64,000 nt of DNA, taken from assembly GCF_004762035.2 (NCBI RefSeq), contig NZ_SIJK02000022.1:1-64000 (forward strand). The letters run 5' to 3'. Shown here in pieces: positions 1 to 64,000 of this stretch (position 1 is its first letter; each line of letters opens with the position of its first letter). Under the pieces are notes generated by a model. It was not told the DNA's origin, searched no databases, and saw nothing but the letters and a program-made list of their open reading frames with translations. The DNA comes from Candidatus Chloroploca mongolica. GTDB taxonomy: Bacteria > Chloroflexota > Chloroflexia > Chloroflexales > Chloroflexaceae. The translations under genes were made by a program, and so were the position numbers.

Positions 1-135
1 TTGCGGGTGCCCTTGCGGGTGCCCTTGCGGGTGCCCTTGCGGGTGCCCTTGCGGGCACCCCTTGCGGGCACCCCTTGCGGGTGCCCGCAAGGGGTGCCTT
101 GGCGGGGTGCATACACGGAAGATGCAATCGCCCTG
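1..135. mobile_element. Truncated copy of a ~210-bp non-autonomous repeat element
   Basis: The right end, GATGCAATCGCCCTG at 121-135, matches the right terminal repeat of the elements at 23541-23747 and 47029-47244. Inside, a 12-bp unit TTGCGGGTGCCC is repeated about five times, followed by variant units. The left end lies outside the window. It codes for nothing credible; the low-complexity reading frame through it is repeat translation. Confidence 0.7.
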
Positions 136-188
136 ACGGCCCCACGCGGGGCGTCGTTGACGGCCACGGCAGGAAGTTGCAACCGCTG

Positions 189-2144
189 TCACCGCCCCAC
201 AATTGGCAGGTAATGCCGGTTGAGCCGTGAACTGACGATTATGCGCAATGGGATGGTCGCGTTGCCAGCGCTGCTGGTGATGCGCAAGGTGCCGGTGTGC
301 GTTCCTTCGCCCAGCGCACTGGGATTCAGGGTGAGTTGCACGTCGCTTGTGTAGCTGGTTCCGCTTGTCGGCTGAACGCTTGCCCACGCAACATCCAGTT
401 CGGTTTGCCAGGTGATCGTCCCTGACCCTGTGTTCCTGAGCGCGATGTTGACGTTTTGTGGCCCTGTGCCCGGGCGTACCATGATCCCGATGGCGTCTGG
501 GCTATGCTGGAGCACCGCAGGCAATCCTTGCCGCAGATAGACGGGACTCTCGCTGAGCCGAATGATGCCTTGACCCTCCTGGATTGGTAGGGATACTGCT
601 TGCCCGTCGCGGTTGAAGAGATTCGCGCTCGTTCCAGGTTGCAAGGGGACGGCGACATCTTCAAGGCCTTCGTTCCGCCAGATGAGGTCGACCGTCTGGC
701 GATCAGGTGTGGTAAAACGTAGGTGAAAGCGCGCCACGCTACTCAGCGCATCGGCCTGGTGCTGAAAGGTGTGCAGTGGCCCAAAGCCCACAAATTGCGG
801 TTCCGGTCCAAGCTGAGCGACGAGGGTGGCATACGCATTCGCCGCCGGTTTGCGGGCGTACCCTTCCCTGACAGTACGCAAAAGCGCGGCCTGCTGCCAG
901 AAGTTCTGGGCGGCCCCGTCAAATTTGTCTTCCAGTTGGAACCAGTTGAGATGGGTGATGCCCTGCGCCAGCGCGATCCCGTAGGTGCGCACCAGATAGT
1001 TCGCCTGCTGATCCTCGCTCTTGCCCACCAGCGCACTCAGGTCGCCCCGCGCGTTACAGTCACGACAGCTATGCAGCGGTGCGCGTGATGCGGTTGGGCC
1101 AAAATAGATGTGCTGGGACTCAGGGTTGCTGGCGATCTGGTTGCGTGCGGCTCCCCCGATGATGCAGCCAGGATCGGCAGCCGTACAGGTCGACCAGCCG
1201 ACCTCGCTGATCCAGATTGGCCGCACTGGCCCGCCGCGCCGGGCAGTCTGCTCATTGAGCCAGTTGCGACTGGTGGTCAGGCGGCCCCACATGGTGACGC
1301 TGCCAAAAATCCCCGCCCCATCCGGCGCAGCCGTGGGCATATACGGGTGGATCGCCAGCGCATCAAAATTGAACCAGATTGACGGGCGGGCTGCCAGCGC
1401 ATCGTTCATGAAACTCAACCCGTCACGATGCCCGATGCCGTCGTTCCAGCCTCCATCAAAGACATAGAGCCCGCCGGTTGCGACGATGGCGGTTGGATCG
1501 GCGGCTTTGGCGGTTAGGTAGCCCGTCTCGAGGAGGGCCGCATATTCGGCTGGCGAGGCCGGCCAGGTCTCCCAGGCATTCGGTTCATTCCAGATTTGCC
1601 AGACAGCAATGCGTGGTGAACCGGGCGCATCATTGATCCCGTCGCCATCGTAGCGCTCAACCACGGTCGCGACATAGTCGGCAAAATCTTGCGTACTGGC
1701 CGGAGGGCACCAGTATGCTTCGGCAAAAACACCTGCCCAGGCGTACTGGGTGCGGCGTTGCTCGCAATCGGCGATGCGCGCCCACTGGGGGGTGGTCAAG
1801 AGCATCCCGACAATGCCATAGCCGGCTTCGGCCATCTCCAGGATGCGTCGATCCATCAAGGCCCAATCCCACTGGCCTTTGCCCGCCCGCTCAAGATTGG
1901 CCCAACTCAGTTCCTCTCGGCCCCAGGCGACCCCAAGTTGCCGCCCCTCGGCCACGAGGGTGGCAATGCCGGCATCGCCGTCATTCCAGAAGCGTTCAAG
2001 ACCCGTAAAGTAGGTGTTCATCCCAAACATCGTCAACCGCTCAGGCTGCCTCGTCGCCAACCCCGGATTAGGCTCGGCATGACTCGACGGCACGGTTGTG
2101 ACTAGGATGCTGATGATCACGAGCAGTAAGATTAGTATTCTCAT
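189..2144 (-). CDS. Secreted glycoside hydrolase-like protein with BACON-type C-terminal domain
   Basis: About 651 aa. A signal peptide (residues 1-23, hydrophobic then SSHA) is followed by a TIM-barrel-like region with the sequence IWNEPN, which in glycosidase clan A carries the acid/base Glu; a later WISEVGW is a good candidate for the nucleophile Glu. The last ~95 residues resemble a BACON/Ig-like domain (NTGSGTITW, AWASVQPTSG). The protein ends YLPIVGR, a tail seen on secreted Chloroflexota proteins. No Shine-Dalgarno is present; a TATTAT box sits 7 nt upstream of the ATG at 2144, so the message may be leaderless. A TTG at 2165 is the alternative start. The substrate is unknown; a role in polysaccharide turnover is inferred. 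Confidence 0.75.
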   Translation of the reverse strand: MRILILLLVIISILVTTVPSSHAEPNPGLATRQPERLTMFGMNTYFTGLERFWNDGDAGIATLVAEGRQLGVAWGREELSWANLERAGKGQWDWALMDRRILEMAEAGYGIVGMLLTTPQWARIADCEQRRTQYAWAGVFAEAYWCPPASTQDFADYVATVVERYDGDGINDAPGSPRIAVWQIWNEPNAWETWPASPAEYAALLETGYLTAKAADPTAIVATGGLYVFDGGWNDGIGHRDGLSFMNDALAARPSIWFNFDALAIHPYMPTAAPDGAGIFGSVTMWGRLTTSRNWLNEQTARRGGPVRPIWISEVGWSTCTAADPGCIIGGAARNQIASNPESQHIYFGPTASRAPLHSCRDCNARGDLSALVGKSEDQQANYLVRTYGIALAQGITHLNWFQLEDKFDGAAQNFWQQAALLRTVREGYARKPAANAYATLVAQLGPEPQFVGFGPLHTFQHQADALSSVARFHLRFTTPDRQTVDLIWRNEGLEDVAVPLQPGTSANLFNRDGQAVSLPIQEGQGIIRLSESPVYLRQGLPAVLQHSPDAIGIMVRPGTGPQNVNIALRNTGSGTITWQTELDVAWASVQPTSGTSYTSDVQLTLNPSALGEGTHTGTLRITSSAGNATIPLRIIVSSRLNRHYLPIVGR

Positions 2145-2150
2145 ATACGG

Positions 2151-2157
2151 TATAATA
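2151..2157. promoter_or_regulatory. Overlapping divergent -10 boxes
   Basis: TATAAT at 2151-2156 on the plus strand and TATTAT at 2157-2152 on the minus strand share the same bases, between two divergent genes. Neither has a good -35 box. On the minus strand the box is 7 nt from the ATG at 2144; on the plus strand it is about 32 nt from the aminotransferase ATG. Confidence 0.45.
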
Positions 2158-2188
2158 CCATTCAAAGTGTATTGCGGAGAAGAAGCAT

Positions 2189-3322
2189 ATGGCGAGCGCA
2201 GCGGTTCCCTTTGGCGACCTGAAACGTCAGTATGAAGCGATGCGCCCTGAACTTGATGCGGCGATTGCCCACACGCTCGCGAGTGGATGGTACATCCTCG
2301 GCGAGCAGGTTGCGGCGTTCGAAGCTGAGTTTGCGGCCTATTCCGGGGCGAGCCATTGCGTCGGCGTGGCCAGCGGGGCCGAGGCGCTCTACCTCGCTCT
2401 TGCTGCGCTCGGCATTGCTCCCGGCGACGAGGTGATTACCGTAGCTAATGCGTGTATGTATCAGGTTGCGGCTATCCTGCAAGTTGGGGCGCTTCCGGTA
2501 CTGGTTGAGGTTGACCCTGCAACCCAGAATATGTCGCCAGCGGCCTTCGAGGCGGCCATTACGCCAGCTACCCGTGCGGTTATCCCGGTGCATCTCTTCG
2601 GGCGCATGGCTGATATGCCTGCAATTATGGACATTGCGCTTGGCCACGATCTCGTGGTGGTGGAGGATGCCGCCCAGGCGCACGGCGCTTTTCTCCTTGA
2701 TGACCAGGGCCAGCCCAGGCGCGCCGGGTCATGGGGCCACCTTGCCTGTTTTAGCTTCTATCCTAGCAAGAATCTTGGGGCCATTGGCGACGGCGGGGCG
2801 CTGACAACCGAGGATTTTCTGCTCGCCGAGGTGCTGCGCCGCCTGCGTATGTATGGCTGGGGCAAGAAGTATGAGACTGTTGAAGCCGGCGGGCGCAATT
2901 CTCGCCTCGATGAGTTGCAAGCCGCGATCTTGCGGGTCAAGCTGCGCTATCTTGAACATGGCAATCAGGCGCGCCGCGAGCGCGCCGCCTGGTATCGCCA
3001 GTTGCTCGCCGATCTCCCGCTTGCATTGCCAGTTGATGATCCCGGCATGGTCTATCACCTCTTTGTGATCACGCTGCCCGATCACGCCGCTCGTGAGCAC
3101 CTCCGTCAGACGTTGCTCGCCGCCGGGATTGGCTGCGATGTCCACTATCCCCTTCCCGCCCATCACCATCCCGCGTATGCCGAACTCTATGCTGGCACCG
3201 TGAGCTTGCCAGTGACCGAGGATCTCGCCGGACGCATTCTCTCGCTGCCGATGTTTCCCGAGTTGACCCGCGCCGAGATCGAGCGGGTCTGCGCAGTGGT
3301 GCGTGAAGGAGTCGCGCGATGA
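2189..3322 (+). CDS. DegT/DnrJ/EryC1/StrS family sugar aminotransferase
   Basis: A 377-aa PLP enzyme of the family that transaminates keto-sugar nucleotides. The PLP lysine is K194 in FYPSKNLGAIGDGG, with the usual DAAQAHG Asp upstream (about residue 160). Length is typical. The start ATG has GGAGAAGAAG just upstream (2176-2185). It overlaps the next gene by 4 bp (ATGA), so the two are translationally coupled. With the SDR protein that follows, it probably makes a modified sugar for surface glycans; the exact sugar cannot be read from sequence. Confidence 0.9.
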   Translation: MASAAVPFGDLKRQYEAMRPELDAAIAHTLASGWYILGEQVAAFEAEFAAYSGASHCVGVASGAEALYLALAALGIAPGDEVITVANACMYQVAAILQVGALPVLVEVDPATQNMSPAAFEAAITPATRAVIPVHLFGRMADMPAIMDIALGHDLVVVEDAAQAHGAFLLDDQGQPRRAGSWGHLACFSFYPSKNLGAIGDGGALTTEDFLLAEVLRRLRMYGWGKKYETVEAGGRNSRLDELQAAILRVKLRYLEHGNQARRERAAWYRQLLADLPLALPVDDPGMVYHLFVITLPDHAAREHLRQTLLAAGIGCDVHYPLPAHHHPAYAELYAGTVSLPVTEDLAGRILSLPMFPELTRAEIERVCAVVREGVAR

Positions 3323-4323
3323 ATGCTCTCTCTCCCTATGCCGATAGTTTCCATGGGGCACGGGTCTTGATTACCGGCGGCATTGGTTTCATTGGCTCAA
3401 ATCTGGCTTTCCGCCTCGTTGAGCTCGGCGCGACGGTGACGCTCGTCGATTCGCTCATCCCTGAATATGGCGGCAATCTCCATAATCTTCAGGGTCTCGA
3501 AGATCAGGTCAGGGTTAATTTCTCTGATGTGCGCGATGAGCATTCGATGAACTATCTTGTCCAGGGCCAGGATTATCTCTTTAATCTGGCTGGGCAGACG
3601 AGCCATATGGATTCGATGCGCGATCCGTATACCGATCTTGAAATCAACGCACGTTCGCAGCTTTCGATTTTGGAAAGTTGCCGCAAGTATAATCAAGCTA
3701 TTCGCGTTGTCTATGCGTCAACTCGGCAGATCTACGGCAAGCCTGATTACCTGCCCGTTGATGAGCGCCATCCCTTGCACCCGGTTGATGTCAATGGTAT
3801 CAATAAAATGGCCGGCGAGTGGTACCATATTCTTTACAATAATGTCTATGGCATTCGCAGTTGTGCCTTGCGGCTCACCAATACCTATGGCCCACGTATG
3901 CGCGTGAAAGATGCCCGTCAGACCTTTCTTGGCATCTGGATCAAGCAATTGATCGAAGGACAGACGATCCAGGTCTGGGGCGATGGCTTGCAGATCCGTG
4001 ATTTCACCTATGTTGATGATTGTGTCGAGGCTCTCTTGCTCGCAGCGGCGAGTCCCAATGCCCATGGGCAGATCTTTAACCTGGGCAGCGATGAGACGAT
4101 CAACCTCCGTGATCTCGCGGCACTGATGGTCGAAATCTATGGGGAAGGTCAGTACGAGATCATTCCCTTCCCGAGTGACCGCAAGCCGATTGATATCGGT
4201 GACTACTACGGCGACTATCGCCTCATCCGCGGGCGCCTCGGCTGGATGCCACGGGTTCCCCTTCGTGAGGGACTTGCCCGTTGTCTCGCCTTCTACCGCG
4301 AGCATCGGGCGCATTACTGGTGA
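3319..4323 (+). CDS. NAD-dependent epimerase/dehydratase (extended SDR), atypical active site
   Basis: A 334-aa protein with an N-terminal Rossmann motif TGGIGFIGSN (19-28), typical of nucleotide-sugar epimerases and dehydratases, plus the conserved RLTNTYGPRM and GDGLQIRDFTYVDD blocks of UDP-glucose 4-epimerase relatives. The usual catalytic YxxxK reads N159-G-I-N-K163, so the lysine is kept but the tyrosine is replaced by Asn. It starts inside the stop of the aminotransferase gene (ATGA overlap). Likely acts on a nucleotide sugar in the same pathway; the reaction is uncertain because of the missing Tyr. Confidence 0.85.
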   Translation: MNALSPYADSFHGARVLITGGIGFIGSNLAFRLVELGATVTLVDSLIPEYGGNLHNLQGLEDQVRVNFSDVRDEHSMNYLVQGQDYLFNLAGQTSHMDSMRDPYTDLEINARSQLSILESCRKYNQAIRVVYASTRQIYGKPDYLPVDERHPLHPVDVNGINKMAGEWYHILYNNVYGIRSCALRLTNTYGPRMRVKDARQTFLGIWIKQLIEGQTIQVWGDGLQIRDFTYVDDCVEALLLAAASPNAHGQIFNLGSDETINLRDLAALMVEIYGEGQYEIIPFPSDRKPIDIGDYYGDYRLIRGRLGWMPRVPLREGLARCLAFYREHRAHYW

Positions 4324-4345
4324 GACAAGGTTTAAACGAGCTTCC

Positions 4346-4390
4346 CCTCTTTCCTCTTTCCTCTTTCATCTTTCATCTTTCATCTTTCCC
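4346..4390. repeat. CTTTC(C/A)T microsatellite at a gene 3-prime end
   Basis: Six to seven copies of a 7-bp unit (CTTTCCT or CTTTCAT) lie across the stop codon of the leftward YYY gene and in the gap to the convergent SDR gene. Unit number changes would alter the last residues or stop position of the YYY protein. Confidence 0.6.
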
Positions 4391-7300
4391 CCGGTAGATC
4401 TGAAAATCCCCCTGGCTAAACACCAGTTCAAAGTGCTCGGCAAAGAGTTGCTCGCCTTGCGTGCCATGAAATTCACGTTCGAGCGGGCTGACATAGATGT
4501 AGCTGATGTCGTGTTTCTGGAGCAGTTCGAGCGCTGTTTCGAGCGTTGTCGCCGCGTAGATCGCTGGTACGTCACGCTGCCGTTCGTTCATCACCGCCAC
4601 CTGCTCGGCAAGGCCACTGCGCCAGAGCCGCTCGTGACCAACAAGCCAGCCCAGGACGCTCTGGACGCCACTCAAGGCCGAGGCGCGGTTCAGCCGTTCG
4701 TATTCGCAGTTGCAGAAGCCGTTGACCATCCGTTCCTCAAGGCCCACGTTGGCTTCGAGCCAGCGGATCGCGCCCAGTTCGTCGGGGGCGGTCTTCCCCA
4801 AAAAGGCCATTCCGTCAAAGGTGCGTTCGCCCGGTAGAACCGGTTCAGTCCAGCGGGCCAGACCAATTGGATAGATCGATGCACCGGCGAGCAAGATGAT
4901 CAGCGGAAGTATCCACGCCAGATGGCTGCTTCGCCTGAGCCACGTGTGCCACACGGGGTGTCGCGCCTTCGTTTTATCATGGATCTGCTGTCGCTCAAGC
5001 CCTATTTGTGCGATCAGCCACCAGACGGCGTAGGCGGCGATGATGCCCCAGATGAGCCAGACTTGATAGTAGAATTTGAAGATCATATTCTGTCGGCTCA
5101 TGATGGTCTGAAGATGATCTTCAATATAGACCACTTCGGGCACAAAAAGCGCGACGCCTCCCACTGCTGCCGCCCAGAATGCCACGCTTAATCCGGCACT
5201 CTGGGCTTGCCAGGCCCGTAATGTGAGCAGCACGATCAGGGGGAGCAGGAAGAGCAGGGGGAAACCGATGACCAAGCCGACCACCAGCGTGATCACGCCA
5301 CCCCAGATCGCCCCCCGCACAAGCCAGTCTGGGACATACGTGGGCCTGGCTTGCGCGGCCTGATCTTGCCCAACCCGAGGTTGTGTGTCACCCGGACCAC
5401 GCAGCGCAGCGGCTATGATCGGCACGAGAAAGAGCCCGAACATCACCAGAAAGCCGAGCAGCCGCGACCGGTGGTGTGACCAGGCCAGCATGGTTGCCAG
5501 CCGCCCAATGATGGGGAGGTCGGCGAAGCTTTCGTCCAGAACCGAGCCGGCTGGCGCAGTGAAGGTGAGCAGAAATGGGGCAATGGTGAGACTTGCTGCG
5601 ATACCAAAGCAACAGGCCGCGATCAGCAGACGCGGCCAGTGTTCTCGTTCGCTAGTGCGCCAGGCCCCTAGGATCATCGCACCTCCAAAGAGCAGCGCGT
5701 AGGTCGGGGCATCCCACGAGTTGATGCAGTAGAGCGCACTTACCACGATCCCCGCGACCGCCGCCGTGAGCGGTTGTGCGCCACCTGCGACCAGCGCTAG
5801 CGCCAGCCCGAGCCCAAGCAGGGCAATGGGGAGCGCCAGGGTGTGCGGGTGCAGATCGCCAAGATAAAAGGTAAAAGCGGGGAATTCGGTAATTGCCTGT
5901 CGCCGCTCAACGCCGCCTTCAGGCAGGGGCATTTCATCGAAGATTACCCGCGAAGGCCGAAACCAATCGAACGAAGGCCACGGATCGACCGTCAGTTCAC
6001 TCTGCGCTGGTTCTTGCCAGCCGCGCACCGTAGGCCGACTGAGCGTGATCGTCTCGGCCCCGGCGAGCCGTTGCTGCAACGCTTCGCCAAGCTGATCGAT
6101 ATCAAGTACCCACCAGCTCTGCGTGCCAACCGCGAGCTGGATCGCCGACGCCTGGCTGCCAAGCGGAATGACAAAGATCAGCGCCAGCAACCCAACCGCA
6201 AGGGCCTCTATCTGGCCCACTGGCCGCCTTGCGCGTTGGGTCAAGCGCACTAGCGCGACGGCAAGATAGGCCACGCCGACAACGATCAGCGCGACGACAA
6301 CCGCAAAGCCAAGATTGAACGCATATGCTCCTGGTGTGCCCGTGAGCAGCGCCAGCGCTCCAATCGCGACATAGCCCAGGTAGTAGTAGTTGAACGGATA
6401 CCCGGCAAACCAGGGTGAGGCCGGAGGAATCTGATCATACCGCAAGAGCGCGTTGATGATCATGACCTCCATTGGTTTTTCGGTACCCGTCAGGGCCGGG
6501 CCAACTGACCCATGCCAGCGAAACATGCATCCGGCAAAGAGGCCAACCAGCAAGAGCAATTCCCAGCCGACGATGGCCTGCCAGTTGAGGCGCGGCCAGT
6601 CAAGCCCCCGGCGCTGGGCGATGATCCACGCACCAATGCCAACCAGGGCCACCACCAGCAGCGCACCGATCACGAGTGGAACCTCGAATGGCGCAAGACC
6701 AGCAAGTGCGCCAACCCAGGCGACCAGGGTGACGAGCAAGAGACCAAGGATCTTGGCAAGCGGATACCCGGCGAGCGGCAGTGAGCGTAGGGCGAGCATC
6801 GTCAGGGGAAGACCAGTCAGGCCAACGAGCTGAAGTGCCAGCCACCAGCGCAAGACCAGTGGATCAAGGAAGGCTTGCAGATCCCGCAAGAAGGAAACCG
6901 TCAATTCGGGACGCAACGCCCACACGAAGACCAGGGCAACTCCGGCTGCGCTGGCGATCGTCACCGCCCGCGTCAGACCCAACCCGGCAAGCCCCAGGGC
7001 GATGAGCAGAGGCAGGATGCTCAGGGTTAGCCAGGCGAACCCTGGCGGCAGACGAATCGCCGGATCAAATGGACGTACCTCAACTTCAAACAGTGCCAGA
7101 CCAATCTGCCGTCCCTCGACCACTGCTGGCGGCTCGGCGCGCAGGTGCAGATCAACCCACCCGAGGTGATCAGCAGGCAGCGGGGTGAGCAGATGATAGT
7201 GGCGCAACTCTGGTTCGCCTTCGTCAGTTACAAGCGTGACGAGTGGCATCGCGCCAACGCTGAGCGCAATCGTGGCCCCTGGTGCCACCGCACCGCGCAA

Positions 7301-7528
7301 GGTCAACGCACTGCGTTGCGTTGCCCGCACCGGCAGACTCAACCGCGCCTCGGGGCCACTCCAACGATATGCGCCAGTGGCATTGCGTTCAACCGGCTCG
7401 AAGCCTGCCAGTTGATCAAAGCTATGCAGTGACGCAGGGCGTACAACCGTAGTACCCTGATACTGCCACAGCAGCAGCGCCGCCAGCGGTGGCAAGAGCA
7501 ATAGCCAGAGAATCTTCCATCTACGCAT
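4373..7528 (-). CDS. YYY-family giant membrane protein (DUF2298)
   Basis: A 1051-aa multi-spanning protein. The family signature is present: a PME...PPASPWFAGY block followed by NYYYLGY, and later FPAFTFYLGDLHPHTLALP. The N-terminal ~210 residues form one anchored extracytoplasmic region that the YYY protein at 57967-60417 lacks, then some 16-20 hydrophobic helices, then a soluble C-terminal domain (from about residue 900) with CNCEYE and SYIYVSPLER. Proteins of this family (TIGR03662, named for the Chloroflexota/archaeal distribution) have no established function; a polyprenyl-linked glycosyltransferase-like role has been suggested by topology only. Two more members lie at 57967-64000. Confidence 0.85.
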   Translation of the reverse strand: MRRWKILWLLLLPPLAALLLWQYQGTTVVRPASLHSFDQLAGFEPVERNATGAYRWSGPEARLSLPVRATQRSALTLRGAVAPGATIALSVGAMPLVTLVTDEGEPELRHYHLLTPLPADHLGWVDLHLRAEPPAVVEGRQIGLALFEVEVRPFDPAIRLPPGFAWLTLSILPLLIALGLAGLGLTRAVTIASAAGVALVFVWALRPELTVSFLRDLQAFLDPLVLRWWLALQLVGLTGLPLTMLALRSLPLAGYPLAKILGLLLVTLVAWVGALAGLAPFEVPLVIGALLVVALVGIGAWIIAQRRGLDWPRLNWQAIVGWELLLLVGLFAGCMFRWHGSVGPALTGTEKPMEVMIINALLRYDQIPPASPWFAGYPFNYYYLGYVAIGALALLTGTPGAYAFNLGFAVVVALIVVGVAYLAVALVRLTQRARRPVGQIEALAVGLLALIFVIPLGSQASAIQLAVGTQSWWVLDIDQLGEALQQRLAGAETITLSRPTVRGWQEPAQSELTVDPWPSFDWFRPSRVIFDEMPLPEGGVERRQAITEFPAFTFYLGDLHPHTLALPIALLGLGLALALVAGGAQPLTAAVAGIVVSALYCINSWDAPTYALLFGGAMILGAWRTSEREHWPRLLIAACCFGIAASLTIAPFLLTFTAPAGSVLDESFADLPIIGRLATMLAWSHHRSRLLGFLVMFGLFLVPIIAAALRGPGDTQPRVGQDQAAQARPTYVPDWLVRGAIWGGVITLVVGLVIGFPLLFLLPLIVLLTLRAWQAQSAGLSVAFWAAAVGGVALFVPEVVYIEDHLQTIMSRQNMIFKFYYQVWLIWGIIAAYAVWWLIAQIGLERQQIHDKTKARHPVWHTWLRRSSHLAWILPLIILLAGASIYPIGLARWTEPVLPGERTFDGMAFLGKTAPDELGAIRWLEANVGLEERMVNGFCNCEYERLNRASALSGVQSVLGWLVGHERLWRSGLAEQVAVMNERQRDVPAIYAATTLETALELLQKHDISYIYVSPLEREFHGTQGEQLFAEHFELVFSQGDFQIYRGKDER

Positions 7529-7585
7529 GGCATGATTCTACCTGATCACGCCTTGCGAGGAAAGACGAAACGAACGCCCACCAGG

Positions 7586-7612
7586 CCTCACAGGTCTTCA
7601 AGACTTGTGTGG
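7586..7612. repeat. Degenerate copy of the CCTCACAGGTCTT palindrome
   Basis: The 27 bases match the centre of the perfect palindrome at 18190-18222 with a few changes. The stop codon of the reductase gene at 7598 sits in the middle of it, so the palindrome forms the last residues and 3-prime end of that gene and may also act as its terminator. Confidence 0.5.
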
Positions 7613-8167
7613 TCTGACTCTTGCATACCTGACTTGCACAAAGCCATTCGCCGAGACACTGCATTCAAGCAGCTCCAGGCGTTGCTCGGGCGCAGGATCA
7701 CCAAAGAGTCCGATGCCTGCCCCGAGTACGATTGGGACACGGGTGATCGTTAGCTCGTCAATCAGCCCGGCCTCCAAAAAACGCTGGATCGTCTTGCCCC
7801 CATCAATATAGAGATGTTGTTTGCCCTCGACACCTAGCTGTGCAACGATCTCTGCCGGCACCCCGTTCATCAGGCGCACCTTGCCTGCTAGTTGCTCGGG
7901 GATCGCCAGTGACCTATGCGAAAGCACAACCACCGGCACGCCCTCATAGGGCCACTGCTCAAAGGTCAACACCTGCTCAAACGTCTTGCGTCCCATCACC
8001 AGCGTATCCACCGTAGCAATAAAATCCTCGTAGCGCAACCCTTGCAACTCAGTCGTCGCATACTCAGGCCGCTGCAACCAATCAATGCTCCCATCAGGGC
8101 GGGCAATGAAGCCATCAACACTCGTTGCGATATACACCGAGCATTTCACCGTAGACGCGCTCATCAT
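7598..8167 (-). CDS. Dihydrofolate reductase-like protein (RibD C-terminal family)
   Basis: About 189 aa. The opening VKCSVYIATSVDGFIARPDGSIDWL pattern (VDGFIA, then DG.IDWL) is typical of the YyaP/YwjB group of small NADPH-binding reductases; VMGRKTFEQVL and YIDGGKTIQRFLEAGLIDELTI are the other family blocks. The physiological substrate of this group is generally unknown. The start was put at 8167 because GGGGAGAAAG lies right before it; an in-frame ATG at 8188 is possible but its AAGGAG is too close. Its stop codon lies in a dispersed palindrome. Confidence 0.85.
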   Translation of the reverse strand: MMSASTVKCSVYIATSVDGFIARPDGSIDWLQRPEYATTELQGLRYEDFIATVDTLVMGRKTFEQVLTFEQWPYEGVPVVVLSHRSLAIPEQLAGKVRLMNGVPAEIVAQLGVEGKQHLYIDGGKTIQRFLEAGLIDELTITRVPIVLGAGIGLFGDPAPEQRLELLECSVSANGFVQVRYARVRPHKS

Positions 8168-8341
8168 CTTTCTCCCCAGGATCTTCATAACTCCTTCACA
8201 ATTCTTCCGTACTATACCTCTTGTCAGGACGCAAATAATCGTCCGCAAGGCCTATCCATACTCCTTTCAGCGGGAGGGCAGAGGCCCCAGAAACACCTTC
8301 ATTTAGCTGGCTGATTGTGCCAGCGCAACAAGGAGAAAGCA

Positions 8342-8845
8342 TTGAAAAAGCAAAACTGGCTCGGATGGCTCGCCCTTGGTGTCGCAGGGCTGGCCTTGAT
8401 GGTTGCCCTTGGTGGATTTTTTGGTGGTACCATGATGCGGATGCGTACGATGGCGTATCAGCAGACAGCGCCACAGGCCGGTGCTCTGGTGGTACCCTTA
8501 GAAGGTTCGAGTATGCGCGGCGACCATGAACGTGGCGGGCCGCCGGCATTTGTTTTCGAACGGCAGCAGGAGCGCAATGACGCTATGCGCGAACGGATGG
8601 ATCGTGGCGATATGCGCATGGAAATGGGGCAGATGGCGCATCCTTCGCGTGATCACGGACGGTTCGGCATCTTTGGGATGTTTGGGATGTTTCTGGGGTT
8701 GCTCAACGCGCTGAGCAAAATGGTTGCCCTGGGTTTGCTGGCCTGGCTCTTGTTGCGGCTCTTCCAGCAGCGCAATGCCAATAGTGGTGGTACACCGCCA
8801 GCCCCACCATTGACGCCCGCCGGGCATGATCCGCGTGTCGAGTAG
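8342..8845 (+). CDS. Met/His-rich membrane protein of unknown function
   Basis: About 167 aa, TTG start with AGGAG six bases upstream. Two hydrophobic segments (roughly residues 5-25 and 120-145) flank a loop rich in Met, His, Asp and Arg (MMRMRTM, MRERMDRGDMRMEMGQMAHPSRDH). The C-terminus is Pro-rich. It is not a recognised family. It comes before a two-component system on the same strand, and the loop composition recalls Cu(I)/metal-binding segments. A metal-related accessory or regulated role is only an inference. Confidence 0.65.
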   Translation: MKKQNWLGWLALGVAGLALMVALGGFFGGTMMRMRTMAYQQTAPQAGALVVPLEGSSMRGDHERGGPPAFVFERQQERNDAMRERMDRGDMRMEMGQMAHPSRDHGRFGIFGMFGMFLGLLNALSKMVALGLLAWLLLRLFQQRNANSGGTPPAPPLTPAGHDPRVE

Positions 8846-9115
8846 GGGCGAAGCACTATGGTGCTGCGCGAAACCTCCCCTCCCCCCTCGTGGGGGAGGG
8901 GCCGGGGGTGGGGGGCAAAGGCGTCGCCAACGTGCATCGTTGGCAGGGAGAACGCAAAAACCTTTGCGCCTTTGCGCCTTTGCGCCTTTGCGTCAAAATA
9001 GCCGCCTTATTTGCCCATTATTGCCGCTCAACGCCCTTTGCGTCTTTGCATCAAATCATCAGAAAATGCAATTCATACCCTCCTAACGAGCGCACAGGTG
9101 TGAAAGAGAACGCCG
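8846..9115. repeat. Intergenic stretch with GC-rich hairpin and TTTGCG repeats
   Basis: The 270 bases hold a CCCCTCCCCCC/GGGGGAGGGG hairpin near 8876-8902 and then four CTTTGCGC-type units (about 8965-8995) followed by GCGTCAAAATAGCCGCCTTATTTG, which is half of the CAAATAAG inverted-repeat element seen at 46876 and 57847. No gene is visible. Confidence 0.6.
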
Positions 9116-9805
9116 ATGAAAACAATCCTGGTGGTAGACGATGAACCTGGCATTGTCCAGATTGCCCGCGATTATCTTGATCGTGCGGGCTTTCGTGTGC
9201 TTACGGCTGATGATGGGCCTGGGGCTTTACGCCTTGCCCGTACCGAGCGCCCACATTTGCTGGTGCTTGATCTGATGCTGCCAGGGATGGACGGTCTCGA
9301 TGTGACGAGGTCGCTGCGTCAAGATCAGGCGACCCGCAAGTTGCCGATCATTATGCTGACCGCCCGCGTCGAAGAGGCTGATCGCCTGATTGGCCTCGAG
9401 CTCGGGGCTGATGATTATATGACCAAGCCCTTTAGCCCCCGTGAGCTTGTCGCCCGCGTGCGCGCGGTGTTGCGCCGTACCGAAGATAATGCTCCCCCTG
9501 TTGCTCTTATCCAGATCGGCGCGTTGAGCATTGACCTCGAACGGCGCATTGTCCGTCGCAATGGGATCGCTATTGAACTCACGGCTACCGAGTTTGACCT
9601 GCTTGCGGTGCTCGCTCGTGAACCCGGGCGACCTTTTACCCGTAGTCAGTTGCTCGATCTGGTCTTTGATCTGAGCTATGCCGGGTACGATCGTACGGTT
9701 GATGCCCATATTAAAAATCTCCGCCGTAAAATTCAACCTGACCCCGATGGTCTTCAGTATATTGTGACGGTCTATGGGGTTGGATATAAATGTATTGAAC
9801 TGTGA
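9116..9805 (+). CDS. OmpR-family response regulator
   Basis: A 229-aa regulator with a receiver domain (residues 3-115: acidic pair D8/D9, phosphoacceptor D52 in LDLMLPGMDG, K104 in MTKPFSP) and a C-terminal winged helix DNA-binding domain (about 130-228, ending VYGVGYKC). It is followed after 6 bases by a histidine kinase, so the two form a standard pair. Target genes are unknown; the nearby copper genes and Met-rich sensor loop make metal response a reasonable hypothesis. Confidence 0.95.
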   Translation: MKTILVVDDEPGIVQIARDYLDRAGFRVLTADDGPGALRLARTERPHLLVLDLMLPGMDGLDVTRSLRQDQATRKLPIIMLTARVEEADRLIGLELGADDYMTKPFSPRELVARVRAVLRRTEDNAPPVALIQIGALSIDLERRIVRRNGIAIELTATEFDLLAVLAREPGRPFTRSQLLDLVFDLSYAGYDRTVDAHIKNLRRKIQPDPDGLQYIVTVYGVGYKCIEL

Positions 9806-9811
9806 AAATAT

Positions 9812-11392
9812 ATGCGTAAAAACCCTCGTATCTTTAGTTTGATGCTGACTGCCTTTGGTCTTGTTATTGTGCTAGGCATTGGTGGCATGCTGCTCTTTTT
9901 CTGGGTTGCTGTGCTCAGCTTTCAGCGTGGTCATGATGATTGGGGTGCGCCGCCCGAGTTTGTCGCACGGGGCGAGGCTGCACGTCTGGCCCAGGTCTAT
10001 CGCCGCGAGGGTTCGTGGGAGGGGGTCGAGCCACGTTTTGATGTGATCGAGCGCCAGTTGCGCGATGATCGCTGGCAGAGCATTACGCTGCTTGATGCCG
10101 ATGGGCAGGTTGTCTCACGTCGCGTTGGGACTGAACCAATGATGCCGATGATGCCGATGATGGCTTCGGCTGAAAGCATGTCAAGTCGACCGCCACGTGG
10201 CGCGACCCCGCTTCTCTTGCCTGTTCCTCCCGAAGATGTTCTGTCAAGCACAGTGACTGCTGGTGGTGTTGCCATTGTCCCTGCCAATCCTGTGCAGATG
10301 ATGTCAGCCGATGGGCAGGTTCTCTTGACGATTCCTATTCAGTTGCGCGACGAGACCGTGGGGGCGCTGGTGATCGATTATGCCAGTGGCGAGGGTCGGA
10401 CGTTCGGGTTCGCTAATCTTGCCCGCGGGGTTGGCGCCGCCGGTCTGGCCCTGGCCGGGATCTTGCTTGGCCTGGCAATCTTCTTTTCGCGCCGGATCAG
10501 TACGCCCCTTGCTCAACTCAACCAGGCGGCCCGGGCGCTGACGGCGGGTGATATGCAGGTGCGGGTCGAGCCGGGCCGCGTGCGCGAGGTGGCCGATCTG
10601 GCGCTTAGTTTCAATCAACTGGCTGATGCCCTGGCTGCGGCTGACCAGCAACGGCGTCAGTTGACCGCCGATGTTGCCCACGAATTGCGTACGCCTCTCT
10701 CGATCATCAAAGGTCGCCTCGAAGGGGTGCAGGATGGCGTCTATGAACCCGATCAATCGCAGATCGCTGGTCTGCTCGGCGAAGTTGCCCTACTCGAACG
10801 CTTGATCGAGGATCTGCGTTTGCTCGCGCTGGCTGATGCCGGTCAACTCGCGCTCTATCCCGAACCTTGCGCCCCCGCCCACCTGTTGCACGATACGGCA
10901 CGCTCGTTTGCCCGCCAGGCCGAGGAACAGGCGGTCGCGTTGCACGTGGAAGCCGCCGACGCGCTGCCCGAGGTGCTGGTCGATCCCCAGCGCATCAGTC
11001 AGGTGCTCGGCAATCTGGTCGGCAATGCGCTGCGCCATTCACCCCCAGGCGGCCAGATAACCCTGTCGGCGCAGGTTGTTGCTGATGAGGGCGTGGCGTT
11101 TGCGGTGAGCGATACGGGGCATGGTATCGCGCCCGCCGATCTTCCCCATATCTTTGACCGCTTCTATCGCGTTGATCGCGCACGGTCGCGTAGTGCTGGC
11201 GGTGCTGGCCTCGGTCTTGCGATTGCCCGCCGCATCATCGAAACCCATGGCGGCACGATCAATGCTACAAGCACGCTCGGTCACGGTACGACGATGCGCT
11301 TTGTCTTGCCCCTTGAACCGGCCAGCGATGGTACAATGGATCGTGCGCTGCCCCATCAAGGCAGCGCAGACGATCAAACACTGCCCGCGTGA
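9812..11392 (+). CDS. Sensor histidine kinase with Met-rich extracytoplasmic loop
   Basis: A 526-aa kinase. A first membrane helix (about 10-35), an extracytoplasmic sensor region (36-200), a second helix (205-225) and a HAMP domain come before the dimerisation helix with H290 (AHELRTPLS). The ATPase domain shows NLVGNALRHS, DTGHGIAP and GGAGLGLAI. The sensor region contains MMPMMPMMASAESM (110-123), built from a repeated ATGATGCCG unit. Such Met clusters bind Cu(I)/Ag(I) in other proteins, so copper sensing is inferred. The stop overlaps the moeA leader. Confidence 0.93.
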   Translation: MRKNPRIFSLMLTAFGLVIVLGIGGMLLFFWVAVLSFQRGHDDWGAPPEFVARGEAARLAQVYRREGSWEGVEPRFDVIERQLRDDRWQSITLLDADGQVVSRRVGTEPMMPMMPMMASAESMSSRPPRGATPLLLPVPPEDVLSSTVTAGGVAIVPANPVQMMSADGQVLLTIPIQLRDETVGALVIDYASGEGRTFGFANLARGVGAAGLALAGILLGLAIFFSRRISTPLAQLNQAARALTAGDMQVRVEPGRVREVADLALSFNQLADALAAADQQRRQLTADVAHELRTPLSIIKGRLEGVQDGVYEPDQSQIAGLLGEVALLERLIEDLRLLALADAGQLALYPEPCAPAHLLHDTARSFARQAEEQAVALHVEAADALPEVLVDPQRISQVLGNLVGNALRHSPPGGQITLSAQVVADEGVAFAVSDTGHGIAPADLPHIFDRFYRVDRARSRSAGGAGLGLAIARRIIETHGGTINATSTLGHGTTMRFVLPLEPASDGTMDRALPHQGSADDQTLPA

Positions 11393-11400
11393 GGAATGGC

Positions 11401-12612
11401 ATGCCAGAGTCGCCCTATCCGATGGTGTCAGTTGACGAGGCCCAGCAGGTGATTATGGGCCGTGTGGTGCCGCTCGAAGCCGAAGAAGTTGATGCGCTGA
11501 CCGCCGATGGTCGCGTGCTTGCCCAGGCAATTCAGGCACCGCTGAATATTCCCGATGTGCCCAAGGCGGCGATGGATGGCTATGCGCTGCGTACCGACGA
11601 TGGCCTGAAGCCGCGTCGTATCGTCGCCGAGTTGACGGCTGGTACGGCTGCCGGGGTGTCGCTCGAACCAGGTACTGCCGTACGCATTATGACCGGTGCG
11701 CCAATGCCTGCCGGTGCCGATGCGATGCTTCCTGTCGAACTCGCCGAGGAGCACGCTGGCTGGCTGACGTTGCACCACACGTTGCAATCTGGTCAGCATG
11801 TGCATACCGTGGGCCAGGATGCCGCTCAGGGTGCGACGATCCTTGCTCGCGGTACGGTTATTGGTACGCCGGAACTTGGCTTGCTCGCTACCTTTGGCTT
11901 GACCAGGGTGCAGGTCTATCGCCGCCCGCGGGTTGCTGTGCTGGCGACTGGTGATGAAGTGATCGAGCCAGGCTTACCTCGCCCTGCTGGCGCAGTCTAT
12001 GACTCGAATCGCTACGCCTTGATGGCGGCGTTGCGCGAGGCGGGCTGCGAGGTTCTCTCCCTCGGCATTGCCCCTGATGACCACACTAAGCAGCGCGAAG
12101 CCCTTCTCCGCGGGCTCGAAGCGGCTGATGTGCTGGTCACGAGCGGCGGCGTCAGCATGGGTTCACGCGATCTAATCAAGCCCCTGCTTGCTGAACTTGG
12201 CACGGTTCACTTTGGGCGCATCGCCTTCAAGCCGGGCAAGCCAACCACGTTTGCAACCGTGGGGGCCAAACTTGCGTTTGGATTGCCGGGCTATCCCGTC
12301 TCCTCACTGGTCTCGTGCGAAGTCTTTGTGCGCCCTGCCCTCCGCGCCTTGCAGGGCGATCCGCATCCCTGGCGCCCCCGCGTGCGCGTGCGCCTCAGCA
12401 CCCCGATCCGCCCCTCGCACGATCGCCCCGAATACCAACGGGTCACCATTCGTCAAGAGGGCGTGCATCTGGTGGCGGGAACAACCGGCGGCCAGGGTAG
12501 CTCCCGCCTGATGTCGCTCCTCGGAGCCAACGGGCTTTTGCTTGTCCCCCCCGGCGAGGCAATCTACCCTGTCGGCACCGAACTCGAGGCGCTGTTGACG
12601 GCGTCACTCTGA
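11401..12612 (+). CDS. moeA: Molybdopterin molybdenumtransferase MoeA
   Basis: About 403 aa, inserting molybdate into adenylylated molybdopterin in molybdenum cofactor synthesis. Family blocks visible are DVPKAAMDGYAL, GTAAGVSLEPGTAVRIMTGAPMP, LATGDEV, SGGVSMGSRD and the GLPGYPVSS signature. The ATG at 11401 was preferred because GAGGAA lies 5 bases upstream; a GTG at 11389 overlaps the kinase stop. It follows the kinase directly and ends at a bidirectional terminator. Confidence 0.95.
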   Translation: MPESPYPMVSVDEAQQVIMGRVVPLEAEEVDALTADGRVLAQAIQAPLNIPDVPKAAMDGYALRTDDGLKPRRIVAELTAGTAAGVSLEPGTAVRIMTGAPMPAGADAMLPVELAEEHAGWLTLHHTLQSGQHVHTVGQDAAQGATILARGTVIGTPELGLLATFGLTRVQVYRRPRVAVLATGDEVIEPGLPRPAGAVYDSNRYALMAALREAGCEVLSLGIAPDDHTKQREALLRGLEAADVLVTSGGVSMGSRDLIKPLLAELGTVHFGRIAFKPGKPTTFATVGAKLAFGLPGYPVSSLVSCEVFVRPALRALQGDPHPWRPRVRVRLSTPIRPSHDRPEYQRVTIRQEGVHLVAGTTGGQGSSRLMSLLGANGLLLVPPGEAIYPVGTELEALLTASL

Positions 12613-12624
12613 TGCGCTTCGTTG

Positions 12625-12651
12625 AAAAAAGCCAGCATAGCTGGCTTTTTT
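12625..12651. terminator. Bidirectional terminator between moeA and the copper operon
   Basis: A6-GCCAGC-ATA-GCTGGC-T6 forms a perfect hairpin with A/T tracts on both sides, suiting both convergent transcripts. Confidence 0.9.
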
Positions 12652-12657
12652 CTCCTC

Positions 12658-13029
12658 TCACCGTTTTACTACGATGCGCAGTTGCTCACTCGGATGGAGC
12701 GAGCAGACCAACTCGAACGTGCCGGGGCCGGCAAAGTGCTGGATAAAGCGTTGACCAGGGGCAATCCGATATGGCCCGATCGTGATCGCCTCGTCGTCGT
12801 CGTTCTGGATCACCAGCGTATCCTGTTCACTCAGGTGCAAGACGATCTCTTGGGGAAAGAGGTCGAGCTCTTCTCCGGCGGCAAGCCGCACCGCCGTACC
12901 GGGTGGCACGCTAATCACCAGTGTGCGCTGGGCTTCGTCACGCGTATTCAGCCACCAGATGCTTCCAATGCCCACGCCAACCAGCAGAACGAGCCCCACC
13001 AGACTGAGCAGCAGAGAACGACGATGCAC
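12658..13029 (-). CDS. Membrane-anchored cupredoxin-like protein
   Basis: About 123 aa. One membrane helix (5-26), then a single beta-sandwich domain whose end, FAGPGTFELVCSLHP, matches the Cys...His loop of cupredoxins. The first His ligand region reads NDDDEAITIG where HTV is usual, and no Met follows the His, so a complete type-1 copper site is not obvious. GTG start one base after the SCO stop, with GGGAGG inside the SCO 3-prime end, showing coupling. Third gene of the PCuAC-SCO operon; a role in copper handling is inferred from fold and context. Confidence 0.75.
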   Translation of the reverse strand: MHRRSLLLSLVGLVLLVGVGIGSIWWLNTRDEAQRTLVISVPPGTAVRLAAGEELDLFPQEIVLHLSEQDTLVIQNDDDEAITIGPYRIAPGQRFIQHFAGPGTFELVCSLHPSEQLRIVVKR

Positions 13030-13030
13030 C

Positions 13031-13624
13031 TCAGCCTCCCTCACGGGCGAGTAGGCGCAGGTCAGCGGTAATATCTTCTACCGGAGTACCGTGGGCAAAG
13101 AGGATCCGCCAGTTCCCGGCTTTGTCAATCGCGTAGATAAACCCCGAATGATCGATGGTATACCCCATCGCCGAATTCGGCAATTCGCGCTGCTCGGAAA
13201 AGACCCCGTACGACTTCAGAATCGGCGCGAGCGTTGCTTCATCGCCGCGCAAACCCTTAAAGCGCGGATCAAACGCCGTGACATATTGCTGCAAGCGTTC
13301 GCTCGTATCGCGTTCAGGATCAAGGCTAACCAGGGCTACCTGAATCGCCTCGGCATCCGCCCCGAGTTCCCGACTCACCGCCGACAGATCCGCCAGCGCC
13401 GCCGGACAAATATCAGGGCACATCGTAAACCCAAAAAAGAGCACAACCACCTGCCCTTTCTGCTCGCTCAACGTAAATGGTTGCCCCTGTTCATCAATCA
13501 ACGTGAAATCAAAAGCTGGCTCAGCTGGCTCCAGTACCGTCCCGCGAAACTGGGGCGCGCTCGGCCCACAGGCAGTTAGCATCAATAACACCATCCCTAG
13601 CAGGATGAAGGAGAATTTTTTCAT
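13031..13624 (-). CDS. SCO1/SenC copper chaperone lipoprotein
   Basis: About 197 aa. Lipobox LTAC with Cys19, then a thioredoxin-like domain. The copper ligands are C69 and C73 in MCPDICP and H159 in YTIDHSGF, all present. SCO proteins deliver copper to, or reduce, the CuA site of cytochrome c oxidase on the outer face of the membrane. The ATG at 13624 follows GAGGTG at a good distance and gives an intact signal peptide. PCuAC lies upstream, and the cupredoxin-like gene follows after 1 base. Confidence 0.95.
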   Translation of the reverse strand: MKKFSFILLGMVLLMLTACGPSAPQFRGTVLEPAEPAFDFTLIDEQGQPFTLSEQKGQVVVLFFGFTMCPDICPAALADLSAVSRELGADAEAIQVALVSLDPERDTSERLQQYVTAFDPRFKGLRGDEATLAPILKSYGVFSEQRELPNSAMGYTIDHSGFIYAIDKAGNWRILFAHGTPVEDITADLRLLAREGG

Positions 13625-13673
13625 TATCAACACCTCAAAGCAACAGGTTTTAAGGGCGTCAGCCCTGAATGTC

Positions 13674-13703
13674 ATGGGGATGAGGCGAACGCCCCATCCC
13701 CAT
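13674..13703. repeat. Hairpin between PCuAC and SCO genes
   Basis: Arms ATGGGGATGAGGCG and CGCCCCATCCCCAT pair over 14 positions with one mismatch and a 2-base loop. No T tract follows, so it may be an mRNA-processing or attenuation element rather than a terminator. Confidence 0.6.
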
Positions 13704-13713
13704 CCCCAACACC

Positions 13714-14265
13714 TTACGGCTGACGTACAACGGCATTCACCTCGACGGTTCCTGCCCGCTCAAAAGTCAGCGTCACCGGAATACTCTCGCCTTCCTTCAC
13801 ATCCCTGGTAACATCAATGAACATCACGTGAAACCCACCCGGACGTAGTTCCACCTCGCCGCCGGCAGGAACCTCGATCTTCTCGACCGGGCGCATACGC
13901 ATGACATTGTCTTCCATCAAGACATTGTGCAGTTCAATGGTCTCGGCAATGTCGGCAGCGGCAGCCACAAGATAGTCCGGTTCACTGCCACTGTTCGTGA
14001 TGACCATATACCCTGCCGTCGTCGTTCCTGCGGACATAGCCCCATGTTCCGTTGTCTGATCCATCGTCCCATGCCCGCTTCCGCTCTGGGCAGTGCCCTC
14101 CATCGGCATCGCGGCAAGACTGGCGGGCCGTACCCAGGCGTCACGTATTTCAAGCGCCATCCCCGTCGCAGGGGCTACCGCAGGTGTTGTCGTCGGGGCA
14201 GCCCCACAGGCCACCAGGATCAGACTGCTGATTGCCAGCAGGATCACGATTATTGTATTTCGCAT
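13714..14265 (-). CDS. PCuAC-family copper chaperone lipoprotein
   Basis: About 183 aa. Lipobox LVAC after a hydrophobic signal, then a PCuA(C) domain with the exact H-x10-M-x21-H-x-M copper motif (HNVLMEDNVM...FHVM). A His/Met-rich insertion (PMEGTAQSGSGHGTMD...EHGAM) lies between the first strand and the core, offering more Cu(I) ligands than usual. PCuAC proteins hand copper to the CuA site together with SCO. ATG at 14265 has AGGAAG upstream. First clear gene of the copper operon. Confidence 0.93.
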   Translation of the reverse strand: MRNTIIVILLAISSLILVACGAAPTTTPAVAPATGMALEIRDAWVRPASLAAMPMEGTAQSGSGHGTMDQTTEHGAMSAGTTTAGYMVITNSGSEPDYLVAAAADIAETIELHNVLMEDNVMRMRPVEKIEVPAGGEVELRPGGFHVMFIDVTRDVKEGESIPVTLTFERAGTVEVNAVVRQP

Positions 14266-14289
14266 TGTTCTTAGCTTCCTCTTCCTTAT

Positions 14290-14310
14290 CAAGCCCACAT
14301 CAGGTGGGCT
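14290..14310. repeat. AGCCCAC/GTGGGCT hairpin upstream of PCuAC
   Basis: A 7-bp perfect stem with a 5-base loop lies 25-45 bases before the PCuAC start codon. It could sit in the leader of that message. No further evidence for regulation. Confidence 0.4.
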
Positions 14311-14602
14311 GCACCTTTAATAGTCTGTAACCTACGTCTCTTGATCCCAGCGGGAGCTTCGACAGACTCAGCATCCGTCTGTTCGCAACGCCCATCGTCC
14401 GCCGTTGGCTGAGCTTGTCGAAGCCAATACCTAGAGCAGCAAACTTCTGTTACGCACCACGTAGTGGTCTATGAAGTAAGTTTCCCGGTAGCGCCGCCGA
14501 CCACGAATGCTGATCACGAAGAAACGAAGGGAGTGCCGGCTTTAGCCGGCTGAAGCCGGCACTCCCTTACCCTTTGCGCCTTTGCGCCTTTGCGTCAAAT
14601 CA
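14311..14602. repeat. Repeat-filled intergenic region
   Basis: Holds AGTCTGTAAC (14322-14331); an imperfect GCTTCGACA/TGTCGAAGC inverted pair (about 14356-14425); a 27-base exact inverted copy (14481-14507) of 23830-23856; a perfect-armed GGGAGTGCCGGC hairpin (14529-14566); and TTTGCGCC units (14573-14597). No gene is seen. Confidence 0.65.
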
Positions 14603-14971
14603 TCAGCAAACTCGCTGCCGCATCAGGCGCGGGGGAGGCACCGGCGGAGCGTCGTTTATCCGCCTCTGCCAGAGGGGTGTATGCGCTCTGAGGCTATCTT
14701 GGAGGCGCAGAGCCAGGATAAGCAGCGCCGCAAGGGCTAAGTCCCCTTGCGTCAGGCTCTGAATCAGTCCTGGACTAAGCGGCGGGGGGAGGTTCTGGGC
14801 GAGGGCAAGGGTGTGACCACAGACAAAGGGTGATGCTTCATCAGTCGGGGCACCCCAAGAAAACGGCACTGAGCAGTGCAGAACACATGCCAGCAACGTG
14901 CCTGGCAAGATAAAACTCAGGAACGCACTGATCCAGGTACGATGCGCAGCGAGCCGGATCAGCCGTGACAT
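14603..14971 (-). CDS. Small hypothetical membrane protein
   Basis: About 122 aa (or 130 aa from an alternative start at 14995). One clear hydrophobic segment (WISAFLSFILPGTLLACVLHCSV) followed by a short stretch with CGH, and a second hydrophobic segment (LALAALLILALRL). Cys and His near the first segment, and position upstream of the PCuAC gene on the same strand, loosely recall small membrane proteins near copper genes, but no family is recognised. No Shine-Dalgarno is seen, so coding is uncertain. Confidence 0.4.
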   Translation of the reverse strand: MSRLIRLAAHRTWISAFLSFILPGTLLACVLHCSVPFSWGAPTDEASPFVCGHTLALAQNLPPPLSPGLIQSLTQGDLALAALLILALRLQDSLRAHTPLWQRRINDAPPVPPPRLMRQRVC

Positions 14972-15042
14972 CTGTTGGTGATGCGGTACAGCCATGCCAT
15001 GATTATGGGCCAGATATCACAAGATTGCAAATAAGGCAACGC

Positions 15043-15705
15043 TTATTCAAGCACCGTCCCATTGATCACCAACCCAAACTTGCACTGCAAACGAGCCGCC
15101 GCCGAGCGACACATCACCATCCGCGAGAGAAAGATCGCAAAATAGTCCATGACAGTCGCAATTGATGGGTCAATCGTCATATTCAGCACAATACATCGTT
15201 CGTCGGCAAGCACCTCAAGGGTAGAGCGAGTGACCGCTAGATTGACCCGATCATGAATATCATGCTTCGCCGGATCAGGTTCGTTTACCCGTGAAAGATG
15301 CACATCGGCTTTATCGGCAAGAATCAAGGCCGCCGCGACCGCACTCGTGGCATGCCCATACTCCTCTTCGTGATTGCCGATCGCACAAATAATGACAAGG
15401 ATTTCTGATAACTCCATGCCCAGTTCACCCAGCAATTCCTTCGCCAGCATTGCCCCAGTCTGACCATGCAACTGGCGATTGATCAGATTGCCAATATCGT
15501 GCAGCATCCCGGCAATGGCCGCCAGTTCACCTTCACGCTCAGGATACCCGAGCTCGGCAAGTACCCGGTGAGCCGCTTTGCTTACGCGGGTCGCGTGACG
15601 TACACCGTGTTCCGTGTAGCCGATCTGTCGCAAGTTTTCGTTGGCCGCATTGAGGTACGCAAGGGTGGTTGGATGCTCACGCACCTGCTGGATCGAGACG
15701 GGCAT
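15043..15705 (-). CDS. HD-domain phosphohydrolase
   Basis: About 220 aa. Metal-binding HD motif: H37 (VRHATRVS), H69-D70 (GMLHDIGN) and later NHEEEYGHATS and LADKADVHLSR, the HDIG-type arrangement. Family members cleave phosphoesters such as cyclic dinucleotides or (p)ppGpp; the substrate here is unknown. The ATG at 15705 has an ideal AAGGAG upstream; earlier in-frame codons have none. Divergent from the acyltransferase gene. Confidence 0.85.
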   Translation of the reverse strand: MPVSIQQVREHPTTLAYLNAANENLRQIGYTEHGVRHATRVSKAAHRVLAELGYPEREGELAAIAGMLHDIGNLINRQLHGQTGAMLAKELLGELGMELSEILVIICAIGNHEEEYGHATSAVAAALILADKADVHLSRVNEPDPAKHDIHDRVNLAVTRSTLEVLADERCIVLNMTIDPSIATVMDYFAIFLSRMVMCRSAAARLQCKFGLVINGTVLE

Positions 15706-15831
15706 ATGCAAACTCCTTGTTGGCAAGGTTGAGGAACGGGCGGGTTGGCTGGGTCTGCTACCCTGCCCCAACTACGCTGTAACTTGAACCAGTACGCTTA
15801 GATTGGCGCAGACTTTGCCTACGCTTTTTTA

Positions 15832-15861
15832 GTCTGGTATCTCGTGGCTAGTATACCAGAC
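15832..15861. promoter_or_regulatory. GTCTGGTAT/ATACCAGAC inverted repeat before the phosphotransacylase gene
   Basis: Nine-base perfect arms with a 12-base spacer lie 29-58 bases before the start codon, next to possible TATACC and TATAGT -10-like boxes. Symmetry and position suit an operator, but a message hairpin is equally possible. Confidence 0.4.
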
Positions 15862-15889
15862 GACGCACCATATAGTCAGGAGTACTACC

Positions 15890-16861
15890 ATGGGTCTGTA
15901 TCATCAAGCAAACGATTTCCCCGAAGACAACGCTTTTAATGGCTATGAAATGTTGATGGATGCATGCAAGAATCTTGATCCCATCAACGTTGCGGTTGTG
16001 CATCCCTGTGACGATGTCTCGCTCTCTAGTGCAATTGATGCAGCCGAGAAGGGCTTGATTATTCCCATACTGGTCGGCCCTCAGGCTCGGATTCGGGCTG
16101 TCGCCGAAGAACACGGGCTTGATCTGAGCCCGTACAAGATTATTGATGTGGAACACAGTCACGCTTCGGCAGCCAAGTCGGTGGAACTGATCAGGCTCGG
16201 TGTCGCCGAGGCCTTGATGAAAGGGAGCCTGCACACCGATGAGTTGCTGGCCGAGGTTGTCAATAAGACGACTGGCCTCCGTACCGAGCGCCGCATCAGT
16301 CACTGTTTCATCATGGATGTGCCGACCTATCCCAAACCCTTGATTGTGACCGACGGTGCGGTGAATATTACCCCCAACCTCAAGGCCAAGGCCGATATCT
16401 GTCAGAATGCGATCGAATTGGCCCAGGTGTTGCGCATCGAACAACCAAAGGTTGCTGTGCTTTCCGCTGTTGAGACGATCAACCCCGAAATCCCTTCGAC
16501 CATTGACGCCGCAGCTCTGTGCAAGATGGCCGACCGTGGTCAAATTGTCGGCGGTATTCTTGATGGTCCGCTGGCGCTCGATAATGCGATCAGCATGGAG
16601 GCCGCCCGTACCAAGAAGATCGTCTCGCCTGTGGCTGGTCAGGCCGATATTCTCCTCGTTCCAAACCTTGAAGCTGGCAACATTCTTGCCAAGCAACTCA
16701 CCTTCCTCGCCCGCGCCGAGGCGGCCGGGGTGATCATGGGGGCACGGGTACCGATTATCCTCACAAGTCGCGCCGATACGCTCCGGGCACGCCTGGCCTC
16801 GTGTGCAGTCGCTGTCTTGCTCGTCTATGCCCGTCGTGCTACCCTGAAATTACCAGTCTAG
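15890..16861 (+). CDS. Phosphate acetyl/butyryltransferase (PTA_PTB family)
   Basis: A 323-aa enzyme interconverting an acyl-CoA and acyl phosphate. Family blocks include LVGPQARI, MKGSLHTDELL, FIMDVP, IVTDGAVNITPNL and VPNLEAGNILAKQLTF. It is of the shorter PTB-like type, not the long DRTGG Pta type, so acetyl- versus butyryl-CoA preference cannot be settled. AGGAG lies 6-10 bases before the ATG. Acetate kinase follows, so the pair would form an acyl-CoA to acid plus ATP pathway. Confidence 0.9.
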   Translation: MGLYHQANDFPEDNAFNGYEMLMDACKNLDPINVAVVHPCDDVSLSSAIDAAEKGLIIPILVGPQARIRAVAEEHGLDLSPYKIIDVEHSHASAAKSVELIRLGVAEALMKGSLHTDELLAEVVNKTTGLRTERRISHCFIMDVPTYPKPLIVTDGAVNITPNLKAKADICQNAIELAQVLRIEQPKVAVLSAVETINPEIPSTIDAAALCKMADRGQIVGGILDGPLALDNAISMEAARTKKIVSPVAGQADILLVPNLEAGNILAKQLTFLARAEAAGVIMGARVPIILTSRADTLRARLASCAVAVLLVYARRATLKLPV

Positions 16862-16891
16862 GCGCAAAACGGTTCAAAGAAGCTGGTTTTT

Positions 16892-16968
16892 TGACGCAAA
16901 GGTGCAAAGGCGCAGAGGTTTGATGTAAGTCTATGCGTAGCTTTGCGTCTTTGCGCCTTTGCGTCAAT
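16892..16968. repeat. Inverted TTGACGCAAAGG / CCTTTGCGTCAA repeat
   Basis: Between the acyltransferase and acetate kinase genes, TTGACGCAAAGGTGCAAAGG pairs with CTTTGCGCCTTTGCGTCAA. It belongs to the same dispersed family as 46876-47000 and 57847-57955, lacking the outer CAAATAAG arms. Confidence 0.65.
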
Positions 16969-16997
16969 ATGGGTCAACCTTCTTCAGGAGTTCAATG

Positions 16998-18185
16998 ATG
17001 AGCAAAGCCATTCTGGTACTTAACGCAGGCTCGTCGAGTATCAAATGTACGATCTTTGATGATGTCGATACCACGCTGACTGTACGCTATCAGGGTCAGA
17101 TCGAGGGAATCGGAACACAGCCCCATTTCAAGATGACTGATCAAGCCGGTGCGGTGCTCCTTGAGACTACCTGGGCCAATCCGCCCTCAGGCAAAGGTCA
17201 TGCCTATGCGCTTGAGCAACTCGCTGCCTGGCTCGATCCCCATTTGCCCGAGGCTGGTCTGCTCGGTATTGGCCACCGTGTCGTCCACGGTGGGGCGCGC
17301 TACAGTGCCCCCGTGCTCATTGACGAAGTGGTGCTGCAGGATCTGCACGGGTTTATCCCCCTGGCCCCCTTGCATCAGCCTGCCAACCTCGCTGGCATTG
17401 AAGCAACGATGGCTTTCTTGCCTGGTGTGCCCAATGTTGGCTGCTTTGATACCGCTTTTCACCGTACTCATTCCATCGAGGCCGACCGTTTTGCCCTGCC
17501 CTATGCTTTCTATGATGAGGGTGTGCGTCGCTATGGCTTCCACGGTCTCTCCTACGAATATATTGCCCGCACGCTACCCAAACTTGACCCCGACCTGGCT
17601 CAGGGTCGCGTTGTTGTGGCGCATCTCGGCAATGGGGCAAGTATGTGCGCTCTCAAGGCCGGGCGTAGTGTCGATAGCACGATGGGCTTTACGGCGCTCG
17701 ATGGCTTGCCAATGGGTACCCGGTGTGGCCAGATTGATCCGGGGGTCTTGCTCTATCTGATGCAAGCCAGAGCCATGGATGCTAGCGCAATCCAGGATCT
17801 GCTCTATAAAAAATCTGGTTTTCTCGGGATGTCTGGGGTCAGTAGCGATATGCGCAATCTTGAGGCCAGCGCTGACCCGCGGGCCGCCGAGGCGATTGAT
17901 TATTTTGTCTACCGGATTATTCGTGAAACGGGTGCCCTGGCATCGGTGCTGGGTGGGCTCGATGGCATCATCTTTACTGCGGGGATTGGTGAAAATGTGT
18001 ATAGAATCCGCGAACGTGTCTGCCGTGGCCTGGCTTGGCTTGGCCTCGAATTTGATCCGGTCGCGAATGCCCACCACGGTCCACGGATCTCGACCGCTGC
18101 CAGTACCGTTTCAGCCTGGGTCGTGCCCACCAACGAAGAGCGCATGATCGCCCTGCATACAATTGCCGCCCTGACCGATTGTTAA
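16998..18185 (+). CDS. ackA: Acetate kinase
   Basis: About 395 aa, usual length. Catalyses acetate + ATP to acetyl phosphate + ADP. Signatures: VLNAGSSSIK at the N-terminus, GHRVVHGG, HLGNGASM, MGFTALDGLPMGTR and FTAGIGEN. Two ATGs stand side by side (16995, 16998) after AGGAG; the second gives the standard MSKAILVLNAG start. It may use propionate or butyrate as well. It ends at a strong palindromic terminator. Confidence 0.96.
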   Translation: MSKAILVLNAGSSSIKCTIFDDVDTTLTVRYQGQIEGIGTQPHFKMTDQAGAVLLETTWANPPSGKGHAYALEQLAAWLDPHLPEAGLLGIGHRVVHGGARYSAPVLIDEVVLQDLHGFIPLAPLHQPANLAGIEATMAFLPGVPNVGCFDTAFHRTHSIEADRFALPYAFYDEGVRRYGFHGLSYEYIARTLPKLDPDLAQGRVVVAHLGNGASMCALKAGRSVDSTMGFTALDGLPMGTRCGQIDPGVLLYLMQARAMDASAIQDLLYKKSGFLGMSGVSSDMRNLEASADPRAAEAIDYFVYRIIRETGALASVLGGLDGIIFTAGIGENVYRIRERVCRGLAWLGLEFDPVANAHHGPRISTAASTVSAWVVPTNEERMIALHTIAALTDC

Positions 18186-18189
18186 CGTG

Positions 18190-18229
18190 AGACCTCACAG
18201 GTCTTGAAGACCTGTGAGGTCTGTTTTTT
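18190..18229 (+). terminator. Palindromic terminator after ackA
   Basis: A 33-base palindrome (16-base perfect arms around one central G) is followed by six T. A degenerate copy is at 7586-7612, so it is also a dispersed repeat. Confidence 0.88.
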
Positions 18230-18281
18230 GATCTATATCCGCTTGGTATTCAGATACGTTCTCAATACCCTTTGCGTCAAA

Positions 18282-18986
18282 TTAATCGGCTAAGCGATAG
18301 CGAAACAAGGCCAAAATGGCATACAATCCCTGGCTCGGTTTCATCTTTTTGCCCTCTTCATAGGTGCGCCCGATGTATGAGATTGGCACTTCAAGGATGC
18401 GATGGCCCCGCTTTAAGACTTTGGCGGTGATCTCGGGTTCGAGACGAAAGTCGTTGCTCTCTAGGCTAAGCTCACGAATGATGTCGGTGCGCATCACTTT
18501 GTAACAGGTCTCCATATCCGAGATCCAGCAGTTGAAGAGGAAATTGGTCAGGAAGGTCAACCCTTTGTTGCCAATGGCATTCCAGAAGTACATGCCGGTG
18601 TGACTTCCCATAAACCGGCTGCCGTAGACGACATCAACCTGGCCTTTGACAATCGGCTTGACGAGCGCATAATAATCATGCGGATCGTATTCCAGGTCGG
18701 CATCCTGAATAATCGTAATCTTGCCGCGGGCATGCGCCAGACCGCTTCGTACCGCTGCTCCTTTGCCGCGATTGGCGGGATGGCTGATCACGCGCATCCG
18801 GGGGTAGCGCTCGGCTGCTGCTTGCAAGACGGCCAGGGTCTCATCCGACGAATGATCGTCTACCGCAATGACCTCTTTTTCTAGCTCAATTGCATACACC
18901 TGCTCGAGGATCTGGGGGAGGGTCGTAGCCTCGTTGTAGCAGGGCATAATGATTGAGAGCAAAGGGCGTTCGTTGTGTTGGTCCAT
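18282..18986 (-). CDS. Family 2 glycosyltransferase (dolichyl-phosphate mannose synthase type)
   Basis: A 234-aa GT-A enzyme: SIIMPCYNE at the start, VDDHSSDET, NRGKGAAVRSG, and the metal-binding D95-A-D97 (IIQDADLEYDP). It transfers a sugar from a nucleotide sugar to a polyprenyl phosphate or similar acceptor in envelope glycan synthesis. No membrane helices follow, so it is the soluble catalytic type. It is divergent from the polysaccharide genes at 19224. Confidence 0.9.
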   Translation of the reverse strand: MDQHNERPLLSIIMPCYNEATTLPQILEQVYAIELEKEVIAVDDHSSDETLAVLQAAAERYPRMRVISHPANRGKGAAVRSGLAHARGKITIIQDADLEYDPHDYYALVKPIVKGQVDVVYGSRFMGSHTGMYFWNAIGNKGLTFLTNFLFNCWISDMETCYKVMRTDIIRELSLESNDFRLEPEITAKVLKRGHRILEVPISYIGRTYEEGKKMKPSQGLYAILALFRYRLAD

Positions 18987-19223
18987 AGGATGTGTGATTT
19001 TTATTTATATTTGTGATCTAAAATCACAATGATGCCGCATGATCACCGACGTGACGGCAGATTGTAGCAGAAGCATGTGTCTCCCGTCAAACCCGGCTCA
19101 GGTTTGGTGGTATACTGCGCTCAGTTCCTTCTGTCGCTAATGCGTCAGGTTTCGTGTGCCGATGCACCGCATCGGGATGCGCTGTAGTGCCTGGCAGATC
19201 CCCACGAGAAGAGGGAGATGGCA
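18987..19223. other. Divergent intergenic region
   Basis: Contains an AT-rich stretch (18998-19030) with GTGAT/ATCAC symmetry near the glycosyltransferase start, and a TATACT box at 19111-19116 without a convincing -35. No gene is seen. Confidence 0.35.
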
Positions 19224-20291
19224 ATGTGGCGGCTCCAGAGACACCAGTGGTTCCGCCTGGGCCTCGGGCTCGTGATTAGTCTTGTGACGATCTATCTGGC
19301 GCTCAAGGGGGTTGACCTGGCAAGCGTTGGGCAGTCGCTGCGTGAGGCGAGTCTGCTCTTTGTTGGGCTGGCGCTCGGGAGTGTGGTGATCAATAACGTT
19401 GCGAAGGCCGCCCGCTGGAAGGTGCTGCTGGGTGAACGTGGTGCGCCGATTAGTCTGTGGCAGGCGTTGCGCCTGCATCTCGTTGGTCAGATGATCAATA
19501 ATCTTTTGCCGGCTCGCGTTGGCGATGTGAGTCGCGTCTATCTCGCGGGTGAACTCGGGGTTTCGCGGTCGTTTGTGCTCGGTACGGTCGCGATCGAGAA
19601 GGTCGTGGATATGCTCTGTTATGCCATGATCTTTGTGCTGCTGGTTCTGTTGATGCCGTTGCCAGCTTGGGTCAGTCAGCCAGCATATCTGATGCTGGTT
19701 GTGACTGGGCTTGCGCTTGTTGCGGTGCTTGCTGGCCTTGTTGCCTACCGACGTGGTCTGCCAGTGCCTGCGTGGGTGCTTCGCTGGCTGCCCCGGCGCT
19801 TCCAGGATCGCGCTGATGCTATGCTTGCTCATCTTCTCGCAAGTTTGCATGTGTTGACCGATGCCCGCGGGCGCTGGCAGATCCTCTTCTGGTCAACGGT
19901 GGTCTGGATCACCGCCACCCTGACCAATTATCTGGTTTTGCGGGCGCTTGCCATTGATGTTCCTCTCGTTGCGTCGCTCTTTGTGCTCTTTGTGCTGATG
20001 GCCGGGATCAATGTCCCTTCAGCCCCCGGGCGCATCGGTCTCTTCCAGTACCTCTGCATCCTTTCCCTCGCGCTCTTTGGCGTTGAACAGGCTCCCGCCC
20101 TCAGTTTTGGGGTGCTCTTGCACGTGTTGACGTTTTTGCCGCCGATCATTGCTGGTTTGATCGCCCTCTGGCTGAATTTCCAGGGGAAGAAGGCCCGATC
20201 CGGATCGGCCCAGTCTGCTTCGTGTGCTGATCCTGATGAGCATGCCCGGCGTACCGAAACACGATCATCCGTTGAACACCGTACCTCGTAA
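19224..20291 (+). CDS. Lysylphosphatidylglycerol synthase TM-region/flippase-like membrane protein
   Basis: About 355 aa with roughly eight membrane helices, matching the UPF0104/LPG_synthase_TM family. The conserved NNVAKAARWKVLL and NNLLPARVGDVSRVYLAGE blocks are present. Such proteins are often encoded with glycan genes; related domains flip lipids. The ATG at 19224 was preferred over 19218 because GAGGGAG then has proper spacing. The charged C-terminal tail is cytoplasmic. First gene of a three-gene polysaccharide run. Confidence 0.85.
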   Translation: MWRLQRHQWFRLGLGLVISLVTIYLALKGVDLASVGQSLREASLLFVGLALGSVVINNVAKAARWKVLLGERGAPISLWQALRLHLVGQMINNLLPARVGDVSRVYLAGELGVSRSFVLGTVAIEKVVDMLCYAMIFVLLVLLMPLPAWVSQPAYLMLVVTGLALVAVLAGLVAYRRGLPVPAWVLRWLPRRFQDRADAMLAHLLASLHVLTDARGRWQILFWSTVVWITATLTNYLVLRALAIDVPLVASLFVLFVLMAGINVPSAPGRIGLFQYLCILSLALFGVEQAPALSFGVLLHVLTFLPPIIAGLIALWLNFQGKKARSGSAQSASCADPDEHARRTETRSSVEHRTS

Positions 20292-20294
20292 CGA

Positions 20295-21095
20295 ATGAGA
20301 CCGCCTATGCTATCCGATCCTTCACCTTCGCCAGACGAGGCGATGCGTTTGCCTGATCCTCAGCGGATCGGGCAGCTTGATGTGCATCCTGTACGCCTCG
20401 TCCAATTGCTCGCCTGGCTTGAATATGCCCTTGCTTGCACACAAAAACACACGGTTTTTTATGCAAACATCTATGCGGTAAATCTTGCCGAGGATGATGC
20501 TGGCTTCAAACATGCCTTTGCTCAGGCTGATCTGGTTTTTTGTGATGGTCAGGGGTTGCGCCTCGGGGCTGCGTTGCTTGGCAAGCCACTGCCTGAGCGT
20601 TTTACCCCGCCTGATTGGATTGATCGTCTCGCAGCAAGCTGTGCGGCTCGTGGCTATGGCCTCTTTTTGCTTGGGGGAGAACCGGGCGTCGCCGCAACCG
20701 CAGCTGCCCGCCTGATCGAGCGCCATCCCGGCCTCCGGGTTGCCAGTCACCACGGCTATCTCAGCCCTGACCCAACGGTCGAAGCTGCCGCGCTAGAGGC
20801 CATCGCCGCTTTTCAGCCTGCGCTGTTGCTGGTAGGGATGGGGATGCCTATCCAGGAGCGTTGGGTTACAGCACGCCGCACCGACCTTGCGGTGCCTGTG
20901 GTGATGACCGTTGGCGCGCTCTTTGATTATCTCGCTCAGACTGTGCCACGTGGGCCGCGATGGCTCACTGACCATGGCTTTGAATGGCTCTGTCGGCTCT
21001 GGTACGAGCCACAGCGACTCTGGCGGCGTTATTTGCTGGGTATTCCACGCTTCTTTGGCTTGATTCTTCGTCAGAAGATCACGCCTCGCGGGTAA
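20295..21095 (+). CDS. WecG/TagA/CpsF family glycosyltransferase
   Basis: A 266-aa GT26-family enzyme. Signatures: YANIYAVNLAEDDAGF, CDGQGLRLGAALLGKPLPERFTPPD in pieces, LFLLGGEPGVA, LLVGMGMPIQERW and VGALFDYLAQTVPRGPRW. It adds the second sugar (ManNAc-type in known members) to polyprenyl-linked glycans at the inner face of the membrane. Start is 3 bases after the upstream stop; an alternative ATG is at 20307. Confidence 0.93.
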   Translation: MRPPMLSDPSPSPDEAMRLPDPQRIGQLDVHPVRLVQLLAWLEYALACTQKHTVFYANIYAVNLAEDDAGFKHAFAQADLVFCDGQGLRLGAALLGKPLPERFTPPDWIDRLAASCAARGYGLFLLGGEPGVAATAAARLIERHPGLRVASHHGYLSPDPTVEAAALEAIAAFQPALLLVGMGMPIQERWVTARRTDLAVPVVMTVGALFDYLAQTVPRGPRWLTDHGFEWLCRLWYEPQRLWRRYLLGIPRFFGLILRQKITPRG

Positions 21096-21147
21096 TGCCG
21101 GTAAGCGAGGGCGTCGCGCCCTCACACGTAGAACGAGAGCATGGCGT

Positions 21148-22548
21148 ATGCGCGAACGGATCGAGGCACGTTTAGCCATCTTCATTCTGGTGCTTGATAT
21201 CAGCGTAACCCTGGGCTGCCTCTGGGTTGCCTCGCAGTTGCGTCTCTATCTTGCATTTGGCCGCGATATTACCTCAGCGCAAACCGCCCTTCCCTGGGTC
21301 CTCTATCTCGCCGTCGCGATCCTCTGGACGAGTATCTTTGGGTTGCTTGGTCCGCACCGGCGCCTCTTGCGCAGTAGTCTCGTCGAGGCGATTGGCTGGC
21401 TCGTGGCCTCAATTGCTCTCGCTGCTCTCACCTTTGCCGGCATGCTCTACCTCTCGCTCCGCGATGTCTCACGGCTCCAGTTTCTCTATTTTGCCGGCCT
21501 GAATCTGAGTACCCTGGTCTTAATTCACATCGGCGTGCGTTTTTATCTGCATCGACGCACACCGCAGACGTTGCATCGACGAGTGCTCGTGGTGGGCGAG
21601 GCACGCACTGCCGAGCGCCTCGCCGAAACTTTTGCGACACCACGCTGGTCGGGCATGCTCGTCGCTGGCTATGCCCATACAACGGCTGACCCAAAGAGCG
21701 CGTTGCCCCATCTGGGCGCGGTCGAGGCGACGCCTGATCTGGTGAAGGCACATCAGATTGATGAGGTTATCTTTGCCCTCTCACCAGAAGAACACGCGCT
21801 GGTGGCACACATTTCGCTGGAGTTATTGCAGCAACCGGTGATGGTCCATATGATCCCCGATGTGATTGACCTCGCGTTTGCCCGTACACCTGTCGAGCAA
21901 GTGGGCGGCATTCCCTTGATCAGCCTGCGCGAACCAGCCCTCACCTACCCCCAGCGTGTCCTCAAGCGCCTCTTTGATCTGACGGCGAGCAGCCTCTTGC
22001 TCCTGCTCCTCGCCCCGCTTATGCTGGTCATTGCACTGCGGATTCGCCTCGAGTCACCTGGCCCGGTCTTCTTCTTGCAAGAACGCCTGGGAGAACAGGG
22101 GCGACGTTTTCGCATGCTCAAGTTTCGCAGTATGTACGAGCATGCCGAGCAACGCTGGCACGAGGTGCTCAAACACGATGCAGATGGCCGGGTGATCTAC
22201 AAATTAGCCGACGATCCCCGCGTCACTCCGTTTGGACGCGTGTTGCGTCGCAGCAGTCTTGATGAATTACCCCAGTTGTTCAATGTGCTGCGTGGCGAAA
22301 TGAGCCTCGTTGGGCCACGTCCCGAAGTGCCGGTCGTTGCGGCTGACTATGAACCATGGCAATGGCAGCGTTTTCGTGTCCCGCCGGGCATGACCGGTTG
22401 GTGGCAAATCAATGGCCGCAGCCATCGCCCGATGCACCTTCACACCGAAGACGATCTTTATTATATTCAGAATTACTCGTTTTTTCTCGATCTGCAAATT
22501 TTATTCAAAACGATCATCGTTGTCCTTCAGGGCAAAGGCGCCTTTTAA
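21148..22548 (+). CDS. Polyprenyl-phosphate sugar phosphotransferase (WbaP/CpsE type)
   Basis: A 466-aa initiating enzyme of exopolysaccharide synthesis. Four N-terminal membrane helices, a CoA-binding-like middle domain (RRVLVVGEAR...), one more helix (about 285-305) and the bacterial sugar transferase domain with KFRSMYEHAE, RRSSLDELPQLFNVLRGEMSLVGPRPE in pieces and PGMTGWWQINGR. It transfers a sugar-1-phosphate to undecaprenyl phosphate. Likely in one unit with the two genes before it. Confidence 0.93.
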   Translation: MRERIEARLAIFILVLDISVTLGCLWVASQLRLYLAFGRDITSAQTALPWVLYLAVAILWTSIFGLLGPHRRLLRSSLVEAIGWLVASIALAALTFAGMLYLSLRDVSRLQFLYFAGLNLSTLVLIHIGVRFYLHRRTPQTLHRRVLVVGEARTAERLAETFATPRWSGMLVAGYAHTTADPKSALPHLGAVEATPDLVKAHQIDEVIFALSPEEHALVAHISLELLQQPVMVHMIPDVIDLAFARTPVEQVGGIPLISLREPALTYPQRVLKRLFDLTASSLLLLLLAPLMLVIALRIRLESPGPVFFLQERLGEQGRRFRMLKFRSMYEHAEQRWHEVLKHDADGRVIYKLADDPRVTPFGRVLRRSSLDELPQLFNVLRGEMSLVGPRPEVPVVAADYEPWQWQRFRVPPGMTGWWQINGRSHRPMHLHTEDDLYYIQNYSFFLDLQILFKTIIVVLQGKGAF

Positions 22549-22550
22549 TC

Positions 22551-22629
22551 CGTTGGGGCACGGCGGTGCCGGTGCCGTGCCCCAACTCGGCGCCGGTGGG
22601 GGCACGGCGCCGCCGTGCCCCAACTCGGC
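22551..22629. repeat. GTTGGGGCACGGC palindromic repeats
   Basis: Two tandem stem-loops built on GTTGGGGCACGGC / GCCGTGCCCCAAC lie between the convergent sugar transferase and sortase genes. They are likely to serve as transcription ends for both, though no T tract is present. Confidence 0.6.
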
Positions 22630-22630
22630 G

Positions 22631-23479
22631 TCAGGGCTGCCCACCATACGCGCTACCTGGCGGTTCGGCCCGCACAATGACCCGCTGGTTAAAGCGGTTG
22701 GGGCCAGTCGCAGGCCAGCAGGTGACCATCGTCAACATTTCGCGGTCGGTTGGGCCGATCAGTTGCGCATTCGCCAGCCGCTGCTCAGCCGGAACGCCCT
22801 CTTCATCAACGACTAGCCGCTCGGTGACAATATAGAGGTGCTCGCGACCTTCACTATACACAATCACTGGATCGCCAGGTTGTACATAATAAAGATCGAG
22901 AAAGACTTTGCCATAGCCCCCGACATGCCCGGCTAGCACGATATTATTCTCTTCACCAGGATTCGCCGAGCCTTTGTGGTGCCCGACCGCAAATTCGGCT
23001 ACCTGCCAGACGGCGATGCGTTGCTCGCCCTGCTCGATCACATCCCAGCCCACCTCAATCACCTTCGCGTCAACCTGAATGCTCGGGATAACCAGACGCT
23101 CGACGTGCGAAACATGATCCGCCGACAATGGTGCGGGAAGCGGTGACGCGAGCACACCTGGATCGGGCGGCTCAATCAGCGGTAACCCACTGCCCGCAGG
23201 TACACTGGTCGAACGGGCTTGATCGAGGCTACTGAGATCAGGCACTGCCATGCTCGGCGCATTGATCACCAGCGCAGGCATCTCGATATCATTATCACCG
23301 CGTGCTGCAAGGCGCAGGTGCTCGACATAGAGGTAGAGACCACCCACATAGACCAGCAGATAGAGGCCGCTCACCAGCAAGAGATTGCCGAGCGTCCAGT
23401 AGATTCGGGCGGTGCGGGTCGTCGGTTCGCGTCGATGGGTCTGCGCATGTGGCATACGTGTTTTTGAATGTATCAACAT
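22631..23479 (-). CDS. Sortase family transpeptidase
   Basis: About 282 aa. One membrane helix (about 25-50), a Pro-rich linker, then the sortase barrel with the catalytic His in IVLAGHVGGYG, Cys in MVTCWPATG and Arg in FNQRVIVRAE. Sortases cleave surface proteins at a sorting motif and attach them to the envelope. No LPxTG-type substrate is encoded nearby. The start is at 23479 behind a TATAAT box 13 bases upstream, without a Shine-Dalgarno; the frame remains open far upstream but only through mobile repeats. A second ATG is at 23455. Confidence 0.85.
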   Translation of the reverse strand: MLIHSKTRMPHAQTHRREPTTRTARIYWTLGNLLLVSGLYLLVYVGGLYLYVEHLRLAARGDNDIEMPALVINAPSMAVPDLSSLDQARSTSVPAGSGLPLIEPPDPGVLASPLPAPLSADHVSHVERLVIPSIQVDAKVIEVGWDVIEQGEQRIAVWQVAEFAVGHHKGSANPGEENNIVLAGHVGGYGKVFLDLYYVQPGDPVIVYSEGREHLYIVTERLVVDEEGVPAEQRLANAQLIGPTDREMLTMVTCWPATGPNRFNQRVIVRAEPPGSAYGGQP

Positions 23480-23492
23480 AGGCTTTACTTTT

Positions 23493-23498
23493 ATTATA
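23493..23498 (-). promoter_or_regulatory. -10 box of the sortase gene
   Basis: Perfect TATAAT on the minus strand, 13 bases before the ATG at 23479. The -35 position falls at the edge of an inserted repeat, so the element may have rewired this promoter. Confidence 0.5.
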
Positions 23499-23507
23499 GC
23501 ACTCAGG

Positions 23508-23871
23508 AGTCTGTAACGTACGTGTTCTGGTGTCGTTCGCCAGGGCGATTGCATCATACGAAACCGGATAAGAAATATGCTCTCTTTGGCAGCATGTGCA
23601 TGCAACCAGCGGCGCAAACGGCGGCATCCGGCAACAACGAGGCTCCCGCAAGGGGTGCCCCTACACAGGATCCGGCCCCCGGCCCTGTAGGGGCACCCCT
23701 TGCGGGTGCCCTGGTGGGGTGCATGCACGGAAGATGCAATCGTCCTGTGTCGTTCGCCGACCACGAATGGGGCCACGAATAAACGAAGAGCGCATGGGGC
23801 AGCCCATATTCGTTTATTCGTGAGGGTTCTTCGTGGTCGGCGGCGCTACCGGGAAACTTTTGTTACAGACT
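23508..23871. mobile_element. Outer palindromic element interrupted by a second element
   Basis: Ends AGTCTGTAAC (23508-23517) and GTTACAGACT (23862-23871). Inside, CGCCGACCACGAA pairs with TTCGTGGTCGGCG (23755-23767/23830-23842) and CACGAATAAACGAA with TTCGTTTATTCGTG (23774-23787/23809-23822). Without the inserted 217 bases, a ~147-bp near-palindrome remains. Flanks ACTCAGG and ACTCACG may be a decayed target duplication. A related copy lies at 14322-14507. Confidence 0.65.
23541..23747. mobile_element. 207-bp non-autonomous inverted-repeat element with 10-bp target duplication
   Basis: Terminal repeats CAGGGCGATTGCATC and GATGCAATCGTCCTG differ at one position. The same 10 bases, TGTCGTTCGC, stand directly before (23531-23540) and after (23748-23757) the element. 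The interior holds GGGGCACCCCTTGCGGGTGCCC-type sequence shared with the copies at 1-135 and 47029-47244. No protein is encoded. Confidence 0.85.
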
Positions 23872-24134
23872 ACTCACGAGTCTGTAACCCTGACAGGGCT
23901 CAGTCCGGTTAAGGTCTCATGCGTTCCGACGGCAGCAATGCTTCGCCGCCGTCGGAACATAGGACAAGTTTTGTTATCGTAGTAGGTACGTGAGGGCGGT
24001 ACGACTGGATGTATGTTGTTGATCTTGGAGGCCTGCGCCATGTTCTCAGCAAATGCTCATTTGACGCGACTTGTGAAGCGGTGTACGTTAAAATTGAGCG
24101 TGACAACGTATGCTACCGATATCAGGAGGATTTG
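23872..24134. other. Leader region of the YceI lipoprotein gene
   Basis: Begins with another AGTCTGTAAC (23879-23888), then a hairpin GTTCCGACGGC/GCCGTCGGAAC (23923-23933/23948-23958). No convincing promoter or gene was found. Confidence 0.45.
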
Positions 24135-24890
24135 ATGCGTCTACAGATGATCGTGGTTGTCTTGCTGGCGGGGTTGCTCGCAGCATGTGGCAGCGCACCA
24201 GCTGCGGCTCCTGTCGCAACCGAGGCCCCGGCTGCCGTTGCCACGACGGCCCCTGCCGCTGCCCCGGCGGCAACAACCCCAGTTGAACCAACGGCTCAGC
24301 CAGCTCAAACAACGCCTACCGAAGCGCCAACGACCAGCGAAGCGACTGAAGTTCAACTCTTTCGCATTGATCCTGCTTCATCCGAGGTGACGTACGAGGT
24401 TGGCGAGGTCTTTCTGAATCAGGACAATCGGTATGCCCTTGCGGTAGGCCGAACGCAGCAGATCAACGGCGAAATAGAGCTTGATCGTGCTAACCCGCAA
24501 AATAGCATGGTGGGGCCGATTGAAATTGATATCAGTGCGTTTGCCTCGGATAGCCCTCGTCGTGACAATGCAATCCGTGATCGCTGGCTCGAGTCGGCCC
24601 GCTTTCCCCTCGCTACCTTTGTGCCTACGCTGATCGAGGGCTTGCCTGAGCAATACACTGATGGCGAAGAGCTTACGCTGATGATTACCGGCGATTTGAC
24701 GGTACGTGATGTGACCAACTCGGTCACCTTTACCGTCACGAGCCAGCTCGACGGTGCGCAACTGATCGGCAATGCCAGTGGCGAAGTCAATATGACCGAC
24801 TTCGGCTTTGATCCCCCTGACATTGTTGGTGTCCTGCGCGCCGAAGATAAGGTCATCATCGGCTTTCGTTTTGTCGCCAACGCAGATTGA
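24135..24890 (+). CDS. YceI-like lipoprotein
   Basis: About 251 aa. Lipobox LLAAC at residues 14-18, a ~55-residue Ala/Pro/Thr linker, then a YceI domain (from FRIDPASSEVTYEV to the end) with SRFPLATF-like ESARFPLATF and ITGDLTVRDVTNSVTFTV. YceI folds into a lipocalin-like barrel that binds isoprenoid lipids in known members. The ATG has a perfect AGGAGG six bases upstream. It ends at a strong hairpin. Confidence 0.9.
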   Translation: MRLQMIVVVLLAGLLAACGSAPAAAPVATEAPAAVATTAPAAAPAATTPVEPTAQPAQTTPTEAPTTSEATEVQLFRIDPASSEVTYEVGEVFLNQDNRYALAVGRTQQINGEIELDRANPQNSMVGPIEIDISAFASDSPRRDNAIRDRWLESARFPLATFVPTLIEGLPEQYTDGEELTLMITGDLTVRDVTNSVTFTVTSQLDGAQLIGNASGEVNMTDFGFDPPDIVGVLRAEDKVIIGFRFVANAD

Positions 24891-24916
24891 GCCGCGTGCC
24901 AGCAACGAGCCTTGTT

Positions 24917-24961
24917 GCTCGCGTGAAAACAGCCAGCATTGCTGGCTGTTTTCACGCGAGC
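24917..24961. terminator. Bidirectional terminator, 21-bp perfect stem
   Basis: Arms GCTCGCGTGAAAACAGCCAGC and its exact complement, separated by ATT, lie between two convergent genes. The centre GCCAGC-NNN-GCTGGC recurs in other terminators of the window. Confidence 0.85.
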
Positions 24962-24968
24962 AAAGACA

Positions 24969-25757
24969 TTACTCCTGACCAACCAGATAAAAAATTCGGT
25001 ACTCACGCACGAAGTGCTCAACAAAACGTTCGGGATCGCCATCAGAAGGCAGGTCGAGCCGTGTACGAAGCGCGTTGGCGAGTTCAGTTGCCAGCAACTG
25101 GCGTTCTTCCTGGTGGAGGGTTTCGCGGCGTCGCAAGAAGGCTTCCGCGAGTGCGTAGTCGTCAGGGCCTACCTGGTGGAGATTGGGCAGCAAAGGTGAT
25201 GTCGGCGCGGCACTGTTGCGTGGCGGCACCACCACCGGATCGAGGCCACGGGCGATCTGTTCCAGCGACAAGGGATAAGCTTCGCGGATGACGAGCGTTC
25301 CCGCCGCAAGATCGCCGAGACGGCGGGCGCGATGATCGACAAACATGACCAGGACGCCCAAGCCATACCCAAATGGCAAAAAATCAACAATCCGTACGAG
25401 ATTGCGGATCACCGCCGCACTGAAATCAAGAGGACGTCCACCTTCACGCATCACCCGTAAGCCGAAGATCCGCTTGCCGGGGCTTTGCCCTGACCAGAGC
25501 ATTTCAAAGCTAACATAGTAACCCCAGAGCAACGCAAACGCGAGAGTTGCCCAGAGCGCGAGGATGATGGTGCCCAGGCCATTATTGCTCGCAATTGGCA
25601 GCATCACCAGGCTGAGCATAGCCTGAAGCAACAGGATCAATGTTGTATCAACGCTTGCGGCAAGGCACCGTGAGGCAACCCCGGCCACCACATATTCAAT
25701 CGTGACGACCTCGGGGGTTTCGACGGCGTATTTTTCGCTCTGCAGTGCCGAGGTCAT
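24969..25757 (-). CDS. RDD-family membrane protein
   Basis: About 262 aa. The name-giving Arg and Asp residues are in ASRCLAASVDTTLILL, the second block is GQSPGKRIFGLRVMREGG, and RDD-type VDHRARRLGDLAAGTLV closes the domain. Four hydrophobic helices span residues 25-165; the soluble C-terminus (about 100 aa) is charged and helical. Function of RDD proteins is poorly known; transport has been shown for some. The ATG at 25757 has AAGGAAG upstream. Confidence 0.88.
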   Translation of the reverse strand: MTSALQSEKYAVETPEVVTIEYVVAGVASRCLAASVDTTLILLLQAMLSLVMLPIASNNGLGTIILALWATLAFALLWGYYVSFEMLWSGQSPGKRIFGLRVMREGGRPLDFSAAVIRNLVRIVDFLPFGYGLGVLVMFVDHRARRLGDLAAGTLVIREAYPLSLEQIARGLDPVVVPPRNSAAPTSPLLPNLHQVGPDDYALAEAFLRRRETLHQEERQLLATELANALRTRLDLPSDGDPERFVEHFVREYRIFYLVGQE

Positions 25758-25803
25758 TGCGCTTCCTTTTCCTGGGGGCCTGTGGTACCGGAAGCCCGCG
25801 TGT

Positions 25804-25844
25804 GCTGGCGAAAACGGCCTGCGAAGTTGGCCGTTTTCGCTAGC
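25804..25844 (-). terminator. Hairpin after the histidine phosphatase gene
   Basis: Arms GCTGGCGAAAACGGCC and GGCCGTTTTCGCTAGC (one mismatch) around a 9-base loop, between two leftward genes. It probably ends the upstream transcript. Confidence 0.65.
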
Positions 25845-25893
25845 ATATGCATGAGTTTTTTGGGTGCTAGCCCGCACCCACCACGGGTCAAGT

Positions 25894-26568
25894 TCACAGG
25901 GCTGGCTGTTCCGCGTCGTCAGGTGGGGCTGAGATGAGCTCGGCTTCGTTGGTGGCAGTCAGATGGCTCATATCATTCACCAGACTCAGTGTCCAGTGAT
26001 TGCCGTTAACTTCGATGACACTGATGGAGGTGTTGCCGATATGGGGAAAGCGCTTGAAGCCGTCACCTGCATAATTATCCGCGTGCGCAAGCAGCATACG
26101 GATGCAACCACCATGGGTCACAAGGGCCAGGGTTTGCCCCTGATGATGATGACCGAGGGCGGTGACTGTCTCGACCACCCGTGTACGCAGGGCACCCAGT
26201 GACTCACCACCACCACGGGGGATGTCTATGTTCTGGTCGAGCAGTGCTATCTCGTCGGGAAACTTCGTCTTGATCTCCTCATAGGTGAGCCCACTCCAGG
26301 TACCCAGATCGATCTCGCGGAGGCTCGGCAGCAGTTGCACGGCAACCTTGACGGCAGCCCCAATCGCCCTGGCAGTCTCGTACGCTCGGGCGAGATCGCT
26401 GCTATAGATGGCATCAAAACGCCGGCCCTCCTGTGCCAGACGACTGGCAACCAGCTCAGCCTGTTGCAACCCAATTGCATTGAGTGGCACATCGGTGTGG
26501 CCTTGCCAACGGCCTGTCATGTTCCAATCAGTCTCACCATGGCGGATGAGCAAGATGGTCGTACTCAT
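25894..26568 (-). CDS. Histidine phosphatase family protein
   Basis: A 224-aa branch-1 enzyme: catalytic RHGETDWN (9-16), second His in VTHGGCIRMLL, acid in EIDLGTWSGL. The sequence resembles broad-specificity phosphatases and alpha-ribazole phosphatase (CobC); phosphoglycerate mutase activity is less likely because of the short length. No cobalamin genes adjoin it. Divergent from the CAP-domain gene. Confidence 0.9.
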   Translation of the reverse strand: MSTTILLIRHGETDWNMTGRWQGHTDVPLNAIGLQQAELVASRLAQEGRRFDAIYSSDLARAYETARAIGAAVKVAVQLLPSLREIDLGTWSGLTYEEIKTKFPDEIALLDQNIDIPRGGGESLGALRTRVVETVTALGHHHQGQTLALVTHGGCIRMLLAHADNYAGDGFKRFPHIGNTSISVIEVNGNHWTLSLVNDMSHLTATNEAELISAPPDDAEQPAL

Positions 26569-26694
26569 TGGGTTTGTCGTTCCTTCTCTTCGCTAGGTAG
26601 CACGCTCTGTTTTATCATAGTACAGAAGCCGAGCAGCGGCAAGTTGCGATCATAGGTGGTATGTTCCTGGTACCATTGTGGTGCTATACTGGAC

Positions 26695-26700
26695 GTACTA
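26695..26700 (+). promoter_or_regulatory. Possible -10 box of the CAP-domain gene
   Basis: TATACT stands 38 bases before the ATG at 26739; no good -35 box was found. Confidence 0.3.
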
Positions 26701-26738
26701 CCCTTTATCCTATTTCAACGTCGCCCGGGGTATTTTCT

Positions 26739-27386
26739 ATGAAAACCAGAAGTAACCAGCCAGTGTATCAGCGGATCGCGGTACGTCTCCTCCTGCTCTT
26801 CCTGCTCATCTTGCCCGTCGTGCAAGCAGGGGCAGGTGGGCCTGAACATGGCCTTTATGCCACCTCAAGCGTGCAAGCGCCTTTAGCCGAAGTTGTGACG
26901 ACAACCGATGCGACGTCTACGCGTGCGATGATCGTCTATCTGCCTTTCGTTGCACGTAGTGAACCCGAACCAATTGTTATCCCTCCCGAACAGCAACTTT
27001 TTGTGAGCGAGGTACTTGCGGCGACGAATGCCTACCGTGCGCAGGCCGGATGTGCCCCGTTAACGCTCAGTCCGCTGTTGAGCACCTCGGCGCAGCGCCA
27101 TACCGACGATATGGCGTACAACAATTTTGTCTCGCACACCGGCTCTGATGGGTCATCACCCTGGGATCGCATTCGCGCTACAGGCTACACCTACAGTCGG
27201 GCCGCCGAGAATGTCGCGGCGGGCCATACATGTCCACAGCAGGTTGTCGAGGCTTGGTATAGCAGCGATGGTCATCGCGCCAACATGCTTAACTGTGCCC
27301 TCACCGAAATTGGGATTGGCTATACCCACAACGAGCCGAGCCTCTACAAATATTATTGGACGCAAGATTTTGCGACGCCACGCTAA
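26739..27386 (+). CDS. Secreted CAP/SCP-domain protein
   Basis: About 215 aa. Signal peptide (1-31), a linker containing MIVYLPFVARSEPEP, then a CAP domain with HTDDMAYNNFVSHTGSDG, ENVAAG and GHRANMLN, which supply the conserved His and Glu residues. Bacterial CAP proteins are secreted; their activity is mostly unknown. The YLPFVAR stretch is like the Chloroflexota C-terminal tail, here placed before the domain. It ends at a remarkable 34-bp perfect hairpin. Confidence 0.88.
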   Translation: MKTRSNQPVYQRIAVRLLLLFLLILPVVQAGAGGPEHGLYATSSVQAPLAEVVTTTDATSTRAMIVYLPFVARSEPEPIVIPPEQQLFVSEVLAATNAYRAQAGCAPLTLSPLLSTSAQRHTDDMAYNNFVSHTGSDGSSPWDRIRATGYTYSRAAENVAAGHTCPQQVVEAWYSSDGHRANMLNCALTEIGIGYTHNEPSLYKYYWTQDFATPR

Positions 27387-27455
27387 GACTGGTCGTTTTG
27401 CTCGCCGAAAATGCCAGCGTAGCTGGCATTTTCGGCGAGCAAAACGACCAGTCTT
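27385..27455. terminator. Bidirectional terminator with 34-bp perfect stem
   Basis: Bases 27385-27418 are exactly complementary to 27422-27455 with a GTA loop. It begins at the CAP gene stop codon and lies before the end of the convergent kinase gene. Confidence 0.85.
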
Positions 27456-27479
27456 TTAGGGCTTTAGCCCTCCATCCAC

Positions 27480-28400
27480 TTAGGCGAGCAACTGGATCGC
27501 ACCAGGCATGACCTCGATATGCACAGCTGAGGCATCAGTCGCGACGACCTCCCCATCAGTTGCAACGGGGAAAGGCCGTGGCGAGGCAATGCTCAGTGAA
27601 CGTGCCTGGGCTGTGGTCACCACTCGCAGGTTGACGTGGGTTCCCTCGATCAGCTTGGGGTAATAGCGGATCACCTGGTCAAACCGCAGGCTTTGCACGG
27701 CGCACAGGTCAAGCAGGCCATCGTCGATGACGCCCGATGGGGTCATCAAAAAACCGCCGCCTTGAAATCGCCCATTGCCAATCGTTGCAAAATAGAGTTT
27801 GCGGCGAAATTCTTTGCCATCGTAGCGAACCGACATCACGCCAGGGCGATAGGTTGCCAGGGCGCGCATCGAGGCGACGATATAGGCCCCAATGCCACTC
27901 ACCCAGGTAATCTTGGGTACTTCAACGGCAACCTGCGCATCAATGCCCGCCCCGAGGCCATTGATAAAGACCCGGTGCAACTCCTGGTTGCCTGCTTCCA
28001 CCACAATCTGACCAAGATCAACCGGTCGCGTCACCCCCGCTGTGATGCGCTGCACCGAGCTATTGAGGTCGCCATCGCTAAATCCAGCCAGAGCCCTGAC
28101 AAAATCGCTGCCGGTGCCCAGGGGAATAATGCCAAGCTTCGCATCGCCAATGTCGCGCTGGCGACTGCCAATGATGCCATTGACGACCTCGTTGATCGTG
28201 CCATCGCCACCCACCGCCACAAGGCAATCAAATCCCCGGTCGATCGCCTGGAAGGCAAGCTCAGTCGCCCCACCACGGCTATGGGTCGCGACCAGGGTAT
28301 ACGCGAGATCGGCCCGGCGCAAGGCAGCCTCAAGCTCGGCTCGTCGTTGACCGGCAACCCCGCGTCCGGCGGCTGGATTGAGAATGACACAGATCTTCAT
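27480..28400 (-). CDS. Diacylglycerol kinase-like lipid kinase (DagK/YegS family)
   Basis: A 306-aa enzyme: NPAAGRG near the N-terminus, VAVGGDGTINEVVNG as the nucleotide-binding loop, GTGSDFVRAL, and DGLLDLCAV near the C-terminus. It would phosphorylate diacylglycerol or a related lipid with ATP. The start codon overlaps the trpB stop by one base (TGATG), so the two are coupled although functionally unrelated. Confidence 0.92.
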   Translation of the reverse strand: MKICVILNPAAGRGVAGQRRAELEAALRRADLAYTLVATHSRGGATELAFQAIDRGFDCLVAVGGDGTINEVVNGIIGSRQRDIGDAKLGIIPLGTGSDFVRALAGFSDGDLNSSVQRITAGVTRPVDLGQIVVEAGNQELHRVFINGLGAGIDAQVAVEVPKITWVSGIGAYIVASMRALATYRPGVMSVRYDGKEFRRKLYFATIGNGRFQGGGFLMTPSGVIDDGLLDLCAVQSLRFDQVIRYYPKLIEGTHVNLRVVTTAQARSLSIASPRPFPVATDGEVVATDASAVHIEVMPGAIQLLA

Positions 28401-29599
28401 CAGATCTTGACTCCTAGCGCATCGGCAACGGTAAAGATATCTTTGTCACCCCGTCCCGACATATTGATCAAGATAATCTGATCGCGGTGCATCGTCGGCG
28501 CAAGTTTCAGCGCCTCGGCGACCGCGTGCGCACTTTCGAGCGCCGGGATAATGCCCTCGAGGCGGGAGCAGGTCTCAAACGCATCGAGCGCCTCTTCATC
28601 GTCAGCCGAGGTATAGGTTGCGCGCCCAGTATCGTGCAACCAGGCATGTTCAGGCCCCACGCTTGCATAATCAAGGCCCGCCGAGACGGAATGGGTCAGA
28701 GCAATCTGGCCGGCCTCGTCTTGCAACACATACGAGTAGGTACCCTGCAACACACCGGGGCTAGCGGCGAGGAAGCGTGCCGCGTGATCGCCAAGCACCG
28801 TTCCCCGGCCACCCGCCTCGACCCCGCGCAACGCTACCTCAGCATCATCACGGAAGGCATCAAAAATGCCAATCGCATTCGAGCCACCACCAACACACGC
28901 AATGATCACATCGGGCAACCGCCCGACGGTTGCCAGCATCTGGGCACGTGCCTCACGACCAATGACACTTTGGAAATCGCGCACCATCGTTGGGTAAGGA
29001 TGTGGCCCCAGGGCCGACCCGAGCAGGTAGTAGCTATCAGGATTGGTTACCCAATCGCGCATCGCCTCGTTGATCGCATCTTTCAGCGTACGTGAACCAC
29101 TCGTGACCCCTCGTACCTCGGCCCCCAGCAAGCGCATCCGAAAGACATTCGGACTCTGGCGGGCCATATCCTCGGTACCCATATAGACCACGCACTCGAT
29201 GCCGAGCAGCGCACAGACCGTTGCCGTCGCGACCCCGTGCTGGCCCGCGCCTGTTTCGGCAATAATGCGCCGCTTGCCCATCCGACGGGCCAGCAGGCCC
29301 TGCCCGAGGGCGTTATTGATCTTGTGGGCACCCGTATGTGCCAGATCTTCACGTTTGACATAGATGCGGGCACCACCACACTGCTCGGTCAGACGCGCCG
29401 CAAACGTCAACGGCGTTGGTCGCCCCGTATAGGTGCGTTGCAGGTGATCAAGCTCCTCCCAGAACGTCGGGTCGGCAGCGGCATCCTGATAGGCTGCCTC
29501 AAGGCTTGTCACTGCGGGCATCAACGTCTCGGGCACATAGCGTCCACCATAAGGGCCAAAACGCCCTGTGCCGATGCTTTCGGCTGAGCCTGGGATCAT
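28400..29599 (-). CDS. trpB: Tryptophan synthase beta subunit
   Basis: About 399 aa, the standard length. It joins indole with serine to make tryptophan. The PLP lysine is K93 in [18 protein letters not shown] binds the phosphate. The ATG at 29599 gives the usual MIPGS...[11 protein letters not shown] start; the frame stays open to 29692 only through a repetitive non-conserved stretch. No trpA follows; trpF lies 2 kb upstream on the same strand, so the pathway genes are scattered. Confidence 0.96.
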
Positions 29600-29706
29600 A
29601 GCAGTCAAACTCTCTCTCAAGGTAAAGTTAGGGGGTGGCGCAAGAGGTGGTTGCCTCTGGCAACCACCTCTTGTACCCCTACGTTGCAACAAAGCGAGGA
29701 CAAGGC

Positions 29707-30048
29707 CTACTTCTGGATCAGGCTCTCGTCCTTATTTTTCTCACCCTCTTCAAGCAGCATAATGGGAATGCCATCCTCAACCGGGTAGCGGAAGCCGTTG
29801 CGCCGGTTCACGAGCCATTCTTTGCCACTGCTGTCGGTGATCAGTTCAACCGGACCTTTGTCGCCTGGATCGGCAAGAATGCTGAGCAATTCAGGACTAA
29901 TGACCCGCCGACTCCCTTCACCAGGCAGAGAAGTTGCCTGTGGAACATCAAACGCGCTATCTTCGCGATACTGGCGAATGGCTCGGAAGATCACAATGCC
30001 AAGCCCCACAAATGCGACAAGACCAAGGAGACGTAGCCAACCTTTCAT
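29707..30048 (-). CDS. Membrane-anchored Trm112-like protein lacking zinc cysteines
   Basis: About 113 aa. One N-terminal helix (4-23), a linker, then [17 protein letters not shown]...[16 protein letters not shown], which matches the Trm112/UPF0434 zinc-ribbon pattern (normally LLEILVCPVCKGPL...YPVRDGIPVML). The two cysteines of the first knuckle are D60 and D63 here, and the later pair is also absent. Perfect GAGGAGG before the ATG at 30048. Just upstream of trpB. Function unknown; loss of the metal site suggests a structural or adaptor role. Confidence 0.75.
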
Positions 30049-30204
30049 TGATTCCTCCTCATATATAGACGGCACAAACCTGTACTGAAGTACGAACTAC
30101 GACCGTAGTACGAACATACTCCCCTCAATTATAGTACACTTTTCCCTAGCGTTGTATCGCATGGTACTCAGTTTGCAGGGGCAATCCCTACGGGGTGGAC
30201 TACT

Positions 30205-31680
30205 TTATGGACGTACCGTCCGTCCGCGTACCGGTGTCACCTCCTCATGCCACGGATGGGCGATGCGATCGGTGTCGTCCCACACAAGCAGGCGACCCAC
30301 CGGACGCGATCCCTGGGGGTAGGTTACTTCGAGAAAGGGAAAGCGCTGCTCTTGACGTCGCATCGTCGCAATATCGAGAATAATCTCGGTCCAACTGCCA
30401 GTATTTACATAAAATTGTCCAAGGCCAAGGGGCACGATGCGGGCGAGATGCGTATGACCACAGACAAAGAGCGTGTCATGCTGATGCGCGGGGCGACGGG
30501 CAATTTCAAGGATGGCGCGGGTTGACTGATCGCTGAATGTGCGTTGTTCGCGGGCGATCTGCCGCGTCGCTTCACTCTGCAGTTGCAACAGTACTTCATC
30601 AGAAGGTTTGACCGCCCCCGCTACGTTGCCCACCTGGCGCGCCACTTCGCGGCGACGCGCTACCCGTCCACGGCGGAACCGTACCACCGCCGCCCAGAGC
30701 CGATGCAGGATCGGTAGGTCTGGCATGGCCTCTGGCAGGCTTTCATCACTGACTGGCGATAACTGATGTGATGCCGGCCAGGCGACAACCTGGAGAAACC
30801 CGGTCACTCCACGTGCCAAAAAACGTCGGGACGCCTGGTTCCGCAACCGCGGTAGGGCAAGCAGATACCAGAAGAGTGCAGACGAGGGCTTGATATTGTC
30901 AATCAAATGGGCAAATGGAAGGGGATCATCTTCCAGATCGTTGATGACTTCTTTGACTAATTGACTCCCACGGATCATCTCAAATGGTTCGCTGACGCCA
31001 TTAAAGTGAACAAAGCGGTTCCAGGGATCAAACTGGTTGCCATGCACAATATAGACGCCCCCGCCATGATAGTGCAGCCCGAAACGTAACCGTAGATCAT
31101 CAACCCTGACCCCGAGCGCCTCACGGAGGCACTGCCTGGCACTTGGAAAGTGCAACTCGAAGTCGTGGTTCCCTACGAGAATGGTGAGACAATGGCGCGG
31201 CTGTGCAATGAAGCGTGCCAGGGCCTCAATCGCCGGGCGATGCGCCTCCAGAATAGCCTCCATGCGCTGGCGAGCGGCACTATCGCTATACTCGTCATCC
31301 CGCAGATCGGGCAGGCGTATTTGCAAAAACTCGAAGGTGTCTCCGGCCAAAATCAGATCCGTTGGTTCATCACTTTTGACATATTGATCAACAAAACGGA
31401 CAAAACTTGCATCAGTTTGAAAATCATCAAGCAGATCTCCTCCTCCCATATGGAGATCGCTCAGCACAATCCGGCGTTGATGCGTCTGGATCAGGGCTGG
31501 ATCAAATTGACCGGTGGTATATCCCGTGGGACGGAGAATAATGCGCCGGAAGTGCATCACCAGACGGCGGAAGAGCAAGATGACAACTGTAACCCCCAGC
31601 ACCAGCACTTTGAGCCGGAGGAGAAGACGAAGCAATGAGAAGCTACTGGGAGGCACGTGCTGCTGCAATGAAAGCCTCAA
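30205..31680 (-). CDS. Membrane-anchored metallophosphoesterase
   Basis: About 491 aa. Calcineurin-like motifs in order: D75-L-H77, LAGDTFE (D114), VGNHDFE, a HGNQFD box and VCGHTHLARI. A hydrophobic N-terminus (14-40) anchors it. The inserted region between the fourth and last motif is long. Substrate unknown; relatives include lipid-A precursor hydrolase-like enzymes and nucleotidases. The start is uncertain: the TTG at 31680 overlaps trpF by 38 bases and lacks a clear ribosome site. Confidence 0.85.
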   Translation of the reverse strand: MRLSLQQHVPPSSFSLLRLLLRLKVLVLGVTVVILLFRRLVMHFRRIILRPTGYTTGQFDPALIQTHQRRIVLSDLHMGGGDLLDDFQTDASFVRFVDQYVKSDEPTDLILAGDTFEFLQIRLPDLRDDEYSDSAARQRMEAILEAHRPAIEALARFIAQPRHCLTILVGNHDFELHFPSARQCLREALGVRVDDLRLRFGLHYHGGGVYIVHGNQFDPWNRFVHFNGVSEPFEMIRGSQLVKEVINDLEDDPLPFAHLIDNIKPSSALFWYLLALPRLRNQASRRFLARGVTGFLQVVAWPASHQLSPVSDESLPEAMPDLPILHRLWAAVVRFRRGRVARRREVARQVGNVAGAVKPSDEVLLQLQSEATRQIAREQRTFSDQSTRAILEIARRPAHQHDTLFVCGHTHLARIVPLGLGQFYVNTGSWTEIILDIATMRRQEQRFPFLEVTYPQGSRPVGRLLVWDDTDRIAHPWHEEVTPVRGRTVRP

Positions 31681-32281
31681 TCTTTGCGCTATCTTTTACA
31701 CCATCGGTCTCAACGCCACTGCTCACGTCGACCCCATGTGGTTGCACTGCGGCAATCGCCGCCGCGACATTCCCTGGTGTCAGCCCGCCCGCTAGAAGTG
31801 CCGGTACTCGTGCGGCCAGTTCACGGGCCTGACCCCAATCGGCCAGGGCACCAGTCCCACCATAATGACCGGGAACATGGGCATCAATCAGCAGGGTTAC
31901 TCTGCCTCTGTCCGCTTCACGCTCGGCCAGTTCCAGCCAGGCTACTTCGTCAGTTGAACCGTCAAGGCGCACCGTTTTGAGAATCGGGCACTTGATGGTT
32001 GTGGCATCACTGGCTGGCTCGGTACCACTGAGTTGCACCAGATCTAGATCCAGGTGATCGGCAACCTCTTGAATGAAGGCAGGTTCACGATTGACAAAGA
32101 GGCCGACCAGGCGTGGGTAAGGGGGCGGGCCTGCGCGAAATGCAGCCACAAGTTGGGTCGCCTCGGTAAGGCTTACCTGGCGGCGACTCGGCGCAAACAC
32201 AAGCCCGAGCATATCAGCACCTGCCAGCGCGGCTACACGCATGTGTTCTTGCGTACGTAAGCCACAAATTTTGATCAGCAT
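31643..32281 (-). CDS. trpF: Phosphoribosylanthranilate isomerase
   Basis: About 212 aa, a TIM barrel of the tryptophan pathway. MLIKICGLRTQEH at the start holds the catalytic Cys, GLVFAPSRRQV and the C-terminal LAGGLTPGNVAAAI phosphate loop and GVDVSSGVETDGVKD are diagnostic; the catalytic Asp is in LIDAHVPGHYGGTG. The ATG at 32281 gives the standard start; upstream codons lie in a hairpin region. Confidence 0.95.
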   Translation of the reverse strand: MLIKICGLRTQEHMRVAALAGADMLGLVFAPSRRQVSLTEATQLVAAFRAGPPPYPRLVGLFVNREPAFIQEVADHLDLDLVQLSGTEPASDATTIKCPILKTVRLDGSTDEVAWLELAEREADRGRVTLLIDAHVPGHYGGTGALADWGQARELAARVPALLAGGLTPGNVAAAIAAVQPHGVDVSSGVETDGVKDSAKIEAFIAAARASQ

Positions 32282-32314
32282 AGGCAACGTTCCCGCAAGT
32301 CTCCCACCTTCTGC

Positions 32315-32356
32315 GAAAGTGCCCCCAGAGCACTGACGAGCTTTGGGGGCACCTTC
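32315..32356 (-). promoter_or_regulatory. GTGCCCCCA/TGGGGGCAC stem-loop before trpF
   Basis: Nine-base perfect arms (32319-32327/32344-32352) with extra partial pairing lie in the 98-base gap between the NYN gene and trpF. It may separate the two transcripts or lie in the trpF leader; no Trp-rich leader peptide was found. Confidence 0.45.
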
Positions 32357-32379
32357 CCGTACCATCGTACGTGTCATCT

Positions 32380-34455
32380 CTACTCTGCGTCGAGAGGGGT
32401 TTCCTCTTTGAGCACGTAGTAGATGCGTTTGCCACGGCCGCTCCGCTCAAGGATGCCATTGTTGATGGCTTGTTTGACCATGGTTCGGAGTTGCTCATTG
32501 GTGCGTGCAAGGTTGTGTTCTTTGCGCCAGCCACGTAGTGTATCGAAGATCTGCTGGAATGAGGTCGGCTTGGCAAAACTCGCCATCATGTGCCGAAATA
32601 CGTCCCACTCTTCATCGGTAAACAAGATTGGCTCAACCACTTCTTGTTCACCCGCAGGGGCTTCTTCCGTCTCGTCAACGGTCTGAACAACCTCCGTGGA
32701 TGCAGGCTCTCCACCCTCGGGTGCTGCTTCGGCGTGGGTCTCGGCGACCGCCTCGGGGTGGGTCTCGGCGACCGCCTCGGGGTGGGTCTCGGCGACCGCC
32801 TCGGGGTGGGTCTCGGCGACCGCCTCCGCATCGTGTGCATCCTCAGCGTGCCCCTCGGTGAGTTCAGACACGGGCGCGGCCTCGCTCGGGTGAACCTCCT
32901 CAAGATCAGTTGACTGGCGGGCCTGATCCTCAGCGGCAACCGCGTGGGCCACAGCTTCCCAGGCCTCTTCGTGAGGAACCTCTGGTTCAGACGCCATCGC
33001 CTCCCAGTCAACCTCAGCGGGGGCGAGCAGTTGGGCGGCAAGCGCACTGGCTGCTGCTTCCCAGGCTGCATCATCAGAACCATCGCTGTCGAGCGCCAGA
33101 AGATCTGGTGACTCAGCGGCCAGGAGTGGTTCAGCGGAGTGAAGTTCGCGCAGATCAGCAGCCATCAACTCATCGGGGGCGTGCTCTTCAAAGAAAGCAA
33201 CGACTTCAGCCGACTCTTCCAGGTGATCGAGCGCGAGCAGTTCATCATCACCGACAGAGGTTGCATCGTCAGGATCATCAAAATTGAGCGCACTCTCAGC
33301 GGCCAGCAGTGGATTGACACCCTCGGTTGAGGGATGGGCCGCATTCTGCGGACGGCGGGAACGGCGACGACGGCGGCGGCTACTTGATGCTGGTGGCTCG
33401 GGCGCAGGTGGCTCGATCAGAAGTGGTTCGCTGCGACCATTCAAGCTTACTGAAGGATCAATGACCGGCTCAAGCGGTAATTCATCGGTCAGCGCAGCGG
33501 CAAACTGCGAGAGTTTGTAGGGGTCTTCGCCGGGCAGAAAGACTTCATTGACCGTCCCACTCGTAAAGATCTGCACCTTGCCACGCTTTTCCGCATCAAC
33601 GACAAAGTCCTTAAACTTGGCAAACGGGCGATTATTCAGGTCGCGATAGCGGCTCTCTTTGAAATCACCGCCCATCAACTCTTTCATCACCAGTTTGATC
33701 GAGCCAAGGGTCGAGACATAGCCACGCTTGCGGACGAGATGGATTGCTTCAACCAGTACGGCATAGATATCAACCTCAGCTACAACCGGTACTGGTGATG
33801 GCGGTACCGGGGTTGCCACTGCCACTGGTTCGGGAACCACCGGTTCACGGCTTCGCTCACGGGGCGCAGGCTCGAAGGTGGCGGCATCAAGACCACGGTT
33901 GATCTCAGTCGCCCGATTGGCAATCGCCGTTGCCATCACTGAACCACCGGTCTGACGGCCTACCAGTTGCTCATAAAAGACAAACTCATCGGCACTCTGC
34001 GCGAGGTGCGTGCTGGCCGCACCGCCAATGCCAATGATATAGACCTCTTTGCCTTGCTGGCGAATACTATTGACCAGAGGGATAAAATCACGATCCCCCG
34101 TTACAAGGACAAACTTACTGATATTCGTATTAACAAACAGGGTCTTCATAGCATCGATACAAAGATTCATATCAACGCTATTTTTAATTGCCCGCCCTGT
34201 GCGGCCCATATCCTTATCGTAATAGTAGGTAGCCACATAGATAGGCTCTATCGCATTGGCATAGAGCGCACTAGTGACCCGTGGATAGCGATACCAATCG
34301 GCGTATGCCCGTGAAATAACCACACGTCCGAGGTCGCTACAACGATCCATTATCGCTTCGAAATTAGGATTGGCATTCAGCTTATCACGGACACTGACAT
34401 AGACGTTTTCGAAGTCGATAAAGACCGCGACATCAGGTCGCCTCTGCTCATACAT
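32380..34455 (-). CDS. NYN-domain ribonuclease-like protein with LOTUS/OST-HTH domain
   Basis: A 691-aa protein. Residues 8-170 are a NYN (PIN-like) domain with acidic residues D14, D95, D101, D121 and D123 (VFIDFEN, VDMNLCIDAM, VTGDRDF) complete. Residues 225-320 resemble an OST-HTH/LOTUS RNA-binding domain. A long acidic, low-complexity stretch (about 330-600) includes a tandem HPEAVAET repeat. The last ~80 residues are a further winged-helix-like domain (LFTDEEWDVFRHMM...). Together this suggests an RNA-processing enzyme or RNA-binding regulator. Confidence 0.85.
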   Translation of the reverse strand: MYEQRRPDVAVFIDFENVYVSVRDKLNANPNFEAIMDRCSDLGRVVISRAYADWYRYPRVTSALYANAIEPIYVATYYYDKDMGRTGRAIKNSVDMNLCIDAMKTLFVNTNISKFVLVTGDRDFIPLVNSIRQQGKEVYIIGIGGAASTHLAQSADEFVFYEQLVGRQTGGSVMATAIANRATEINRGLDAATFEPAPRERSREPVVPEPVAVATPVPPSPVPVVAEVDIYAVLVEAIHLVRKRGYVSTLGSIKLVMKELMGGDFKESRYRDLNNRPFAKFKDFVVDAEKRGKVQIFTSGTVNEVFLPGEDPYKLSQFAAALTDELPLEPVIDPSVSLNGRSEPLLIEPPAPEPPASSSRRRRRRSRRPQNAAHPSTEGVNPLLAAESALNFDDPDDATSVGDDELLALDHLEESAEVVAFFEEHAPDELMAADLRELHSAEPLLAAESPDLLALDSDGSDDAAWEAAASALAAQLLAPAEVDWEAMASEPEVPHEEAWEAVAHAVAAEDQARQSTDLEEVHPSEAAPVSELTEGHAEDAHDAEAVAETHPEAVAETHPEAVAETHPEAVAETHAEAAPEGGEPASTEVVQTVDETEEAPAGEQEVVEPILFTDEEWDVFRHMMASFAKPTSFQQIFDTLRGWRKEHNLARTNEQLRTMVKQAINNGILERSGRGKRIYYVLKEETPLDAE
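32732..32826. repeat. 24-bp tandem repeat inside the NYN gene
   Basis: About four copies of a 24-base unit encode repeated HPEAVAET octapeptides in the acidic linker. The copies are almost identical, so unit number may vary between strains. Confidence 0.8.
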
Positions 34456-34843
34456 TGGTTACTAACTTACTCCTGTTGTGTGGGTGAGGTGAGGTGCGGA
34501 GAGAGATACTTCGGGGCCAGCACGAGGCAACGTTTCTGGTTATCTGGTAGAGCGGGAGTCGGCTACCACCATGATGTGCATGTGATTGAGGGAGCGTGCC
34601 AGGCGACGACTATCGTAGTCAGGGACAGTCTTCGACTGCCAGTCTTCGCACAGGCATATCACTATACAACCAAACCAGGCCAGGGGCACAGCACCGGGAA
34701 AATTCTCGTGAGCGACCTCATCATACTATTCTTCAACTACATCCATGCACGAGTAGCTGCTTGCCATTGCCTGGTCAAGACTACTCTCTGCGCTTGTTAC
34801 TATAGCATTGGAATACCTTCTCTGCAAGGTGTGATTCGGGCTT
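34456..34843. other. Intergenic region without a clear gene
   Basis: An open frame on the plus strand runs through it into the antisense of the glycosyltransferase, but lacks a ribosome site and family resemblance. CAGGAG 13 bases before the NYN start is the only plausible signal; no promoter or terminator is convincing. Confidence 0.4.
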
Positions 34844-35767
34844 TTAGAGGCGAAAAACGGTGCCATAGGCCCACAAATTGCTTCGTAGGTTCTCGTATGA
34901 GAGCATGCCACGAGCATAGGCCAACCAGGCGAGGAGGGTTAGGCGGATCATGCCGAGGCGTATGAGGCTTCGCTGGGCATGCAAATATGGCGGCGAACGG
35001 TGCTGTGCGGTGAATTGGAGGCGACTCTGCCAGAGTGCGACAAACATCCGTGGGCGTACCTGGCTGGTCGCCGCACCACCGATATGGGTAACGGTGGCAG
35101 CGGGAACTTGCCAGATCGCCCAACCCGCTGCTTTGATCCGCCAGCACCATTCGATCTCTTCGCTATACATAAAATAGCGTTGATCAAGTGCCCCCACCGT
35201 GGCAACTACTTCGCGGCGCACGAGCATGCACGCCCCGAGCGGATGTTCAATGGCGAAGGGTGTCGTCCCCGTTTCGTGAGGATAGCGGCCATGCCACCAT
35301 GACCCATAGAGTCGGCCTGGCAAGACCTCGCCGGGAGGGAAGAGATCGAGCAAGGTCATCAGCAGTGTGGGGAAACGAAACGCTGCCGGTTGGAGCGTGC
35401 CATCGGGATTTAAGAGGCGTGGCCCAACCAGGCCAACGCGAGGATGGGCCTGCAGGAAAGCCACGAGCGTCTCGATGGCCCCGGGATGCACAACCGTATC
35501 GGGGTTGAGCAAGAGGCAGAAGGGTGGCGTACCCGTCACGGCGGCAAGGCCACGATTGGTTGCGCTTGCAAAGCCCAGGTTGCGGTCGAGGGCCAGCAGC
35601 CGCACCTCGGGAAATTCGGCGCGTACCATAGCCGGGCTGCCATCGTGCGAGTCATTGTCAACGACAATCACTTCGAGCGACAGTTGGCATGCACGCAACG
35701 AGGCCAGACACGTGCGCAACAACGTGACTGTATTGAAGCTGATAATGATGACGGAACAGACGTGCAT
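34844..35767 (-). CDS. Family 2 glycosyltransferase (rhamnosyltransferase-like)
   Basis: About 307 aa. SVIIISFNT at the start, IVVDNDSHDGS, NLGFASATNRGL, LLLNPDTVVHPGA (metal-binding region) and QRYFMYSEEIEWCWRIKAAGW, typical of WbbL-type enzymes. The start ATG has no ribosome site but a TTGCAC-17-TACAAT promoter ends 10 bases before it. Acceptor and sugar unknown; acts in cell-surface glycan synthesis. Confidence 0.88.
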   Translation of the reverse strand: MHVCSVIIISFNTVTLLRTCLASLRACQLSLEVIVVDNDSHDGSPAMVRAEFPEVRLLALDRNLGFASATNRGLAAVTGTPPFCLLLNPDTVVHPGAIETLVAFLQAHPRVGLVGPRLLNPDGTLQPAAFRFPTLLMTLLDLFPPGEVLPGRLYGSWWHGRYPHETGTTPFAIEHPLGACMLVRREVVATVGALDQRYFMYSEEIEWCWRIKAAGWAIWQVPAATVTHIGGAATSQVRPRMFVALWQSRLQFTAQHRSPPYLHAQRSLIRLGMIRLTLLAWLAYARGMLSYENLRSNLWAYGTVFRL

Positions 35768-35777
35768 AGCAGGCGCG

Positions 35778-35806
35778 ATTGTAGCGCGGAATCTCTGCGA
35801 GTGCAA
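35778..35806 (-). promoter_or_regulatory. Promoter of the glycosyltransferase gene
   Basis: TTGCAC (35806-35801), 17-base spacer, TACAAT (35783-35778). The start codon is 10 bases further, leaving almost no leader. Confidence 0.6.
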
Positions 35807-35814
35807 ATTGAGGG

Positions 35815-35820
35815 TATAAT
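35815..35820 (+). promoter_or_regulatory. -10 box of the inositol phosphatase gene
   Basis: Perfect TATAAT, 20 bases before the start ATG, with GGAGG (35829-35833) in between. No clear -35 box. Confidence 0.5.
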
Positions 35821-35840
35821 AACCTCTTGGAGGAATACCT

Positions 35841-36617
35841 ATGCTGCATTTTGTCATTGATCTCGCCCTGCGTGCCGGGGCACTCTTGCGCGCCGGATTG
35901 AGCTCGGAACGTCGTATTGAAGCCAAAGGACGGGCCAACCTAGTCACTGATATTGACCAGGCCAGCGAAGCCTTGATTGTTGGGGCGCTCAAGCAACGTT
36001 TTCCTGACCATACCGTGATTGCCGAAGAGGGCAGTGGGCACGAAGGGCAGAGCGACTATGTCTGGCTGATCGATCCGCTCGACGGCACCATGAACTATTT
36101 GCATGGCAATCCAACGTTCAGTGTCTCACTGGCTGTTCTGTATCAGGGGCGTTTGCAGATTGGGGTTGTCTATGACCCGTGCCGCGATGAACTCTTTGCG
36201 GCCGAACGCAGCAAGGGTGCCTATTGCAACGGGCGGCTTTTGCGTGTCTCGCAGGTCGATGCGCTCTATGATGCCCTCTTGACCACCGGCTTTCCCTACG
36301 ACCGGTTCACCCAACCCGACAATAACCTGCGCGAACACAACCATATGTTGCTCAAAGCGCAAGAGATTCGCCGCCCAGGTTCAGCGGCCCTGGATCTCTG
36401 TTATGTTGCCGCAGGGCGCACCGATGCTCACTGGGAACTAGGCTTGAGTCCGTGGGATGTTGCCGCAGGGGCTTTGATGATTGAAGAAGCCGGCGGCATG
36501 ATCACAGATTGGCAGGGTCAACCGTGGCATCCCGATGAGGAACGAATGGTGGCCTCGAACGGCAAAATCCACGCCGAACTGATCCAGGAATTGGCTGCCG
36601 CACGTGCCGCAGGCTGA
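35841..36617 (+). CDS. Inositol monophosphatase family protein
   Basis: A 258-aa Mg-dependent phosphatase. Metal ligands are in AEEGS (E62/E63) and IDPLDGT (D78, D81) with a third Asp in LSPWDVAAGALMIEEAGG. It dephosphorylates inositol phosphate or a related sugar phosphate; SuhB-type and CysQ-type members are hard to tell apart. Strong GGAGG seven bases before ATG. Followed after 23 bases by the radical SAM gene. Confidence 0.93.
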   Translation: MLHFVIDLALRAGALLRAGLSSERRIEAKGRANLVTDIDQASEALIVGALKQRFPDHTVIAEEGSGHEGQSDYVWLIDPLDGTMNYLHGNPTFSVSLAVLYQGRLQIGVVYDPCRDELFAAERSKGAYCNGRLLRVSQVDALYDALLTTGFPYDRFTQPDNNLREHNHMLLKAQEIRRPGSAALDLCYVAAGRTDAHWELGLSPWDVAAGALMIEEAGGMITDWQGQPWHPDEERMVASNGKIHAELIQELAAARAAG

Positions 36618-36640
36618 GTCCTCTTCTAGCTGAGGTTTGT

Positions 36641-37696
36641 ATGGCCTACTATGTTCGGGAACCGCTCAAAGGCATGCCCGCGCTGAGTGTTCGGCGTCCA
36701 ACCATCAATGAGTTTTTTCTTTCGAGCTATACCCTCAGTATTTATAACGGATGCGAATTCGGCTGTCCGTATTGTGATAGCTGGGTCTACAGTGAACGAC
36801 CTTTGAACGAAACCATCCGGGTGCCGGTTGATCTTGCTGAACACCTGACCGCCGAATTGGCTGGCGTTGACCAGGGCGATCTGATTGCAATCACCGCCTT
36901 GAGCGACCCGTACCAACCTGCCGAGCAGACCTATCGTTTGACTCGTCAGACGTTGCAGATCCTGGCTGATCAGCAACGCCCGACCCTGGTGATGACCAAG
37001 AGTCCGTTGATCCTCGAAGATATCGCGCTGTTGCAGCGGATCAACGAGCAGAGCCTTGCGCTCGTTGTGACGACCCTGCTGACGGTCGATCCGCACATGG
37101 CGTCACGGCTCGAAGGCAAAGCCCCCGCGCCGGCGGTGCGCCTCGACATGCTGGCCGAACTCAAGCGTGCCGGCATCCCGGTGGGGGTGGCGTTTGTTCC
37201 GATCATGCCTTATGTCAACGATACCAACAGCAACATCCGTAGCGTTTTACGGGGAGCGGCTGATGCCGGGGTTGACTTTGTGATCTGGGACTATCTGCAC
37301 CTTGCCAATGAACGCCACCGGGTCCGCATCAACGAGATCCTGGCCCGGCTCGGTTCATACCCGGTGAGTTACTACCGCGATATCTACGGCGATCAGGCTA
37401 TTGTCAACTCACGCTATCGTCATGATCGTGACACCGTTGTCATGGATCGCTGCAACGGGCTCGGGCTGGAGACGCGGGTACCGCAGCATATCTTTGCAGG
37501 CAAACTAGCCCCGCACAACGAGGCCGCCTTGCTCTTGAAGCATGCGGCTTTTCGTGATCGGGTGGCTGGACGTGACCAGATGGCCGAGCTACACCGGCAG
37601 CTTGCCGACCAGGTCTACGCCAAACAGATCGTTGCGGATGACCTACGGCGCAGCCCACTTGCGAACGAGGTGCGCAAACTCATCACCTCCCAGTAG
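36641..37696 (+). CDS. Radical SAM protein (SplB-like)
   Basis: A 351-aa protein with the iron-sulfur motif C38-x3-C42-x2-C45 (NGCEFGCPYCDS). The TLSIYNGCEFGCPYC and SVVTTLLTVD-type blocks match the COG1533 group related to spore photoproduct lyase; members in non-sporulating bacteria have no settled role. The iron-sulfur cluster cleaves S-adenosylmethionine to start a radical reaction. GAGG precedes the ATG. Confidence 0.88.
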   Translation: MAYYVREPLKGMPALSVRRPTINEFFLSSYTLSIYNGCEFGCPYCDSWVYSERPLNETIRVPVDLAEHLTAELAGVDQGDLIAITALSDPYQPAEQTYRLTRQTLQILADQQRPTLVMTKSPLILEDIALLQRINEQSLALVVTTLLTVDPHMASRLEGKAPAPAVRLDMLAELKRAGIPVGVAFVPIMPYVNDTNSNIRSVLRGAADAGVDFVIWDYLHLANERHRVRINEILARLGSYPVSYYRDIYGDQAIVNSRYRHDRDTVVMDRCNGLGLETRVPQHIFAGKLAPHNEAALLLKHAAFRDRVAGRDQMAELHRQLADQVYAKQIVADDLRRSPLANEVRKLITSQ

Positions 37697-37697
37697 A

Positions 37698-37852
37698 GCC
37701 GAAGCACCCGCACGGGGGGCGTGAGGTGTTCCGGAGGGCGAGAGGGGCGGGTGCTTCGGCCTTACGAGGCGGTGGGTTCGCGCCGCCAGGCCGAAGCACC
37801 CGCACGGGGGGCGTGAGGTGTTCCGGAGGGCGAGAGGGGCGGGTGCTTCGGC
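37698..37852. repeat. Two identical 63-bp palindrome-ended repeats
   Basis: Copies at 37698-37760 and 37790-37852 are identical and each ends in GCCGAAGCACCCGC ... GCGGGTGCTTCGGC (14-base perfect arms). The spacer is 29 bases. They lie between convergent genes. Confidence 0.85.
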
Positions 37853-37899
37853 CATACGATTGCCGGTCTGCCGGTCGGGCCGTGCCCGTTGCGCCCCTC

Positions 37900-38550
37900 C
37901 TACGGTTTGCTCTGGGCCTGGAGGCGGGCAAAGAGGTGGCGGCGGTGGTCGCGCAATTGATTTTTGTAGTCGGGTGTATGAATTGAATCGGTGGACATAA
38001 TCAGCGCATCTTCACCATTATCGGTGTAGTAACGGCGACGACTTCCAACGACCTGAAAGCCATACTTGAGGTAGAGTTGTTGGGCGGTATGATTACTTAC
38101 CCGTACTTCAAGGGTAAGCATCTGTGCCGACAACTCATAGGCGTGGTCAATCAGGGTATTGAGCATCAGTTCACCGATGCCGCGACCACGATGGATCGGA
38201 TCGACTGCGATCGTTGTCACATGGGCTTCGTCGAGGGTCACCCAGAGTCCCCCGTAGCCAACGATAGGGTTGGTTGCCTGAGGGGTCAACTGAGCGGGCA
38301 TACCCAGCAAAAGCGTACTGACAAGCTGACTGAAGATACCTGTGCGCTGCGCATTGGGCACTCCGCCATTCTTGCTGAGCGACGTAGGGGGAGAGCCGCT
38401 CGCCTTGGCAACGACATAGCGGCAACTCTGGGTATTCCGGACTTCGCGGCGATACGTATTGGCCGACCAGGATGTCGTAAAACTTTGCTGTTCAATGGCC
38501 TGAACGTAGGGCACGTCATCCTCGACCATTGGCTCAATAAAATAGTACAT
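37900..38550 (-). CDS. rimI: Ribosomal protein S18-alanine N-acetyltransferase-like GNAT enzyme
   Basis: A 216-aa GNAT protein. The acetyl-CoA loop is VDPIHRGRGIGELML, followed by LEVRVSNHTAQQLYLKYGFQVVGSRRRYY, a strong RimI pattern. A ~45-residue insertion (about 50-95, SGSPPTSLSKNGG...) separates the first strands and is not typical; the C-terminus is extended by ~30 residues. RimI acetylates the N-terminus of ribosomal protein bS18, encoded at 51424 here. Likely co-transcribed with the lipoprotein gene 17 bases upstream. Confidence 0.85.
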   Translation of the reverse strand: MYYFIEPMVEDDVPYVQAIEQQSFTTSWSANTYRREVRNTQSCRYVVAKASGSPPTSLSKNGGVPNAQRTGIFSQLVSTLLLGMPAQLTPQATNPIVGYGGLWVTLDEAHVTTIAVDPIHRGRGIGELMLNTLIDHAYELSAQMLTLEVRVSNHTAQQLYLKYGFQVVGSRRRYYTDNGEDALIMSTDSIHTPDYKNQLRDHRRHLFARLQAQSKP

Positions 38551-38567
38551 CTGGCCGGCACAGATTC

Positions 38568-39395
38568 CTATTGTGGCAAAGCCACGGCTGACTCAACAAA
38601 AAAGACACTCTGGTAGGCCCCATCACGCCCAAAGCCACCACCGGTCTGGAAGCGACCAGTCACCTCAACGAAGCCCCAGACAAAGCTATTATTGGGCCCA
38701 ACATTCAGATTGGCCGACTGATCAGGCGGAAAGCCCTCCATCCAGATTGGGGTGCCAAGCGGTTGCGGCCCGGCCCCATCTTCCTCGGTACTCACACCCT
38801 CAGCCAGCACATAGATGACAGAATTCCAGAAATAATACCCACGGGTTGTAATCGTCTGCTCGTGGTACTGTTCAGGATTGCGCTGAAGTTCAAAGAAACT
38901 GACCTTACCCTCACCGAGGGGTTGATCCTCAATCCGATGTTCAACGCGACGAATGCGTTCGATGGGTTCCGCCGACGTGATGGTCAGTTGATGTTGAAAC
39001 TGCCCATTGGGGCCAAAGCTACCGCCCGAGTCAAAGCGACCGCGCACGCGCACAAAGCCATAGACCGAATCACCGGGGCGATGGAGGTGCTCGGTTACCT
39101 CGGGAGGGAAGCCCTCAACCCAGATCGCCTCACCGAGTGGCTCGGCATCGAGGCCATTGTCAAGGGTACTGACCCCGAGGGCCAGCACCGAAATGGTCGG
39201 ATCGCCGGGGCGCCAGAGGTAGGCCCCATCAACGGTAATGTCCTGCCCACTGAACTCTTGGGGACTACTGGTGATCTGCTGGACATAGAGTGCTGAACCG
39301 GCAAGGGGACTCGTAGAGGTACACGTTGCCAGCATCAGCAAGAGCAGCAAACAAAGAGAAGCGAGCGACAGGGCTCGCCATGGTCGCAAAAGCAT
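38568..39395 (-). CDS. Lipoprotein with two copies of an unknown domain
   Basis: A 275-aa lipoprotein, lipobox LATC. Two similar ~110-residue halves follow: each contains a (V/T).(G)YxWxxx..(V)LA(L/E)GVST, PLG..IW(V/M)EGFPP, and G(F)V.V.GRF..GG.FG..G pattern. The internal duplication is plain by eye, but no family is recognised; a beta-rich, OB-like domain is likely. GAGGAGG before the start. Upstream of rimI on the same strand. Confidence 0.75.
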   Translation of the reverse strand: MLLRPWRALSLASLCLLLLLMLATCTSTSPLAGSALYVQQITSSPQEFSGQDITVDGAYLWRPGDPTISVLALGVSTLDNGLDAEPLGEAIWVEGFPPEVTEHLHRPGDSVYGFVRVRGRFDSGGSFGPNGQFQHQLTITSAEPIERIRRVEHRIEDQPLGEGKVSFFELQRNPEQYHEQTITTRGYYFWNSVIYVLAEGVSTEEDGAGPQPLGTPIWMEGFPPDQSANLNVGPNNSFVWGFVEVTGRFQTGGGFGRDGAYQSVFFVESAVALPQ

Positions 39396-39736
39396 CGAAA
39401 CAGCCTCCTCAGCTTGTCAGGTAGATTCCCGACAAATCGGGCGCATGGGTGTCATGTGGCACAGCATCGTGCAATGAATCAACGCCAAAACAACTGCTGG
39501 CAGCAGCGCCTCAGCCTCACCTGAATTATAGCAGAAGCGGCACAGCGGGGCAACCGGGGGCCAATTAGGGGAATTTCCCTTCAGATCGCAAGGAAATTCT
39601 TGACATCAGGAGTCTAGATCAGTATTATGAGCATACTTATGGCAGCGTAAATCCATAACCTTCAATTTTCGCACAGCGTGGCTTCATCGTGGGTTGCCTC
39701 GTATCGTGCACATTAACAACCGCATAGGAGGCTATT
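39396..39736. other. Intergenic region before rny
   Basis: Contains the rny promoter at 39600-39628 and about 200 bases of otherwise unremarkable sequence. No gene seen. Confidence 0.5.
39600..39628 (+). promoter_or_regulatory. Consensus-like sigma-70 promoter of rny
   Basis: TTGACA (39600-39605), 17-base spacer, TATTAT (39623-39628). Start of rny is about 108 bases downstream. Confidence 0.75.
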
Positions 39737-41269
39737 GTGATCGAGCTATACTGGGCTGCGCTGGCCCTGGTAGGGGGTATAGCCGCTGGTCTGGGCATAG
39801 GGATTGCGTGGACGAATTATGGAGCCAACGCCCTGGTTCAGCGCAAAGCGGCTGAGTCTCGCCTCCTCCTCGAAGAGGCGCGTTCCCAGCAGAAAGAACT
39901 TTTACTTCAGGCCAAAGACGAAGCGCTGCGGGTGCGCAATGACGCGGAAGCAGAACTGCGCGAGTCTCGGCAAAGCCTGCAAAAACAGGAAGAGCGCATT
40001 CAGCGCAAGGAGGAAAACCTCGACCGAAAACTGGAAAGCTTTGAACGTCGTGAGCGACAACTTCAGGTACGTGAACGACAGACCGAGCAATTGCACCAGG
40101 AGGCAGAGCGTCTCAAGCACGAGCAAGTGCAAGAGCTTGAGCGGATCTCGCAACTGACGCGTGACGGGGCGCGCGAGATCATTCTGGCGCAGGTTGAGCA
40201 AGTTACCCGTGATGATGCAGCGCGGCTCATTCGTGAAATAGAGCAACAGGCCAAAGAAGAAGCCGAAAAGACGGCACGGAAAGTCATCGGACTGGCTGTG
40301 CAGCGCTGTGCAAGTGACTATGTGGCAGAAATAACGGTTTCTACAGTGAACTTGCCGGGCGAAGAGTTGAAAGGGCGCATTATTGGTCGTGAAGGCCGCA
40401 ATATTCGCGCCTTTGAGCAGTTCACTGGTGTTGATATTATTGTCGATGATACCCCCGAGGCCGTGACGCTGTCGTGCCATGATCCGGTACGGCGTGAAGT
40501 TGCCCGGGTTGCCTTGACCCGCTTGTTGAAAGATGGACGCATCCATCCGTCACGCATCGAAGAGGTCGTGCAGAAGACCCAGGTTGAGATTGAACATGTT
40601 ATGCGTGAGGAGGGTGAACGAGTTGCGTATGAAGCGAATGTACAGGGCTTGCATCCCGATCTAATCAAGTTGCTCGGGCGACTGAAATATCGCACAAGCT
40701 ATGGACAAAATGTCCTCCAACATTCGCTTGAGTGCTCACTGCTGGCAGCGCATATGGCTGCTGAGCTGGGGGCAAATATTACGGTCGCCAAGACTGCGGC
40801 CCTGTTGCATGATATTGGCAAAGCGGTCGACCACGAAGTCCAGGGACCGCACGCGCTCATCGGGGCAGATATTGCACGTCGGCTGGGTCGTTCACCCAGC
40901 ATTATCCACGCCATCGCGGCTCATCATTACGATGAAGAGCCAACGACCATCGAGGCCTTTCTGGTCATTGCCGCTGATGCGATCTCGGGCGGGCGACCCG
41001 GGGCACGCCGTGAAACGCTTGATCTCTATATCAAGCGCCTGGAAGCCTTGGAAACAGTGGCAACATCGTTTCCGGGGGTGCAACGGGCCTTTGCCGTGCA
41101 GGCTGGGCGTGAAGTTCGCGTTCTTGTTCAGCCCGACCAGATTGATGATCTTGCCAGCATCCACCTGGCCCGGGATGTCGCCAAAAAGATCGAAGAGAGT
41201 CTGCAGTATCCGGGCCAGATCAAGGTGACGATTATTCGCGAGACTCGTGCAGTTGATTATGCACGGTAG
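39737..41269 (+). CDS. rny: Ribonuclease Y
   Basis: A 510-aa endoribonuclease initiating mRNA decay at the membrane. One N-terminal helix (4-24), a long coiled coil (about 30-190), a KH domain ([27 protein letters not shown] in pieces) and an HD domain with [12 protein letters not shown]. Length and order are those of the family. GTG start with AGGAGG upstream. A near-consensus promoter lies before it, and spoVS follows after 65 bases. Confidence 0.96.
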
Positions 41270-41334
41270 CATGGTACAATTTGTGTACCGCATGTTCGTA
41301 GACAGCATCGTAACCAGAAGGAGGACTGGGCACT

Positions 41335-41742
41335 ATGAGCCTTGGGATGCCGTCTGATGACCTACCGATCGAATCATTAACAACCGACCCTCAGGAGGAC
41401 AGAATGACTAATGCTCAGTCATTACCCATTGCGCGCGCTGTTGGGGCCAGTTCACCATCTACGGGTGAGGTACAGCGCTCCGCCGAAGTCTTAAAGGTGT
41501 CTACTCGTTCACGCCCAAGTGCCGTCGCTGGGGCAATTGCCGGTGTGATCCGCGAGAGCGGCATGGCTGAAGTTCAGTCGATTGGAGCCGGGGCTACGAA
41601 TCAAGCGATCAAGGCCGTGGCAATTGCACGCAGCTATTTGAGTGAAGAGGGCATTGATATAATCTGTATCCCCTCATTTATTGACGTTGCGATTGACGAT
41701 GAAGAACGTACTGCCATTCGTTTGCTTATTGAGCGTCGTTAG
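41335..41742 (+). CDS. spoVS: Stage V sporulation protein S (SpoVS) homologue
   Basis: 135 aa from 41335, or 112 aa from a second ATG at 41404; both have strong ribosome sites (GGAGG and AGGAGG). The last ~86 residues are a complete SpoVS domain (EVLKVSTRSRPSAVAGAIAG..., GAGATNQAIKAVAIAR, FIDVAIDDEERTAIRLLIERR). SpoVS is widespread outside spore formers and resembles the Alba DNA/RNA-binding fold. The N-terminal extension is not conserved in typical members. It follows rny, as in several Firmicutes and Thermus-group genomes. Confidence 0.92.
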   Translation: MSLGMPSDDLPIESLTTDPQEDRMTNAQSLPIARAVGASSPSTGEVQRSAEVLKVSTRSRPSAVAGAIAGVIRESGMAEVQSIGAGATNQAIKAVAIARSYLSEEGIDIICIPSFIDVAIDDEERTAIRLLIERR

Positions 41743-41776
41743 CCTTCTGTGCGGCTAGGGGTAGGGGCTTGTTTTG

Positions 41777-41835
41777 CACGCGCCGGTGACTCGGGACAGA
41801 ACCCATTAAAGCTGTACCTGGGACACCGGCGTGTG
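41777..41835. promoter_or_regulatory. Structured spacer between spoVS and the DUF294 gene
   Basis: CACGCGCCGGTG pairs with CACCGGCGTGTG (12 bp with one G-U) around a 35-base loop. No T tract follows. It could be a leader structure of the next gene or a processing site. Confidence 0.4.
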
Positions 41836-41903
41836 TTGTGTCACGGTCAGCGCCGCACTGCATACACACTCTGCGTTGAGCCGGGTGAAGGTTGTTGCCT
41901 TTT

Positions 41904-43760
41904 ATGGAAGAGATTACGTCTTTTTTGACCGGTTATCCGCCTTTTGATCAATTGCCCCCTCAGGCTGTCGCCCGCGCCGCCCGTGGGATGCAGATTGAGT
42001 ATTTTGCCACTGGTCAGACAATTCTTGAATTCGGCGGTGCTCCGGCGAAGTTCTTATATGTTGTGCGCAAGGGTGGCGTTGATCTGTTGCGCGAAACTGG
42101 GAGCGAGATTGAGATTTTTGATACGCTCGGTCCTGGTGAGGCTTTTGGGTACCCGTCGTTGATCCGCGATCAAGCTCCGGCGGTGACGGTACGAGCCCAT
42201 ACCGAGACCCTGGCCTATCTGCTTCCCTCTGAACTGTTTCATCGCCTCCGTGACGAAAATCCAGCCTTTCATCGCTTTTTTGCTGCCGTCGCTTTTGATC
42301 GGCTTGGCTTTGCGCTGAAGGTGCGCCAGGATCGAGCCGATCCGGCCCTCTTTCAGACGCGCCTCGGCGATCTTGTGCGACGTTCGCTGATGGTGATTTC
42401 ACCCGACGCGACGGTGCGCGAAGCAGCCCAATTGATGAGCAAGGAAGGTATTTCCTGTCTCCTGGTTGATCTCCCGCCTGTTGGGGTGCTTGATCATAAT
42501 ACGGGTATTATTACCGACCGTGATTTGCGGAATCGCGTGCTTGCCGCCGGTCTCCCGGCTGATACGCTGGTACGTGAGGTGATGACGGCTCCGGCGCTTT
42601 CGTTGTCAATCGATAGCCTGGCCTTCGAGGGGCTGTTGTTGATGCTCGAACGGGGGATCCATCACTTGCCCATAAGCGAACAGGGGGTTGTGGTTGGGAT
42701 GGTGACCAACACTGATATCCTGCGCCGCCAGAGTCGCAGTCCCGTCTTTTTGCCCCGCCAGGTTGATCGGGCGACCGGGCTTGATGAACTGCGCAACTAT
42801 ACGGATCAGGTGGCAATGACCGTCAGTGGGTTGCTTGATGCGGGGGCACGGATTGCTGATATCGGGCGGGTGGTCGCTGTGGCCCATGATGCCTTGCATC
42901 GCCGTCTCTTGCGCGATATTGAAATGGAGATCGGGCCGCCACCTGTACCGTATGCATGGATCGTACTGGGCAGTGAGGGACGCCTCGAACAGACGCTGCG
43001 CACCGATCAGGATAATGCGCTGATCTATGCTGATGATGCACCTCCCGAGGCACCAGCCTATTTTCGTACGCTTGCTCATATGATGGTCGAGCAGTTGGTG
43101 GCATGTGGCTTTCCGCGTTGCCCCGGCGATGTGATGGCGACCAATCCGCAGTGGTGTCAACCGCTTGCTTCTTGGCAGGCGATGTTCCGGCGCTGGATCG
43201 ATGTCCCCGAAGAAGAGGCGCTGATGCGCAGTTCGATCTTTTTTGATTACCGTCAATTGTATGGCGATCTGGATGCCGAGGCGGGGTTGCGCTCGGTGAT
43301 CGCACGGACTCAGGGCAATACGATCTTCCTGGCCCGCCTGGCCCGGGCCGCCCTGCGTGCGACGCCACCGTTGACTTTCTTCCGTTCGGTCGCCCTTGAC
43401 GACGAGCGCATTGATCTCAAGACACGGGGTACGGCCATGGTCGTCGATTTGGCCCGGCTCTTTGCCCTCGAAGCAGGTCGCTCAGAAACCGGTACGCTTT
43501 CCCGGCTTCAGGCCTCGTGGCCCACCGCGAGTGTGAGCCAGGCGGCTGCCGAAGGGCTTGCTGATGCATTTGAATTGTTGAGCCTGTTGCGATTGCGTCA
43601 TCAGCATCAACAGATTACCCGTGGTGAAGAACCAACAAATCTGGTGGTCTTTCCTCAGTTGAGTCCACTTGAACGCCGTGAATTGAAAGAGTCACTGCAG
43701 ATTATTGCCCGGATCCAGCGTTCCGTGGCGATGACTTATCAGACGAGTCGGTTGGGCTAG
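41904..43760 (+). CDS. Cyclic-nucleotide-binding, CBS and DUF294 nucleotidyltransferase protein
   Basis: About 618 aa. Residues 1-125 form a cNMP-binding domain, 150-285 two CBS domains (TVREAAQLMSKEGISCLLVD; LAFEGLLLMLERGIHHLPI), then a DUF294 nucleotidyltransferase-like domain with GSEGR (356-360) and D367-x-D369, and the DUF294 C-terminal helical domain. This architecture is widespread and often encoded beside a DnaQ-like exonuclease, as here. It is thought to modify or bind nucleotides, but no activity is established. The ATG at 41904 was chosen; upstream TTGs are alternatives. Confidence 0.9.
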   Translation: MEEITSFLTGYPPFDQLPPQAVARAARGMQIEYFATGQTILEFGGAPAKFLYVVRKGGVDLLRETGSEIEIFDTLGPGEAFGYPSLIRDQAPAVTVRAHTETLAYLLPSELFHRLRDENPAFHRFFAAVAFDRLGFALKVRQDRADPALFQTRLGDLVRRSLMVISPDATVREAAQLMSKEGISCLLVDLPPVGVLDHNTGIITDRDLRNRVLAAGLPADTLVREVMTAPALSLSIDSLAFEGLLLMLERGIHHLPISEQGVVVGMVTNTDILRRQSRSPVFLPRQVDRATGLDELRNYTDQVAMTVSGLLDAGARIADIGRVVAVAHDALHRRLLRDIEMEIGPPPVPYAWIVLGSEGRLEQTLRTDQDNALIYADDAPPEAPAYFRTLAHMMVEQLVACGFPRCPGDVMATNPQWCQPLASWQAMFRRWIDVPEEEALMRSSIFFDYRQLYGDLDAEAGLRSVIARTQGNTIFLARLARAALRATPPLTFFRSVALDDERIDLKTRGTAMVVDLARLFALEAGRSETGTLSRLQASWPTASVSQAAAEGLADAFELLSLLRLRHQHQQITRGEEPTNLVVFPQLSPLERRELKESLQIIARIQRSVAMTYQTSRLG

Positions 43761-43973
43761 GTTTGGGCAGAGCTAGACGTGACAGGTTGTTTGTGGTTGG
43801 TGGAGCGTTGAGACATTACCGCAGACGGAGTTTTTGCTTCTTTGGACGGGCATTGCCCTCCACACCTCCTCTGAGCAGGGGTAAACGGGTATCCTGGGTG
43901 ACCGTAGATACCTGGACACCCCTGCGTACGCAACGACTGCGGGGCATAGAGGCCATCAAATCGGGGGGGTAAC
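43761..43973. other. Gap between DUF294 and exonuclease genes
   Basis: About 210 bases. A 69-codon frame on the plus strand lacks a ribosome site and conservation. Imperfect stem GGGTATCC/GGACACCC near 43885-43922. Nothing further seen. Confidence 0.35.
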
Positions 43974-44681
43974 ATGGTGTTTTTACGGAACTGGGATCTC
44001 TTCCGCAAACGCGAACGACCAGCTGTGTTACAGGCGTATGAAGCAGGGCCATGGCCTGATCCTCGTTCGCACTGGCGCGATGCGAGTTATGTGGTGCTTG
44101 ATGTTGAGACGAGTGGTCTCGATCCGCGACGTGATGTCTTGTTGGCGATTGGTCTGGTCGGCATTGAAGGGGGCCGTATTCGTCTGGATACGTGCTGGCG
44201 CACGTTGGTTCGTCCGCCTGAAGGCTTTCTCGTTGATGCTAGTTCGATTCGGATTCATAACCTGACCCGTGCGGAAGTGGCCGAGGCTCCGACATTTGAC
44301 GCAGTGTTGCCCTCCCTGATTGATCACCTGGCCCGGCGCATCTTGGTGGTCCATGTGTCCCAGGTTGATGTTGGCTTTTTGAATCGAGCCTTGCGCACTA
44401 ACTATGGAGGACGGCTAGCCGGGCCGATCATTGATACGGCGCGTCTGGCGATGCGCCTCCATGATCGGGCACAGATTCTCGGCGAAATTGCCCACGAGCA
44501 ACCTGCCCCGACGATTCAGTTGCGTGCGCTTGCCACCAGTATGGGCTTGCCGGTATACGGTGAGCACGATGCATTGAATGATGCCCTGACGACGGCGCAA
44601 CTCTTTCTTGCCCAGGCGACACGCCTTGATCCCAAAGGCAATCTTTCCATTAAGAGTCTGCTGCGTAGCGGCGGGGTGTAG
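43974..44681 (+). CDS. DnaQ-like 3-prime to 5-prime exonuclease
   Basis: A 235-aa DEDDh-type protein: Asp and Glu in LDVETSGL, Asp in HVSQVDVGFL and the HDALNDA motif (His and last Asp). All four metal ligands and the general-base His are present, though HNAxFD has become HVSQVD. It is related to the epsilon subunit of DNA polymerase III, but this type, encoded after a DUF294 protein, is more likely a stand-alone nuclease. The preceding G run serves as ribosome site. Confidence 0.9.
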   Translation: MVFLRNWDLFRKRERPAVLQAYEAGPWPDPRSHWRDASYVVLDVETSGLDPRRDVLLAIGLVGIEGGRIRLDTCWRTLVRPPEGFLVDASSIRIHNLTRAEVAEAPTFDAVLPSLIDHLARRILVVHVSQVDVGFLNRALRTNYGGRLAGPIIDTARLAMRLHDRAQILGEIAHEQPAPTIQLRALATSMGLPVYGEHDALNDALTTAQLFLAQATRLDPKGNLSIKSLLRSGGV

Positions 44682-44684
44682 ACA

Positions 44685-45626
44685 CTAACTCAGGGCAAGC
44701 ACACCATTGGGCGCATAGGGTACCAGTGCTTGCAAGCCAGGGTCAGTCAGGTTGAGCCGCACGGGTTGGGGCGAGAGTAGCATGGGCAAGCCGAGGGCGC
44801 GCACCCATGCTTCGTCGTTCGCTGCTTCAGGCGGGCGCGGGCCTGCCCGATCAGTGATGAAGGCGAGCTCGCAGCGGTCAAAGGGTAGCCCACGACGCAC
44901 CAGGTCACTGGTTGCTAGCCCAAGGATAACGACCTCAGCCGATGGGTCGGCCAGCAAGCGACGGGCCTTGTCAAAGGTGGCCGCAGCATGGCTCACCACA
45001 TGTCGAGCCATGGACTGATATGCGGTGACCAGGTGGCTCACTGTTGCGGCGCGTTGCTCTTCGCCGGTGACCGCGATCACAGTCACGACACCAAGGTCAT
45101 CCCAGGGTACCGGGGGCGGATTTCCCCCAGATCCAGCCAACTGTTCGGGATCAATGTGCCAACCTTTTGCGCCATAGCCGATCTGCAGGGAGCCATCCTC
45201 GCGCATGAAGGTTGGCAAGCCTCGCTGGTACGCTTCGGCCATCAACTGGAGGATCGCCACAGGGAGTGCTTCGCGCCGTCGCCGGGCCTGCAAGGTGTAG
45301 AGGGGGGCGTTGCGATCCCATTCCTCATCCCCCAGGGCTTCGTGGTTCATGCCGGTGACGACATAGGCGCAGAGCGCGGCACCGATGCCGGGCATGGCGG
45401 TATCAAAGGTTGCCGTCATCAGCACCCCCTCGGCGTTGGTTTCGGTAATGACGTCGAGATTAGCGAGCACCAGGCCAATAAACTGCGCCGCATCTTTGAT
45501 GGCGGTACGCATGCGGTTGCCACGATGGTGATCCGAGCGCACCAGCAGCATCACCCCCGGTGAGGGCGAAAGAATGTTGGGCCCATCGTAGGCCACGAGT
45601 TGAATGATTTCAATTGGTGAAGTCAT
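44685..45626 (-). CDS. Degenerate cyanophycin synthetase/Mur-ligase-like protein
   Basis: A 313-aa protein. The start IQLVAYDGPNILSP resembles the N-terminal domain of cyanophycin synthetase (RGPNxWS), residues 143-157 (GSLQIGYGAKGWHID) match its linker before the ATP-grasp part, and residues 180-200 (VIAVTGEEQRAATVSHL) align with the Mur-ligase P-loop VIAVTGTNGKTTT but lack the GK(T) core. The ATP-grasp domain is missing. It therefore appears to be a compact, possibly inactive descendant. Convergent with the exonuclease gene. Confidence 0.6.
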   Translation of the reverse strand: MTSPIEIIQLVAYDGPNILSPSPGVMLLVRSDHHRGNRMRTAIKDAAQFIGLVLANLDVITETNAEGVLMTATFDTAMPGIGAALCAYVVTGMNHEALGDEEWDRNAPLYTLQARRRREALPVAILQLMAEAYQRGLPTFMREDGSLQIGYGAKGWHIDPEQLAGSGGNPPPVPWDDLGVVTVIAVTGEEQRAATVSHLVTAYQSMARHVVSHAAATFDKARRLLADPSAEVVILGLATSDLVRRGLPFDRCELAFITDRAGPRPPEAANDEAWVRALGLPMLLSPQPVRLNLTDPGLQALVPYAPNGVLALS

Positions 45627-45673
45627 AGCAGTATGGTATCATTTTTTCGCATTCCTGGAAAATCGGAGCCAGC

Positions 45674-46378
45674 ATGAACGACTATGCCGTGTTGCACGAG
45701 CCATATGCCGAGCTTTTACGGGTGGCTTTGCGCCAGGCCAGCCCTGAGGGGGCCGTCGTTGCCCTTGATCTTGCTGCTGGTGATGGGCATAAAACGGCGT
45801 GGCTTGCGGCCATTGGCCAACCCGGTGCTTGGGTGCTGGCGCTTGATCATGATCGCACGCAGATCGCCTGTCGCAAGAGTTCAGGCGTGGCCTATCTCGT
45901 TGCCGATGCTCACCGTCTTCCGCTTGGCACGGCGCAGGTTGATCTGATCTGGTGTATCGCGGCGTTACACCTCTTTGCTGATCGAGCAGGTGTGTTGGAC
46001 GAGATCCAGCGCACGCTGCGACCTGGAGGAACGGTCGTTCTTGCGGTGGCTGGCGACTACTGGGTTCGGCGACGCACCTGGCCTGCCGGATCGGTGCCGA
46101 CAGACAGGCACCCACCGCCCCCGGCCGACGATCTGGGCGGCACGCTGCGGTGTACACTGGAAACGAGTGGCTTTGCCGATGTGCAGATTGCGGCCTACCT
46201 GCTCGAGGCAGCGGGACAGGCCGTAGAGTTTGCCTGGATGCCGCTGGTGGATGCTGGCACTGTTCAGTTGAAGACCGCGTCAGGGGCAACCGGGGTACCT
46301 GGCTTGCCGGTCAACATTGGTGAACCGGAAATAGCCTCCATCTTGCTGATCGTCTCGGGGCGCAAGCGCGTTGGGTAA
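45674..46378 (+). CDS. SAM-dependent methyltransferase
   Basis: A 234-aa class I methyltransferase: ALDLAAGDGHKTAWLA is the SAM-binding loop, VLALDHD the acidic second motif, DLIWCIAALHLFAD and TLRPGGTVVLAV the later ones. UbiE/Mlr-like; substrate unknown. GGAG lies before the ATG. Divergent from the Mur-like gene with 47 bases between, and followed by a gene 14 bases downstream. Confidence 0.85.
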   Translation: MNDYAVLHEPYAELLRVALRQASPEGAVVALDLAAGDGHKTAWLAAIGQPGAWVLALDHDRTQIACRKSSGVAYLVADAHRLPLGTAQVDLIWCIAALHLFADRAGVLDEIQRTLRPGGTVVLAVAGDYWVRRRTWPAGSVPTDRHPPPPADDLGGTLRCTLETSGFADVQIAAYLLEAAGQAVEFAWMPLVDAGTVQLKTASGATGVPGLPVNIGEPEIASILLIVSGRKRVG

Positions 46379-46392
46379 GGAGAGCGGAGCGT

Positions 46393-46872
46393 ATGGCAGA
46401 GCATACAAATGAGGCAGGGATTGTCTGGTACGAAGGGCTTGGCTTTGATATCGGGGCGCGGGTCGAGATTACCGACAGCCGTGAGATCCCGATCAGCGGG
46501 GTCACGACGGGAAGTGTGGTTGGGTTTGATGCAAGTGGGCCACGGCCAGGCGAGGATTTCATTCGTGTGCTTGTGCAACCTGACGGGCCAACGGCAATGA
46601 TTATCGCGCTGCCCCCGTCAGCGCTGATCCCCGAGGGTGGAGGTGATTTGGTCGGCCTCGCTCGCACTGTCCTCACCGGGCTCGAACAATCCATGCGCCC
46701 CGAACAGTTCACGATCCTGCTCACCTGGTTGACCAGTGAGCAAGCACGGGCTATGGCCCAGGATCCTACGATTCGGCTACAGCGCATCCGCAGCGGGAGT
46801 GTTTTTATTCCGGGGCTCGTCTTGCCTGAGGTCATCGAGTTGGCGGCAGAGCGCCTGAGGGCGCGGGTTTAA
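46393..46872 (+). CDS. Conserved-looking protein of unknown function
   Basis: 159 aa with AAGGAG before the ATG. The first half is beta-rich (GARVEITDSREIPISGVTTGSV...) and may be an SH3-like barrel; the second half is helical (LARTVLTGLEQSMRPEQFTILLTW). No membrane segments, no Cys. It is closely spaced after the methyltransferase gene and presumably co-transcribed. No family recognised. Confidence 0.65.
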   Translation: MAEHTNEAGIVWYEGLGFDIGARVEITDSREIPISGVTTGSVVGFDASGPRPGEDFIRVLVQPDGPTAMIIALPPSALIPEGGGDLVGLARTVLTGLEQSMRPEQFTILLTWLTSEQARAMAQDPTIRLQRIRSGSVFIPGLVLPEVIELAAERLRARV

Positions 46873-46875
46873 CGC

Positions 46876-47000
46876 CAATACGTTGCAAATAAGGCGGTTC
46901 TTTTGACGCAAAGGCGCAAAGGCGCAAAGGTTTTCGTGTAGGTGAGCGAACCCTTCGCGCCTTCGCGTGAGCTTATGTGCAAGGTGTTGGGTTTAACGCA
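46876..47000. mobile_element. MITE-like palindromic element, CAAATAAG type
   Basis: Ends CCAATACGTTGCAAATAAG and CTTATGTGCAAGGTGTTGG are imperfect inverted repeats. Inside are GACGCAAAGGCGCAAAGG and CCTTCGCGCCTTCGCGTGA. Closely similar in layout and sequence to 57847-57955. Confidence 0.7.
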
Positions 47001-47028
47001 GCGGCGCAGCGCGGCGGGTTTGCTCTGG

Positions 47029-47244
47029 AAGGGCGGTTGCATCTTCCGTGTATGCACCCGCAAGGGCACCCGCAAGGGGTGCCCGTACACCGGATTCGGC
47101 CCCCGGCCCTCCCGGCCCTGTAGGGGCACCCCTTGCGGGTGCCCCTACAGGGCCGGGGATCCCCGTTTGCGCCTCTGGTTGCATGCACAGGCTGCCACAT
47201 AGAGCATATGTTTGTGTCCGGTTTCGTATGATGCAATCGCCCTG
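47029..47244. mobile_element. Second full copy of the CAGGGCGATTGCATC element, inverted
   Basis: Left end AGGGCGGTTGCATC, right end GATGCAATCGCCCTG. Orientation is opposite to 23541-23747, as shown by the order of GTATGCACCC and CCGGTTTCGTATGATGC. No clean target duplication is seen, so the copy is older or rearranged. Confidence 0.75.
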
Positions 47245-47331
47245 GCACGCTTTGGTCGCGAGCCTTGACGATGGACAGTGAATCGGTTAGGCTGTCTAGT
47301 AGTATATCGAAAGGGGTAGCCAGACCGATTT

Positions 47332-48432
47332 ATGAGTATAGTGACGCTTAGCTTATTTGCGATAGGCTTTATTTTATTGCTAGCCGGTGCAGAACTGTTA
47401 GTACGGGGGGCCTCACATATTGCCGCTGTCTTTGGAATTTCGCCCCTGGTGATCGGGTTGACCGTGGTCTCGTTTGGCACGAGTGCCCCGGAACTGGCGG
47501 TGAGCTTTCGATCATCAATGGAGGGGCAGTCGGCCATTGCGCTGGGCAATGTAGTTGGCAGCAATATTTTCAATGTGCTCTTCATTCTCGGCCTTTCGGC
47601 GATCATTGTGCCGCTGGCAGTTGATCGACAGTTGATTCGGCTTGATGTTCCACTGATGATCGGCATATCGCTGGTGATGTTTGTGATGGCGTTTGATCGG
47701 CATATTGGGCGCATTGATGGATTGATCATGGTGACTGCGCTGGTTGCCTATCTCAGCTTTTTGATCTATCAGAGTCGCTGCGATCATGAAGCAGAGGAAA
47801 AACGTAAGGCACTTGAACACCACGTCCTGCCTGAGAAGCCACGACAACTGGTGCTGCATATCTTCTTTGCCGTTGCCGGTCTGGGGTTGCTTGCGCTTGG
47901 GGCGCAGTGGCTGGTCGATGGGGCCGTGGCAATTGCGCGCTTTTTCGGTTTGAGCGAGTTGATTATTGGGTTGACGATCATTGCGGTTGGTACCTCGCTG
48001 CCCGAAGTTGCTGCCTCGCTTGTGGCGGCTGTGCGGGGTCAACGCGATATCGCGGTGGGCAATGTGATTGGCAGCAATATCTTCAATATTCTTGCGATTC
48101 TGGGTTTGACCGGTTTGCTGATCCCCAATGGAGTGAATATTCCTGTTGAGGCCTTGCGGTTTGATCTTCCGGTCATGATCCTTGTGTCATTCGCGTGTCT
48201 GCCCATCCTCTTTACCGGTTATACTATTTCGCGTGGTGAAGGGGTGCTCCTGTTTGGCTATTATCTGGCCTATACAGGCTTTTTGATTTTGAATGCGATG
48301 CAGCACAACATTCTGGCTCTCTTTAGCTCGGTGCTTGGTTTTGTAATTTTGCCCATCACGCTCGTTGGCATGCTGGTATTCTTTGTCAGGGCGCTACGAC
48401 GCCAGGGTTCTCCGTGGATGTTGCAGCGGTGA
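47332..48432 (+). CDS. Sodium/calcium exchanger (CaCA family)
   Basis: A 366-aa membrane protein with about ten helices in two inverted halves. The alpha repeats carry GTSAPELAVSF and GTSLPEVAASL, each followed by GNVVGSNIFN / GNVIGSNIFN, the cation site. Typical YrbG-like K+-dependent Na+/Ca2+ exchanger length. A charged cytoplasmic loop separates the halves. The next gene starts three bases after its stop. Confidence 0.93.
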   Translation: MSIVTLSLFAIGFILLLAGAELLVRGASHIAAVFGISPLVIGLTVVSFGTSAPELAVSFRSSMEGQSAIALGNVVGSNIFNVLFILGLSAIIVPLAVDRQLIRLDVPLMIGISLVMFVMAFDRHIGRIDGLIMVTALVAYLSFLIYQSRCDHEAEEKRKALEHHVLPEKPRQLVLHIFFAVAGLGLLALGAQWLVDGAVAIARFFGLSELIIGLTIIAVGTSLPEVAASLVAAVRGQRDIAVGNVIGSNIFNILAILGLTGLLIPNGVNIPVEALRFDLPVMILVSFACLPILFTGYTISRGEGVLLFGYYLAYTGFLILNAMQHNILALFSSVLGFVILPITLVGMLVFFVRALRRQGSPWMLQR

Positions 48433-48435
48433 ATA

Positions 48436-51300
48436 ATGCTACAGCTAACCCTTGATCACCCCCATACGCCGCTGGCGTGTGCCCGCATCTTAACGATCAG
48501 TGCGCGTGCTCCGCAACGTGGGCTTGCGCTGGCGCAAAGGGCCTGGCACGCTGCGGCTGGTGGTACACCCGAAGCGCAGGCCCACGCGGCGATGACGCTT
48601 GGGATTGCGCTGTTGCGCTCTGATCAGATCCACCAGGCGTTGGCGATGCTTGAGGTCGCCCGAGAAGGCTGTGCAACGCTCGGTTTATCTATTGCTGGAC
48701 TCTATGTCCAGCGCGCACGGATTCAGGCGTTGCGGATGCTTGAGCAGATCGCCGATCCGCTGGCCGCTGTGCGTGAACTGGCTCAGGCGTTTGCAGCGGT
48801 TGGTCTGCATGACGAAGTGCTCCGCACGCGCATGGATGAGGTTGCGCTGCTGAATCTGCGCGGGCATCAGTCAGAGGCCCTGGCCCTCGCTGAGGAGCTC
48901 CAGCCTACCCTGGAGGACCTAGGCACCCTGGCTGATCATGCACGTCTTGCGCGCTCGTGTGGGATCGCTCTCTCAAATATCAGTCGGCTCGATGACGCTC
49001 TTGATGCCTTTGCGCGGGCACGGGCCTGGTTTGCGGCGTTCGGGTACGGGTTTGATGTGGCGATTACGCGTGCTGAGGCGACGATGATTGCGTTGCGTCG
49101 TGAAGATATGGCCGGATGCATTGATGAGTTGTATGCATTGACCAGAATCTTTGCCCGCTACGGCAGTGAGCAGAATATCGGGTATTGCGAAAAGCGGATT
49201 GGCATCGCGGCCAATGGTCTGGGCCGTTATGATGAGGGCATTGCCGCTTTCAGTCAGGCGCGCGTCCGTTTTCAGGCCCTTGGACGGGCGTCGCATGTTG
49301 CGGAATGCGACCTGAATCTTGGCAATAGTGCCTATTACAGTGGCCTCTTCGAGCTTGCCCTCGCCTCGTATCGGCGTGCCGAAGCAAGCTTCGAACACCT
49401 TGGTTTGCGGCCCCTCGCGATCTTGAGTAGACGCAATCAGGCCCTGGCCCTGCGGCTGCTGCAACGTCCGCACGAGAGCCTGGCGTTGCTTGAGCCAGTG
49501 GCCGAGGAATTACAGCAATTGGGCAATCGGCTTGAGTATGGCGAGGTGTTGCAAGCGCAAGCCTATGCCCTTGATGATCTGGGGGCGGGCGAGGCGGCGC
49601 TGGAACGGTTTCGGCAAGCTGAAACGATCGTGCGCCGCGAAGGCAATCTGCCTGCTGCTGCCGAGAGTATGATCGAACAGGGCTGGATACAGCTGCGCGC
49701 CGGTGATGCCGCCGTCGCCCGTGAGCTCTTTGAGGCAGCCTTGCCTCACCTTGAGGGTCGGCTGAACCATCGCTGGCGGGCGCTGTATGGGTTTGGGCGT
49801 TGCGTAGAGGTAATGGGCGATCGCACAGCGGCCCTGGGCCACTATCGCGCCGCCGTGCGCCTTATTGCCGACCTGCGGCGGCGTCTGGCGAGCGAGCACG
49901 CATCGAGCGGCATCTTTCAGATGGCAATGGATCTCTTCAACGCTGCACTGCGCCTTGCCCAGGAGCTCGATGATCCACAGGCCGTGCTTGAACTGGCCGA
50001 CTCGCAGCGGGCGCTGGCCTTGCGTCGCCAGATGAACAGTTCGCAGGTATGGGTGCCGCAGGAGCTTCAGGGTGAACTGGTGAGCAATAGTGCCACGCTT
50101 CGTGAGGCACTTCATCAGAAGATGACCGGAGCCGCGCTTGATGCAGCATTGGATGGCTATGTTGACCTCTTGTTGCGGGCACGTCATCAGGTTCCCCTGC
50201 CCCAACCACCCGAAGTGACGCCGGATCTTGAGGAATTACGTGCAGCGTGGTCGGTGGCGTATCCGGAAGGATGGATGGCGCTCTTTTACCTTGAGGTTGC
50301 AAGTGGCCTGCTTGCCGTGGTTGTGACACTTGATCGGCTCGCACTCTACCCGATTGCTGATGACCAGACCCTCCGGCAGGCGCTCCAACGGGCCACGCAA
50401 CCAGCGCGCCGCATGATGACGTATGGAGGTCTTGGCGATCCTGCGACATGCTGGGCTACCCTGGAGACGTTGGGTGAGCGGTTGATTCCTCGCGAGGTCT
50501 GGAGCGTGCTGGAACCAGCGCAACGCCTGCTGATCGTCCCAGCCGGGATGCTCCACGCGATCCCCTGGGCCACCTTGCGCATGGAGGGACGCTGGCTGGT
50601 CGAATATGCGACGATCCAGATCTTGCCAGCTCTTGGCACCTGGTCAACGCTCTATCGACGGCAGGCCGCGCACCGTGCTGGCTTGCTGGTAGGCGTGAGT
50701 GAGTTTGGCGAGCGTGCCAAAGCCTTGCCGGGAGTGGGGCTGACGCTCGATCTGGTGGCCGAGCGCTGGCAAGGCCCGACCGAGCGCTGGGAGAATGAGG
50801 CGGCTACCCGCGAACACCTGTTGCGTGCCGCCGCCGAGGGTACGTTGCGACAGTTTGGCCTGATCCACTTTGCCATGCACGGACAGGTTTATGCGAGCAA
50901 AGGCTTGCTAGCGCATCTCAAGTTATGGGACGCCGATTTGCAAGCTGACGAAGCGATGCGGCTGCAACTGGATGGAGCGCTGGTGGTGCTTTCGGCGTGT
51001 GAAACCATGGTGAGCGAAGTCTTGCCTGGCGAAGAAGTCTTGAACCTGGGACGCGCCTTTCTGGCGAGCGGCGCACGCGACGTCATCGCGAGTCTCTGGC
51101 AGCTCTATGATCGAGCCTTGCCCGAGATGTTACCGCCGCTCTACGACCGCCTCAGCCAGGGTACCGATGCACCGACAGCCCTGGCGGCGAGTCAGCGTAC
51201 CCTGATCCAACGTGCCCGTACCATTGCCAGCGATGATCCTGATGCCATCCTCGTTTCACCCCTTGTCTGGGGGAGCCTGACCGCCATGGGCGGAGGGTAG
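48436..51300 (+). CDS. CHAT-domain protease-like protein with TPR array
   Basis: A 954-aa soluble protein. Residues 40-520 are tetratricopeptide-like repeats. The C-terminal ~330 residues form a CHAT domain, a caspase-fold peptidase domain, with the catalytic pair H815 (FAMHG) and C855 (LSACET) and the GEEVLNLGRAFLASGARDVIASLW block. CHAT-TPR proteins are common in multicellular and filamentous bacteria; one type (TPR-CHAT) is the Cas-linked Craspase, others partner toxic effectors. Substrates here are unknown. It follows the exchanger gene closely but has no obvious functional tie. Confidence 0.92.
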   Translation: MLQLTLDHPHTPLACARILTISARAPQRGLALAQRAWHAAAGGTPEAQAHAAMTLGIALLRSDQIHQALAMLEVAREGCATLGLSIAGLYVQRARIQALRMLEQIADPLAAVRELAQAFAAVGLHDEVLRTRMDEVALLNLRGHQSEALALAEELQPTLEDLGTLADHARLARSCGIALSNISRLDDALDAFARARAWFAAFGYGFDVAITRAEATMIALRREDMAGCIDELYALTRIFARYGSEQNIGYCEKRIGIAANGLGRYDEGIAAFSQARVRFQALGRASHVAECDLNLGNSAYYSGLFELALASYRRAEASFEHLGLRPLAILSRRNQALALRLLQRPHESLALLEPVAEELQQLGNRLEYGEVLQAQAYALDDLGAGEAALERFRQAETIVRREGNLPAAAESMIEQGWIQLRAGDAAVARELFEAALPHLEGRLNHRWRALYGFGRCVEVMGDRTAALGHYRAAVRLIADLRRRLASEHASSGIFQMAMDLFNAALRLAQELDDPQAVLELADSQRALALRRQMNSSQVWVPQELQGELVSNSATLREALHQKMTGAALDAALDGYVDLLLRARHQVPLPQPPEVTPDLEELRAAWSVAYPEGWMALFYLEVASGLLAVVVTLDRLALYPIADDQTLRQALQRATQPARRMMTYGGLGDPATCWATLETLGERLIPREVWSVLEPAQRLLIVPAGMLHAIPWATLRMEGRWLVEYATIQILPALGTWSTLYRRQAAHRAGLLVGVSEFGERAKALPGVGLTLDLVAERWQGPTERWENEAATREHLLRAAAEGTLRQFGLIHFAMHGQVYASKGLLAHLKLWDADLQADEAMRLQLDGALVVLSACETMVSEVLPGEEVLNLGRAFLASGARDVIASLWQLYDRALPEMLPPLYDRLSQGTDAPTALAASQRTLIQRARTIASDDPDAILVSPLVWGSLTAMGGG

Positions 51301-51302
51301 GG

Positions 51303-51349
51303 GTTTACGGTTCGATCGGCAAGCAAAGCTTGCCGATCGAACCGTAAAC
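51303..51349. terminator. 22-bp perfect hairpin after the CHAT gene
   Basis: Bases 51303-51324 and 51328-51349 are exactly complementary around an AAA loop. It begins 3 bases after the CHAT stop codon. No T tract, so termination efficiency is uncertain. Confidence 0.65.
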
Positions 51350-51360
51350 TATGGTATACT
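51330..51360 (+). promoter_or_regulatory. Possible promoter of rpsR
   Basis: TATACT (51355-51360) with TTGCCG (51330-51335) 19 bases upstream inside the preceding hairpin. Leader about 57 bases. Confidence 0.4.
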
Positions 51361-51423
51361 ATCAGGCAGTGTGTTCGTTTTCGGGCAGAAGCTCGTAGGT
51401 TCAGGTGAAGGAGTCAGAACGTT

Positions 51424-51684
51424 ATGACGTTCAAGAGTGGACGTGGATCTTCGGGGGGGCGTGTGCGGGGCCGTCGCCGCGAGTGTGAGTTTACCAAGCT
51501 TGGCATTGATCCCGATTACAAAGATATCAAGCGGTTGCAGAAGTATATTACAGCTCAGGGCAAAATTCTGCCCCGGCGCCGCACGGGTGTGACGGCCAAG
51601 ATGCAGCGTCGTTTGTCGGTTGCGATCAAGCGGGCGCGCCATCTGGCGCTGTTGCCTGCCGCACCGCAGCACACACGCGCATAG
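51424..51684 (+). CDS. rpsR: Ribosomal protein bS18
   Basis: An 86-aa basic protein with the bS18 core ([56 protein letters not shown] in pieces: [33 protein letters not shown]). A single Cys in RRRECEF remains of the zinc site of some homologues. AAGGAG before the ATG. It is alone, not in the usual rpsF-ssb-rpsR-rplI operon, which suggests either relocation or a second copy. Confidence 0.95.
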
Positions 51685-51696
51685 CGTACCTTTTGG

Positions 51697-51743
51697 GTTG
51701 GGCATCAAAAAAGCCAGCTAGGCTGGCTTTTTTGGTGCCCAAC
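51697..51743. terminator. Bidirectional terminator after rpsR
   Basis: GTTGGGCA-T-CAAAAAAGCCAGC and its complement (one mismatch) around TAG, with A6/T6 near the tip, between two convergent genes. Confidence 0.85.
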
Positions 51744-51756
51744 GCAAGTCTGAAGG

Positions 51757-52302
51757 TTAGATCAGAATCTCCAGGGCTGCCAAGCGTTCGCGGAGCAGGG
51801 TTTCGGCGTTGAGCAGGCGGATACGCGTGGTCAAGTAGGCATGATCGAGGGTCTGGCGGCGGATGATGCCAACGACATCTTCGTGATCATACTTGCCTTC
51901 GGCGGCACCACGATTGAGCAGCAGTTTGTGCGCGATAATGTCTTCAGGGCTGGCAACCGCGACCTGCGCCCCAAGCAGAGGCATTTGCCGCAGATGTTGC
52001 TGCATCGGCTGATCGAGTTGGAGCGGATGGATTTGTCCGCCCTGGCGCACGGTCAGATCGTCGACGAGCTTGATGCCACGCCAGAGGATGCGCTGACCAT
52101 CGAATTGCACGGCTTTGCCGTCGGCTTTGAGTAAGGCGACGACGGTGGGCAACTTGCCACGGGCGACCAGCAGATCGACATCCTGAATAGGCCGCCGTGG
52201 GCCATACAGATAGGCCGCTGCACCGCCAAAGACAGCCCACGGCATCCCGTTGGTTGTGAGGAGACGTTGGACAACAGCGAGATTCCCGGCAATGAGTGAC
52301 AT
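51757..52302 (-). CDS. Nucleotidyltransferase-fold protein
   Basis: About 181 aa. WAVFGGAAAYLYGPRRPIQDVDLLV gives the G-G...D-x-D signature (pieces GGAAAYLYG, QDVDLLV) of minimal nucleotidyltransferases of the DUF6036/AbiEii-like type, often in toxin-antitoxin or modification roles. The C-terminal half holds AHKLLLNR and a YDHEDV motif. No obvious partner gene is present. The start at 52302 has GGGAG upstream. Confidence 0.75.
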   Translation of the reverse strand: MSLIAGNLAVVQRLLTTNGMPWAVFGGAAAYLYGPRRPIQDVDLLVARGKLPTVVALLKADGKAVQFDGQRILWRGIKLVDDLTVRQGGQIHPLQLDQPMQQHLRQMPLLGAQVAVASPEDIIAHKLLLNRGAAEGKYDHEDVVGIIRRQTLDHAYLTTRIRLLNAETLLRERLAALEILI

Positions 52303-52358
52303 AGCAGACTCCCTGGGTTCTTGCGCAGTACCGCTGCCTTTAGGATAGCACACGGGTA

Positions 52359-52964
52359 TTACCGCAACGAGCCAAGCCAGTCTTCACGGGTCAGGAGCAT
52401 CTCGTAGAATTCGACCAGGGTCTCAAAGCGGTTACGGCGAAAAAAGACCGTCAAGTCGGCGTATTGTGGCTCGGCGAGCAGGCGGAGGGCCGGGTCATTG
52501 CCGGCACTGCGCCATTCACTGTCGATATACTGAAAGCCGAGGCGGTCGTAACAGCGTACGGCGCGACGGTTGAAGGCCGCGACATCGAGCGAAAGTTGTT
52601 TGAAGCCGAGCGGTCCAAAGTAGTGATCAAGAAAGAGTTCGAGCGCCTCGGTGCCGAAACCCTGACTCACATAGGGTTGGGCGAGCGAGATACCGAGGCG
52701 CGACCCTGCGCCTGCGGGTTCGATGTCACGCAGCGAAATACGCCCGATCATATGGCGATGACGGTCATCAATGGCCCACACATACCGCTGCACACTCCGC
52801 CCGTTGAGCAGATCAAAGCCGTTAGAACTCGGAATATTCCAGAGCGAATGAAAAGGTTCGGTATAACGGGGCCAGAGTTCCTGGGCCAGGGTATCACCAC
52901 GCTGCCAGGGGCGTAGCATGACCCGTTTGCCGTGGATGACGCGCGATCCTCGTTCCTCTCTCAT
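52359..52964 (-). CDS. GNAT acetyltransferase
   Basis: About 201 aa, RimJ/RimL-like (LRPWQRGD at the start, LGISLAQPYVSQGFGTEALELFLDHYFG with the CoA loop, VAAFNRRAVRCYDRLGFQ). It would acetylate an N-terminus or small molecule; substrate unknown. The final ~40 residues are longer than usual. The start codon choice is GTG 52967 or ATG 52964 behind GAGGGAAG. 12 bases downstream of the pseudokinase gene on the same strand. Confidence 0.88.
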   Translation of the reverse strand: MREERGSRVIHGKRVMLRPWQRGDTLAQELWPRYTEPFHSLWNIPSSNGFDLLNGRSVQRYVWAIDDRHRHMIGRISLRDIEPAGAGSRLGISLAQPYVSQGFGTEALELFLDHYFGPLGFKQLSLDVAAFNRRAVRCYDRLGFQYIDSEWRSAGNDPALRLLAEPQYADLTVFFRRNRFETLVEFYEMLLTREDWLGSLR

Positions 52965-52976
52965 CACCTTCCCTCA

Positions 52977-54395
52977 TCACTGTGGTTGCAGATACGCGAG
53001 CGACACCCAGCCCTCACGTTGGCCTTCCTCAAGTTCGACGCGAACGCGTAACCAGGTAGCATTCCCGGTTTGTCGAGGCCCCTCAAGCTTACGTACGAGG
53101 GTACCCTTGGGAATGACGGCGATCACATTGGTGTTGCTACTTGCATCGGGCGTACGGCGCAAGTTGAGTCCGGCCTCAATTGTGACGATATAGATCTCGC
53201 CCTGTTCTTGTTGCGTGCTTGGACTTCCGGGCCACCACCGGGGAAGAGCGGGGAAAGGGAAATTGGGATAGCCGTTGAACTGATCAGCCAGGGCGCGCAC
53301 ACCGAAATAGGAGCCAAGGACAACCATCGTGAGCAGGGCCATCATCACGAGCCAGCCAACTAGGTTGCGGCGGCGATTCTGCTGGCGGAACTGGTTTTGA
53401 TCAACGTGACGCACCTGCGCGGTTTGTGGTTGGCGGGTACGTTTGCTACGCGGCGGACGGGCAACGGGTTGGTTGGGCGTGGGCGTGGGCGTCGTGAGGG
53501 GTGCGGGTTGCTGCGGCATCGGGGGTGGGGTGGTGGTTCGCTTCATTCGGTACGTGGCGGCGCTCAGATCACGCCAAACGGCCTCGAGTTCGTGGGCGAA
53601 GCTCTGCACATCAGGAAAGCGCTGTTCAGGCAGGCGTGCGGTTGCGCGAGCCAGCAGACGCTCAACACTCGGCAGATAGAGCGAGGGCCGTAGGCGGCTG
53701 AGCGGGGGAAGTTGGGCACGCTGGTGGGCGAGGGCAATCGTATGGGCATCGGAGCCAGTGATGGGGCGTTCGCCAGTCAGCATTTCATAGAGCAGAATTC
53801 CGAGCGCATAGACAGCGGTGGAAGGGTTATCAGGCAAGCCTTCGCTCAACTCGGGCGCACGGTAATGCGCCTGGTCACGCTTCAACTCTTCGTGGGGCGC
53901 GCGCCAGTTCTCGACGAGTTTCACCCGCTGTTCATCAACAATGAGGACATTGCGACTGCTGATGGGCGGATGGTAGAGGCCAGTGGGCCTTTCCGCGCTG
54001 CGTTGAGCCTGACAGACGACGATCGCCGCACTGATTTGGCGCATAAAGCGCAAAGCCTGTTCAACACCCAGCGCCCCAAGGCCATAGAGTGCCCGCCCGG
54101 TACAGTATTCCGTCACCATAAAGGGTCGTCCCCCGACTTCGCCCCGGTCAAAAACTTCGAGCAAGGTCGGCTGCGAACAAGCGGCCATCTGGTTGATCTG
54201 CGTGATAAACCGTGTCCGCAGAAGCTCCTGCCCAACGAGGTGCTTTTGCAAGAGATGGAGCAGCACCCGACGCTGGAGGCGTTCGTCGGTCGCGTCATAG
54301 ACTGCGGCCAGGCGTGTGGTGCCCAGTTGGGTCTGGACACGATAACGCCCAAAGAGCAGAGGGTTCGATGAAGGTGTAGCAGGTTCGTCTGTCAT
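52977..54395 (-). CDS. Pseudokinase with transmembrane helix and extracytoplasmic SH3 domain
   Basis: A 472-aa protein with a Ser/Thr kinase fold (residues 16-280: FGRYRVQTQLG, EYCTGRAL, YRAPELSEG, YALGILLYEMLTGERP) but no catalytic residues: the beta-3 Lys position reads VLLHLL (H47), HRDLKxxN is HPPISSRN (142-149), and DFG is ENW (162-164). A Pro/Thr linker, one helix (345-370) and a C-terminal SH3b domain (AGLNLRRTPD...GWVSLAYL) follow. Its ATG overlaps the methyltransferase stop (ATGA). It likely binds rather than phosphorylates partners. Confidence 0.88.
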   Translation of the reverse strand: MTDEPATPSSNPLLFGRYRVQTQLGTTRLAAVYDATDERLQRRVLLHLLQKHLVGQELLRTRFITQINQMAACSQPTLLEVFDRGEVGGRPFMVTEYCTGRALYGLGALGVEQALRFMRQISAAIVVCQAQRSAERPTGLYHPPISSRNVLIVDEQRVKLVENWRAPHEELKRDQAHYRAPELSEGLPDNPSTAVYALGILLYEMLTGERPITGSDAHTIALAHQRAQLPPLSRLRPSLYLPSVERLLARATARLPEQRFPDVQSFAHELEAVWRDLSAATYRMKRTTTPPPMPQQPAPLTTPTPTPNQPVARPPRSKRTRQPQTAQVRHVDQNQFRQQNRRRNLVGWLVMMALLTMVVLGSYFGVRALADQFNGYPNFPFPALPRWWPGSPSTQQEQGEIYIVTIEAGLNLRRTPDASSNTNVIAVIPKGTLVRKLEGPRQTGNATWLRVRVELEEGQREGWVSLAYLQPQ

Positions 54396-55180
54396 GCGAA
54401 ATTATCTGTCTTTGTACGAACGATAACCAATTCATAATGACCAGGTTGCCAGGGCAGCACATGCACCTCAACACACCCGAGTCCTGTCAGGAGGGTGACG
54501 AGTTGCCGGTGGGTCAGGGCCCGCCCCGGTAAATAGCGTGCCCAGGCATCAGGGATCTTGCTGAGTAGCATCCAGGCCCCGGGGCGCAGCACCCGTACCA
54601 TTTCCGCCAGGGCTCGCCTCGGTTGCGGAAAATACTCGAGGGCCTCGAGACATGTGACCAGATCAAAGCTTCCCGAGCGCCAGGGTAGCCGACTCGCTTC
54701 GCCCTGATGCCAGAGGATCTGGGCCGGGTGAAGATAGGGTTCAAGCTTCTCGCGGGCGATACGGAGCATCTGCGGGGTCAGATCGAGGGCCGCAAGATAG
54801 CCTGCATAGGGCTGACTGCTCGCAAGCAAGAAGGGCACCCGCCCGGTGCCTGTGGCAACATCAAGCACCAGAGGGCGGTCACAACCAGCCAGAGCCCGCG
54901 CCAGCCACGGCTGCAACCGGGCATCCGCTTCAGGCTGCCACGAGGCGCGCACGCGATCATAGTGTTGTGCGCCAAAACGATAGACCAGTTGAACCGCACG
55001 CGGCCCGAGATAGGCTCCTTCAGCCAGGATCGCCTGCCAGTAGATCAAGCTCGCGAGGCATGCCGCACCACCCGACCAGCAGAGACCGTTGCGCAACATC
55101 GTCAAGGCCCTCGGGCGTGACGATGTGCCAGACTCGCGGGTGAGCAGGTCAGGCTGTACCATCTGCTTGAACCGTATCAT
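54392..55180 (-). CDS. SAM-dependent methyltransferase
   Basis: About 262 aa. LVLDVATGTGRVPFLLAS is the SAM-binding loop, followed by AALDLTPQML, DLVTCLEALEYFPQPRRALAEMVRVLRPG. UbiE-like. A short hydrophobic stretch near residue 30 (GGAACLASLIYWQAIL) suggests membrane contact. The ATG at 55180 lies 7 bases after TATAAT, so translation may be leaderless; 55162 is an alternative. Coupled by ATGA to the pseudokinase gene. Confidence 0.85.
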   Translation of the reverse strand: MIRFKQMVQPDLLTRESGTSSRPRALTMLRNGLCWSGGAACLASLIYWQAILAEGAYLGPRAVQLVYRFGAQHYDRVRASWQPEADARLQPWLARALAGCDRPLVLDVATGTGRVPFLLASSQPYAGYLAALDLTPQMLRIAREKLEPYLHPAQILWHQGEASRLPWRSGSFDLVTCLEALEYFPQPRRALAEMVRVLRPGAWMLLSKIPDAWARYLPGRALTHRQLVTLLTGLGCVEVHVLPWQPGHYELVIVRTKTDNFA

Positions 55181-55187
55181 AGAAAGA

Positions 55188-55193
55188 ATTATA
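55188..55193 (-). promoter_or_regulatory. -10 box of the methyltransferase gene
   Basis: TATAAT on the minus strand, 7 bases before the ATG at 55180, so the mRNA would start at or next to the AUG. No good -35 box. Confidence 0.5.
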
Positions 55194-55198
55194 GCATG

Positions 55199-55227
55199 TT
55201 GTCGTTCGTGAAGCTTTCGGGTATGAT
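55199..55227 (+). promoter_or_regulatory. Likely promoter of the PHP gene
   Basis: TTGTCG (55199-55204), 17-base spacer, TATGAT (55222-55227). It faces the coding start at 55485 with a ~250-base leader containing an AGGAGGCTCCT palindrome near 55290. Confidence 0.5.
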
Positions 55228-55484
55228 ACGTGAGAAGCAAAGTATGGTTGCAAGCATAAAACAACCGTTGTCGTCACAAAACCACCAGAAAGGAGGCTCC
55301 TGGTCGTACCGTCTTTATCCCTTTGCGGTACAGGCCTGAAAGTAAAACCTGAAGCAAAAAGAGCCTTAAACCAGAAGCCGAGTTGCCCACCTGATGAAAC
55401 AAAATGATGGGGCGTGCGGCAAGATGGCTGGCGAAGGTGAAGAGTTGAAGAGAAGCAAGAGATTAATTGTGGAGTTAAAAACCT

Positions 55485-57845
55485 ATGAGTCTCCCTACCG
55501 AAGTTCGTAGTGGTATGCGCTGGATGCGTGCGGATTTGCATATTCATACTCCAGCATCAGAGGATTATGTAGAACCTGAAGTTACGTATCTCGATATTCT
55601 GCAGGAAGCTGAGCGCCGCGAATTAGAGATTATTGCGTTCACGGATCACAATACTGTCCATGGGTACGAGCAATTTCAGCGTGAGCTTGATTTTTTAGGT
55701 GCCCTTGAGACAGCCGGTCGCTTGACCGCCGAGGAGCAAGTGCGGCTCGATGAATATCGCCGTTTGCTCCAAAAGATCACCGTGTTGCCGGGCTTCGAGT
55801 TTACGTCCCACTTTGGGGCGCATGTGCTGGGCATCTTTCCCCCGAATCGCCCGATTAGTCTGATCGAGACGACGCTTTTGCAACTCGGTGTTCCGGCTGA
55901 ACATCTCAAGGGTGGCGTCTGTGGCATTTCGAATACGCGCCATGTGACCGATGCCTACGAGATTATTGCGCGGGCAGGCGGGATTGTCATTGCCCCACAT
56001 ATCAATGGGCCCAATGGCGTGGTGAATGAGACGCTGCGGATGGGCACGAGTGGGCAGTCGCGGATTGCGGTCTCGCAGAGTCTGCATTTGCATGCTCTCG
56101 AGTTTGTTAATTTTTATACTGATCACGAGAAGTTCACGTCGCCGGGCTTTTATAATGGCAAAACAGAACACTACGACCGGCGTATGTTTTGCATTCAGGG
56201 GAGCGATGCCCACCGCCTGCGCCGTTTGCCCCAGAGTGATGGGCAGGTGGTGCATAAACACGGCATTGGCGACCGCTATATCGAGTTGCTCTTGCCCAAC
56301 AATAGCTTTGAGGCGCTGCGTAACCTCTTTGCGAGCCAGGAGTTTGATCGCGTGCGCGTGCCCAAGCGTGACCAGAAGCAATGGGCGGTTGATGCGGTGC
56401 GCTTTGGTGGTTCCACCGAACGCCAGGTGTTGCGGGCTGTCGGTGATGATCCTTCGACGGTAGCATTGCTCTGGACTGATGTGGCTGCCCTGGCGAATGC
56501 CGGTGGCGGCGTGCTTGTGCTTGGCTGCGAGCCTGGAGGCAAGGTGCTTGGCGTGGCTCGCCCCGATTATGTGAGCGAGATGCTTCGCAAGAGCGTCGCG
56601 GAACAGGTCATACCACAGCCTTATCTCTCGTTTGAGTTGATGAGTTACGAGGGCCAGGATGTTATGCGCGTCGAGGTGAAGGCGAGCGAGCCTCCTCCCT
56701 ATGTCGGGCTCAATGGCACGATCTATGTGCGTCGTGATGGTGAGACGACGATTGCCGATCGCAGTGAGATTATTCAACTCTGCCGGCGTGCGCTCGCTGA
56801 AGGCGCTTCGTCCCCCCTCGATAATGGGCAGGATCTCGATCTGCCCCGCTCGGGCGTCGAGATTGTGACGTGCCAGAAACGTGGCGGTGTCTGGCTCTAT
56901 GAGGTGCGTGATTTGCGCACCACTGCCGGGGTGACCCGCGACCGCGCTCAGGGCCTCTGGGCTTATGCGATCAGTCGCCACGAAGATCTGCGCGATGGTC
57001 GCGTTGACCTGCAGAGCCAGGTGCGCTGGCGGGGGCGGCTTGGGCTCTGGCGGGCGTATCGTCAGGGCAGCCGTACCAAGTATGATCTGGTGCATCGCGA
57101 TGCCAATGGCGTGATTGACCATGTCTTCTTTGGGGTGAGCGATTGGGGCCTCAGTGATGGCTGGATGGCGTTGCTTTCGGAACGTACCGGTGAGCCGATA
57201 GAGCAAGAGACGCAGGCGTTTGATCCGGCTGATGATGTCCCACAACAACTTGTGGTGGGCGATGAACTCCTCTTCACTGATAGCGCCGCACTCTTTGAGC
57301 CCGATATCTGGGCCGAACGCCGTGTCCGCTGGAAGGGTCGCGGCGGGCTGGCCGGCATTCATCGCGATGCCTATGGGCAGCCGAGTTTTGACCTGATGAT
57401 GAAGGATAAGGACGGCACCGGTCAGCAGAGTTATCCTGGTGTGTCGCTTGAGAAGCTGACTGATGCATGGCTCGGTCTGATTCGCATTGCTCGCCCGCGC
57501 ACTGGTATTGAGGTCATCAGTGCGACCCGCAGCGAAGATGGTGAGTGGCAGTATGTCTTTCGCAATCTGCGCACTGGCGATGTCAGTGGGGTGCCCTGGC
57601 GCCTGCAGGATATTGAACCCGGGACGGTGCGGGAGTATGCCGCACGAATGTATCAGCAGGATCTGCCCCTCGATGAAGAGAAGATCCGCTGGTGGGGCAA
57701 TCTTGGCTACCTCCGCCCGATGCGTAGCCAGGTCGATCTCGTCTTTGTCGATGAACAGGGCGAGGTGCATTTTTACTATGCCGCCCGACGTGAAGAGTTG
57801 ACTGGCGAGTGGCGTGAGTTGCTCGAGTTGTATGGCGAGATGTGA
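55485..57845 (+). CDS. PHP-domain phosphoesterase fused to Schlafen-type AlbA_2 domain and C-terminal repeats
   Basis: A 786-aa protein. Residues 15-300 are a PHP domain: D17-L-H19-I-H21, TDHN (D54, H55), GFEFTSH, APHINGP and GSDAHRL supply the metal ligands. Residues 310-420 resemble an AlbA_2 (Schlafen) domain (DVAALANAGGGVLVLGCEPGGKVLGV, RRDGETTIAD). From 455 to the end there are two to three divergent copies of a beta-rich module (GVEIVTC...LYEVRDLRT; GIEVISA...YVFRNLRT). No membrane segment. This looks like a nucleic-acid-directed enzyme; function unknown. A long antisense frame on the other strand is an artefact. Confidence 0.85.
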   Translation: MSLPTEVRSGMRWMRADLHIHTPASEDYVEPEVTYLDILQEAERRELEIIAFTDHNTVHGYEQFQRELDFLGALETAGRLTAEEQVRLDEYRRLLQKITVLPGFEFTSHFGAHVLGIFPPNRPISLIETTLLQLGVPAEHLKGGVCGISNTRHVTDAYEIIARAGGIVIAPHINGPNGVVNETLRMGTSGQSRIAVSQSLHLHALEFVNFYTDHEKFTSPGFYNGKTEHYDRRMFCIQGSDAHRLRRLPQSDGQVVHKHGIGDRYIELLLPNNSFEALRNLFASQEFDRVRVPKRDQKQWAVDAVRFGGSTERQVLRAVGDDPSTVALLWTDVAALANAGGGVLVLGCEPGGKVLGVARPDYVSEMLRKSVAEQVIPQPYLSFELMSYEGQDVMRVEVKASEPPPYVGLNGTIYVRRDGETTIADRSEIIQLCRRALAEGASSPLDNGQDLDLPRSGVEIVTCQKRGGVWLYEVRDLRTTAGVTRDRAQGLWAYAISRHEDLRDGRVDLQSQVRWRGRLGLWRAYRQGSRTKYDLVHRDANGVIDHVFFGVSDWGLSDGWMALLSERTGEPIEQETQAFDPADDVPQQLVVGDELLFTDSAALFEPDIWAERRVRWKGRGGLAGIHRDAYGQPSFDLMMKDKDGTGQQSYPGVSLEKLTDAWLGLIRIARPRTGIEVISATRSEDGEWQYVFRNLRTGDVSGVPWRLQDIEPGTVREYAARMYQQDLPLDEEKIRWWGNLGYLRPMRSQVDLVFVDEQGEVHFYYAARREELTGEWRELLELYGEM

Positions 57846-57846
57846 G

Positions 57847-57955
57847 CGCAATACCTGGCAAATAAGGCGATTGTTTTGACGCAAAGGCGCAAAGTTTTTC
57901 GCGTACGTGAGCGAACCCTTCGCGCCTTCGCGTGAGCTTATTTGCAAAGTATTGG
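57847..57955. mobile_element. MITE-like palindromic element, CAAATAAG type
   Basis: Outer arms CAATACCTGGCAAATAAG (57849-57866) and CTTATTTGCAAAGTATTG (57937-57954) pair with two mismatches. Inner arms GACGCAAAGGCGC and GCGCCTTCGCGTGA also pair loosely. It starts immediately after the PHP gene stop. Confidence 0.75.
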
Positions 57956-57966
57956 GTCTAAGCGCT

Positions 57967-60417
57967 CTAGCGGATCTGGTAGATGCTTACGTCGTCTTGG
58001 ACGAAAACTGCTTCGCCAAGCAGTTCAAATTTGGCCAGGCTCTCGGGAGGGTAGAGGCGGCGCTCGAGCGCTCCGAGGTAGACGTGGGTGACGTGGTAGC
58101 GGGTGAGCAGGTCGCGGGCCGTGGCGGTGTCGGTGGTGCGAAAAATCGTGTCCACGTCAACACAGCGCGGCCCCAACTCGGCCATCGCAAGCGGATCGCC
58201 CCCGCGCCATTGCTGCTGATGTCCAACCCAGCCCAGAACCGTCGGATGCCCGGTGGTCGAAGCGACCCCGCCCCAGCCTTCGCTGCGCACGTCGTACGAG
58301 CCGCCACAGCGCTGAGTCGCCAGATCTTCGACCGCCGCTGCTTCGAGGACAACACTGCCCGGCGGCACGGACTGGCGTAACCAGCGGATCGAGGCAAAGC
58401 CGGCCTCGCTCTGCTCACGTGGGGTGCGCCCTTCGAGCCCGATCAGTGGGCCGCGCCCCAGGTCGCGCAGGCTCAGTGCCGGGTAGACCAGTGCCCCGGC
58501 AAGCAAGATCCCGGTGAGTCCCGCCGTTGTCCAGGCGACAACGCGGCGTGCCCCGCGTGCCTCGTGTATGATCCACCAGAGCGCAAACGGGGCTAGCGTT
58601 CCCCAGAGCAACCAGACTTGATAGTAGAACTTGAAGATCGTATTCATCCGGTTGCCAAAGACATCGCGGATAAAGATGAGTTCGGTGCCAAAAATGATTG
58701 CACAACCGAGGGCTGTCACCAGGAGTGCGAAGCTCGCGGCGGGGCGGTGGGTTTGCTGCATTGCGGCCCACATCGCCAGTACGGCCAGGCCACCCAGGGG
58801 GAGCAACGGAAAACCGGTAATGAGACCGATGGGCACCAGGATCAGCGGTAGCCAGAAGAGCAGCCGTGGCAATGGGGGCGGGTTTGCTTCAGCCGTTTGC
58901 TCTTTTTGGAATGCCAACGTACTCTGATACAAAAAAACAAGTATCGGCAAGGCAAAGAGCCCGAAGCTGATGATGAAAGCGTGGAGCCCGCTGCGCCCGG
59001 CGGTGTAGGGCGCAATGATGCTCGTAATGCGGCCAAGCACGGGCACATCAATGAGCGGTGCCGCACTGCCAACCAGGGGTTGCAGCGTCAGGTGAAACGG
59101 CAGAAAGAGCAGGTACGCACCGAAATTCACGATGAGCAAGGTGCGTCCCAGCGCCAGCCACGGCAGCCGCCCCGGTTGCCGTCGGGCCACCAGCGTTATC
59201 GCGCCAGCGTAGAGCAACAGATAGGCCGGGAGATCCCAGCTATTGATGGTGTAGAGGCTGCCGAGGATCAGGCCGCTGAGCGCGAGCAGGCCCAGGTCAC
59301 CACGAGTGTTGCCTGGTAAACCGGGGCGCAACAGGGTTGCCAGGGCGAGCGCAGTTGCCAGCACGCCAAAGGGCAGCGCCATGACATGCGGGTGCATATC
59401 GCCGAGCCGAAAGCTAAAGAAGGGAAACTCGGTGATATTGTAGCGCCGTACGCCTCCCGCGTCGCCATACTCGTCCCAGAGCGCTCGTGACGGCCACCAC
59501 CAGTTGAAGTCAGCGAGTTTGTCGTTGCGTTGCCAGCGATCAATGGTGCCAAATTCGTTGGTCGTCACTGTCGAGGGGAGCACGATTTCGTCGTTGCCGC
59601 CGAGGGCCTGACCAAATGCCGAGACGAGTTGTCGATTGTCGAGGGCGACCGTGCGTTCGTCACCGAGCAGCACCTGCACCGCCCCGGCCTGGTTGCCTGC
59701 CAATAAGACAAAGATCACGCCGAGCAGCGGAAAGACGATGCGCGCTCGCAGGCGCGGCCATGTGCGGCGAGGCGCATCTGGATGCGCCAGGATGATCAGG
59801 TTGGCGATGGTTCCCGCCACGCCCTGGGCCGTCAACGCCACAATCAGGGCCAGTGCCAGATTGTACGCGATCCCGGGCGCGAGGCCCGTCAGCGCGGCCA
59901 TCGCGGCCATCAACAGATAGCCAAAGTAGTAGTAGTTGATGCTAAACCCGGCCAGCCACGGATCAACCGGCGGGAAACTGCCACTTCGCAGCATCGCGTT
60001 AAAGAAGGCAAAATCCATCGGGCGCTCGGTGCCAAAGGGCGTCGGGTCGTGCATGCGCATCCAGACCGTCGCCAGCAGCGCGCCAAGAAAGATGGCCTCA
60101 GAAGCGAGCACCGCCTGCCAACGCGTTGCGAAAAAGCATCTGGCTCGTTCCAATGCCGCACGCACGCCCCCGTGGAGCCAGATGCCCGCGATGGCAACAC
60201 CGAGCGCCGCAACGATCAGCACGGGCCTGCCAAATTGGGCCAGGCCCAGCATCGCCAAGAGCCACGCGACATAGCCGACCAGCAGCAGACCGAGGGTTTT
60301 GGCATAGGCATAGCCACGATCAGGCAGCGCTCGGAATATACTTCCGGTGATCGGCAGACCAACCAGACCGATCAATTGAATTGTGATCCACCAGATAAAA
60401 ACGTCTAGCACGGTCAC
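57967..60417 (-). CDS. YYY-family membrane protein (DUF2298)
   Basis: An 816-aa multi-spanning protein with the signature blocks RPMDFAFFNAML, PPVDPWLAGFSINYYYFGY and FPFFSFRLGDMHPHVMALP. It lacks the ~210-residue N-terminal part of the paralogue at 4373-7528 and begins directly at the RWW-type helix. The C-terminal soluble domain ends with THVYLGALERRLYP. GTG start overlapping the upstream stop (GTGA). No function is established for the family. Confidence 0.85.
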   Translation of the reverse strand: MTVLDVFIWWITIQLIGLVGLPITGSIFRALPDRGYAYAKTLGLLLVGYVAWLLAMLGLAQFGRPVLIVAALGVAIAGIWLHGGVRAALERARCFFATRWQAVLASEAIFLGALLATVWMRMHDPTPFGTERPMDFAFFNAMLRSGSFPPVDPWLAGFSINYYYFGYLLMAAMAALTGLAPGIAYNLALALIVALTAQGVAGTIANLIILAHPDAPRRTWPRLRARIVFPLLGVIFVLLAGNQAGAVQVLLGDERTVALDNRQLVSAFGQALGGNDEIVLPSTVTTNEFGTIDRWQRNDKLADFNWWWPSRALWDEYGDAGGVRRYNITEFPFFSFRLGDMHPHVMALPFGVLATALALATLLRPGLPGNTRGDLGLLALSGLILGSLYTINSWDLPAYLLLYAGAITLVARRQPGRLPWLALGRTLLIVNFGAYLLFLPFHLTLQPLVGSAAPLIDVPVLGRITSIIAPYTAGRSGLHAFIISFGLFALPILVFLYQSTLAFQKEQTAEANPPPLPRLLFWLPLILVPIGLITGFPLLPLGGLAVLAMWAAMQQTHRPAASFALLVTALGCAIIFGTELIFIRDVFGNRMNTIFKFYYQVWLLWGTLAPFALWWIIHEARGARRVVAWTTAGLTGILLAGALVYPALSLRDLGRGPLIGLEGRTPREQSEAGFASIRWLRQSVPPGSVVLEAAAVEDLATQRCGGSYDVRSEGWGGVASTTGHPTVLGWVGHQQQWRGGDPLAMAELGPRCVDVDTIFRTTDTATARDLLTRYHVTHVYLGALERRLYPPESLAKFELLGEAVFVQDDVSIYQIR

Positions 60418-63400
60418 TCAACCTGCAATAACTGGCGCGCTTCGGCGGCCCAGGGGCCATCGGGCGCGAGTTGGAGATAGGTTTCAAGCATGGCCCGGGC
60501 GCGGTCGCGGTCGCCGATTTCGCGAAAGAGTTGGCCGAGGCGAAAATAGGGTTCAGGCTCATTTGGATTTGCGGCCACCGCCTGGCTCAACGCGATCTCG
60601 GCCTTGTCAAACTCGCCCCAGCTCAACAGGGCCGCGCCAAGCTTATTCCAGTTGCCTCCGTTTGGTTGACGGCGAGCCGCCCGTAGGTACGCCTCTTCGG
60701 CCTCGCGGTAGCGTCCGGCGTCCGCCAGAATATCGCCCCAGAGGTGCAGCACGCCAATGTCATCAGGATTCGCCAGGGCGGGTGCCTCGAGAATGCGGGC
60801 GGCTTCGTCGAGCCGCCCCAGATTGCGGTAGCGCTCGGCCAGGCCAAAAGCCGTGGGGCCGTCGGTTGGATTGGCGCGATTCGCCGCTTCAAGCTCGGCC
60901 AGATCAGACGCAGGTGCCGTGATTGGCGCACCAGGGAGATTAGTTATACCACTGCTGCCAACTTCGGCCTCGGGTCGTGCGTAGCTTGATGGCACACCCC
61001 GTACCGCATAGATCTGCACGGCTGAGGTGGCAAAGACCGGGTCGAGGTAGATGCCCTGCATCTGTTTGAATTTGCTCAGCCCCTCGGCAGGATAGATCGC
61101 GTGCTCGACCCCGCCCACATAGACATAGTCGACATTGTAGCGTGCCAGGAAGCGTAACGCCTCTTCGACATCAGGGCTTTTGTAAAAGCGCTCGACGTCG
61201 GCATCACGCCGTGCGGCAACCTGTGGATCGCGCTGCTCGTTGACATGCAAGGCACTGACGACGGTCGGCAGGCCTGTATTGGCGGCGATGCGAATGCCAT
61301 AGCCCCGGTAGAAAGAAAGGTTTGATTGCACGACGATCGGTGTGCCACTGATCTCTTTGTTGAGCCAGTCAATCGCTTCGGCGTCGCCACGGAGATCAAT
61401 AAAGGCCTCGTTCATGCCAGGGGCGCAGCCGCCAAAGGCAGCGCAACTATAGCCAAATCCGGCCTGCGCCAAAAAGGCGCTGCCATCGAGTGTCAGCCCC
61501 GTCTGCACTTCAAACCGGTTGGCAATGCGCGAGGGAATGCCAGCCAGCGGGTAGAGCGCCATCATTGCCAGCAAGAGCCCCTGTACCGTCAGCGCCGCCG
61601 TCTGCGCTGGTCTGCCGCCAGTGCGCCGTAACGCCCGCAACAGGTTGGGCAGGCTGATCGCGGTTGCGAGCGCAAGCAAGATCCAGACCTGAAATCCAAA
61701 TTTAAAGACCGTATTCATGCGATACCAATCGCCCCCGGCGAGGTGATCGCGAATATAGACCAGTTCGATGCCCAGCGAGACGGCCAGGCCAACCCAGGCT
61801 AGCACAAAGCCGTACCAGGTTGCATTGGCGAGCCTGCGCTGCCCAAGTAGGAAGAGACCAACGAGCAAGAGCAACGCCAGCGCCATGCGCAACCCGAGTT
61901 GCGGCACGAGTGTGGTAATAAGCAGCAACAGGCCCACCAGATAGACAAGCGAGCTGGCTGAGATGCCAAGCGAGAGGCGCTGACTGATGCCAAGGGCTGT
62001 CACCACCGGGCGATCACCGGCGACCCGGTGTTGCCCCCAGACCCGTTGCAAGCCACCGAGCAAGACGGGGATCAGGGTCGCGAGAAAGAAGCCGTAGATG
62101 ACCAGGTAGTCGCGGATCTGCGTGCCATCAGCCCACGCCACCACCCCTACCCCGCCGACCGGGGCCCAGTAGTGGTCGAAGAAGGGTGCATAGAGCAGTA
62201 ACCCGCCTGCGATAACCAGTACTGCGACAACCATCGCCTGACCCAGCGCTGCCCACGGAATGCCGCGTTCGCCCCGCCCCACCGACCGCCACGCGCCACC
62301 GAGCAGTGCCAGACCAAGCAGCAGCGCATAGATTGGCACGTCCCACGCATTTGTCACCGCCAACGTGCCCAGGCTCAACGCGCTTACCACCAGCGTCGTG
62401 TACCACGCCAGCCGCGGGGCTTGCGGCAAGCGTTCTGCCGCAGGGTGCCCATGACGATACCGGCTTAACTCAAAGGCACACGCCACCAGCAACAACGCAA
62501 TCGGCAGCGCGATCATATGGGGATGCAGATCGGCGAAGAGAAAGGTAAATGCAGGAAATTCGTTGATGGTATTGGGGATAACCCGGCTCGGCCCGATGTA
62601 CCAATCGCCCAGGCGCTCCCCGAAGGTAGACAGGCTGCCACCACGGAAGGCCTGCCACACCGCCGCTGCGCCCCGCGACCAGCCTGTCGCAAAGAAACTC
62701 GCCAGGTTGCCCAGGATGCCGACCAGCGCGACGGCCAGCCATCCGTAGCGCACCCGTCCTGTCAACTCGGACACGATGGCAAACGCTCCCGCTACGGTCA
62801 ACGCAAAGAGCGTTGCGACCGCCAGGTTGAAGCCAATCGCCGGGGCTGTGCCGGTGAGCTTGATGGGCAGCGAGAGCAGGTAGAAGCCGTAATAGTAATA
62901 ATTGATATAACCATCACTGAAAAACGGATCGAACGGCGGCATCACCGGGCTGCGCAAGATCGCATAGAGAAAGCCGGCTTCCATCGGTTTCTCACCGCCC
63001 CAGATGGGATGCCAGAGATCGGGGTTGAACGCACGTACCAGCGCTAGCGCCAGCAGGCCACCCAGAAAAATCCCTTCGCTCCAGAAGATGCCGCGGCGCT
63101 TTGTTCGCAGGATCGCCAGCATTTGCCGTAGCCCTGCCCTGATGCGACCGCTCAGCGTTGCTTCAGCGCCCCGCCCAAGCCATCCAAGCAAGCCAAGATT
63201 GAGGCCGGCGACAAGGATCAGGCCGCCAAGGACGCCCTGGTAGTTGTAGCGCCATAGCCCGAGACTGGTCGGTAGCCAGACGGCGTACCCGAGCAAGAGC
63301 AAGCCAAGCACGCGTGCCCAGACAAAACCGCCGTCGCGCCAGCGACCAAAGATGATCACCGCCGTTGGAAGACCGAGCACGGCCAAGCCATAGAAGACCG

Positions 63401-64000
63401 CAAGCCAGAGTAGCAGCGAGGCCACCGAACTCTCGCGGACAAAGGGGTTCCAGGCAAATTCATCAACCGCAGGTAACTGATTGACCGGGGTGTCCAGCAG
63501 CAGTGGCGGGGTGAGATCCATCACCGGAGGATCCAGCACACGGTCGCTCGTCAGCATCTGTGGTGTTCCAGCATTCACCACGCGATAGATTGCTGTCTGG
63601 CCTTCGGCAAAGACCCGCTCCAGTTCGCCAGAGGCCGTCAGCGTCGCGAATTTCGCCAACCCGTCGGTACTGTAGAGGTCGCGTTCGACGCTGCCCACAT
63701 AGACATAGCTCACGCCGTAGTCACGGAGAAGATCTAGCGCTATGGGCACGTCTGTGGTCGTGTAGATCGTCTCGATCGTTTGCTGGCGGAAGGCAATCGC
63801 CGCATTCGCATTGACCGCATTGCGTTGCTGGATCTGGTGCCATTCCCAGCCGAGGATCGTAGGGAGACCGGTGAAGGTTGCGACCCGCCCGGCCCACTGG
63901 TACGAGGGTTGATGCGCCTCGAGGATCACCGGCGTTCCGGCGACATGCGCCTGGAGCCAGGCAATGGCTGCCGCGTCTTCGTTGAGGGCAAAGGCGTTGC
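60414..64000 (-). CDS. YYY-family membrane protein with TPR tail, partial (5-prime end beyond window)
   Basis: At least 1195 aa visible; the frame remains open through the right edge, so the start lies outside. Residues near the edge are the soluble C-terminal part of one YYY module (PTILGWEWHQIQQR, SYVYVGSVERDLYS). A full second module follows (EKPMEAGFLYAIL, PPFDPFFSDGYINYYYYGF, FPAFTFLFADLHPHMIALP, ending VDYVYVGGVEHAIYP), then ~170 residues of tetratricopeptide repeats. It is thus a tandem fusion. The 4-bp overlap couples it to the YYY gene at 57967-60417. Confidence 0.85.
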   Translation of the reverse strand, partial: NAFALNEDAAAIAWLQAHVAGTPVILEAHQPSYQWAGRVATFTGLPTILGWEWHQIQQRNAVNANAAIAFRQQTIETIYTTTDVPIALDLLRDYGVSYVYVGSVERDLYSTDGLAKFATLTASGELERVFAEGQTAIYRVVNAGTPQMLTSDRVLDPPVMDLTPPLLLDTPVNQLPAVDEFAWNPFVRESSVASLLLWLAVFYGLAVLGLPTAVIIFGRWRDGGFVWARVLGLLLLGYAVWLPTSLGLWRYNYQGVLGGLILVAGLNLGLLGWLGRGAEATLSGRIRAGLRQMLAILRTKRRGIFWSEGIFLGGLLALALVRAFNPDLWHPIWGGEKPMEAGFLYAILRSPVMPPFDPFFSDGYINYYYYGFYLLSLPIKLTGTAPAIGFNLAVATLFALTVAGAFAIVSELTGRVRYGWLAVALVGILGNLASFFATGWSRGAAAVWQAFRGGSLSTFGERLGDWYIGPSRVIPNTINEFPAFTFLFADLHPHMIALPIALLLVACAFELSRYRHGHPAAERLPQAPRLAWYTTLVVSALSLGTLAVTNAWDVPIYALLLGLALLGGAWRSVGRGERGIPWAALGQAMVVAVLVIAGGLLLYAPFFDHYWAPVGGVGVVAWADGTQIRDYLVIYGFFLATLIPVLLGGLQRVWGQHRVAGDRPVVTALGISQRLSLGISASSLVYLVGLLLLITTLVPQLGLRMALALLLLVGLFLLGQRRLANATWYGFVLAWVGLAVSLGIELVYIRDHLAGGDWYRMNTVFKFGFQVWILLALATAISLPNLLRALRRTGGRPAQTAALTVQGLLLAMMALYPLAGIPSRIANRFEVQTGLTLDGSAFLAQAGFGYSCAAFGGCAPGMNEAFIDLRGDAEAIDWLNKEISGTPIVVQSNLSFYRGYGIRIAANTGLPTVVSALHVNEQRDPQVAARRDADVERFYKSPDVEEALRFLARYNVDYVYVGGVEHAIYPAEGLSKFKQMQGIYLDPVFATSAVQIYAVRGVPSSYARPEAEVGSSGITNLPGAPITAPASDLAELEAANRANPTDGPTAFGLAERYRNLGRLDEAARILEAPALANPDDIGVLHLWGDILADAGRYREAEEAYLRAARRQPNGGNWNKLGAALLSWGEFDKAEIALSQAVAANPNEPEPYFRLGQLFREIGDRDRARAMLETYLQLAPDGPWAAEARQLLQVE

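Follow-up and report, generated by a model that had tools for sequence, protein, structure and literature searches.

The gene at positions 55,485-57,845 of the forward strand of our window, a stretch of 64,000 nucleotides from Candidatus Chloroploca mongolica, encodes a 786-aa protein in which a PHP domain is followed by an AlbA_2 domain and a tail arranged as units A-B, B and A-B. We tentatively favor the view that it is a housekeeping enzyme of Chloroflexota for the processing of nucleic-acid ends, in which the PHP phosphoesterase would act on RNA ends and a non-catalytic AlbA_2 domain and the tail would serve as guides. A fusion of PHP and AlbA_2 with repeated C-terminal modules had been proposed in a sequence-only reading of the window, and the open reading frame list, the Pfam searches and the repeat analysis confirmed the frame, the domains and the repeats.

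Domains of the protein and their relatives

The PHP domain extends over residues 12-290 (55,518-56,354, forward strand), as supported by NCBIfam, Pfam, a fold match and the invariance of its ligands. Nine positions (H19, H21, D27, H55, E105, H113, H172, D241 and H243), which we take from the known order of PHP motifs to be the metal ligands, were identical in all 41 rows of an alignment of members of the order, in line with the earlier claim that the ligand set is complete, and were kept in 46-50 of 50 homologues in a diverse set that included other orders and classes. The Pfam PHP model matched residues 17-72 with 23.5 bits, just below its cut-off of 26.4, and in homologues it scored 27.0 (L083), 23.1 (L088), 22.2 (L198), 20.6 (L216) and 16.1 bits (L114). 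The TrlF model of NCBIfam covered residues 10-296 (1.1e-29), followed on the PHP part by Ppl (5e-17) and Spaf_1101 (1.1e-11), all three far under their family cut-offs, and the Ppl model of PADLOC matched the protein at 5e-11. Sequence searches of the PDB gave weak Schlafen and PHP matches. We modeled the whole protein (pLDDT 75.1, pTM 0.42; poor at residues 181-191 and 212-263), and the fold matches of its PHP domain were led by EndoQ, with the highest Z of 12.6, ahead of 3e38 (11.8), TM0559 (11.6), PsfC (10.5) and RNase AM (10.0). The accessible text on RNase AM (PMC9410882) reports that mutating D20, E72 and D255/H257 disrupts its activity; by motif order only, D27, E105 and D241/H243 would be their counterparts.

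Comparison with known families showed shared parts and different additions. TrlF (NF045780, an AAA-like ATPase family) and the anti-phage Ppl (NF042955) have the same set of PHP motifs as our protein (HxH, S-x-D-[YF] or SHDY-like, DHN, E, H, H and SDAH), but they carry an ATPase part where our protein has AlbA_2 and the tail. Membership in either family was rejected, with 103.8 bits against a cut-off of 350 for TrlF and 61.1 bits against 1000 for Ppl, in both cases over the PHP part only. RNase AM and RNase RNM (NF047791) share the PHP fold (Z 10.0 and 9.6), and unlike RNase AM the window protein carries AlbA_2 and the tail; here too membership was rejected (21.2 bits, cut-off 375). A separate RNase-AM-like PHP protein of 294 aa is encoded in the same genome and scores 82 bits, below that cut-off of 375. 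Endonuclease Q (5zb8 and 7k30), the best fold match of the PHP domain (Z 12.6 and 12.2), is 13-14% identical to it over the aligned part, and the remainder differs. A literature search that covered few subscription papers found no paper on this protein or on the combination of PHP, AlbA_2 and this tail. PHP and AlbA_2 are already known, and their combination with this tail was not found in the literature searched.

The ligand set is not kept everywhere. Genus g21 of the order departs from the rule: each of the ten copies examined (L102, L136-L143 and L148), one from each matched genome of the genus in the order-wide survey, retains no more than two of the nine PHP positions, and these copies keep AlbA_2, as well as the tail wherever the sequence reaches that far. 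Since one genus has lost most of the ligands in ten copies, some of the function may be independent of catalysis. In another outlier, L103, D241 is replaced by N.

The AlbA_2 domain comprises residues 296-441 by fold and 329-422 by Pfam (56,370-56,807, forward strand). Its match to Pfam SLFN_AlbA_2 (PF04326) scored 52.8 bits, with a cut-off of 25.3, and begins at position 20 of the 118 positions of the profile. The closest folds were DIP2311 (3lmm, Z 12.8), a RecG-related N-terminal domain (11.2), SAMD9 (10.6), SLFN11 (9.7) and SLFN13 (9.4), the Schlafen and SAMD9 domains together ranging from 8.3 to 10.6. Given a Pfam score over the cut-off and a best fold match at Z 12.8, residues 310-420 are AlbA_2, as the sequence-only reading had assigned them, and the structural objection that it had itself raised to this assignment therefore falls away. 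When the AlbA_2 part alone was compared with the PDB by sequence, designed repeat proteins ranked at the top and were disregarded.

The same reading had noted that AlbA_2 domains occur in RNA-cleaving Schlafens, and catalysis of that type by this domain was not supported. According to the accessible text of PMC5862951, SLFN13 uses E205, E210 and D248 as catalytic acids, and these are not kept in the family of the window protein. The motif ExxxxE[FY]K, which holds the catalytic glutamates of Schlafens, was missing from the window protein in a motif scan and from all 50 homologues of the PHP-AlbA_2 protein. The column of the second glutamate never holds E in these homologues (it is V, I, A, L, P, F, Q or S), the column of the first holds E in 15 of the 50, and the aspartate column holds E or D in 19. 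The alignment is loose around these columns, and therefore the firm statement is the absence of the motif, on which we rule out Schlafen-type catalysis by this domain. Ten other AlbA_2 loci of the phylum were scanned as well: five of them have the motif, four (L223, L224, L225 and L227) lack it, and L222 is badly cut. We take AlbA_2 to be a binding part of the protein, predicted from these motif data to be non-catalytic.

The tail contains module 1 (units A-B, residues 453-567; 56,841-57,185), a unit B alone (about residues 613-667; 57,321-57,485) and module 3 (units A-B, residues 671-781; 57,495-57,827), all on the forward strand. Profile A3, built from module 1 without the module 3 copy of the window, matched module 1 at 2.8e-44 and module 3 at 3.7e-13. 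Profile-profile comparison by hhalign related the units to each other (B1-B2 1.6e-12, B1-B3 1.5e-10, B2-B3 3.1e-5, A1-A3 1.3e-7 and AB1-AB3 3.1e-12), and unrelated control pairs gave 0.14 (A1-B1), 0.056 (A1-B2), 0.016 (A3-B2) and 0.58 (AlbA-AB1). The modules are thus repeated, as had been noted by eye, and they are without a Pfam match: even with E values of up to 5 allowed, the tail alone gave no Pfam hit. Modeled separately as a whole, the tail was beta-rich, with a pLDDT of 83.5 and a pTM of 0.79; Foldseek found no match for this model in the PDB at E 0.001 or better, and VIA-align gave no Z above 3.9. A missing PDB match is not a demonstration of a new fold.

More than one tail match was found in 52 of 119 three-domain loci and a single match in the other 67. 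The multi-tail loci are all 48 examined in the order, L103 and three loci of family f110 (L198-L200). The three f110 genomes hold two paralogues each, one with three tail matches (L198-L200) and one with a single module (L201-L203).

Outside the PHP-AlbA_2 protein the tail module was seen in one case, in a protein at L144:5789-7318 (forward strand), where it occupies residues 385-492 and is fused to a NYN domain (Pfam 4.6e-32). The L144 genome had no PHP-AlbA_2 match of its own in the class-level searches. When 150 genomes of its class were queried with the NYN-tail protein, only G472 aligned over both parts among the matches listed, best first; the tail module as such was found in 64 of 100 genomes of the class of G472, one of them a weak match in a short frame. 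NYN proteins such as MARF1 are endoribonucleases, according to the accessible text of PMC6294520. LOTUS domains noted by eye in the L144 protein were dropped, as Pfam finds none. Several short open reading frames with only a tail were not counted as other proteins, being genes interrupted by a stop codon or by the end of a contig (G506, G524, G527 and G555:C73) or frames that run off the end of the fetched contig (G138, G522, G555:C243 and G613). The window itself encodes a 691-aa NYN-domain protein (32,380-34,455, reverse strand; Pfam 2.9e-30), which shares 57% identity with the L144 protein over the NYN part and has similar proteins among relatives.

Genomic setting, distribution and selection

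The protein is 97% identical to proteins of Ca. Chloroploca asiatica and Chloroploca sp. Khr17. By Pfam, its gene is flanked in the window by a divergent methyltransferase gene upstream and a convergent DUF2298 gene downstream, and because of these orientations it is probably transcribed alone. The promoter of its own that the sequence-only reading gave it is putative: the upstream intergenic region (55,265-55,484, forward strand) is 94-95% identical in two congeners, and the nearest promoter-like match in it is weak (9 of 12). Rfam gave no match over the window at the gathering threshold. Elsewhere in the window, at 48,436-51,300 (forward strand), we observed a TPR protein of 954 aa; it carries a CHAT domain at its C terminus (Pfam 1.8e-40) and matches BovA of PADLOC weakly (0.0075).

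A mobile element right after the stop codon had been taken as a feature of the gene. A short non-coding repeat indeed adjoins the stop codon (57,849-57,954), with inverted arms of 18 nt (outer) and 16 nt (inner), 48 matches in the genome and a near-full second copy at 46,876-46,989; a meaningful tie to the gene did not stand. In the congeners L034 and L035 the repeat was not found in the 600 bases 3′ of the gene, and the downstream DNA that they have in common with the window begins immediately at the stop. The simplest view is therefore that the repeat is a recent insertion and probably not part of the gene, and since it is absent beside the gene in these two congeners it seems to have been recently active. 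With a short repeat that has 48 matches in the genome and a site that is empty in two congeners, we rejected the gene as cargo of a mobile element.

The gene is chromosomal and core in the order of this photosynthetic bacterium, and its presence outside the order is patchy. It was found in 40 of 41 genomes of close relatives, including all 31 of good quality. Across the order, counting by hand, 74 of 82 genomes had strong matches (E below 1e-60), three had weak or partial matches and five had none. Strong matches were obtained in 39 of 76 genomes of the rest of the class, and in 17 of 346 (E below 1e-50) in an even sample of other classes. Genome contigs were also scanned with patterns that fit close relatives in particular, and all 40 loci obtained carry Chloroflexota names. 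All three domains lie in one open reading frame in 119 of the 120 loci examined; L116 ends with its contig, and in L217 a frameshift interrupts the PHP part.

In the gene tree Chloroflexus, Roseiflexus, Viridilinea and Chloroploca each form a cluster; rows labeled Oscillochloris are split among several parts of the tree, and the branches of the deepest rows are long and uncertain. The dN/dS values for pairs with two congeners were 0.063 and 0.070, wider pairs being saturated, and show that the gene is under purifying selection. The protein had no match in phages and none in viral contigs, and a PHROGs search gave a single weak helicase match (0.013). Matches were found in 442 plasmid records, none over 80% of the query; the best 20 of these align with residues 7-299 only and are mostly annotated as Ppl or TrlF, and the tail had no plasmid match.

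Neighboring genes and candidate functions

The commonest neighbors in our survey of homologues were lon and hsp20, not repair genes. Among the single-tail loci with at least 1.5 kb of upstream sequence, which were chosen from the best matches and are not independent, 31 of 64 have lon as the immediate upstream gene in the same orientation, and hsp20 precedes lon in 21 of those 31. By hand count the 31 loci span 21 families, and in single-tail loci -10 to 1058 bases separate the lon stop from the PHP domain. Lon and Hsp20 were identified by Pfam and NCBIfam for representatives and by BLAST for the remainder. Four of ten further loci fetched later also had lon upstream, and none of 49 multi-tail loci did, including those of this order. 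Scanning 120 loci and the window for the CIRCE consensus with up to three mismatches, we found one site, in L100, where hsp20-lon adjacency is not proven. A gene for a CvpA-like membrane protein divergently adjoins the family gene in ten loci (L086, L092, L100, L110-L113, L115, L117 and L120).

The claim that the gene encodes a nucleic-acid-targeting enzyme survives as the likeliest reading, and the PHP and AlbA_2 fusion and the ligands are confirmed; a defensive role and catalysis by AlbA_2 were not supported. In the mechanism we propose, a PHP site with two or three metal ions would cleave a phosphoester bond at a nucleic-acid 5′ end, and the AlbA_2 domain and the tail would hold the substrate or a partner. 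The substrate would most likely be RNA, as with RNase AM, which the accessible text of PMC9410882 describes as a 5′-3′ exoribonuclease, and the work of the enzyme would be RNA turnover or quality control going along with protein quality control. RNA is favored because of the fusion of the tail to a NYN domain and the likeness to RNase AM. Processing of RNA ends as a housekeeping function draws on the invariant ligands, the fold matches to RNase AM, SLFN11, SLFN13 and SAMD9, the NYN fusion, the core distribution, the dN/dS values and the linkage to lon. Several points speak against it and keep it tentative, below an even chance: the highest Z is that of EndoQ, the NYN fusion is a single case, lon is upstream in 0 of 49 multi-tail loci, no CIRCE was found by hsp20-lon, genus g21 has lost most of its PHP ligands, the genome has a separate RNase-AM-like protein, and the gene is patchy beyond the order.

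The EndoQ match pulls towards DNA, and the protein might instead be an enzyme of DNA repair or DNA-end processing, in which AlbA_2 and the tail would direct an EndoQ-like PHP nuclease to its DNA. Its two best PHP matches, both EndoQ, extend over 195-197 residues, PHP domains of DNA polymerases match as well (Z 6.3-8.2), and the AlbA_2 part resembles the RecG-related domain. We nevertheless consider this function unlikely, as the Z gaps of 1-3 between PHP families are small, the tail is common to a NYN, RNase-type protein, and repair genes are not among the commonest neighbors. Somewhat less probable still is a phosphodiesterase or phosphatase of small nucleotides (such as 3′,5′-bisphosphates or cyclic phosphates) regulated through AlbA_2 and the tail, for which the large additions of nucleic-acid type would be superfluous; the AMP-bound PHP structure 2yb1 matches at Z 7.0, and on the PHP part NCBIfam gives weak matches to 3′,5′-nucleoside bisphosphate phosphatase (4.9e-4) and cyclic-phosphate dihydrolase (0.0046), but their scores (19.4 of 400 and 16.3 of 500 bits) are far below the family cut-offs.

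An anti-phage or other defensive role, which had been suggested as possible, is improbable and was set aside as the leading reading, because the gene is core in good-quality relatives, not patchy or mobile in defense islands, its tree follows host lineages, many single-tail relatives have it in a lon and hsp20 context, phages and viral contigs do not match, the listed plasmid matches are confined to the PHP part, and the protein lacks the ATPase part present in TrlF and Ppl, all of which weigh against the likeness of its PHP part to TrlF and Ppl and the PADLOC matches of the adjoining kinase gene (PD-T4-6, 1.9e-40) and methyltransferase gene (mad2, 9.4e-14). We judge the latter two matches to be generic. 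A TrlF- or Ppl-like PHP match need not, then, signal phage defense.

Returning to the processing of RNA ends, a more far-reaching version of this function is possible though rather doubtful: the protein might represent a new class of bacterial enzyme for RNA 5′-end processing or surveillance, joining a TrlF-type PHP nuclease to a non-catalytic RNA clamp of Schlafen fold and a new RNA-recognition module, ancestrally placed behind Hsp20 and Lon so that RNA and protein quality control would be switched on jointly. For the Chloroflexus-Roseiflexus order, the finding means a strongly conserved core gene with an intact predicted active site. The protein defines a subfamily of PHP proteins whose C-terminal module had no Pfam family or clear PDB fold in the searches made, and a testable pathway is suggested by the lon and hsp20 genes that adjoin it in other lineages.
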